Shown here piece after piece: positions 1 to 34,198 of a stretch of DNA of 34,198 nucleotides. Numbering within the stretch: the first letter of the stretch is position 1; each line of letters begins with the position of its first letter. Below the pieces are notes generated by a model. It made no database searches, was not told the origin of the DNA, and saw nothing but the letters and a program-made list of their open reading frames with translations. This DNA is from an uncultured Pirellulaceae bacterium (lineage in GTDB: Bacteria; Planctomycetota; Planctomycetia; Pirellulales; Pirellulaceae). The stretch is taken from the NCBI GenBank assembly GCA_937941455.1, contig CALDHM010000068.1, positions 1 through 34,198 of the forward strand, in the 5' to 3' direction. The translations under genes were made by a program, and so were the position numbers.

Positions 1-2
1 GC

Positions 3-125
3 GAACCGGTAACCTCGACCGAGTTAGACTACTTGCTGCCCGACATCTGGCTGCGAGGCAATCCTTCCCACCGCTGGACGATCGACCAAATCCGCCGCGC
101 CGAACGAAAAGCAAAGAACGTGTAG
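3..125 (+). CDS. C-terminal end of an unrecognised protein (partial)
   Basis: An open frame enters from the left edge and stops at TAG 123-125, giving 40 residues that end in HRWTIDQIRRAERKAKNV. The composition (Leu, Trp, Asp, then a basic helix at the end) looks like a real protein tail. One competing frame carries an early stop and the other is extremely Arg/Pro-rich. I do not recognise the family and no motif supports a function. The following 360 bases are non-coding, so this gene probably ends its own transcription unit. Confidence 0.45.
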   Translation, partial: EPVTSTELDYLLPDIWLRGNPSHRWTIDQIRRAERKAKNV

Positions 126-488
126 TTGACCGAACGCTCACCGAATAAGCGGATGGGCCGAAACCCTCAAGCCGGTCTGTCCTGATAAATGCTTTTTCGT
201 TCGAGCGCGGTGATTCTGAGCGTTAGCATCTGGGTAATCGCAGCCCGCACGACAACATCCTTGCTGACCAACATCTTTCTAGAACTTACCAAAATCATCG
301 ATCAGGTAGACGTTGTTGCCAATCGATATTCCGAAGCTAGGGTAGCTTTGCTAGACACCGTGTTCACCTCGCGCGGACACCGAGAGTTAACCCGTTCCGG
401 CTACTCGTTTCGGAACGAAACCTAGCATGGCCGGTGGAGGTTGGTGCCGTTGTCGTGGCGATGTTGGTCGGGTGTTTCGCAGTATGTA
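126..488. other. Intergenic region, no convincing gene
   Basis: This 363-base stretch separates a rightward gene end from the leftward argF end. Open frames exist, but none has a ribosome-binding site or protein-like composition. The only structure I see is the inverted repeat at 393-417, listed separately. Confidence 0.5.
393..417 (-). terminator. Inverted repeat downstream of argF, possible terminator
   Basis: CGTTCCG (393-399) and CGGAACG (411-417) form a perfect 7-bp stem with an 11-base loop, about 70 bases past the argF stop. There is no strong T-run on either strand, so intrinsic termination is only a guess. It could equally be a REP-like hairpin. Confidence 0.3.
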
Positions 489-1397
489 TTAGCCGATACT
501 CGTTTCCAGCAACCAGGCCATCAGGCCTTTTTGGGCGTGGAGACGATTCTCGGCTTGTTCGATCACGATACTGTGCGGGCCACTGATGACGGCGGCGGCG
601 ACTTCTTCTCCGCGGCGGGCCGGGAGGCAGTGCAAGAACTTGGCGTCGGGGCTTGCGGCTGCCATAACTGCGGGTGTGACTTGGAAGTTGGCAAAGGCCA
701 GTCTTCGCCGTTCCATTTCGGCCTCTTGGCCCATGCTGGTCCAGACGTCGGTGTAGACGAAATCGGCGCCGCGGACAGCCTCTCGTGGATCGGTGGATTG
801 GATACTGGGAGAAAAGCCCAAACCTTGCAGAAATTCGTGGGAAAACTGGAACCCCGCGGGTGCGGCGATCGAAAACTCGATTTGCAACTTACTGCAAATC
901 TCGGCAAGGCTGACGGCTACGTTATTGGCGTCCCCCACATATGCCAATTTGATCTGTTGTCGTCCTGCCGCATGTTCGCGGATCGTCATGATGTCGGCCA
1001 GCGCTTGGCAGGGATGAGAGGCGTCGGTCAGTCCATTGATGATCGGGCAACGACTGTATTTGGTGGCTTCGATCACATTTTGGTGGTTCTTTGCTCGGAT
1101 CACAAGGGCGTCGAGGTAGCTGGTAAGGATCGGCATGAAATCGCAGATGGGCTCTCGCGACGGCCAGCCTACGTCGGCTCCCAGATAGAGGCTGGAGCCG
1201 CCGTGTTGATTCATCAGGGACTCGAAGCTGACGCGAGTTCGCAGCGACGGTTTTTCAAATAGCAGACCGATGACCAAGTTTTGGAAAATCGGGCGGCGTT
1301 GTCCGGATTTGACTTCTTGTTTGAGACGCAAGCCCAGCGCGAGGATTTGTTCGATTTCGTCGCGTGACAGATCGCCGATGGACACCAAATGCCGCAT
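489..1397 (-). CDS. argF: Ornithine carbamoyltransferase
   Basis: This cytosolic enzyme of arginine biosynthesis transfers the carbamoyl group of carbamoyl phosphate to ornithine to give citrulline. The 302-residue protein has the usual family length. Visible motifs are the carbamoyl-phosphate loop FEKPSLRTR (48-55; the common form is STRTR), HPCQALAD (128-135), the ornithine-side SMG loop in TDVWTSMG (216-223), HCLPA (256-260) with its catalytic Cys, and the C-terminal AENRLHAQK (282-290). The intact SMG loop argues for ornithine rather than N-acetyl- or N-succinyl-ornithine as substrate, even though SLRTR also occurs in those relatives. The ATG follows an AGGAAA ribosome site and lies 37 bases after argB, so the two are surely co-transcribed. 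Confidence 0.95.
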   Translation of the reverse strand: MRHLVSIGDLSRDEIEQILALGLRLKQEVKSGQRRPIFQNLVIGLLFEKPSLRTRVSFESLMNQHGGSSLYLGADVGWPSREPICDFMPILTSYLDALVIRAKNHQNVIEATKYSRCPIINGLTDASHPCQALADIMTIREHAAGRQQIKLAYVGDANNVAVSLAEICSKLQIEFSIAAPAGFQFSHEFLQGLGFSPSIQSTDPREAVRGADFVYTDVWTSMGQEAEMERRRLAFANFQVTPAVMAAASPDAKFLHCLPARRGEEVAAAVISGPHSIVIEQAENRLHAQKGLMAWLLETSIG

Positions 1398-1434
1398 GGT
1401 GTGGGTTTCCTGAGGTTGCCAAAAGGTGTGTTAG

Positions 1435-2310
1435 TTATTCTGTGATGACGGTGCCGATGCCGGAGGAGGTGTAGACCTCGAGCAGGAGCGAGTGCCGGAT
1501 ACGGCCATCGATGATATGGATTTTCTTGACGCCTTGCCGCAGGGTGTCCAGACACGATTGCACCTTGGGGATCATGCCCCCGGAGATTTGACCGCTAGCT
1601 TGGAGTTCCTCGGCGGTGCGGCGGTTGAGGCTCGAAATCAAGGACGAGGGATCCTTGGGGTCGCGGAGAACGCCGGGCACGTCACTGAGAAAGACGAGTT
1701 TTTCGGCGTTCAGTTCAACGGCCAAGCGGGTCGCTGCCGTATCGGCATTGACGTTCAATTTCTGTCCGTTGTCGGTCAGGCACATTGAGGGAATGAACGG
1801 AACCTGGCCAGCGTAGCAGAGATTTTCGATGACCAGGCGATCGATGCGAGTGACGTCGCCGACGAAACCCAAATCGAACGGTTGGCCTTGGTCGTCGTGG
1901 AGGGTCAGCTTTTCGCCGAAGAGGACGGGGGTTGAGAGAAAATTAAGGGTCATGGCTCGCCCGCCGATCTTTTCAAATTCCTCGGCAAGGTAGTGATTCG
2001 TCTCGACAGCTAACACGCGTTCGACGATTTCTAGGGTCGCGGCATTGGTGTAGCGGCGGCCTCGAACGAACTTTGGTTCGATGCCTGCCTCTTGCATGGC
2101 GGCGTTGATCCGAGCACCTCCACCGTGGATGACCACCGGTCGCAAACCTACGGTTTCCATGAACAGGATGTCAAGCAGGATGTGCCGCAACTGATCGATA
2201 TTATCCAGGACGCTGCCGCCGAGTTTGATGACGGTGGTTTTGTCGCGAAACTGCCGAATCCATCCAAGTGCTTCGATGAGGGTGTCGGCTTTGTTGATGG
2301 CTTCTTGCAT
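1435..2310 (-). CDS. argB: Acetylglutamate kinase
   Basis: The enzyme phosphorylates N-acetyl-L-glutamate, the second step of arginine synthesis, in the cytosol. It is an amino-acid kinase fold protein of 291 residues from the start chosen here. Motifs are IKLGGS (28-33), HGGG (62-65), NVNAD (186-190) and SGGMIPK (243-249), all standard for the family. The open frame extends 41 residues upstream, but that extension is basic and low-quality and overlaps the preceding gene. The Met at 2310 ([17 protein letters not shown]) matches normal N-termini. The gene lies 67 bases after the lipid-type fusion gene and 37 bases before argF, all leftward. That spacing suggests one operon, although no functional link between the fusion enzyme and arginine synthesis is known to me. 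Confidence 0.93.
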
Positions 2311-2377
2311 GTCGGCCCAAACGGTAATGAAAGGAAAAAAACAAAGAAGCAAACGCGTGCGGACGGCTGGTCGCGTC

Positions 2378-5300
2378 TTAGATGACGCCGACGGGTTCGT
2401 CGGCTTGATGGCGGATCTGTGCCCAGATTTCACCGACAGCCGCGACGGTGTCGCGGATTTGGCGTTCGGAGTGGGCCGCCGTGATGAAGAAGCGGACTCG
2501 CGCCTGATCCTCCGGCACCGCCGGATAGAGGATCGGCTGCGCGTTGATGCCCCGATCGAATAATCCTTGGGACAACTGCAAGGCGCGGATGGAACTGTTG
2601 GTCATCGCCGGGATGATCGGCGAATCAAGGCTGGGACCGGTATCGATCCCCGCTTGCTTGGCGAGTTCGAGGAACAATTGAGAGTTTTCGCGTAGCCGTT
2701 GGACGCGCTGCGGCTCTCGGCGGAGCACCGCCAGAGCGCCCAGGGCGGCGCCGACATTAGCCGGTGGAATTCCGGCGGCGAATACATAGCCTGGGGTGGT
2801 GTAGCGGAGATACTCAATCAGGTTGCGACTTCCCCCGACGAAGCCGCCACAACTTCCAAATGCCTTGCTCAGCGTGCCCATCCAACATTCCACTTGGTCG
2901 CGCGGAATGTTGAACAGTTCGCCAACACCTCGTCCCGTTTTTCCTAGGGTCCCGATCGAGTGGGCTTCATCGATGAACATCCAGCAATGATGTTTCTGTT
3001 TGACGCGGACGAATTCCGGAATGTTGGGGTAGTCGCCGTCCATGCTGTACAGCCCCTCAATGCAGATCAACACCCGGCGATATTCGGCCCGGTTTTCGCG
3101 AAGGATTTCGTCGAGGTGCTGCCAGTCGTTGTGATTGAATGGTCGGCGGCGGGCCCCGGACAGTTCGGCACCTTGTATGATGCTGTTATGGGCCAAGGCA
3201 TCGTGGAGTATCAGGTCCCCAGCCCCGACCAAATGACCGATCACTGATTCGTTGGTCGCGTGTCCTCCGGGGAAGGTGATCACGTCCTCCACGCCTAAAA
3301 ATTCGGCCAGTCCGAGCTCGAGGTCGCGGTGGATCGTCTTCTCGCCGGAGACTAACCGGCTGGCAGAAACACTGGTGCCAAAGCGATCGATGGCCGCCTT
3401 GGCCGAGCCCGAGACCTCCGGGTGACCAGAAAGTCCCAAGTAGTTGTAGCTGGCGTAGGAAATCAACTCTCGGCCGCCAATGCGGGTCGTGTCGGCGATG
3501 ATTCCTTCGTGGACCGTGAAGTAGGGGTTGCGGAGTCCCGTCTTGAGGATTTGCTCCTTGTTACGTTGCAAGCGGATGTATTCGGGGGTTTTTTCTAGGA
3601 TGTAGTAGGTTTCGGGAACCGGCTGGCCCGCGCTGGTGACCTTGGGATGGCCATTGATCGGCGACGATTCGTTCACGACGGTTGTGCCCAAGTATTCTTG
3701 TACGGCGGCAGCTACCTCGCGAACGGTTTCGATTTCTTGGAGTACTTCATCGGGCAGTCTCCCGCCGAAGGCGGTTTCCAGCATACGGGCGATCTCGAGC
3801 CGCTCCAACGAGTCCAGGCCCAGATCGACCACGATATTGGAATCGGCGTTGATGTTTCGAGCCCGTTCGGCGCCGACCTGTTTGACCGCTTGGATGACCA
3901 TACTCAGCACGTTGCCGTCGACTGGCGCGCCATTTTGCTGCACGGGTGATTCGGCCGCAGCCGTGGTGGTTCCTTCGTCATCGAGGATACTCCACCGTTC
4001 CAGAACGAGTAGCTTGTTCTCGAGATATTGTTCGCGGCAGGCATGGCGTTGTACCTTGCCGCTCGATGTTTTCGGTATGGAATTGGCGCGTACGAGGACG
4101 ACTGCATCCGGGGGGAGATCGTGTTCGGCGATCACGCTCTTGCGAATCCGTTCGATCAAGCCGTCAAGGCTGGAATGGGGGCTGCGTTCCACCTCGCAAA
4201 CGACAACCAGGTGTTCGCGATCCCATCGCTGTACGGCGAAGGCGGCGGCGCCGGTGGTCCGCAAGCGTCGGTCGCACGATTCGACGGTGGCCTCGATGTC
4301 TTGGGGATAGCGATTGACACCGCGGATGATGATCATGTCCTTGAGACGTCCGGTGACGAATAGTTCGCCGCGGTCCATGAAGCCCAAATCGCCAGTCCGC
4401 AGAAAACGGCGGCCGTCATCGGGGTTCAACGCGGCGCGGAATGTGCGTTCCGACTCATCTGGCTTGTTCCAGTAGCCTAATCCTACGCTGGGGCTGCTGA
4501 CCCAGATCTCACCGATTTCGTTTTCCGGCATGAGCTTGCGGGTTTCGGGATGGACGATCAAGACTTGTTCGCCGTCGATGACTTGGCCGCAACCGACCAA
4601 CTCTTGAGCTTGCGGGTCATGGGTCGAGAGCGGTGCGACTCGCTGCTCGACAAGTGCCGAGCGATCGAAGGCGCGGATGATCGGCTCGGCCTGGGCATCG
4701 CCGCCGGTAACGATCAACGAAGCTTCGGCCATACCATAGCACGGATAATGGGCTTGATACCGAAAGCCGTAGGGGGCGAACCGCCGCGTGAAGGCCTTGA
4801 GGACGTTCGCGCGCACCGGTTCGGCTCCGTTAAACGCGATCGTCCAGCAGGAAAGATCGAGGCCCTCGCATTGCTGGTCCGTGATCTTGTCGGCGCAAAT
4901 CGCGTAGGCAAAATTCGGTCCGCCCGAGCAGGTGCAGCGATATTTGTTGATGGCGCTCAACCAGCGGATTGGCCGCGTTAAGAAAGAAACCGGGGACATC
5001 AAATTCTGAGCGGCCCCGGCGAAGATCGGGTTCAAGATTCCGCCGATCAATCCCATGTCATGGTAGGCCGGCAGCCAACTGCAGCCGACGGCATCGTGGG
5101 TCAGGCCAAAGGCTTCGGTGATCATGCGGCAATTGGCCATCAGGTTGCTGTGGGTCAGCATGACCCCCTTGGGGGCACCTGTGGATCCCGAGGTGTACTG
5201 CAGGATGGCGACATCATTCGGATTGATTTTCGGTTTGACCCAATCACCGGCCAGTTCGGTCGGAATCTGCTCGGTGGCGATCCAAGGTATTCGTTGCAGG

Positions 5301-5725
5301 TTGGGGGAATCGTCGAGCATCCCCTCGCGGCGATCGCGGACGTCGGTAACGGTCAAGGCCACGCTGGCATCGGCATCTTCGGAAATGGCGTTGATCCGCC
5401 CCATATTCCGATTGCGTCGGGGTGGGTAGGCGGGGACCGCAGTGACGCCCGCGTAGAAACAGCCCATCAAGGCTTCCACGAACGCCAGGCTAGGCGGGTA
5501 GAGCAATAAGGCGCGATGCCCACGCATCCCCTCCCCGACCAAGTAAGCGGCAATTGCTCGTGCCCGCTCGTCGAGTTGGGAGTACGTCAGTTCAAGATCG
5601 ACCTCAGCGTCCCGGAGAAAGCGAAACGCAATATCTTCTGGTTTAGCCGAGGTCCAATACATCATCCGTTCTACAAACACCGTTTCCGGTGGGGAGAACG
5701 GGGCCATTAACTCAGCGATTTTCAC
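2378..5725 (-). CDS. Fused fatty acyl-AMP ligase / acyl carrier protein / alpha-oxoamine synthase
   Basis: This 1115-residue protein combines three modules. Residues about 1-575 are a fatty acyl-AMP ligase: P-loop [10 protein letters not shown] (178-187), [14 protein letters not shown] (216-229), RTGDLGF (443-449) and the C-terminal Lys in PKTSSGK (Lys557). Residues about 600-680 are an acyl carrier protein with phosphopantetheine Ser639 in LGLDSL. Residues about 705-1105 are a PLP-dependent alpha-oxoamine synthase like BioF or serine palmitoyltransferase, with DEAH (919-922) and Schiff-base Lys954 in GTLSKAFGS. Inferred reaction: a fatty acid is adenylated, loaded on the internal carrier, and condensed with an amino acid with loss of CO2, giving a long-chain amino ketone such as a sphingoid-base precursor. 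Product and amino acid cannot be read from sequence. The ATG is preceded by AAGGGAG. It heads the argB-argF run. Confidence 0.9.
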
Positions 5726-5874
5726 AGTTTTTTGGTCTCCCTTGGGACCTTCCCCTTGAAGTCGTATCCATCACATCAGTGGAAAATTTCGGTCGACGAT
5801 CAACCCAGGGGCACAACGTCGATTGCGGCGTTTTTGGGCAAGCCAGGCCTGTTCCCTTTATCGGAAAGTTATCG

Positions 5875-5883
5875 ATTATAGCA
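5875..5883 (-). promoter_or_regulatory. Extended -10 promoter for the fusion gene/argBF run
   Basis: On the minus strand the sequence reads TGCTATAAT, a perfect -10 hexamer with the TG extension, about 150 bases upstream of the fusion-gene ATG. No good -35 hexamer is visible at 16-18 bases, which fits an extended -10 promoter. Transcription would start near 5868 and leave a leader of roughly 140 bases. Confidence 0.55.
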
Positions 5884-6121
5884 GTTTAGGAAATTCTGAT
5901 TACAGGGATTACGAAGGTTGCCAGCGGCCGGAAGCCGGTTTTCGTCGTGGAAGTGGGGGGCCAGTCCTCGCTCCAAAAGGGCAACAGCGGACCGTTTTTG
6001 ACGACCGAATCGTTCCTGCCACATTCACCGGTACAATTGTTTGACCTGAGGAAATTTTGCCGATGTAGGCGGTGTCGGCGGCTTATTTTCCGTTGACTTT
6101 CGCCGGGGCAAGCAATAATTC

Positions 6122-6212
6122 CCCGGGTGAACTTTCGTGATTGTCCTTGGTTTGACAATCGGGAATCCTCCCCGGGATGCGGTGATCATTTCCCCGGCCA
6201 TTGTCCGGGAAC
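6122..6212 (+). other. Cluster of hairpins upstream of the zinc-ribbon gene
   Basis: Three CCCCGG-containing segments occur within about 90 bases. GATTGTC (6139-6145) pairs with GACAATC (6154-6160) across an 8-base loop. This hairpin is framed by CCCGGG at 6122-6127 and 6171-6176, which can pair outside it. A second hairpin at 6190-6212 pairs TTCC(C)CGG with CCGGGAA around CCATTGT. This could be a leader RNA structure or a protein-binding region. I do not recognise a known riboswitch. Confidence 0.3.
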
Positions 6213-6291
6213 ATCCTTGTGAAACAACCCGACAACCTCAATTGAATCGCGATTCGATAGTTGACTTCGTAAAAAGATTGGGTATCCAACT

Positions 6292-6501
6292 GTGGCCAAC
6301 GTGGATTTGATCGACGAAACTCGTGAGACGTTCTCGGCCAGTGACGTCAAATACTGCCGTTCCTGTTGGCGGCCCGAGGTTCATCGTCCAATTCCGATCA
6401 CGCCCTTTTTGTTGGGCTTTTTGACGGTCATGACGTTAGGATTGATTTTTTGGATTCGACCCACCCGCTGCGTCTGCTGTGGGAAAACAAAGGTGATCTA
6501 G
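6292..6501 (+). CDS. Small zinc-ribbon membrane protein, function unknown
   Basis: This 69-residue open frame starts at GTG. It has a Cys pair YCRSC (Cys22, Cys25), one hydrophobic segment (about 37-55, FLLGFLTVMTLGLIFW), and a second Cys cluster RCVCCGK (Cys60, Cys62, Cys63) close to the C-terminus. Two CxxC knuckles separated by a single hydrophobic hairpin or membrane segment is a pattern seen in small bacterial zinc-ribbon membrane proteins. Two Cys pairs and a hydrophobic core arising by chance in 69 codons is unlikely, so I take it as real. The ribosome site is weak. No neighbour on the same strand gives a functional clue, and I assign no role. Confidence 0.55.
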   Translation: MANVDLIDETRETFSASDVKYCRSCWRPEVHRPIPITPFLLGFLTVMTLGLIFWIRPTRCVCCGKTKVI

Positions 6502-6825
6502 GCCACGTTGGCATTGCTCTCGCATCAACCGATCCAGGTCAACTCTTGCGAGAGTCTCACGCCCGGTGAGCCATTGATCCGCAAGGCCGACAAAGAAAAC
6601 AACAACGACGGTGATCGCTGATTCGCGCCGGAATTGAGTTCCATTACAGACGCAGCCGTATGTCCCGCCCAGTTTCGTCGCGTTGTTCGTCACTTTTCCT
6701 CACGGAGTTCACACCCGTACTGACCCTCGCGGTACTCGTTCTCGCAGTCGAATCCTCTCAATCTCCAGCGGTTGGTTGAATCGATCGAGGCGATGCCCGA
6801 TTAAAAGCCCGGGCAAAACAAGCGA

Positions 6826-6857
6826 AAAAACCGTCATGCGAGCACATGACGGTTTTT
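6826..6857 (-). terminator. Strong intrinsic terminator of the BBP7 gene
   Basis: AAAAACCGTCATG (6826-6838) and CATGACGGTTTTT (6845-6857) form a perfect 13-base inverted repeat with a 6-base loop. Read on the minus strand, the stem is followed by a run of six T. It sits about 110 bases past the BBP7 stop. Its A/T flanks would let it work in both directions, so it may also end transcripts from the zinc-ribbon gene. Confidence 0.8.
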
Positions 6858-6860
6858 CTT

Positions 6861-6892
6861 ACGTTGCCGACGTTTTACGTTGCCGACGTTTT
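6861..6892. repeat. 16-bp exact tandem duplication
   Basis: ACGTTGCCGACGTTTT occurs twice in immediate succession (6861-6876 and 6877-6892), directly beside the terminator. It could be a replication slippage product; no function is evident. Confidence 0.85.
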
Positions 6893-6967
6893 GCTCAGAG
6901 TTGGTCCCTGAAACACGTTCAACAGGGCCATACGCTACCGACTTTATTCCACGCTATGGGTGCGAAT

Positions 6968-8524
6968 CTAGAAGCAGAAATTCAAGCCCCCGAAAAACCC
7001 GTGGAGCAACAAGCCACTGTTGGAATTGATCCGTTCGATCTGGTTGACATCGGTGAAGTTGACCGGGATTTGATTCGGAGCCAATGCCAAGCCGGTAACC
7101 CCGATCAAGCGGTACCCGACGACCGCTCGGCAACGATTGCTGAGCAGGTAGCCAAGGCCAAGGTCCAACTCGCCTAGCGTCGCCAAATCATTCTTCGACG
7201 ATGAAAAATCATAGGGCATGCCAGAATTCGGTCCCGCGTTGATATAGGAGACGAACCCTGTCTCGTCGGAAATGCGTTGACGGTGCCGAATGTGATTGTT
7301 GAAAAGCCCGAATCGAACACCGGAGATCAGTTGCAACCGATCGGTGACGAAATGGCTGCCGCGACCGCCGAATTGATAGCCCATCAACGTGTTCCGGCTT
7401 GTAATCCGGTAATCCAAACGCGTCGGAGCCGCCGTCGAAATTGCTGAATATTCGAAGACTTCATCGAACTCGAACCAGCGAGCACCGTGCAGCAATTCAT
7501 ACGAGGCGTTGCGGAAGAACAAGCCATTGAAATTGCCAACGTTGAGCAAACGATTGATTTCCAAATTGTGCATGCGGTTCGAGCGGCACAACTCATGGGC
7601 ACCCGCGACATTGAAAACGCCTTGGACACTGGTTCCCGCGGGGTCGTGTTCGATCAGAGACAAGCCGTCCAGTACGGTGAACGGTGTATCGCTAATGAAA
7701 GCGCCGCCGCAACCGGAAAACAGACCCCAATAGCGAGCCTCGAATCCGCGACCACACGCGTTGCGAGTCTGGGCGAACAGCTCGACCCCGCCCAGGGCTG
7801 AGTGCGTGGCGTTGGTCGAGAACATCGATTGCCCTAGGCTGTTGCCGCTAAGTGCGATATCGTCCTCGTAATCGCGGAAGAAAACCAAACCATTCGCACC
7901 GAGCACGATATTGCGGGCATTGCGACCGACTCCGCCGATCGTGGCCACCCGAGCATGGGGAGGGCCGTAAGTCGAGTCGGCGAAGTAGGTGCCGTGGCCT
8001 GGGCGAGTGACGGGGCCATTCCAGACTTGTTCCGTTCCAGGATAATAAGGCCCTTGGTAATAATTCGCCCCCCCCTGAGGAGCTCCCTGGACAGACCCCG
8101 GCAATGCGGACTGGCCGTTTTGGTAACTGGGATTGAAATAACCGTTGTTGGTACCCGCTTGGCCATTGACGGCATTTGCCGACCCTGGCTCATAGCCGGG
8201 TGCCGATTGAACAGACGCTGAGCCGTAGGCGGGGCCCCAAGTTTGGCCGGGCAGGCAGTTTTGGGGTGCTCCTTGAAACTGAGGATACGGCTGACTTGGC
8301 ACGTTTGGTGCTTGAGGAACTTGAGAGTAGCTTGCGGATGTTTGGTAAGCCCATGACTGATTCGGTGGCGAGAAATCGTTGTTGCCACTGACGGTCGGCA
8401 TCCCCTGCATCACCGACCGGCCGTCAATCATGCCGGGGCGATCCCAGTTGGTTTGAGCCGTAGCGACGGACGACGCCAAGGTCAGCCCTAGCCAGGCCAT
8501 GCTGATACGCCAAAAGCATTTCAT
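6968..8524 (-). CDS. BBP7-family outer-membrane beta-barrel protein
   Basis: This 518-residue protein has a clear signal peptide (MKCFWRISMAWLGLTLASSVATAQ, about 24 residues). A low-complexity linker rich in Gln, Pro, Tyr, Gly and Asn follows to about residue 170. The remainder (about 190-518) alternates hydrophobic and polar residues as in a beta-barrel and ends in GGLNFCF, an aromatic C-terminus typical of outer-membrane proteins. It resembles the BBP7 family, which is expanded in planctomycetes; its cargo or function is unknown. The ATG has a good site, AGGAG, seven bases away. It appears monocistronic, with a strong terminator downstream. A G8 tract on the coding strand (8068-8075) encodes part of the Gly-rich linker. 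Confidence 0.82.
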   Translation of the reverse strand: MKCFWRISMAWLGLTLASSVATAQTNWDRPGMIDGRSVMQGMPTVSGNNDFSPPNQSWAYQTSASYSQVPQAPNVPSQPYPQFQGAPQNCLPGQTWGPAYGSASVQSAPGYEPGSANAVNGQAGTNNGYFNPSYQNGQSALPGSVQGAPQGGANYYQGPYYPGTEQVWNGPVTRPGHGTYFADSTYGPPHARVATIGGVGRNARNIVLGANGLVFFRDYEDDIALSGNSLGQSMFSTNATHSALGGVELFAQTRNACGRGFEARYWGLFSGCGGAFISDTPFTVLDGLSLIEHDPAGTSVQGVFNVAGAHELCRSNRMHNLEINRLLNVGNFNGLFFRNASYELLHGARWFEFDEVFEYSAISTAAPTRLDYRITSRNTLMGYQFGGRGSHFVTDRLQLISGVRFGLFNNHIRHRQRISDETGFVSYINAGPNSGMPYDFSSSKNDLATLGELDLGLGYLLSNRCRAVVGYRLIGVTGLALAPNQIPVNFTDVNQIERINSNSGLLLHGFFGGLNFCF

Positions 8525-9243
8525 TGGTTAACTCCTAAAGGTATTTTCACGTCTGCAACCGCGCTAGGTCGCTCATTGCGCGAAATTCGCAGATCAGTCA
8601 GGAACGCAACGCGACGTAGGATCATGCCCAACCCAATATCAGATGCGATCCGCACAATAGCTGCCGTTGAAATCGTCCCGAAAAGCCAACCAAACCATAC
8701 CGTAATCAGAATTGGAACCCAAATTTTCAAGCTGCTGCTGGGACAACTGATTCAGACTGAAAACTTTATCAGGCGGTCGGCCGTCCGGACCATCACCGTA
8801 AAAACAAGCCTCTTCCTCGCTAAATTCGATGCGTACAGCACATTCGTCAAAGTTTCGCAGACGGCAGTGGCCAAGGCTTAGGAAGCGGTCGATCGCAGCA
8901 AGTTTGAAAGTTGGGGAATCGCCTCAGCGCCAGGAGATTGACCGCCACCAAGAATTCGTAAGGGATCGATCGCAGCAAACGTTGAATTCCGTGGCGAACT
9001 GGAGGCTAGAGACTACCCCCTACACGTTCGCGAACCATCGACGCCACCTCTGATTACACGCTGGCATCGGCAGGGGTAAGCTCGTTTTGGCACAATGCGA
9101 TCAGGTACGATGCGATCAGGTCCGCGGGGCGCCACGCCTGTTTGGCTAAAGGGTGGTTTCGCAAAAAAATAAATTATGTTCCAATATCGAACAGTTTCTT
9201 GCGAATCCAGCATGTTTTCCACCTCGTTCCTCGGAGTTGTTCC
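8525..9243. other. Long divergent intergenic region between BBP7 and lemA
   Basis: This is a 719-base stretch between divergent genes. Several short frames exist. One on the minus strand (8521-8730) encodes a hydrophobic 69-residue peptide from a TTG start without a ribosome site, which I do not accept. Visible structure is a 15-base near-exact tandem repeat at 9095-9124 and two copies of GATCGCAGCAA near 8890 and 8967. Promoters for both flanking genes should lie here, but I cannot fix them. Confidence 0.5.
9095..9124. repeat. Tandem 15-bp repeat upstream of lemA
   Basis: ATGCGATCAGGTACG (9095-9109) is followed at once by ATGCGATCAGGTCCG (9110-9124), differing at one base. Direct repeats of this spacing about 120 bases ahead of a start codon could be operator half-sites or simple slippage. 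There is no further evidence either way. Confidence 0.6.
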
Positions 9244-9840
9244 ATGTCCCTAGTCGCCGTCGCCATCACTGTGCTTGCGATCTTGTTTGTCGTGCTGGTG
9301 TTTCTCGTCGGGATCTACAACAGCCTGGTCAAACTGCGCAATCGTTACCAAAACGCATATTCCCAAATCGACGTGCAACTCAAGCGGCGTTATGACCTGA
9401 TTCCCAACCTGGTGGAAATGGTTAAGGGGTACATGAAGCATGAACAAGAAACGCTGCAACGAGTGATCGAAGCCCGCAACATCGCCATTGCCGCCGGGCA
9501 AAAGGCTGCCGCCAATCCTGGTGATCCCAACTCGATGCGGCAATTGGCCAGCGCCGAAAGCCAATTGGGGGGAGCCCTTAGCCGTTTGTTGATGGTGGCC
9601 GAGGCGTATCCCGAACTCAAGGCGAATCAAAACATGATGGCCTTGCAGGAGGAGCTGACTTCGACCGAAAACAAAATTTCGTTCGCCCGCCAAGGGTACA
9701 ACGACGCCGTCACGGAATACAATAACGCTCGCGAAGTTTTTCCTGCGGTGATTTTTGCCGGCATGTTCGGTTTCGGCCCCGCGCAATTGCTTGAAATCGA
9801 AAACCAAAAAGAACGCGAAGCTCCGAAGGTACAATTTTAA
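9244..9840 (+). CDS. lemA: LemA family protein
   Basis: This 198-residue protein has one N-terminal membrane anchor (about residues 4-24) and the signature NSLVKLRNRYQNAYSQIDVQ followed by RRYDLIPNLVEMVKGY, which is diagnostic for LemA. LemA proteins are membrane-anchored helical bundles of poorly known role, often encoded beside an M48 metalloprotease or a TPM-domain protein. Here the M48 gene follows after 125 bases. The frame extends 34 codons upstream, but the Met at 9244 directly precedes the membrane anchor and has GGAG eight bases before it, so I use it. The helical region ends in a charged tail (NQKEREAPKVQF). Confidence 0.9.
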   Translation: MSLVAVAITVLAILFVVLVFLVGIYNSLVKLRNRYQNAYSQIDVQLKRRYDLIPNLVEMVKGYMKHEQETLQRVIEARNIAIAAGQKAAANPGDPNSMRQLASAESQLGGALSRLLMVAEAYPELKANQNMMALQEELTSTENKISFARQGYNDAVTEYNNAREVFPAVIFAGMFGFGPAQLLEIENQKEREAPKVQF

Positions 9841-9847
9841 GAGCCTT

Positions 9848-9902
9848 TCCCAAAACCGTCAGCGGGCGTAAGCCGACCTGTCAGTGAGGGCTCGTTTTGG
9901 GA
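9848..9902. repeat. Intergenic inverted repeat with GCGTAAGC core between lemA and the M48 gene
   Basis: TCCCAAAAC (9848-9856) and GTTTTGGGA (9894-9902) are perfect 9-base arms around a 37-base loop that contains GCGTAAGC (9866-9873). The same core appears at 12005-12012 and, inverted, at 33490-33497. It may attenuate read-through from lemA or be a REP-type repeat. Confidence 0.55.
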
Positions 9903-9965
9903 TCAACTCTCAGTGTGTTCCGTCCGCTGGGCTCTTCTTAGCCGCGAACCGGGGGGTCGAATCAG

Positions 9966-11969
9966 ATGGACTTTTTTGCTAGTCAGGAACTTGCTCGTCG
10001 CAACACCATGCGGCTGATCATTTTGCTGATCTTGTCCGTGATCGTCATCATTGGTTCGGTTTTCTGTCTGGTTTTGTTGGGATTCGCCGCTTTCAATCCC
10101 GATCGCGATGTCCTGAGCGATCCGTTCATCATCGGCCAAGCCCTCCTCTGGTCGACTCTGGGAGTTTCGACCGTGGTCGGCAGCGGGATGATGCTGAAGT
10201 TTATTGAACTTAGTCAGGGGGGCAAGGCGATCGCGGAGCTGGTCGGGGGGCGACGCTTGCTCCCCAACACAGTCCAACCGACCGAGAAAAGGCTGCTCAA
10301 CATCGTGGAAGAAATGGCTCTTGCCGCGGGCATGCCGGTGCCTCCGGTCTATGTACTCGACCGCGAGCCGGGTATCAATGCGTTTGCGGCGGGCCACACG
10401 GTGAACGATGCCATCATCGGCGTCAACCGGGGGACCTTGGAGATCCTGAACCGCGACGAACTCCAAGGGGTCATCGGCCATGAATTCAGCCATATCCTCA
10501 ACGGGGATATGCGGATGAGCCTGCGGATCATCGGATTGCTGCACGGGATCCAGGCGATCGCCTTGATTGGTTACATGCTGATTCGCGCGGTCGGCAATAC
10601 GTCGTATCGATTATCCAGCGATAAAGATAACAAAGGTGACCCGCGCATCCTTCTGCTGGTCGCGGGAATGGCCCTGTTGGCCATCGGGTCCATCGGGCTG
10701 TTCTGTGCTCGGTTGATCAAAGCCTCGATTTCGCGGCAGCGCGAATTTCTCGCCGATGCCTCCAGTGTGCAATTCACACGGAATCCCCAGGGCATCGGCG
10801 GCGCCCTGAAAATGATTGCAGCCCATGCCGACCACTCGCGCGTGAGGTCGGAAAACGCGGAGGCGCTCAGCCATATGTTTTTTGCGGATCGGCTGGGAAA
10901 GATGGCCGCAGGGCTGTTTGCGACCCACCCCCCCCTACGCAAGCGCATCGAACGGGTCGAGCCACGCTTCAATGGCGACTTGACAGAGTATCTGCGGACT
11001 CGTGCCAAGGCGACGATCGGCTACGATGACGAACGTGAAAAATCTCCACCGGCCCCCGAACGCTCCCCCTTCGATCGGTTTACCCCCGAAATCGGAAAAT
11101 TTCCTGGGGTGGGGCCTAAATCGCTGCATGGCGGCTTTCTGAACCCGATGTTGATCATTGCGGCGATCGGCTCTCCGACCGAAGACGATATCGAGTACTC
11201 TCGCGTCGTGATCGGTAACGTTCCTGATCGACTGCTGCGTGCCTGCCATGAGACCTTTTCCGCACGCTGCGTTGTCTTTGCCAGCTTGCTCGATCGCGAC
11301 CCCGGGATTCGCCGTGGGCAAATGGAAATGATTCACCGCAACGAAGGGGAGGAAACCGTGCGGGAGACCGCGGCACTCCTTCCCTATTTGACCGAATCCG
11401 AAGTGCGGTACCGCCTGCCGATTTTCGAAATTCTTCAAGGCACACTCGTCGGCCTCTCCGACAATCAATACCGCCAGTTTCGCAAGACGCTGTCGGAGTT
11501 GATCGCCGCTGATCAATTGATCAATTTGTTCGAATTCTTTTTGCGGCACCATCTGGTGATTCACCTCGATCGGCATTTCGGACATGCGACGGCAAAAGAA
11601 ATCAAATACGAAACTCCCGATCAAGTCGCGGGGGAAATCGGTTATGTCCTTTCCGTGTTGGCGAAAATCGGCCATGAAGCTGACGCCGAATCGCGGGCCG
11701 CCTTCCACGCGGGAATCAGTGGCCTCAAGCTCAGTCCAGCCCCCGAATATCTAGCCGAAGGGCTCAACATCGGGCAACTCGCGCGCGCGATCACGATCCT
11801 GTCGCATGCCAGTCCGCAACTCAAAAAAGATTTTCTCTCGGCCGTCGTCATTGCCATTTCTTATGATCGCCGCGTCACCGTGGAGGAGGCCGAATTGTTT
11901 CGCGCGCTGGCCGAATCCCTCGACTGCCCGGTGCCACCCTTGATGGCGACCCCAGTGGGTGACGCGTAG
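9966..11969 (+). CDS. M48-family membrane metalloprotease with TerB-like C-terminal extension
   Basis: This is a 667-residue zinc peptidase of the HtpX/Ste24 class, acting at the cytoplasmic membrane, probably on misfolded membrane proteins. Membrane segments are at about 16-43 and 58-78, with another pair at about 188-208 and 228-250. The catalytic motif is HEFSH (172-176); the third zinc ligand is likely Glu260 in SRQREFLADA, and ATHPPLRKRIERV (319-331) is the family C-terminal motif. About 340 further residues follow, much longer than HtpX (about 290). They are helical, and the last part (about 560-660) resembles a TerB-like acidic helical domain; that call is tentative. The gene pairs with lemA, a common association. 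Its stop is followed by a hairpin. Confidence 0.88.
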   Translation: MDFFASQELARRNTMRLIILLILSVIVIIGSVFCLVLLGFAAFNPDRDVLSDPFIIGQALLWSTLGVSTVVGSGMMLKFIELSQGGKAIAELVGGRRLLPNTVQPTEKRLLNIVEEMALAAGMPVPPVYVLDREPGINAFAAGHTVNDAIIGVNRGTLEILNRDELQGVIGHEFSHILNGDMRMSLRIIGLLHGIQAIALIGYMLIRAVGNTSYRLSSDKDNKGDPRILLLVAGMALLAIGSIGLFCARLIKASISRQREFLADASSVQFTRNPQGIGGALKMIAAHADHSRVRSENAEALSHMFFADRLGKMAAGLFATHPPLRKRIERVEPRFNGDLTEYLRTRAKATIGYDDEREKSPPAPERSPFDRFTPEIGKFPGVGPKSLHGGFLNPMLIIAAIGSPTEDDIEYSRVVIGNVPDRLLRACHETFSARCVVFASLLDRDPGIRRGQMEMIHRNEGEETVRETAALLPYLTESEVRYRLPIFEILQGTLVGLSDNQYRQFRKTLSELIAADQLINLFEFFLRHHLVIHLDRHFGHATAKEIKYETPDQVAGEIGYVLSVLAKIGHEADAESRAAFHAGISGLKLSPAPEYLAEGLNIGQLARAITILSHASPQLKKDFLSAVVIAISYDRRVTVEEAELFRALAESLDCPVPPLMATPVGDA

Positions 11970-11998
11970 ACTCGCTCCCAACCTCGCGAACGCCGCAA

Positions 11999-12028
11999 CC
12001 CGAAGCGTAAGCGAGGGCGCGCTTCGGG
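11999..12028. repeat. REP-like hairpin / possible bidirectional terminator
   Basis: CCCGAAGCG (11999-12007) and CGCTTCGGG (12020-12028) form a perfect 9-bp stem with a 12-base loop. The left arm and loop together read CCCGAAGCGTAAGCGAGGG. From memory, GCGTAAGCGAGGG is a recurrent intergenic motif in Rhodopirellula-type genomes. It lies between the convergent M48 and ispE genes, where it could stop transcription from both sides. Confidence 0.6.
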
Positions 12029-12167
12029 ATAGGCCCTCAAGCGGTTCGCCGCAAAACGCCCCCGCGGATTCGATTTCCAGTTCGCGAATCAATAACCTGC
12101 CAAAACAAGGAATTCCCAAATTGTGAAACGTTCCCACGGTTTCAACGTCCAGTTCGCGGCATGCTCC

Positions 12168-13049
12168 TCAATCCACGGTTTGGCAAACGCTGAAACGGCA
12201 GTCGGGAAACTCGGCCGCAAGCCGGTTGGATGCGACTTGAGCGTGCGACTGGCTGGCGAATATTCCGAAATAGCACGAACCCGAGCCAGTCATCTGCGCC
12301 GCGACGGCTCCGGTGTCCAGTAACCCGCGCTGGATTTCGGCGAACCATGGGGACTGCTGGCGAGCGATTTCCTCGAAGCGGTTGAACAAGTGGATGTTCG
12401 AAAAAGGAGGTTGCGCGAATTTTAGTGCTTCCAGCAGACGTTCGGGGGATCGCGGCTGCTCGGGCAATTGCAACGCGGCGAACATCGCGGCTGTACTGAG
12501 CCCGAACGGCGGCATCACCAGCAGCAACGGCATGCTGGTCGCGATGGAGATCGGCTCCACGATTTCCCCGCGGCCGCGGCAGACCGAGGTACCAGGGGAC
12601 AAGAAAAAAGCGATATCGCTTCCCAGACTGGTGGCGATATCCACCAGTTCATTGGGAGTCAGTCCGAGTTCCCAGAGTTCGTTGGCCACGCTCAGCGCGG
12701 TCGCCGCATTGCTCGAGGCCCCCCCCAAACCTGCCTGGATGGGGATCCGTTTGATAAGGTCGACGCGCATGCCTAGGGGGCAGCCGGTACGGTGCCGTAG
12801 GTGGGCGAGCGCGCGGTAGATCAGGTTATGCTCCGCTGCCGGCATCGCCTGGGCGTCGCTTGCCGACTCGATGGTCTGGTTCAGTTCGAGACGGCTGTCG
12901 AGTACTGTGAAGGACAAATGGTCGGCCAGCGAGACACGGGACATTACCGTGACCAGTTCGTGGTAACCATCCTCACGTCGCCGCAGGACTTCGAGAAACA
13001 AGTTGATTTTTCCGGGTGATTCAACGGTCCGGGTTTTTGCTATAGTCAT
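12168..13049 (-). CDS. ispE: 4-diphosphocytidyl-2-C-methyl-D-erythritol kinase
   Basis: This GHMP-family kinase phosphorylates CDP-methylerythritol in the non-mevalonate (MEP) isoprenoid pathway, in the cytosol. The 293-residue protein shows SPGKINLFLEV (11-21) with the substrate-binding Lys and Asn, DGYHEL after it, and the GHMP ATP loop GLGGASSNAA (107-116). All are standard for IspE. The frame extends 39 residues upstream without homology-like sequence. The Met at 13049 (MTIAKTRTVESPGKINL) gives a normal N-terminus, though its ribosome site is weak. It diverges from the DUF368 gene over 92 bases. A tract of eight G on its coding strand (12719-12726) encodes the Gly-Gly of the ATP loop. Confidence 0.92.
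   Translation of the reverse strand: MTIAKTRTVESPGKINLFLEVLRRREDGYHELVTVMSRVSLADHLSFTVLDSRLELNQTIESASDAQAMPAAEHNLIYRALAHLRHRTGCPLGMRVDLIKRIPIQAGLGGASSNAATALSVANELWELGLTPNELVDIATSLGSDIAFFLSPGTSVCRGRGEIVEPISIATSMPLLLVMPPFGLSTAAMFAALQLPEQPRSPERLLEALKFAQPPFSNIHLFNRFEEIARQQSPWFAEIQRGLLDTGAVAAQMTGSGSCYFGIFASQSHAQVASNRLAAEFPDCRFSVCQTVD
13038..13046 (+). promoter_or_regulatory. Possible extended -10 promoter for the DUF368 gene
   Basis: TGCTATAGT on the plus strand is a five-of-six -10 hexamer with the TG extension, lying just inside the first codons of ispE on the other strand and about 95 bases before the DUF368 start. No good -35 is seen. Confidence 0.3.
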
Positions 13050-13141
13050 CAGAATCTTGCCCGGGCTCCGGCAACTAATCAAGTCAACAACCCATCGATC
13101 GTCTCCCAGCGCGACCGCGTTTGGCCGAGGAGAATAACAGC

Positions 13142-14059
13142 ATGGACGAACACAATCGACCTTCATCGCCCATCCTAACCTGGATGAAGGGCTTTGGCAT
13201 GGGTGCCGCCGATATCGTTCCTGGATTTTCGGGAGGAACGGTGGCCTTGCTGACCGGCATTTACCAGCGCTTGGTCACAGCCATCAGCCGATTCGATTGG
13301 GAACTGTTCCGCCTCTTAAAATCTCGAGATTGGCGCGGGGCGACACGGCATGTTGACTTTGGCTTTTTGTTGACGCTCGGGATCGGACTGGCCTGCGGTT
13401 TCCTGGTATCGATGTTGACGATCCATCGCCTCCTGAAATGGCCGGTGACCAGTCCGTATGTACTGGCGGCATTTATCGGACTGATCCTGGGCAGCAGCCA
13501 TTTCGTGCTGGAATCGATTCGCCGCATCAAACGATTGCATGTCGGCGATTGGCTGCTGGTGGCTGTTGGTGCGGCCGCGGCGGCAGAGGTTTCCCTGCTG
13601 ACCGCGCGGCTCGTTGAGGAACCGCCGCTGTGGTTCATTTTCTTGGCCGCAACGATCGCCATTTGTGCAATGATCTTGCCGGGAATCAGCGGTGCCATGA
13701 TGTTGATGGTCTTGGGTGTGTACCAGTACTTGTTGGGGATCGGACACAAGGTGATCCATCGGGAGGAACTCGGCCACAGCCTGCTGGTCTGCCTCGTTTT
13801 TTTGCTGGGCTGTGTGGTCGGGCTCCTGGCGTTTTCGAAGCTGCTCCGTTGGCTGTTCGCCACGCGACCCGCGCCGACGTTATGCCTGATGTTTGGCTTG
13901 ATGCTTGGCTCGGTCGTCCGTCTGTGGCCTTATCAAGCTGTCGGCGAACAAATCCCTGATCCCTCGGCGATCGGCCTTGTGGTTGTCGCCGTGCTGGCGG
14001 CCGCAGTCTTGATCGTGGTCACGCGTTACGCGGGCCAGTCGCGGCGGAGCAAGGGTTGA
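13142..14059 (+). CDS. DUF368 membrane protein, polyprenyl-phosphate translocase family (PopT-like)
   Basis: This 305-residue integral membrane protein has eight or so hydrophobic segments. The DUF368 signature GAADIVPGFSGGT occurs at 21-33, and its internal-repeat counterpart ILPGISGAMM lies at about 178-187. The inverted-repeat pair of xPGxSG re-entrant motifs is typical of the family. DUF368 proteins have recently been shown to return undecaprenyl phosphate across the cytoplasmic membrane (PopT), so the protein probably recycles the lipid carrier for cell-wall or surface polymer synthesis. The ATG at 13142 has GAGGAG ten bases upstream and is preferred over a TTG seven codons earlier. The divergent neighbour ispE makes isoprenoid precursors, which fits the substrate chemistry. 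Confidence 0.88.
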   Translation: MDEHNRPSSPILTWMKGFGMGAADIVPGFSGGTVALLTGIYQRLVTAISRFDWELFRLLKSRDWRGATRHVDFGFLLTLGIGLACGFLVSMLTIHRLLKWPVTSPYVLAAFIGLILGSSHFVLESIRRIKRLHVGDWLLVAVGAAAAAEVSLLTARLVEEPPLWFIFLAATIAICAMILPGISGAMMLMVLGVYQYLLGIGHKVIHREELGHSLLVCLVFLLGCVVGLLAFSKLLRWLFATRPAPTLCLMFGLMLGSVVRLWPYQAVGEQIPDPSAIGLVVVAVLAAAVLIVVTRYAGQSRRSKG

Positions 14060-14120
14060 ATCGACGCTCGACTTCAGCAAGCGAATCGCGCGGTGTCCTG
14101 CTAGCGCGGCAACCTTTGAC

Positions 14121-14142
14121 GCGAGCAACTGAATTCGCTCGC
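14121..14142. terminator. Short hairpin between convergent genes
   Basis: GCGAGC (14121-14126) pairs with GCTCGC (14137-14142) around a 10-base loop in the 118-base gap between the DUF368 gene and the convergent Mur ligase gene. It has no T-run, so its role as a terminator is only positional inference. Confidence 0.3.
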
Positions 14143-14177
14143 AACGAATGAAGGCAGCGTCCGCAGCGAGTCTTTCA

Positions 14178-15722
14178 TCAGCTTTCGCCGCGGTAATCAG
14201 TCAAGCGAAAGATTGATTTTTGTGGAGCGGGGAGTGCAGCCCCGAAACTGCGACGTTCGCGCAACCAGGTCTCGCAGACGGTGCGATCATCGACCAATTC
14301 TCGCGTTGCCGAGGCCGATGGGTAGCGGCGTTCGCCGTTCCCAAGGATCAGGACGCTGCCGCCAGCCGGTGCTTGATCGAGCAGCCACTCGATCGCCCGG
14401 AAGCGATTGAGGATCGTCTGCACTTTGGTGGGATCGGCGATGCCGTCGATGACGCGATGGAACGGCTCGTAGTTGGGTGGACAAGTCCCGTCGGGGGGGG
14501 CCAGGAGGATCCTATCGGCCGTCTTGCTCAGGACTTCTCCGATTCGCCGAGCCTCTGTCGTATTCATGTCGGGAGGGACGGAGGCGAGAACCCACAGTGG
14601 TCCCCGCGCGTGTTGCCGTACGGCGTGAATGGCCGTTGCGACCGGAGTCGACCGCCGCGCGGCATCGATGATGACGCGCGCGTCGCCGTGCGTGGGAATC
14701 GGTTCGAGGCGACCGACAATTTGCCCGACGGATTCGAGCCCCTTGGCGATTTCCGTAAGTTCGCACCCCAAGGCCAACCCGACGGTCGTGGCTGCGAGGC
14801 AGTTGTAGACATGTTGCAGGCCGATCATGGGGGTGGTTACGACGATAGTTTCATGACCGGCGGTAATTAAAAAGGTTTGCTCGCAGGGAGTCCGCTCGAT
14901 CAATTTCGCGGTGACTTCAGCCGCCTGGTTGATGCCAAAGGTGAGCGCGGGTACTTGGAGGGTATCCAGTAACCTTTGCGATAGGGGATCGTCAGCGTTC
15001 AGGATGGCCATCCCGTGCGGCTTGAGATAATCCAAGGAGCGAGCTTGTATTTGCCGATAGGTTTCGTCGTTGCGCTCGAAGTTCGATTCATCGCGGCGGA
15101 TATTGGTCAGGACCAGAATGTCGAAGGCCATAGCGTGCAGTTGTCGCTCGGCCAGCATCTGTGTTCCGATCTCCAGCACGCAGTGGCTGGAGTGATCGAG
15201 CACGGCATCGACGAGCCATCTGGCGATGCGCGGTGCCGATTCTTGATGAGGCGACTGTGCTGGGCGAGCGGCTGCTTCGGCGGTATGGTCGAGCGATGTC
15301 GACTTGGCGACGTGGCCTCCCGCAACTTCGATCACTCGCGAAATGAGTTCGCAGGTGACGGTCTTGCCATCGGAGCCGGCGACGCCGATCGTCGTCAGGA
15401 GCCCGGCCGGGTGACCGGCGAGGGCTTGGCAGATTTCGGCCAAGGCGCGGCGGCTGTCATCGACGATGAATTGAGGAATATCAACGGCCAGCAGTCGTTC
15501 GGTGACGATCCCGATGGCCCCTTTTTCGACAGCATCCAGGGCGTGGTCGTGGCCATCGTCGTCGGCCGACACAATGGCCACGAACAGGTCGCCGGCTTGG
15601 CAATGCGCGACGTCACCGGCACAGGAACAGATCAGCAGATCCTCCGACTTGTAGGGTACAGCATCGGGCAGGATCGATATCAGGGACAACCCGCGGAGGG
15701 CGGGCGATGGAACGGAATTCAT
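14178..15722 (-). CDS. Divergent Mur ligase (MurE-like), substrate uncertain
   Basis: This 514-residue protein has the three-domain Mur ligase layout. An N-terminal substrate domain is followed by the ATP loop GVAGSDGKTVT (113-123; MurE usually has GTNGKTT). The central block is VLTNIRRDESNFERNDETYRQI-type sequence (from 204) leading to ILNADDP, then NCLAA, and VGRLEPI (336-342) where MurE has PGRxE. The usual DYAHTPD block is replaced by IDAARRSTP (352-360), and I see no DNPR motif for diaminopimelate. Near the end LGNGERRY (460-467) replaces the GKGHE region. It therefore probably adenylates or phosphorylates an acyl substrate, but may not be the housekeeping MurE. The start follows AAGGAGG at ideal spacing; an upstream extension of 34 residues lacks such support. 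It appears monocistronic. Confidence 0.78.
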   Translation of the reverse strand: MNSVPSPALRGLSLISILPDAVPYKSEDLLICSCAGDVAHCQAGDLFVAIVSADDDGHDHALDAVEKGAIGIVTERLLAVDIPQFIVDDSRRALAEICQALAGHPAGLLTTIGVAGSDGKTVTCELISRVIEVAGGHVAKSTSLDHTAEAAARPAQSPHQESAPRIARWLVDAVLDHSSHCVLEIGTQMLAERQLHAMAFDILVLTNIRRDESNFERNDETYRQIQARSLDYLKPHGMAILNADDPLSQRLLDTLQVPALTFGINQAAEVTAKLIERTPCEQTFLITAGHETIVVTTPMIGLQHVYNCLAATTVGLALGCELTEIAKGLESVGQIVGRLEPIPTHGDARVIIDAARRSTPVATAIHAVRQHARGPLWVLASVPPDMNTTEARRIGEVLSKTADRILLAPPDGTCPPNYEPFHRVIDGIADPTKVQTILNRFRAIEWLLDQAPAGGSVLILGNGERRYPSASATRELVDDRTVCETWLRERRSFGAALPAPQKSIFRLTDYRGES

Positions 15723-16269
15723 GAGGCCTCCTTGCCTGACTGTCGCTGGGGTGGGAGTCGCGGTCGTTGTCCCGATCCAGCGAATGATGTTTGCTCGGTA
15801 CCTTCCATGGCTACCGATGTTCATCGTTGCGGCATGATTGTCGCCTTCGCCCTCGAACTGTCAAGACGAAACCGCGAGCCGCATTCGGGACGCAAGCAAG
15901 AGCTGCACCGAATCGCCTTAGCATTCGTTCTCGCGCAAGCAACTCAGCCGACGACCGCCGGGCACGCCCGGTAGCTTTTCCTGCCAGCAATTCTGAAAAT
16001 CCAGCGAATCCAGAAAAAATTGGTCTAAAGCAATTTGTTTTGTATCGTATAAAATGCGGCTCGGAAATTGGATAGTCCACATGTGCGGCGAACGAATGAT
16101 CGAATTCGATCGCCGTATGTCCAGTGGGGCTTCAGTGGGTTACAGCCATTTGCCCCGGCGCTGGCAACGCGGCGTTGCGGCCCGAGTCAGGTAACCCGGC
16201 GAGATCTGATCCATCAGCGGCGTGGGATAGCAAACTTTCTCAGCGATTTCCTGTAGGAGCGAAGCGAAA
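15723..16269. other. Divergent intergenic region
   Basis: This 547-base stretch lies between the leftward Mur ligase gene and the rightward EIIA-HTH gene. Small frames on both strands are compositionally poor. The only promoter-like sequence is an A/T-rich patch, GTATAAAAT at 16047-16055, on the plus strand, without a clear -35. I see no RNA gene or repeat. Confidence 0.5.
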
Positions 16270-16980
16270 TTGGCAGACGGTTATTTCGATATCGAATCCT
16301 TGGCGAAGTATTTGCATTTGACCCCCGAGCGTATTCGCAAGATGGCGGAGCGGGAGCAGTTGCCGGGTCAACGGGTTGCTGGCGAATGGCGCTTTCCCAA
16401 GACCGAAATTTTCCATTGGTTCGAGCAGCGTATCGGCTTGGCCGATGAGCCTGAGGTCAAGCGGTTCGAGGAGGTTTTACAAGCTCAGCACACAGCGGCA
16501 ACCGGTGATGCCTTGTCGATCAAAAGCTTGATGACCCCCGACGTGATCTGGTTGGACTGCCCATGTCGATCCAAGCCGTCGTTGATTCGCGAATTCTGCC
16601 AGCGGGTGGCGGACTTGGGCCACATTTGGGATGCGGAGAAAATGGTTGCGGCCATTCAAGCCCGGGAACAGCTCCATTCCACCGCATTGGAAAGCGGAGT
16701 CGCCCTGCTCCATCCGCGGCGTCCCCAAGCCGACAATTTGAACGAGCCCTTTTTGGCGTTGGCCCGTACGCCATCGGGGATTCCCTTCGACGGACCGCGC
16801 GGGATTTTGACCGATTTGTTTTTTTTGATCGCGTCCGACTCGGAAGCTTTCCATTTGCAACTCCTGGCGCGAGTGACCCGAATTCTCAGTCAGCCGGAAG
16901 TGATTGGTAGTCTGCGAGCCGCTCCGAACGCCGGCGCGATCCTCGACATACTACTGGCCGCTGAAGAGCTTGTTGTTTAA
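16270..16980 (+). CDS. Excisionase-type HTH fused to a PTS EIIA (fructose/nitrogen-type) domain
   Basis: The 236-residue protein starts at TTG after TAGGAG. Residues about 5-52 form an excisionase/MerR-like helix-turn-helix (YFDIESLAKYLHLTPERIRKMA, then GEWRFPKTEIFHWFEQ). Residues about 82-230 match PTS EIIA type 2, with REQLHSTALESGVALLHP carrying the phosphorylatable His (His148), where family members usually have ALPH. No HPr, EI, EIIB or EIIC genes are nearby. I infer a regulator whose DNA or protein contacts respond to phosphorylation or a metabolite, not a sugar transporter subunit. The pseudo-receiver gene follows after 25 bases and lnt after that, so all three are probably co-transcribed. 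Confidence 0.8.
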   Translation: MADGYFDIESLAKYLHLTPERIRKMAEREQLPGQRVAGEWRFPKTEIFHWFEQRIGLADEPEVKRFEEVLQAQHTAATGDALSIKSLMTPDVIWLDCPCRSKPSLIREFCQRVADLGHIWDAEKMVAAIQAREQLHSTALESGVALLHPRRPQADNLNEPFLALARTPSGIPFDGPRGILTDLFFLIASDSEAFHLQLLARVTRILSQPEVIGSLRAAPNAGAILDILLAAEELVV

Positions 16981-17005
16981 CCCTCAAGAGAAAGGTAGGG
17001 AGACC

Positions 17006-17869
17006 ATGGCAGCCGATCGAATACTCGTCACAGGGCAATTTTGGGAACGCGACTTTGCCGATCTCGTCCACGGCATCGGCAGCACTGCGGTGTTTCTGAC
17101 CTGCCAGCGGATTGAACGGATGGAGTCGCTCGATCAACAGGTCAGTTTGGTGCTGATCGCTCAAGCTGGACGACAAACGATCTCGCAGGCTTTGGTCGAT
17201 CGCATCCGCAACTTGGTGGGGCCGGACGTGCCGATCATCAACCTGCTCGGCAGTTGGTGCGAAGGGCATTTCCGCTCGGGCCAGCCCCTTACGAAGGTCT
17301 TGCCCCTATACTGGCATCAATGGACTGGCGGAGTGGCACAGCTCATCAGCCTCGCGAAGCAACAAGATCCTGTGCGGCAACCTCCGACTCGGCTGCTGGG
17401 CCAAACCGCGGTCGGCGTCAGCGCGCTCAGTCACGCCCAGGCCGACTCCCTCATCGATGCTTTGCGGTTTTGGGGTGCCGATGGTGTCTGGCTCGAGGAA
17501 CGGGAATGGCAAGCCCAAACGGTTGCACCGCTCCGCGCGATCATCGTCGACGCGGACTCCTGCTCTGCAAGTTTACAGCAGCGCCTGGCTCATCTCCGCG
17601 AGCAACATGCCGCCGTCCCGCTGTTGATCTTGCTGAATTTTCCCAGAAAGGAAGATGTGCTTGAATTGCAAGGGGAGCCGCAAGTCGTTTCGGTGGCCTC
17701 CAAGCCATTCGATCTGGCACAACTGGGCCGCTTTCTCGGTTGCGTCACTGGAGTCCAACTCGTGAGCGAACCGGTGGTGAAACCAGGTCCGACAAGTCTG
17801 CGGCATCGACCGCTGTCGTCCGCTTCCGATCCCGCGCTGCCACCGACCGCCGCCGTTTGGGAAACATGA
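17006..17869 (+). CDS. Conserved-looking protein with two degenerate receiver-like domains
   Basis: The 287-residue product (ATG at 17006 after GGTAGGGAG) seems to hold two alpha/beta domains. The first (1-110) reads ILVTGQFWERDF, then VSLVLIAQAG, then VPIINLLGSWCEGHFRSG and YWHQW, a pattern I associate with planctomycete hypothetical proteins. The second (about 130-245) ends with SVASKPFDLAQLGRFL, the Lys-Pro-Phe/Asp-Leu turn typical of response-regulator receivers; LRAIIVDAD resembles the beta strand with an Asp. Clear phospho-acceptor geometry is not evident, so it is probably a pseudo-receiver or signalling protein. The C-terminus is a disordered, Pro/Ser-rich tail. Its TGA overlaps the lnt ATG as ATGA. 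Role unknown. Confidence 0.7.
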   Translation: MAADRILVTGQFWERDFADLVHGIGSTAVFLTCQRIERMESLDQQVSLVLIAQAGRQTISQALVDRIRNLVGPDVPIINLLGSWCEGHFRSGQPLTKVLPLYWHQWTGGVAQLISLAKQQDPVRQPPTRLLGQTAVGVSALSHAQADSLIDALRFWGADGVWLEEREWQAQTVAPLRAIIVDADSCSASLQQRLAHLREQHAAVPLLILLNFPRKEDVLELQGEPQVVSVASKPFDLAQLGRFLGCVTGVQLVSEPVVKPGPTSLRHRPLSSASDPALPPTAAVWET

Positions 17870-19767
17870 TTGGACAGCAGCGAAGCAACGTGGCAAAACC
17901 AACTTTCCCGCAATCATCCGTGCAAACTGCTACCCAACGAAGCGAATCTGCAGGATCATCCGAAGCCTCGACCAGCACGGTCTGGACTCGGCTGATACGC
18001 AGCGCGTTCGGCCTGGCGGCGCTCGGCGGGATTCTGTTGTGGCTCGCGCAGCCGCCGGTGGGCCTCGCGCTATTGGCTTGGCTTGCTCCTGTGCCGTGGA
18101 TACTGCTGATCGCCCAGCCCCAGTTGAAGACGCGACGTCTCAAACGGCAACTGTGGACGGCGATGTGGATGTACTGGCTCGTCTCGCTCTATTTCATTCC
18201 AATTCCCCATCCCCTACTGTGGATCGGTTGGCCGTTGTTGGCGGCCTACGAAGCCACGATTTATCTGGCATTCTTTCTGATCAGCCGTCATCTGGTCATC
18301 GAGCGGCGGTGCACGCCCTACCTCGTGGTCCCCGCCGTGTGGACGGGGCTCGAATGGCTCCGCACGCAAACCGAATACGGATTCGGGATGCTCAGTTTGA
18401 GTCATACCCAGTTCCGCTGGCCGATCCTGATTCAGATCGCCGATTTGGCGGGCGCCTACGGATTGTCGTTGGCAATGATGGTTACGGCCACGGGACTAGC
18501 CCTCGCCTGGCAGGCTTGGCACGGCGGGTCGGAGCGCGGTGCCGACGACCAACGCGTTGCGGAGGCCAGCCGGCAGCACGCCGTCGACCTTGGCCATGCA
18601 GCGTCTCCACACGCCCGCGCGGCGATTCCATTCACCCTGTGGCGGCTCGTCTTGCCTCTGTTAATCGCCGCGGCTCCTCCTCTACTCGCCATTGCCTACG
18701 GTGGGTACAAGCTCGCGGAGGCCGAACCGCGTGGGGAGGTGATTCGCCGCGCGCTTGTCATTCAAAGCTCGATCGACACGGTATTCCCCAAGACCCAAGC
18801 CGAATTGGAGACTGAGCAGCGGCGTCGGTTCCTGAATATGCATCGCTTGACGATCGCCGCGCGTGAAAAACACCCTGAAGCGGATGTAGTATTTTGGCCC
18901 GAAAGTGGCTTTTTATTGCCCCTGAGCTACGACCGTAGTGAAGATTGGACGCGCCGTGCACCCCCGGGCAACCGCACCGAAATCGAAGAGTACTTGTTTT
19001 ATGCCACACAAAGCCGAGCGACTGAGGCGGATCCGTCTTGCCCCCCCCTCTTACCCATCGAGCTGATTAGCGGCGTGGGTGCCATCGACACCGCGCAGCA
19101 GCGACAATTCGGCTCCGTGTGGCAGTCGACCACCTTCGACCGCTACGACAAGAACGTCCGCGTACCGTTCGGCGAGTTCATTCCGATTCTCGAATGGTTC
19201 CCCTCCCTCGCGCGGTTCTCTCCCTTCGGTGTCGGTCTCAGCCGTGGCCAGGGACCGCGGCTATTCCGCTTGCCAGGAATCGAAAATGGGGACGGAGCAG
19301 GTGCGGCGGAGAAATCGGCTCGCACCGTGACCTTGTTGCCCAGTATCTGTTTCGAGTCGATGGTACCGCAATTAATTCGCCGCCAGATTGTCGCCGTGGA
19401 GCAAGGGCCCGCTGGTCAACATGTCGACTGGTTGGCGAACTTCACCGACGACGGCTGGTTTTTTGGCACCAGTTGCCTAGACTTGCATCTGGCCTGCACG
19501 GTGTTTCGGGCGGTGGAGATCCGCAAGCCCGTGTTGGTGGCAGCCAATACCGGTTTCTCGGCGGAAATCGATCATCGCGGTCGCTTGCGTCAAATCGGGC
19601 CGCGACGCGCCGAAGGGGAGTTGTTGGTCGAGTTAACCGCGCAGCCCAAGCGGTATTCCCTCTACCTGCAGTCGGTTGGAGAGTGGCCTTGGCGGATCGC
19701 GGCGGTGTTTACGGTCTGGGGGTTGGTGAGCAGCGTGATTGACACGCGGTGCCGCAGGCCGAAGTGA
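17866..19767 (+). CDS. lnt: Apolipoprotein N-acyltransferase
   Basis: This integral membrane enzyme transfers an acyl chain from phospholipid to the N-terminal Cys of lipoproteins, the last maturation step. The 633-residue protein has an N-terminal multi-helix membrane part and a C-terminal nitrilase-like domain. The catalytic triad is visible as Glu346 (VFWPESGF), Lys429 (RYDKNVRVPFGEFIP) and Cys495 (PSICFES). NFTDDGWFFGTS and RKPVLVAANTGFSAEID follow as in the family. It is longer than E. coli Lnt (about 510) because of a roughly 40-residue basic/Ser-rich N-terminal tail and loop insertions, including an Ala/His-rich segment near 225-250. The start is the ATGA overlap with the preceding gene, suggesting coupling; a GTG at 17890 is an alternative. 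Confidence 0.92.
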   Translation: MIGQQRSNVAKPTFPQSSVQTATQRSESAGSSEASTSTVWTRLIRSAFGLAALGGILLWLAQPPVGLALLAWLAPVPWILLIAQPQLKTRRLKRQLWTAMWMYWLVSLYFIPIPHPLLWIGWPLLAAYEATIYLAFFLISRHLVIERRCTPYLVVPAVWTGLEWLRTQTEYGFGMLSLSHTQFRWPILIQIADLAGAYGLSLAMMVTATGLALAWQAWHGGSERGADDQRVAEASRQHAVDLGHAASPHARAAIPFTLWRLVLPLLIAAAPPLLAIAYGGYKLAEAEPRGEVIRRALVIQSSIDTVFPKTQAELETEQRRRFLNMHRLTIAAREKHPEADVVFWPESGFLLPLSYDRSEDWTRRAPPGNRTEIEEYLFYATQSRATEADPSCPPLLPIELISGVGAIDTAQQRQFGSVWQSTTFDRYDKNVRVPFGEFIPILEWFPSLARFSPFGVGLSRGQGPRLFRLPGIENGDGAGAAEKSARTVTLLPSICFESMVPQLIRRQIVAVEQGPAGQHVDWLANFTDDGWFFGTSCLDLHLACTVFRAVEIRKPVLVAANTGFSAEIDHRGRLRQIGPRRAEGELLVELTAQPKRYSLYLQSVGEWPWRIAAVFTVWGLVSSVIDTRCRRPK

Positions 19768-19787
19768 GCGACAACGGCATCGTCAGT

Positions 19788-20960
19788 ATGGCAACGCGAC
19801 CAAGAAATTTTTGGAATCCCGTCAGGGGTGTCCTCGTGTTGGCACTCGCTGCCGCGTCAGCCTTGTGCGTCCAGCGATTCGCAGCCGGTCAGGACACTCA
19901 GCAGCGTAGGGCCGACCTGCAGCAGCGATGTGACCGCTTGCAGCAGGAGACCACCGTGCCCGCTACGTGGCTGGCGGTTGCCTATCCCGATGGGAGCGAG
20001 GAGATCGTCGTCAGCGGGGTGCGGAAATTTGGGGCGGACCAGCGTGCGACGCCTGACGACTTGATTCATATCGGTTCGTGCACCAAAGCGTTCACTGTCC
20101 ATTTACTGGCGATTCTTGTCGAGCAAGGCCATTTGCGGTGGGAGCAGACGATTGCCGAAGGGTTGCCCCAGGAACGGGACTCGATTCACGAGGCCTTTCA
20201 CGGCGCGACACTCCAGCAACTCGTACAACATCGCGCCAGCCTGCCCGCCGACGCCAAGAACTGGCACGCCCACGGGAGGCTGGCCTTACTGGAGCGGCGT
20301 TCGCGAATCGTCCAGGACAATCTCCGCGAGCCCCCCCCCGAGCCCCCCGCCGATGGTTTTCGGTACTCGAATCTGAGCTATCTCGTCGCGGCGCGGTTCG
20401 CGGAGCAGGCGACGGGGAAGACTTGGGAAGAACTGATGCGGCGCGAGGTTTTCGAGCCGCTGGGGCTGTCCACCGCGGGCTTTGGTCCTCCCGGGGAGCG
20501 CAGGGCAATCACGCAACCGTGGGGACACGCTCTCAACAAGCTCGCTCCAGGTTGGCTCCCACTCCAAATCGACAACGCCGAGGCGCTCGGGCCGGCCGGG
20601 ACCATGCACCTTGCCTTGTCCGATTGGCTGCGCTTCGCAAGGCTCTACGCAGGGGGCAAGAATCGCGACGGAGGTCAACGGATCGACACAACTCAACCAG
20701 GAAATGTGTCCGCGGAGTCGCTGCAGCGCATCATCACGCCGGCCTCCCCTAACGGCTACGCCAGCGGTTGGATCGTCAAGAGCGACGGTGGCGACGCGGA
20801 ACAATTGGGGCATGCCGGTTCGAACAATTTTTGGTTCGCTACGATTCTGATCGATCGCAAGGCGGGAACGGTTTGTGTGGCGGCTGCCAATGGCTTCAGC
20901 GAAACGGTCGCCGAACGGGCCTCGCAAACGGTCCAGGAACTGCAACGGTCATTTCGGTAA
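19788..20960 (+). CDS. Exported serine hydrolase, class C beta-lactamase/PBP-like family
   Basis: This 390-residue protein has an N-terminal signal-like segment (GVLVLALAAASALCVQRFAAG). The active-site motifs of the family are all present: SCTK (Ser97, Lys100), YSN (Tyr193, Asn195) and HAG (His342, Gly344). Members hydrolyse or transfer esters and amides, and some are D-Ala peptidases or esterases; resistance activity cannot be assumed. It lies 20 bases after lnt and 6 before the ATP-grasp gene, so it is in the same run. A C9 tract (20331-20339) and a C6 tract lie in the coding region (residues PPPEPP) without breaking the frame. The start at 19788 was chosen over an in-frame GTG that overlaps lnt, although neither has a strong ribosome site. 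Confidence 0.85.
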   Translation: MATRPRNFWNPVRGVLVLALAAASALCVQRFAAGQDTQQRRADLQQRCDRLQQETTVPATWLAVAYPDGSEEIVVSGVRKFGADQRATPDDLIHIGSCTKAFTVHLLAILVEQGHLRWEQTIAEGLPQERDSIHEAFHGATLQQLVQHRASLPADAKNWHAHGRLALLERRSRIVQDNLREPPPEPPADGFRYSNLSYLVAARFAEQATGKTWEELMRREVFEPLGLSTAGFGPPGERRAITQPWGHALNKLAPGWLPLQIDNAEALGPAGTMHLALSDWLRFARLYAGGKNRDGGQRIDTTQPGNVSAESLQRIITPASPNGYASGWIVKSDGGDAEQLGHAGSNNFWFATILIDRKAGTVCVAAANGFSETVAERASQTVQELQRSFR

Positions 20961-20966
20961 TCCCTT

Positions 20967-22010
20967 ATGCTGTCGCCCCGCAAGCGAAAAGATTCGGTGT
21001 TTGTGGTCGAGTGGGCCAGTGGCGGCGGCGCCTGGATTGATGGCGGAGATTGGTCGGACGCAGACCTCTACTTGCGTCAGGGTTCGGCCATGGCCCAGGC
21101 CTTTGTCGAGGATCTCGTGGCGGCCGGTTTCGAGGTGACCTTATTGATCGACGCACGCAATCGCTATTCGGCGTTTAGCTGTCAAGCTAGGCAACGCTCG
21201 ATCGCCAGCGCGGCTGAATTTTGGCGAGCACTGCGGGAGGAAGCCGAACGGGCCGATTGGTATCTTGTGATCGCTCCCGAGTGTGGCGATCGCCTGCTGC
21301 AGTGCCACGCGAGCTTGTCGGGCCTGGCCGTGAAATCCCTTTCGCCCGTCGGCGAGTTCTTGAAAACGGCCTCCAGCAAGCATGCGACTTGCGACCGTCT
21401 GCTCAGAGCGGGAGTGCAGCGTTTGCAGGGCATGATATTCGACGCAGGAGTAGACCCCTGGCCGCCGCGGCTGAAACCGCCCGTCATCATCAAACCCGAC
21501 GACGGAGCGGGGGGGGAGCGTTTGCTCGTCGCGACGTGGGATGACCTTGTGAGGCCCGGTGCAGGCCAATGGCGAATCGAGCCTTGGATCCCTGGTGTGG
21601 CTGTCAGCATCGTCGCCTGGTGTGGACCGCGAGGCATCTGTTGGACGGTGCCCATGAAGCAGCGATTCGATCCCGCGACCGGTGAGTATGTCGGCGGAGC
21701 GTTTCCGTTGCCCGAAGAGCTTGCGCTGCGCGCCGAGCGATTGGCGGCAACGGTCCTGGATGCTCTCGGGCCGACTCAGGGGTATGTCGGTTTGGATTTG
21801 GTTCTTGCCGATGACTCGGCCGACGATGCCGTGGTGGACGTCAATCCGCGCTTGACGTGCTCCTATGTCGGACTGCGACAAATTTATGCCTCGAATCTCG
21901 CGGCGAGTTTAGTGCGGATTCGCCGCGGCCAAGTCGTCGAACTCGAGCGCAGACAAGCGGCACTAGAGTTTTTTGTTCTGGGCCCTATGGAAAAATCAAA
22001 ATCCAGTTAA
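20967..22010 (+). CDS. ATP-grasp ligase, MfnD-like
   Basis: The 347-residue cytosolic protein belongs to the ATP-grasp superfamily: VIIKPDDGAGGE (173-184) matches the nucleotide-binding strand-loop, and GLDLVL followed by VDVNPRLTCSYVGL (290-303) matches the metal-binding end of the fold. The NPRLTxSYVGL form and TCDRLL (141-146) resemble MfnD, the tyramine-glutamate ligase of methanofuran synthesis, and related ATP-grasp genes of tetrahydromethanopterin-linked C1 clusters. That fits planctomycetes, many of which have that C1 pathway, but no other C1 gene is in the window. The assignment is therefore by resemblance only. A G8 tract (21509-21516) encodes its Gly-Gly-Glu. The ribosome site is weak; the previous stop is 6 bases away. 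Confidence 0.65.
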   Translation: MLSPRKRKDSVFVVEWASGGGAWIDGGDWSDADLYLRQGSAMAQAFVEDLVAAGFEVTLLIDARNRYSAFSCQARQRSIASAAEFWRALREEAERADWYLVIAPECGDRLLQCHASLSGLAVKSLSPVGEFLKTASSKHATCDRLLRAGVQRLQGMIFDAGVDPWPPRLKPPVIIKPDDGAGGERLLVATWDDLVRPGAGQWRIEPWIPGVAVSIVAWCGPRGICWTVPMKQRFDPATGEYVGGAFPLPEELALRAERLAATVLDALGPTQGYVGLDLVLADDSADDAVVDVNPRLTCSYVGLRQIYASNLAASLVRIRRGQVVELERRQAALEFFVLGPMEKSKSS

Positions 22011-22110
22011 ACTTTGGCGGGAGCATTTTGGTGAGACCGTCGCGGGGGGTGGACTTGTTGATCTCGCGTGAAGGAGCAAACGGTCGAGACCAGAAGAAGA
22101 GGTGATCCGC

Positions 22111-23298
22111 ATGGGTGAGTTCGAGTCGTTCAAGTATCAACTGGATCGACCTCTCGACGTGAAGCTGGCGGAGTTCCAACGCAATGATCGGCTGAAGCAT
22201 CTGATTTTTGCGGCTCAATTGACGCCGGTGCTGCTCGAAAAACTGCGGCGGATGGCCGACATGATTCGGCACATGTCGCGGACCCGCGAGGGGAATTTGC
22301 AGCTCAAGGGTTTGCTGGCCCACCGCCGCGCGATGTTGTACTTCACGCAACCGTCGACCCGCACGTTTTTGTCGTTCATGGCGGCTTGTCAAATACTAGG
22401 GATCACCTGCAACGAAGTGCGCGACACCGCCACGTCGTCGGAATCCAAACGCGAGTCGAAGATCGACTCGATCCGCATGTTCAGCAGCTATTTTGATGTG
22501 ATCATCATGCGGACGGTGATCGCGGAATTCTCCGAATGTTGCGCTTATTTGATGAATCAACTCGAACTGCAGGAAATGCGTTCGGTGCCGATCATCAATG
22601 CCGGTGCGGGAGCTGACGAGCACCCCACGCAAGCCTTGCTGGATATCTACACGATCCTGCGGACATTCTCCCACGACTACAGCCGGGAATCGAAGCGGTC
22701 GCGGTTCATCGAATTGCAGGCCAGTTATCCGGAATTGATACCTGGCCCCGCGCGCAAAACCTACACCTTTTGCGGTGACATGGGTCGCGGGCGAACAGCG
22801 CGGTCGCTGGCCACCGTCCTGTCGCAGTACGAACACGTGCGGATGTTTTTCGTGACCCCGGAGCATCCGGAATTGGTCATGGAGCGGGCGATGATCGACA
22901 AACTCCGCCAGCGGGGCGTCGAGGTACACGAGTTTCATTCGCTCGACGCGAACTTCGAGGGTCATCCGATCCTTGCCCAAACCGATTGCCTGTACATGAC
23001 CCGCATCCAACGCGAGCATAATTCGCCGGCCGTGGAGGCCGAGTTGGAACGGATTGACTTGTCCCCCTTCAAGCTGACTCCGGCCCGCGCGGCCGTGCTC
23101 AAGACCTACGCTCCCATCATGCACCCCTTCCCGCGGGATTCGGTTATCGGCGAAATCCCCACCGCGATCGATTCCGATCCCCGCGCGATGTATTTTCGCC
23201 AGGCGCGGAACGGGATGTGGATTCGCGCGGCACTGTTGGTCCACCTGTTCGACGCCGCCGAAGAATTGATGCTGCTCTACAGCCAATTTCGCGGTTAG
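22111..23298 (+). CDS. pyrB: Aspartate carbamoyltransferase, long STRTF type
   Basis: This enzyme condenses carbamoyl phosphate with aspartate, the committed step of pyrimidine synthesis. Motifs are QPSTRTFLSF (80-89), with Phe where most family members have the second Arg of STRTR, and HPTQALLDIYTI (171-182) containing the catalytic His. At 395 residues it is about 85 longer than E. coli PyrB; the extra sequence includes a basic block near 190-230 (SHDYSRESKRSRF and following) before GDMGRGRTARSL. Such longer, STRTF-type enzymes form a recognised bacterial subset. No pyrI gene is adjacent. The ATG at 22111 is preceded by AAGAGGTGATCCGC; an in-frame GTG three codons upstream is less likely. 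It faces the same way as its neighbours, 100 bases after the ATP-grasp gene. Confidence 0.88.
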   Translation: MGEFESFKYQLDRPLDVKLAEFQRNDRLKHLIFAAQLTPVLLEKLRRMADMIRHMSRTREGNLQLKGLLAHRRAMLYFTQPSTRTFLSFMAACQILGITCNEVRDTATSSESKRESKIDSIRMFSSYFDVIIMRTVIAEFSECCAYLMNQLELQEMRSVPIINAGAGADEHPTQALLDIYTILRTFSHDYSRESKRSRFIELQASYPELIPGPARKTYTFCGDMGRGRTARSLATVLSQYEHVRMFFVTPEHPELVMERAMIDKLRQRGVEVHEFHSLDANFEGHPILAQTDCLYMTRIQREHNSPAVEAELERIDLSPFKLTPARAAVLKTYAPIMHPFPRDSVIGEIPTAIDSDPRAMYFRQARNGMWIRAALLVHLFDAAEELMLLYSQFRG

Positions 23299-23492
23299 CC
23301 TGACCAATGTGGCAGAAATTCGCCGGCAACTGGCGCAATAGCCGGAACTGGGTGAAAACGCTAAAATAGGGCCACTTTTAGAACCTTTCCGCAAACGAAC
23401 TATCCGTCATGCACAACGTTAGCGGACTGCGGGCAGGTTTTTCGTCCGATTTTTTCCAGTCGCCTCTTACCGTGAAAGGCCACGGCTTGCCC

Positions 23493-24920
23493 ATGGATAA
23501 ATTGATTGTCGATATCGCCGAATACGTGCACCATCATCGCATTAACAGCGAGACCGCTTATCGCACCGCCCGCTGGTGCTTAATGGATAGTTTGGGTTGT
23601 GCGTTCCTCGCGTTGAACTACCCGAAGTGCAAACGGATGCTGGGCCCGGTCGTTCCCGGGGCACAGATGACGGGAGGCTGCCGCGTCCCCGGCACGACGG
23701 TGGAACTCGATCCGGTGAAAGCGGCCTTCGATATCGGGACGATGGTCCGCTGGCTCGATTACAACGACACTTGGCTCGCCGCCGAATGGGGACACCCCTC
23801 GGATAATTTGGGAGCGATTATGGCTGTGGCCGATTATCAGGCTCGTGTCCAGAAGCAGCCGTTGACGATGCGCGATGTGTTGACGGCAATGATCAAGGCC
23901 CACGAGATTCAAGGGGTCTTGGCGCTAGAGAATTCGTTCAACCGTGTCGGCTTGGATCACGTCTTGCTGGTCCGCGTGGCCAGTACGGCCGTTGCCAGTC
24001 AGTTGCTGGGGAACTCGATCGAACAAACGCAGAACGCCTTGTCGAATGCTTGGATCGATGGCGGCGCCTTACGCACCTATCGCCACGCACCCAACACGGG
24101 CTCGCGAAAAAGTTGGGCCGCTGGCGATGCAACCAGTCGCGCGGTGCGCTTGGCGCTGATCGCCAAATCCGGCGAGATGGGTTATCAGACTTGTTTGACC
24201 GCGCCCAAATGGGGATTCCAGGACGTACTCTTCAAGGGGCAGGACGTCGTTCTGTCGCGTCCGCTGGATGCCTATGTCATGGAAAACGTCTTGTTCAAAA
24301 TTTCCTTCCCTGCCGAATTTCATGCCCAGACCGCGGTCGAGGCTGCCATCAAGCTTCATCCGCAAGTCGCTTCGCGGCTGGACGAAATCGAACGAGTCGA
24401 GATCGTGACGCAAGAACCGGGAGTGCGCATCATCGACAAGAAAGGACCGCTGCACAATTACGCCGACCGCGATCACTGCCTGCAATACATGGCGGCGATC
24501 GGATTGATTTTTGGCGAACTGAACGCCGATCATTACGAAGACCGCGTCGCCGCCGATCCGCGTATTGACGCCTTGCGAGACAAAATGGTGGTGCGCGAGA
24601 ATGAGGAATACACGCGGGCCTATTACGATCCCGACCAACGCGCGATTCCCAACCAAATCCAAGTCTTCTTCCGCGATGGTTCGCATACCGAGGCGGTCGA
24701 GGTCTACTTCCCCGTCGGCCATCGCCGACGCCGCGACGAAGGTTTGCCACTGATGAAGGAAAAGTTCATCAAGAGCGTCGACCACTTCTTCGCGCGTGAT
24801 GTCGCGGAAGACATCGTGTCCCTGTTTTGCGACGGCGATCATCTCGATCGCCTCCCCGTCACGCAGTTCATGGAACGATTCGCCAAGTCGCCGACGGCCG
24901 TCGAAAAGCTGTTGGCCTAG
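23493..24920 (+). CDS. prpD: MmgE/PrpD family protein, probable 2-methylcitrate dehydratase
   Basis: The 476-residue protein has the PrpD fold: [11 protein letters not shown] in the N-terminal helices, the signature [17 protein letters not shown] (89-105), and a helical domain including [15 protein letters not shown] and [14 protein letters not shown]. PrpD dehydrates 2-methylcitrate in propionate breakdown. Other members handle aconitate-like or imino-sugar acids, so the exact substrate remains a family-level inference. No prpB or prpC gene is next to it. The frame extends 28 residues upstream to 23409; the Met at 23493 starts a typical N-terminus ([12 protein letters not shown]) and is chosen on length, not on a good ribosome site. 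Confidence 0.82.
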
Positions 24921-24974
24921 TCACGGGGCACCGCCCTTCCCTTTCCTGATCAACCTTGCATTTCGTGTAGCGTT

Positions 24975-27428
24975 ATGGAAATCAACTCTGCTGACTTTGA
25001 AAAATTGGGGGTCTTTTACCTGGGGCAAACGGTGGACCTCGATCAGCCGGACGCTCCGGGGCAGTTGCTGTTGTACGATTCTAAGGACTTGACGACCCAT
25101 GCGGTGGTATTGGGGATGACGGGCAGCGGCAAAACGGGGCTCTGCATCGGCCTCTTGGAGGAGGCCGGTATCGACCGGATTCCTGCGATCGTAATCGATC
25201 CCAAAGGGGATATCGCCAACTTGTTGCTGACTTTCCCTAATCTTTCGCCGGAAGAGTTCGAGCCGTGGGTCGATCCTGGCCAAGCCACGCGTGCAGGGCT
25301 GACGATTCCTGAGTTCGCCGCCAAAGAGGCTGAAAAATGGCGGCAGGGCTTGGCGCGATCCGGGCAAGGGGTTGAGCGCATCCGCAAGCTGCGGGAGACG
25401 GTCGATTTTCGCGTCTACACCCCCGGCAGCACGGCAGGGCGGCCACTGACGATCCTCAAATGTTTTTCGGCCCCCCCCCAAAGTGTCCGCGACGACAGTG
25501 ACGCGTTCCGCGAGCGGATTTCGGCGACGACCTCCGGCCTGTTGGCTTTGCTGGGCGTCGACGCCGACCCGATCCGTTCCCGCGAACATATTTTCATCTC
25601 CCAGATTTTGCAATGGGCGTGGAGCCAAGGACGCAACCTCGATCTGGGCGGCTTGATCAAGGAAATCCAAAATCCGCCGTTCAAGTCGGTGGGAGTCATG
25701 GATCTGGACTCGTTTTTCCCTGGCAAGGAACGAACGGCTCTCGCCATGACACTCAACAACCTGCTGGCCAGTCCTTCGTTTGCGGCTTGGATGCAGGGGG
25801 ATTCGCTCGACATCAATAAACTACTGCATGACGATCAAGGGAAACCGGCTATCTCGATTTTGTCGATTGCACACCTGAGCGATGCCGAGCGAATGTTCTT
25901 CGTCACAATCCTGCTCAACGAAGTATTGGCGTGGGTCCGCACGCAAGCCGGTACGTCCAGCCTCCGTGCGATGTTGTACATGGATGAGGTCTTCGGCTTC
26001 TTTCCGCCGGTACAGAACCCGCCGTCGAAGTTGCCCATGCTGACCTTGCTGAAGCAAGCTCGCGCGTTCGGTTTGGGAGTCGTCTTGGCCACACAGAACC
26101 CTGCTGACCTCGACTACAAGGGACTCGCGAATATCGGGACCTGGTTCCTGGGCCGCTTGCAGGCCGAACGAGACAAAGCCCGCGTGCTGGACGGTCTCGA
26201 GGGGGCGGCAGCCGCGTCGGGAAATTCGTTCAAACGAGCTGAGCTCGACAAATTGCTATCGGGCCTCAGTGCGCGGCGGTTCCTGATGAACAACGCTCAT
26301 GAAAGTCACCCTGTTGTCTTTCAAACTCGCTGGTGCATGTCGTATCTTCGCGGTCCGCTCACGCGACAGCATATTCAACAGTTGACGCAAGGTAGCGGCG
26401 AGGGGACTACTAAGGTCTCAGAAAGTCCCGCTCCCGTGTTTCCCCCCCCGCGCGAAAACGTCGTTGCGGCTGCCGACACGAATACCGCCGGCGTCAATCC
26501 CCGGGAAATGGTCCCCGCCTCGATTCCGCAGCATCACTGGGAGTTCAATTGTCGATTGGCTCGCGGGGAATCGCTGGTCTACGAGCCCGGCGTCTACGCG
26601 CGGTGCCAGGTTCGCTACACGAGGTCGACGGCGGCCTACCGTGTCGACCAATGGGTGGAAACGCATCGATTGCTTACCGGAATCCCCGAACGGACGACGG
26701 TCGACATGTGGGATCAAGCCCAAGTGCTGGAAATGGAGCCGACCTGGACCGATCACCCCGAGGAGGATGCTCGCTATGTCGAGCCCGTGTCCCAGCTGAT
26801 GTCCGAAAAGAAATTCGAGGCCTTGGCCAAAGACTTGAAGGAGTATTTGTACCGGCACGAGCGATACGAGCTCTACTTCTGCAAGGAAACCAAGACGTAC
26901 TCGCAACCGGGGGAAGCGCTCGGCGATTTCAAGTTTCGTTTGGAGACGCTCGTCAGTGAGACCCGCGACCGCGAGACAGAAAAACTGCGTGAGCGTTTTC
27001 AAAGCCGCTTCGATGCTGTTCAGCTTAAAATCGAACGGGCCGAAGCGACGGTGCAGCAGAAACAGAAAAACGTCAGCAGTCGCCGGTTGGAAACGGTGCT
27101 CGACATCGGCACCTCCATCATGGGGGCCTTGCTCGGACGCCGCAGCGGCCGCGCCATGTCCACCACCGTCCGCGGGTTGGGGAGCGCCTCGAAGGAAAAA
27201 ACCAGCGCGGCCATCGCCGAAACTCGTTTGGAAGACGCCAAACGCGAGCTGGAAGATCTCGAGCGCGAGTTCAATCGGCAAATGGCAGAAATTGCTGCCA
27301 AGACCGACGTGAATCAATTGACGATCGAAACGATCACAATCCCTCCCAAAAAAACCGATATCGCGGTCGAGGAATTTTGTGTGGTATGGGTACCGAGAAT
27401 CATCACGACTAACGAGAGAAAACGATGA
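24975..27428 (+). CDS. HerA/FtsK-like ATPase with coiled-coil C-terminus
   Basis: This 817-residue P-loop ATPase belongs to the HerA/VirB4-like group. Walker A is GMTGSGKT (47-54), IDPKGDI (74-80) follows, Walker B lies at LYMDEVFGF (Asp337, Glu338), and LATQNPADLDYKGLANIGTWF is the sensor block. GRLQAERDK after it may supply an arginine finger. Residues about 490-620 form an uncharacterised beta-rich region; about 650-790 are charged coiled-coil around a short hydrophobic Gly-rich segment (IGTSIMGALLGRRSG). HerA proteins pump DNA or protein through hexameric rings; without NurA or a nuclease nearby the substrate is unknown. Two C8 tracts (25471-25478, 26442-26449) lie in the frame. Its TGA overlaps the next ATG. 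Confidence 0.85.
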   Translation: MEINSADFEKLGVFYLGQTVDLDQPDAPGQLLLYDSKDLTTHAVVLGMTGSGKTGLCIGLLEEAGIDRIPAIVIDPKGDIANLLLTFPNLSPEEFEPWVDPGQATRAGLTIPEFAAKEAEKWRQGLARSGQGVERIRKLRETVDFRVYTPGSTAGRPLTILKCFSAPPQSVRDDSDAFRERISATTSGLLALLGVDADPIRSREHIFISQILQWAWSQGRNLDLGGLIKEIQNPPFKSVGVMDLDSFFPGKERTALAMTLNNLLASPSFAAWMQGDSLDINKLLHDDQGKPAISILSIAHLSDAERMFFVTILLNEVLAWVRTQAGTSSLRAMLYMDEVFGFFPPVQNPPSKLPMLTLLKQARAFGLGVVLATQNPADLDYKGLANIGTWFLGRLQAERDKARVLDGLEGAAAASGNSFKRAELDKLLSGLSARRFLMNNAHESHPVVFQTRWCMSYLRGPLTRQHIQQLTQGSGEGTTKVSESPAPVFPPPRENVVAAADTNTAGVNPREMVPASIPQHHWEFNCRLARGESLVYEPGVYARCQVRYTRSTAAYRVDQWVETHRLLTGIPERTTVDMWDQAQVLEMEPTWTDHPEEDARYVEPVSQLMSEKKFEALAKDLKEYLYRHERYELYFCKETKTYSQPGEALGDFKFRLETLVSETRDRETEKLRERFQSRFDAVQLKIERAEATVQQKQKNVSSRRLETVLDIGTSIMGALLGRRSGRAMSTTVRGLGSASKEKTSAAIAETRLEDAKRELEDLEREFNRQMAEIAAKTDVNQLTIETITIPPKKTDIAVEEFCVVWVPRIITTNERKR

Positions 27429-27967
27429 GAATCGCTGCGTGGTTAGGGGCTTGTGTCTTGTGGGCCGCTGTTTGCTTCGATTCGGCTTCCGCTCAATCTG
27501 CAACGCAAGAATCCCAATCAGGGACTGGACCGACTGCTGCCCAGATTCAGTCGTTTGCGGAGTCCCTGACGGAGGTCAAGTTCGTCGGGAATTTCACTGT
27601 ACATGGTCGCGATAACATGGCGCTGGCTAAGGAGGAGTATTTCATCCTTTCGGCCAAAAAGTTGCCTGAGGGAGATGCCTGGGTCATCACCGCGCGGATC
27701 AAATACGGCAATACTGATTTGACAGTCCCCATGACAATGGACGTCAAATGGGCCGACAAAACCCCGGTCATCACGGTCGATCAGATGACGATCCCAGGTT
27801 ATGGCACCTTCGATGCCCGCGTTTTGGTTCATGATGGCCAATACGCGGGAACTTGGCGGCATGGGGAGATCGGCGGCCACTTGATGGGGCGTATCGAGAA
27901 ATTGACACCCGAAGAATTGGCCGAACTGAAAAAGAATATTGGCCGCCGGAAAAAATCGGACCAATAA
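27425..27967 (+). CDS. Small exported protein of unknown function
   Basis: The 180-residue product begins with a signal peptide (MRIAAWLGACVLWAAVCFDSASA, then QS), followed by a Thr/Ser/Gln-rich spacer and a compact, mostly beta domain (about 45-150) with many Val/Thr/Lys residues (VKFVGNFTVHGRD, WVITARIKYG, MTMDVKWADKTPVITVDQMTIPGYG). It ends with a charged helix (TPEELAELKKNIGRRKK). The beta part has a lipocalin-like or barrel feel, but I do not recognise a family. The ATG overlaps the HerA-like stop (ATGA), so it is probably translated with it. That makes a cytosolic ATPase plus exported protein pair of unknown job. Confidence 0.7.
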   Translation: MRIAAWLGACVLWAAVCFDSASAQSATQESQSGTGPTAAQIQSFAESLTEVKFVGNFTVHGRDNMALAKEEYFILSAKKLPEGDAWVITARIKYGNTDLTVPMTMDVKWADKTPVITVDQMTIPGYGTFDARVLVHDGQYAGTWRHGEIGGHLMGRIEKLTPEELAELKKNIGRRKKSDQ

Positions 27968-28088
27968 GAGGTTGCCCATGCGGCCTCCTCGGGGCTGCGC
28001 ATCCGACACCTTAGTGACGCTCCGCAGGTATCGCCGCACGTCGATGGCACGGCTCTCCTGGATGTGTGCGGAGAAACGGTTCGGGACC

Positions 28089-28121
28089 GCCAAAAAAGGT
28101 GGAAAAACCGGGCTTTTTGGC
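28089..28121 (+). other. A/T-flanked inverted repeat
   Basis: GCCAAAAA (28089-28096) pairs perfectly with TTTTTGGC (28114-28121) around a 17-base loop. Its T-run lies inside the stem, so it is at best a weak terminator by itself; it may act with the next hairpin. Confidence 0.35.
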
Positions 28122-28129
28122 AGGTTGTT

Positions 28130-28165
28130 CCCCCAGTACGGCGGTTGTGAGACGGGGGTTTTTTT
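28130..28165 (+). terminator. Probable intrinsic terminator before gyrA
   Basis: CCCCC (28130-28134) can pair with GGGGG (28154-28158), immediately followed by seven T (28159-28165). The loop is long (19 bases), but the G-run plus T-run end is typical of an intrinsic terminator for the HerA/exported-protein unit. Confidence 0.45.
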
Positions 28166-28173
28166 GATAAAAT
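28145..28173 (+). promoter_or_regulatory. sigma70-type promoter for gyrA
   Basis: TTGTGA (28145-28150) and TAAAAT (28168-28173) are separated by exactly 17 bases, matching four and five of six consensus positions. Transcription would begin near 28180 and leave a leader of about 130 bases before the gyrA start. It overlaps the terminator of the upstream unit. Confidence 0.5.
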
Positions 28174-28309
28174 AAGCGAGTATTTTTCAGCCGTTTTCGC
28201 TGGCCAGTTTTTGCTTGATTCCGACACCGCTGCGGAGTCGAAACTTGGCCTTTTTTTTGTTGGCTAGGCCCGCCCGATGTTGGAGTGCGGGCCGTGAAGG
28301 GAACCCACT

Positions 28310-30964
28310 TTGTCTACCGATCCTAACTCCGGTAATCTGCCTGCCGATCCAGGGGACGGCACGAATCGTAACGAAGTTTTCACCGAACTGCCGATCGAGG
28401 AAGAGCTCAAAGACAGTTATCTGACCTACGCGATGAGCGTCATCGTCTCGCGAGCGCTCCCCGATGTTCGCGATGGGCTCAAGCCATCTCAACGGCGGAT
28501 TCTCGTCGCCATGAACGACCTTAATTTGTCGCCCGGTGCGGCGCGAGTCAAGTGTGCGAAAATCTCCGGCGATACCAGCGGTAATTATCACCCGCACGGC
28601 GAGAGCATCGTCTATCCCACGCTGGTCCGCATGGCTCAAGAATGGAACATGCGGTGCGTGCTCATCGACAAGCAAGGAAATTTCGGCTCAATCGCGGGAT
28701 TACCCCCCGCTGCCATGCGTTATACCGAGGCCCGGTTGAGCCCGTTTGCGGCGATGATGCTGGACGATCTGAAACTCGACACCGTCGACTTCATCCCGAC
28801 CTACGACGAGCGGCGCACCGAGCCGGTGGTGTTGCCCAGCAAGTTCCCTAACCTATTGGTAAACGGCGCCAGCGGGATCGCCGTCGGTATGGCCACGTCG
28901 ATTCCGCCGCATAATTTGGGCGAAGTGTGCAACGCGCTGGTGACCGTGATCGACAACCCGGAAATCTCGATTGACGAAATCATGGAGGTGTTGCCCGGCC
29001 CCGACTTCCCGACCGGCGGCATCATCTGCGGCCGTTCGCATATTCGGCGCGCCTACCAGAACGGTCGCAGTACGATTGTCGTTCGCGCCCGGTGTGAAAT
29101 CGAGGAGGTCAAAAAGAACCGCAGCCGCATCGTCGTCTCGGAGATACCCTTCCAGCAAACCCGCGATGCAGTGGTCGAAAAGATCGCCGCGCTCGTGAAA
29201 ACCGACAAGATCAAAGGGATCTCGGGAATCAAAGATGTCAGCGATCTCAAGGAGCCGGTCAAGCTCCTTATCGAAATTCGCAGCGACGCCGATCCCAACG
29301 TCGTGCTCAACCAGCTCTACCAGTTCTCGCCGCTGCAGACATCCATCTCGATGACCTTTCTGGCGCTGGTCGATGGCAAACCGCGCGAGCTGAACATCAA
29401 ACAATTGCTGGAAGAGTTCCTACGGCATCGCATGTCGGTCATCCGCCGCCGTACGCAATTCTTGTTGGCCCGCGCTCGGGAACAGAAACACAAGGTCGAG
29501 GGTCTGATCCTGGCCCTGGCCGATATCGACCAAATCATCAAGGTGATTCGCCAGGCGAAGACCCAAGCAGAGGCCAAGCAAAGTCTGTTGAGCATCGAGT
29601 GCCCGGCCTCCATGCTGGAGCGAGCCTTGGGCGAAGACGGCTTCAAAGTCTTTCAGGAAGAGCGGGGTGAAAAACCCATCTACTACCTCACGCCGGTGCA
29701 GGCCGATGCGATCTTGAAAATGACTCTGGGTCAATTGGTCAACCTAGAGCAGGAGCGATTGGTCGAGCAATTCAATGGCCTGCTCGGTGAAATCAAGGAG
29801 TACGTTCGCGTTCTCGGCGATGATGCCAACATCCGGGCCATCATTCGCCAGGAATTGATCGACATCCGCGACAAACATGCCGACGAGCGTCGTACGGAAA
29901 TCAGCGGCGAAGAGGTGAGCGAGGTCGTTGACGAGGACCTGATCGAAGAAGACAACATGGTGGTCTCGATCAGTCATCGAGGCTACATCAAACGGACCTC
30001 GGTCAGTACCTACCGGGCGCAGCGCCGCGGCGGCAAGGGGATCAAAGGGGCCAAGATCGAGGAAGAGGATCCGATCGAGCACGTCTTTGTCGCCAGCACC
30101 CATGACTTCTTGCTCTTCTTCACCAGCAAGGGCCGCGTGTTTTGGCGGAAGGTGCACACCTTGCCCGAATTGTCCCGCGAATCGCGCGGGCGGGCGATCA
30201 TCAACTTGATCCAATTGGAGGAGGACGAAAGGATCGCCGAATGCTTGGCCATCCGCGACTTTTCGGCAGAAAATCAATACCTGGTGATGGCCACTCGCGA
30301 GGGCTTGGTCAAAAAGACCCCGATCAAGGCTTACGGGCGACCCCGCAACGGCGGAATTATTGCAATTAAGCTCCGCGAGGGTGATGAACTAATCGACGTG
30401 GCGGTCGTCAGCCAAGGCGAAGGGATCGTCCTTTCGACCGCCCAAGGGATGGCGATTCGCTTCGACGAAAGCGATGCCCGCCCGATGGGACGCAACACCA
30501 GCGGCGTCCGCGGCATTACGCTGGGCGAGGGAGATCAACTCGTCGGCATGGTGGTGGCCGATCCTGAGGCGACGTTGTTGACCGTTTGTGAAAATGGTTA
30601 TGGAAAACGGACTCCGTTCGGACCGCAAACGACTGCTGACAATGGCGAAGAAGACGAAACCTCGAGTTCGGCCCGCTACCGTGTGCAACGGCGCGGCGGC
30701 AGAGGGGTGCGGGACATCAAGACGACCGAACGCAACGGCAAGGTGGTCAGCGTCCTGCCCGTCAAAGACGACGATCAAATTCTGCTGATGACCTCCAAAG
30801 GCAAAATCCAGCGGATCAAATGCGGGGATATCAGCGTGATTGGCCGCAATACGCAAGGAGTTCGCATCATGTCTCTCGACGAAGGGGATACTCTGGTGGC
30901 AGCCGTCAAGGTGCCGCCCGGCGAAGACAATGGAGACGATGCTGGCGAAGAAGCGTCCGAGTGA
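28310..30964 (+). CDS. gyrA: DNA gyrase subunit A
   Basis: GyrA makes the DNA-breaking half of the A2B2 gyrase that introduces negative supercoils. The 884-residue protein starts at TTG behind GAAGGGA. Catalytic Tyr138 lies in PAAMRYTE. The quinolone region reads [18 protein letters not shown]: the position equal to E. coli Ser83 is Ser99, but that equal to Asp87 is Pro103 and Asp82 is Glu98. The C-terminal propeller carries the GyrA box QRRGGKG (571-577), confirming gyrase rather than ParC, and a second box-like QRRGGRG (793-799). The protein ends in an acidic tail ([14 protein letters not shown]). gyrB is not adjacent here; the gene seems to have its own promoter. Confidence 0.96.
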
Positions 30965-31170
30965 TCGTGCATCATTCCGGGGGTTTTTAGCAGACCGCCG
31001 GGTTGCGGGTTCGCCGACTTCGACGCTGTGATATTTTTGCGGGACGGTTATGGGCGGTAACTTTCCTGCAGGCAAAACGTTAGCCTGGGGCAGTTCCCTG
31101 ACGGGCTGGCCAATGGCAGGTCGAAGACCATGCGAATCGATGTTTTCCCCTGTTCCTAGCGAGACCCGAC

Positions 31171-31995
31171 ATGGCCTGGCGAAGTGCTGTCCACGACGAC
31201 AACGAAACCTTGCATCCCCTGGAGGTATCTCCGTTGCAGGCTCGCCGCGAACGAGTCTTTCTCGTTTTGGCCGGGATCTTCCTGGGCTCGATGACCATGT
31301 TGAATATCCTGGGCATCAGCCGCTTTATCAAACTTTATGAATATCCTTATCGACTTGCCGATGGGAATGTCTGGAGTATCACATTCGCCGTGGCGATAGG
31401 AGTTCTGCCGTATCCGATCACGTTTTTGTGCACCGATTTCATCAGTGAGTTTTACGGGAAGCGCCGCGCCAGTTGGGTCGTGACCGTCGGCCTGCTTTTG
31501 AATTTTTGGGTCGTCTTCATTCTGTGGATCGGTGGTATTCTGCCCGGCACTTTCGAAGATCCGGAATTGGCCGCGCGCGGGGAAACGCCGTTTTTGCAAA
31601 TACGGAGGTTGGCCTTCGGTGCGGTGTGGGCCTCGATGGCCGCCTACCTAGCTGCTCAATTCTGCGATGTCTACGTGTTTCATTTTTGGAAAAAGCTAAC
31701 GCGCGGCCGCTGGTTGTGGCTCCGTAACAACGGCTCGACGCTGGCCTCGCAACTGGTCGATACGGGCGCCGTGATTTTGATTACCCATTTTTTTGCCGTG
31801 AAGTTGACGAGTCAGCCGAGTGTGCCCGACTGGTTGGAACTGGCGGTGTTGATTGGGACAGGGTACGCCTTTAAGGCCGCGGTGGCTCTGCTCGATACGA
31901 TCCCCTTCTACCTCGGTGTAAAATGGCTCACGCAATATTTGCAATACGATCCAATTACCGAAACTCCGCTGAACGAGCCCCCTGCCCTGCCATGA
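31171..31995 (+). CDS. Queuosine precursor transporter (YhhQ/VUT family)
   Basis: This 274-residue inner-membrane protein has about six hydrophobic segments and the family hallmarks LPYPITFLCTDFISEFYGKRRA (about 71-92) and LRNNGSTLASQLVDTGAVIL (about 187-206). The family imports preQ0/preQ1 for synthesis of queuosine in tRNA. The N-terminus carries a 25-residue cytoplasmic tail before the first helix. The ATG has only a weak ribosome site (GAGA). It follows gyrA by 206 bases, and its TGA overlaps the ATG of the NPCBM gene. I looked for a preQ1 riboswitch in the leader and found no match to the known consensus, although the stretch 31050-31140 has many short complementary GC blocks. Confidence 0.9.
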   Translation: MAWRSAVHDDNETLHPLEVSPLQARRERVFLVLAGIFLGSMTMLNILGISRFIKLYEYPYRLADGNVWSITFAVAIGVLPYPITFLCTDFISEFYGKRRASWVVTVGLLLNFWVVFILWIGGILPGTFEDPELAARGETPFLQIRRLAFGAVWASMAAYLAAQFCDVYVFHFWKKLTRGRWLWLRNNGSTLASQLVDTGAVILITHFFAVKLTSQPSVPDWLELAVLIGTGYAFKAAVALLDTIPFYLGVKWLTQYLQYDPITETPLNEPPALP

Positions 31996-33209
31996 ATCTA
32001 GGCCGCCAAATCGCAAAGGTTTTCTTGCCAGGGCTCGTTGCCTTGGCGATCATGTTGGGCGCACGCGTCCTCGTCGGCCAACAAACTAAGGTCAGCAAGG
32101 TCGATGTGGAAACCATCAACGGGGATACTGTATCGGGAATTTTGAGCAGTATCGACAGTTCTGGGCGCGTCGCGCTCGAGGATGGCCGCACGTGGCCACT
32201 AGCCGATCTGTTGAGCGTCGCCATGAGCCCAGCTCCGATTGCGAAGACGGTGCGAGGCGTGCAGGTCTACCTCGTCGATGGCGGCCTCTTGAACGGCACT
32301 GCTGCGACTTTTACTGGCGAACGCTTGCCGATCACCGCCGCGGCCGTGCGAGCAGAATTGCCCCCAGAAATCGTGCGAGCGATCATCTGGAAGGCCGATC
32401 CGGCAGTTACGGTGGCTCGCGACAATCCGCGCTCCGATTCGGATCGGGTCGTCGTCACGGGAGAAGCTCAGCCCGTGACGATCGATGGGGTTATCGAAAG
32501 CTGGGACGGCGAGCGGCTCAAAATCGAATACGAAGGCCAATCGCGGAGCATTCAGGCTGACAAGGTCTTGGGCGTCGTGTTCGCCGATCTCAGTCGTCCC
32601 CCTGCGGCTGGATTGCAGGTCGAGGCCCACTTTGCCGATGGGTCGCGGATCGTGGGGGCCTTAGAAGTGTTGACGGCTCAGAAATTGGTCTTGAACGTAC
32701 GCGGCGTACCGATTGCCGCCGATCCGGCTCAGCTGTCACGGTTGGAGATTCGCACCGATCGCCTACGATATGTCGCGGACCTGGAGACTTTGGAGTTCGA
32801 GCAAAAGCCGATTTTCGCACCACAGCGCGGTTACCGGCGGAACCGCAGCGTGGAGGGAAATCCTCTGCGGTTGACAATGGTAGACGGATCGGTGCAAACC
32901 TTTAGCCGCGGGCTGGGCGTGGCGGCTTATGCGAAAATTACTCTGGCTAATACAGGAAACTTTAACCGGTTGGCCGGTTGGGTAGGGATTGATGCCGAGA
33001 CCGAGGGGCGCGGCAATTGCCGAATTTTGATCGTCGGTGATGGCATCTTGCTGCTCGATCGCCAACTCATCGGAGGTCGACCCGCGGAAGCGTTCGCGGT
33101 AGATATTTCAGGAATGTCGCGAATCGATTTGATCGTCGAACCGGGGGAGCTGTTTGACCTGTCCGATCACGTATCGTGGGGTAATTTGCGTTTGCTCAAG
33201 GTCAATTGA
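31992..33209 (+). CDS. Secreted NPCBM-domain protein
   Basis: The 405-residue protein starts at an ATGA overlap with the transporter gene. An N-terminal hydrophobic segment (FLPGLVALAIMLGARVLVG) should be a signal peptide. Residues about 28-265 contain repeated short beta units of the type VETINGDTVSGILSSID and VEAHFADGSRIVGALEV, three or more copies. The C-terminal 135 residues match NPCBM (novel putative carbohydrate-binding module): YRRNRSVEGNPLRL, SRGLGVAAYAKITL, GWVGIDAETEGRGNCRILIVGDG and IDLIVEPGELFDLSDHVSWGNLRLL. It probably binds glycans outside the cell or in the periplasm. The link with a queuosine transporter looks accidental except for the translational coupling. Confidence 0.85.
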   Translation: MNLGRQIAKVFLPGLVALAIMLGARVLVGQQTKVSKVDVETINGDTVSGILSSIDSSGRVALEDGRTWPLADLLSVAMSPAPIAKTVRGVQVYLVDGGLLNGTAATFTGERLPITAAAVRAELPPEIVRAIIWKADPAVTVARDNPRSDSDRVVVTGEAQPVTIDGVIESWDGERLKIEYEGQSRSIQADKVLGVVFADLSRPPAAGLQVEAHFADGSRIVGALEVLTAQKLVLNVRGVPIAADPAQLSRLEIRTDRLRYVADLETLEFEQKPIFAPQRGYRRNRSVEGNPLRLTMVDGSVQTFSRGLGVAAYAKITLANTGNFNRLAGWVGIDAETEGRGNCRILIVGDGILLLDRQLIGGRPAEAFAVDISGMSRIDLIVEPGELFDLSDHVSWGNLRLLKVN

Positions 33210-33379
33210 GCAATGTCGACCCCGGCTCGCGCGATTGCGTTGTACACCGCAAGCTTGATCTCCCCTTTCGAGTGAAATCACTCTCCATTCGGAATCGCCG
33301 CATCAATCTCCCGGCAACTCGCAGCGGCAACGAAACATCTTAGGGAATAAAAAGGAACTGAGAGAAATAATAGAAATAT

Positions 33380-33409
33380 AGAAATAAAGAGACAAGAAAT
33401 AAAGAGACA
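33380..33409. repeat. 15-bp exact tandem repeat with GACAGGCATTTTT end
   Basis: AGAAATAAAGAGACA is repeated exactly (33380-33394, 33395-33409), preceded by a degenerate A-rich copy and followed by GGCATTTTTCGG. The joined motif GAGACAGGCATTTTT resembles the AAAGGTGCCTGTC-type sequences found next to RAYT (Y1) transposases, which fits the transposase end 550 bases away. Confidence 0.65.
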
Positions 33410-33450
33410 GGCATTTTTCGGACGAGCTGATGGGCGGGTTAGAGCCCGGG

Positions 33451-33497
33451 CTGGTTGGCACCAGGTCGGGAAGGTTGCGGCTTTGGGCCGCTTACGC
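33451..33497 (-). repeat. Paired REP-like hairpins with GCGTAAGC core
   Basis: CTGGT (33451-33455) pairs with ACCAG (33460-33464) over a 4-base loop. GCGGC (33477-33481) pairs with GCCGC (33487-33491) over 5 bases. On the minus strand the right end reads CCAGCGTAAGCGGCC, with GCGTAAGC at 33497-33490. The arrangement resembles a REP/BIME unit. Confidence 0.5.
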
Positions 33498-33954
33498 TGG
33501 GACGCTGGAGATGGTGTGATGCAAAAGGCACCGGCCTAGAGAGAGGGAAGAAGTTGATCAAAATGCGAAAGCCGTTGAAGTCTCCGAAAGGCAATACGGC
33601 GACCCGCTCCAGCGATGCCGAAAGCCTTTGAAGGTGGCGGAATTCTCTTGCTGGCTGGTGCTCCTGGCTGCGGATTCTGGGACGGCGGGCCTTCGGACTT
33701 CAGGCTTGGTACGGGGCTTTCGGAAGGCGGGCTCAAACTCGGTCCCTCCCAGCGTTGCTAAGTTAGCGAAATCGCACGCTTTTTGGGGAAGGCGGGACAA
33801 ACGCGGTCCCGTCGAGTTCTTGCTTTTGCTCATGCTCAGCTTCTGACCGTGCTCCTGCTGTTGTCGGAAATAATCGGCCAGAGATTGCCAAGCTTTCGAG
33901 GCCTGTTTCGCCGACACGGGCTACGGAGATGCCGTCGCTAAGATGTGGCGGCAG

Positions 33955-34198
33955 CTACGGAGAAGCCAGTCCGCCCAGCGCATTGTCGACGTGGTGGACA
34001 CCGCGCCGGTGGGCGATCTCCTTCAGCCGTGCGGCACGCGTCGCCATGTAGCTGCCTAGCAGACGCGACTTGCCCAGCAGCTTTTTCACGCGCTCGCCCC
34101 AGTACTCCGCGCTCGTCCCCAGCCGCTCCAGGATCCCCGCCACTTCCTGCGACACCCGGGCCTTGCCCGTCCGGTACAACCGGCTCGTCCAGTCCACC
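33955..34198 (-). CDS. Probable RAYT/IS200-like (Y1) transposase, C-terminal end (partial)
   Basis: A minus-strand frame enters from the right edge and stops at 33955. The 80 residues read VDWTSRLYRTGKARV, then ILERLGTSAEYWGERV and LLGSYMATRAARLKEIA. This layout (DWTxR, a basic stretch, IL-RLG with a Trp nine residues on, then a short helical tail) resembles the C-terminus of REP-associated or Y1 (HUH) transposases common in planctomycetes. The catalytic HUH and Tyr motifs would lie outside the window, so activity cannot be judged. The call is by pattern memory only. Confidence 0.55.
   Translation of the reverse strand, partial: VDWTSRLYRTGKARVSQEVAGILERLGTSAEYWGERVKKLLGKSRLLGSYMATRAARLKEIAHRRGVHHVDNALGGLASP

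Follow-up and report, generated by a model that had tools for sequence, protein, structure and literature searches.

In the window, by which we mean the whole 34,198-nucleotide stretch of DNA analyzed here, a single leftward gene encodes a fatty acyl-AMP ligase (FAAL), an acyl carrier (ACP), and an oxoamine synthase (AOS) on one chain and is followed on the same strand by argB and argF. What does such a protein make, and do its arginine neighbors take part in making it?

Domain organization and residue conservation

The first-pass annotation of this DNA had described a three-part FAAL–ACP–AOS fusion with a P-loop, a carrier Ser639, and a PLP lysine at position 954, all of which are borne out by the open reading frame, its Pfam domains, and its homologues. 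The features of the gene are as follows.

2378..5725 (−), FAAL–ACP–AOS fusion gene, 1115 residues, GTG start
3992..5677 (−), FAAL domain, residues 17–578
3926..3979 (−), flexible FAAL–ACP linker, residues 583–600, AlphaFold2 pLDDT below 50
3686..3919 (−), acyl carrier domain, residues about 603–680 (PF00550, 621–675)
3809–3811 (−), codon of carrier Ser639, the Ser in LGLDSLE
3464..3673 (−), ACP–AOS linker region, residues 685–754, with segments 685–699 and 725–754 at pLDDT below 50
2411..3580 (−), AOS domain, residues 716–1105
2864–2866 (−), codon of Lys954, the PLP Lys of the AOS, in TLSKAF

Pfam assigns AMP-binding to residues 27–419, a DIP2-like C-terminal AMP domain to 463–574, PP-binding to 621–675, and Aminotran_1_2 to 754–1096; the P-loop occupies residues 177–187. 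The carrier domain scores 40.5 bits against PF00550 (cutoff 20.8) and contains the DSL motif with the phosphopantetheine Ser. An AlphaFold2 model (mean pLDDT 79.6, pTM 0.54) predicts three domains joined by loose linkers, the relative placement of which is not reliable. Of 80 loci retained from a scan of public genomes, 27 give full or near-full-length matches, some of them ended by contig edges, and the fusion is thus no chance product.

Counts over a 102-row alignment of fusion homologues reveal that the catalytic residues are near-invariant. Ser639 of the carrier, Lys557 of the FAAL, and His922 of the AOS are conserved in all 102 rows, with Lys954 and Ser923 conserved in 101 and Ser953 in 100; the PLP lysine is lost in homologue L218. 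Ten of the 11 P-loop positions are constant in 100 or more of the 102 rows, position 184 alone being free to vary.

Identity of the FAAL domain

Residues 338–392 of the fusion (55 residues) align with 29 residues of Escherichia coli FadD and correspond to a FAAL-type insertion that FadD lacks; the stretch is retained in all seven homologues aligned with the fusion. All 13 PDB chains matched at E ≤ 1e-60 are FAALs, although several carry the deposition title of an acyl-CoA synthase or a polyketide synthase, and ranks 1 to 29 of the best 50 Foldseek matches are likewise FAAL-type. The nearest solved relative is the FAAL domain of the Synechococcus olefin synthase (PDB 7r7e-g; 47% identity), structures of which were solved with palmitoyl- and stearoyl-adenylate; this FAAL supplies a polyketide synthase (PKS), not an AOS. 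Ala238 of the fusion occupies the site of the Synechococcus A229I mutant. Since Arg is found at this site in 45 of 102 homologues, we dropped Ala238 as a guide to acyl chain length for the family.

Placement of the AOS domain and the proposed reaction

We next consider a tree of 61 AOS sequences, a set from which ALAS, LCB1, and the Rhodobacterial serine palmitoyltransferase (SPT) are absent, with supports computed by bipartition. The fusion AOS, SPT, SulA, LCB2, and three other AOS form one clade (93.5/97), and KBL, BioF, and the Thermus AONS fall outside it. LCB2 and the fusion-AOS group are united with a support of 91.2/98, and SulA, which uses cysteate, forms with SPT a clade (98.5/100) adjoining that of the fusion AOS; in this tree without the Rhodobacterial SPT, the fusion AOS is nearer to LCB2 than are the bacterial SPTs. 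LCB2/SPTLC2 and bacterial SPT share with the fusion the AOS fold, the DEAHS/DDAHS motif, and this supported clade, but are AOS subunits without a FAAL or a carrier. CoA is their acyl donor.

The DEAHS sequence is common to the fusion, plant LCB2a, and human SPTLC2, and is DDAHS in the Sphingobacterium SPT; the residue after the His is Gly in SulA, BioF, and the Thermus enzyme and Ala in E. coli KBL. Ser in this position also occurs in two KBL-clade proteins (L260 and L266) and in uncharacterized AOS, and the Thermus enzyme, too, has Ser before its PLP Lys, so that the motifs point to serine as substrate only indirectly. The fusion AOS falls below the cutoffs of the curated SPT models NF047600 (294 versus 640 bits), NF047599 (276 versus 500), and NF047603 (215 versus 670), and its top-scoring AOS model, bioF, is likewise missed (338, cutoff 426). 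Compared with 7poa/8s1y, the modeled AOS is 33% identical across about 390 columns and reaches a TMt of about 0.87, but with an rmsd of about 12, and thus superposes poorly as a single body. Separately, a 600-residue ORF without a PDB match at L259 is probably an antisense ORF.

We propose, with a probability of roughly 0.6, that the fusion is a single-chain lipid starter enzyme that activates a fatty acid, tethers it, and condenses it with an amino acid, for which serine is the likeliest candidate. The FAAL domain would use ATP to adenylate a free long-chain fatty acid, and the acyl group would then be transferred not to CoA but to the phosphopantetheine arm attached to Ser639 in the protein's own carrier. 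The PLP-dependent AOS (Lys954) would condense the carrier-bound acyl chain with the amino acid, most likely serine, with release of CO2, giving a long-chain 2-amino-3-ketone, probably 3-ketosphinganine or a close analogue. Related single proteins run KS-AT-DH-ER and then terminate in KR-ACP-AOS, an arrangement that would suit an AOS acting on a fatty chain bound to a carrier. An enzyme combining adenylation, tethering, and condensation had been put forward previously, and the complete domains, near-invariant residues, FAAL insertion, and SPT/SulA/LCB2 grouping agree with it at the level of sequence. That the protein is active and passes the acyl group on within one chain, which amino acid and which acyl length it uses, and what becomes of its product are inferences from these data.

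The same three steps carried out with glycine, alanine, cysteate, or another amino acid would yield another amino-ketone. The product could then be, for instance, a 1-deoxysphingoid base, a long-chain aminoketone, or a base resembling capnine. AOS specificity cannot be told from motifs with certainty, no SPT model reaches its cutoff, and the cysteate enzyme SulA lies with SPT beside the fusion AOS. On the other hand, the fusion family has Ser after His922 in nearly every row, as do SPT and LCB2 and unlike SulA, E. coli KBL, and BioF, even if the two KBL-clade proteins share it; we consider an amino acid other than serine unlikely.

Distribution and common neighbors

The fusion gene is common throughout the Pirellulales and rare in the rest of the phylum. 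The fusion is matched in 192 of 199 genomes of the family, and its ACP–AOS part in 250 of 296 genomes of the order at E < 1e-130 (our own count), with matches elsewhere in the phylum in 18 of 294 genomes at E ≤ 1e-120, mostly partial. Two full-length copies are found only in G035 among the matches listed; G018 has a second, divergent copy.

The most frequent neighbor, at 23 of 62 loci, is a convergent gene, of whose scanned members one passes the BBP7 porin cutoff (L218; 29.1 versus 26 bits), one fails it (L029; 19.0), and one has no match (L193). The next clusters, at 15, 13, and 12 of 62 loci, are a weak TraB/PrgY match, a sugar-isomerase-like TIM barrel, and a PQQ-repeat protein. No conserved lipid-enzyme partner is recognizable among the common neighbor clusters of these 62 loci, and the loci examined share no neighboring gene that would reduce a ketone or carry out N-acylation. 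Exceptions limited to single lineages are an AMP-binding ORF at L014, L018, and L020 and an aldo/keto reductase directly downstream at L217.

These data bear on whether the fusion might instead be the starting or sole module of a secondary metabolite of the polyketide or pyrrole type, and not a membrane lipid enzyme. Elsewhere in the order, some genomes have PKS proteins that end in close AOS relatives (L276 and L278), in Moorena bouillonii an ACP–AOS adjoins a gene for a FAAL (L280), the AMP-binding-type ORF at L014, L018, and L020 is a second one some kilobases downstream, and Milano et al., where they tabulate the architecture, place it among NRPS/PKS-type proteins (PMC3870968). The spread of the gene across the order, the restriction of two full-length copies to one genome among the matches listed, and the lack of any PKS/NRPS condensing domain among the Pfam-scanned neighbor genes argue against such a role, and we regard it as improbable.

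The arginine genes

The features surrounding the fusion are as follows.

5883–5875 (−), extended −10 promoter-like sequence TGCTATAAT, about 150 nt before the fusion GTG
1435..2310 (−), argB, acetylglutamate kinase, ATG at 2310; TIGR00761, 216.3 bits (cutoff 151.3)
489..1397 (−), argF, ornithine carbamoyltransferase, ATG at 1397; NF001986, 354.2 (cutoff 306), and TIGR00658, 309.6 (cutoff 280.85)

The fusion, argB, and argF are all leftward, and the previously reported gaps of 67 nt (fusion–argB) and 37 nt (argB–argF) are exact, with both arg genes past their NCBIfam cutoffs. The span originally noted, 1435–5725, comprises argB and the fusion; argF lies outside it. One visible promoter had been assigned to the three genes: the extended −10 is the sole match of its kind within the window (0.15 expected) and is suggestive of one, but a two-hexamer sigma-70 scan of positions 300–7000 returned 0 sites and no −35 partner for it. 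An Rfam search gave no RNA matches.

Among the genomes sampled, 12 from three genera have the fusion–argB order on the same strand, with argF also present in 11, and this order is thus not unique to the source genome; G047 shows one 4-nt overlap. A first scan had placed it at 1 of 27 loci, an understatement that was corrected to 12 genomes by loci from a later genome search. On a tree of 100 tips, these 12 all fall within one 30-tip clade, 18 tips of which lack the adjacency, as do all 70 tips outside; the pattern takes 4 steps versus at least 8 in 1000 shuffles. Such recurrence, overlap, and clustering are what might be anticipated if cotranscription with argB–argF were functional, for example, in arginine-pathway supply or in the joint regulation of a lipid head group derived from ornithine or arginine. 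However, common descent accounts for the clustering, other homologues adjoin mutY, hisS, SRP54, enolase, and others, and the absence of the adjacency from 18 of 30 tips of its own clade indicates that it is not required for function. A functional arginine link is highly improbable, and co-function with the arginine genes, examined through neighborhoods and tree (12 of 100 tips, one clade), was discarded as part of the mechanism. Of the two explanations offered earlier for coexpression, amino acid supply or accident, the second fits this clade-limited order, and the arginine neighborhood is probably incidental.

Relation to known systems

Carrier-dependent formation of 3-oxo-sphinganine is established, in the account given in PMC9386255, in Rhodobacteria, where AasR, AcpR, and SPT are distinct proteins (in Caulobacter, CC_1165, CC_1163, and CC_1162). 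That trio consists of a dedicated fatty acid activator, a dedicated carrier, and a PLP-dependent SPT in three proteins, whereas the fusion is one chain with a FAAL-type activating domain; the best reading of its sequence is that it would be a single-chain counterpart of the AasR/AcpR/SPT system of Proteobacteria. BioWF, a fused pimeloyl-CoA synthetase/AONS, also joins an acyl-activating domain to an AOS domain, but is described as a di-domain protein whose substrates in biotin synthesis are a CoA thioester and alanine (PMC9544090).

The domain order of the fusion is identical to the A-CP-PLP2 architecture tabulated in 2013 by Milano et al. (Table 2) for proteins that include A3ZWL3 (Blastopirellula marina) and A1ZVW4 (Microscilla marina) and that are listed only, with cluster and product given as unknown and with order-wide distribution absent from the section on them (PMC3870968). 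A3ZWL3, known here by its listing, is probably an orthologue of the fusion. The suggestion of an undescribed lipid system thus fails for the architecture and stands for the function within the open-access literature searched: exact-phrase searches found no characterization of a FAAL–ACP–AOS fusion and never paired “fatty acyl-AMP ligase” with “oxoamine synthase” or “serine palmitoyltransferase,” a weak absence because only exact phrases and open-access texts were covered.

Finally, a broader proposal, possible though on balance doubtful, is that the fusion gives the Pirellulales an unreported, order-wide sphingoid-type base lipid and that its AOS lineage, which occurs in planctomycetes, at PKS ends, and in one cyanobacterium, is also the nearest bacterial relative of LCB2. 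Retention of the gene across most of an abundant order points to a probable signature lipid. If this lipid is a sphingoid base, the Pirellulales would be a large sphingolipid-making group that uses a one-protein route, surveys for stand-alone Spt may misjudge them, and the fused carrier would provide a compact system in which to study or use acyl-carrier-dependent oxoamine synthesis.

The fusion gene and its locus

The fusion gene of the window occupies a single open frame with the following features.

2378-5725, minus strand: fusion gene (ORF), 1115 aa, GTG start
Residues 27-419 of the fusion: AMP-binding domain (Pfam)
Residues 463-574 of the fusion: DIP2-like C-terminal domain of AMP-binding (Pfam)
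Residues 621-675 of the fusion: carrier domain (Pfam)
Residues 754-1096 of the fusion: Aminotran_1_2 (Pfam)

The carrier serine and PLP lysine named in the first-pass annotation fall at Ser639 and Lys954 as described, and the gaps it gave between the fusion and argB (67 nt) and between argB and argF (37 nt) are likewise confirmed, with the argB ATG at 2310 and the argF ATG at 1397; argB and argF each score above their NCBIfam cut-offs. An extended −10 element, TGCTATAAT, lies ≈150 nt upstream of the fusion, and a scan for a two-hexamer promoter found none. Also upstream is a 518-aa ORF (6968-8524, minus strand) that resembles an outer-membrane barrel protein by eye and for which neither Pfam nor NCBIfam gives a match at E ≤ 0.001. 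The solved structures nearest to the fatty acyl-AMP ligase (FAAL) domain are themselves FAALs, the first being that of the Synechococcus olefin synthase (47% identity), whose structures contain palmitoyl- and stearoyl-adenylate; a FAAL-type insertion is present, with 55 residues of the window protein lying opposite 29 of E. coli FadD.

The oxoamine synthase domain groups with serine palmitoyltransferases

Among solved structures, the oxoamine synthase (AOS) domain scores highest by sequence against a Thermus AONS/KBL-like enzyme (240.7 bits) and plant LCB2a (234.8), followed by human SPTLC2 (222.4), Sphingobacterium serine palmitoyltransferase (SPT; 217.5) and E. coli KBL (213.5); the domain scores below every NCBIfam SPT and BioF cut-off. 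We built a maximum-likelihood tree of 61 AOS sequences (LG+F+G4; SH-aLRT/UFBoot supports by bipartition), from which rows L218, L183 and L188 were dropped beforehand and in which fusion rows were thinned. The AOS domains of the fusions, those at the ends of polyketide synthases (PKSs) of the order and the Moorena ACP-AOS form a group of 32 (99.9/100), the sister of which is eukaryotic LCB2 (91.2/98). This sister relation is provisional because ALAS, LCB1 and Rhodobacterial SPT are absent from the tree set. The 32-member group and LCB2 group with three other AOS proteins (L258, L263 and L154) at 92.3/100, and this assemblage joins SPT and the cysteate enzyme SulA at 93.5/97; BioF and the KBL group (95/99), which includes the Thermus enzyme, lie outside the SPT-containing clade.

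A DEAHS motif is common to the fusion AOS and LCB2/SPTLC2, with DDAHS in Sphingobacterium SPT. The residue after the His is Gly in SulA, BioF and the Thermus enzyme and Ala in E. coli KBL; Ser is also found here in two KBL-clade proteins, L260 and L266, which counts against a clean serine signature. The window's own genome encodes a second AOS (L011, 1399-2676, minus strand) that groups with SulA (99.2/100) and adjoins an ORF resembling a transporter by eye, and is possibly a second amino-lipid enzyme.

Conservation and distribution

In an alignment of 102 distinct homologous proteins, which includes the divergent paralogue L154 and L140, a protein truncated where its locus ends, Ser639, FAAL Lys557 and His922 are found in 102/102, Ser923 and Lys954 in 101 and Ser953 in 100. 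The sole change at Lys954 is in L218 (5839-9318, minus strand), a fusion with a degenerate AOS that lacks the PLP lysine and further motif residues; its genome, G001, carries a second ACP-AOS gene (L281, 3564-5072, plus strand). L154 (1396-4725, minus strand; genome G018) is a divergent second FAAL-AOS protein of 36-38% identity (36% by tblastn), in which blastp found no recognizable carrier match.

Within Pirellulaceae, 192 of 199 genomes have a match at E ≤ 1e-100, some of these less than full length; in at least 144 of the 199, among the matches listed, one open-frame match extends from residue 78 or earlier to residue 1094 or later. Thirteen genomes (11 of this family) whose initial matches were weak, split or absent were searched again. 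G045, G091, G130, G149 and G066 carry the fusion as a single frame whose linker is longer; G009, G073 and G104 have a FAAL-only frame apart and ACP-AOS within frames of ≈2600 aa; G200 has FAAL-ACP within a 2724-aa frame; the halves lie on different contigs in G002 and G033; G117 yields a fragment; and the renewed search found no fusion in G203.

Other families of Pirellulales carry the gene in 11 of 15 genomes. Order-wide, an ACP-AOS query matches 286/296 genomes at E ≤ 1e-40, which is loose enough to let in KBL-type proteins as well, and 250/296 at E < 1e-130, where PKS-end AOS domains are counted along with fusions. Across the phylum, 18 of 294 genomes match at E ≤ 1e-120 (best candidates per genome scored); whole-length matches belong to Pirellulales, and outside that order G431, G302 and G264 have fusions that are partial or divergent. 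Two further fusions are in MAGs labeled Phycisphaeraceae (L035) and Burkholderiales (L034). The hold of the fusion on one order is unusually broad.

The arginine-gene neighborhood is confined to one clade

A same-strand fusion-argB pair is found in 12 genomes: all four of the window's genus with the whole gene, 7 of 12 in genus g67 and one in g13. The spacing ranges from −4 to +226 nt, and argF is next in 11 of the 12. On the tree, the trait marks 12 of 100 tips, all within one 30-tip clade (support 1.0), and takes 4 steps, whereas 1000 shuffles never needed fewer than 8; four of the 88 argB-negative tips (L166, L167, L168 and L227) have <400 nt downstream, where a distant argB could escape. 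We read the pair as an old neighborhood of a single clade with several losses, a parsimony count alone being unable to separate gain from loss. A cluster read by eye as RNase PH lies 3' of argF in six arg-linked loci and directly 3' of the fusion in L247. Outside this clade the neighbors vary (ABC transporter, mutY, hisS, GGDEF, SRP54 and enolase). The commonest neighbor is a convergent gene (23/62 loci), one scanned member of which scores above the BBP7 porin cut-off. The idea that the arginine genes belong to the mechanism is to be dropped.

A proposed acyl route and related architectures

In the simplest reading, acyl chains would pass from the FAAL to Ser639 and on to the AOS, and the fusion would be the fused counterpart of AasR/AcpR/SPT, the separate acyl-activating, carrier and SPT proteins of Proteobacteria, for which 3-oxo-sphinganine formation has been shown to depend on the carrier (PMC9386255). 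Two other genomes of the order encode single KS-AT-DH-ER-KR-ACP-AOS proteins (L276, 1046-8869, plus strand, 2607 aa; L278, 1419-9086, plus strand, 2555 aa), and the ACP-AOS frames of G009, G073 and G104, genomes with a FAAL-only frame in place of the fusion, are long frames of this sort. Moorena bouillonii L280 carries the set in divided form, as divergent FAAL and ACP-AOS genes (5541-7448, minus strand, and 7774-9507, plus strand). These architectures are consistent with an AOS that accepts a carrier-bound fatty chain. An AlphaFold2 model of the fusion has three folded domains with low-confidence linkers between them, as a swinging carrier would need, although the model is no proof of transfer. 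An aldo/keto reductase gene lies just downstream of one homologue (L217, 9441-10472, plus strand) and a second AMP-binding ORF lies near the fusion in L014 (17191-18894, plus strand), L018 and L020; these could serve as partners in the pathway of individual lineages.

Milano et al. 2013 (PMC3870968) catalogued A-CP-PLP2 proteins, among them A3ZWL3 of Blastopirellula marina, and give their cluster type and product as unknown. Spt-like proteins in 138 Planctomycetota MAGs are reported in a Black Sea study (PMC11334938), and BioWF (PMC9544090) is a related fusion of two domains. The fusion is a real, complete and well-conserved enzyme of known chemistry and already catalogued architecture. The sister placement of its AOS lineage to eukaryotic LCB2 comes from a small tree but may be relevant to how eukaryotic SPT arose.
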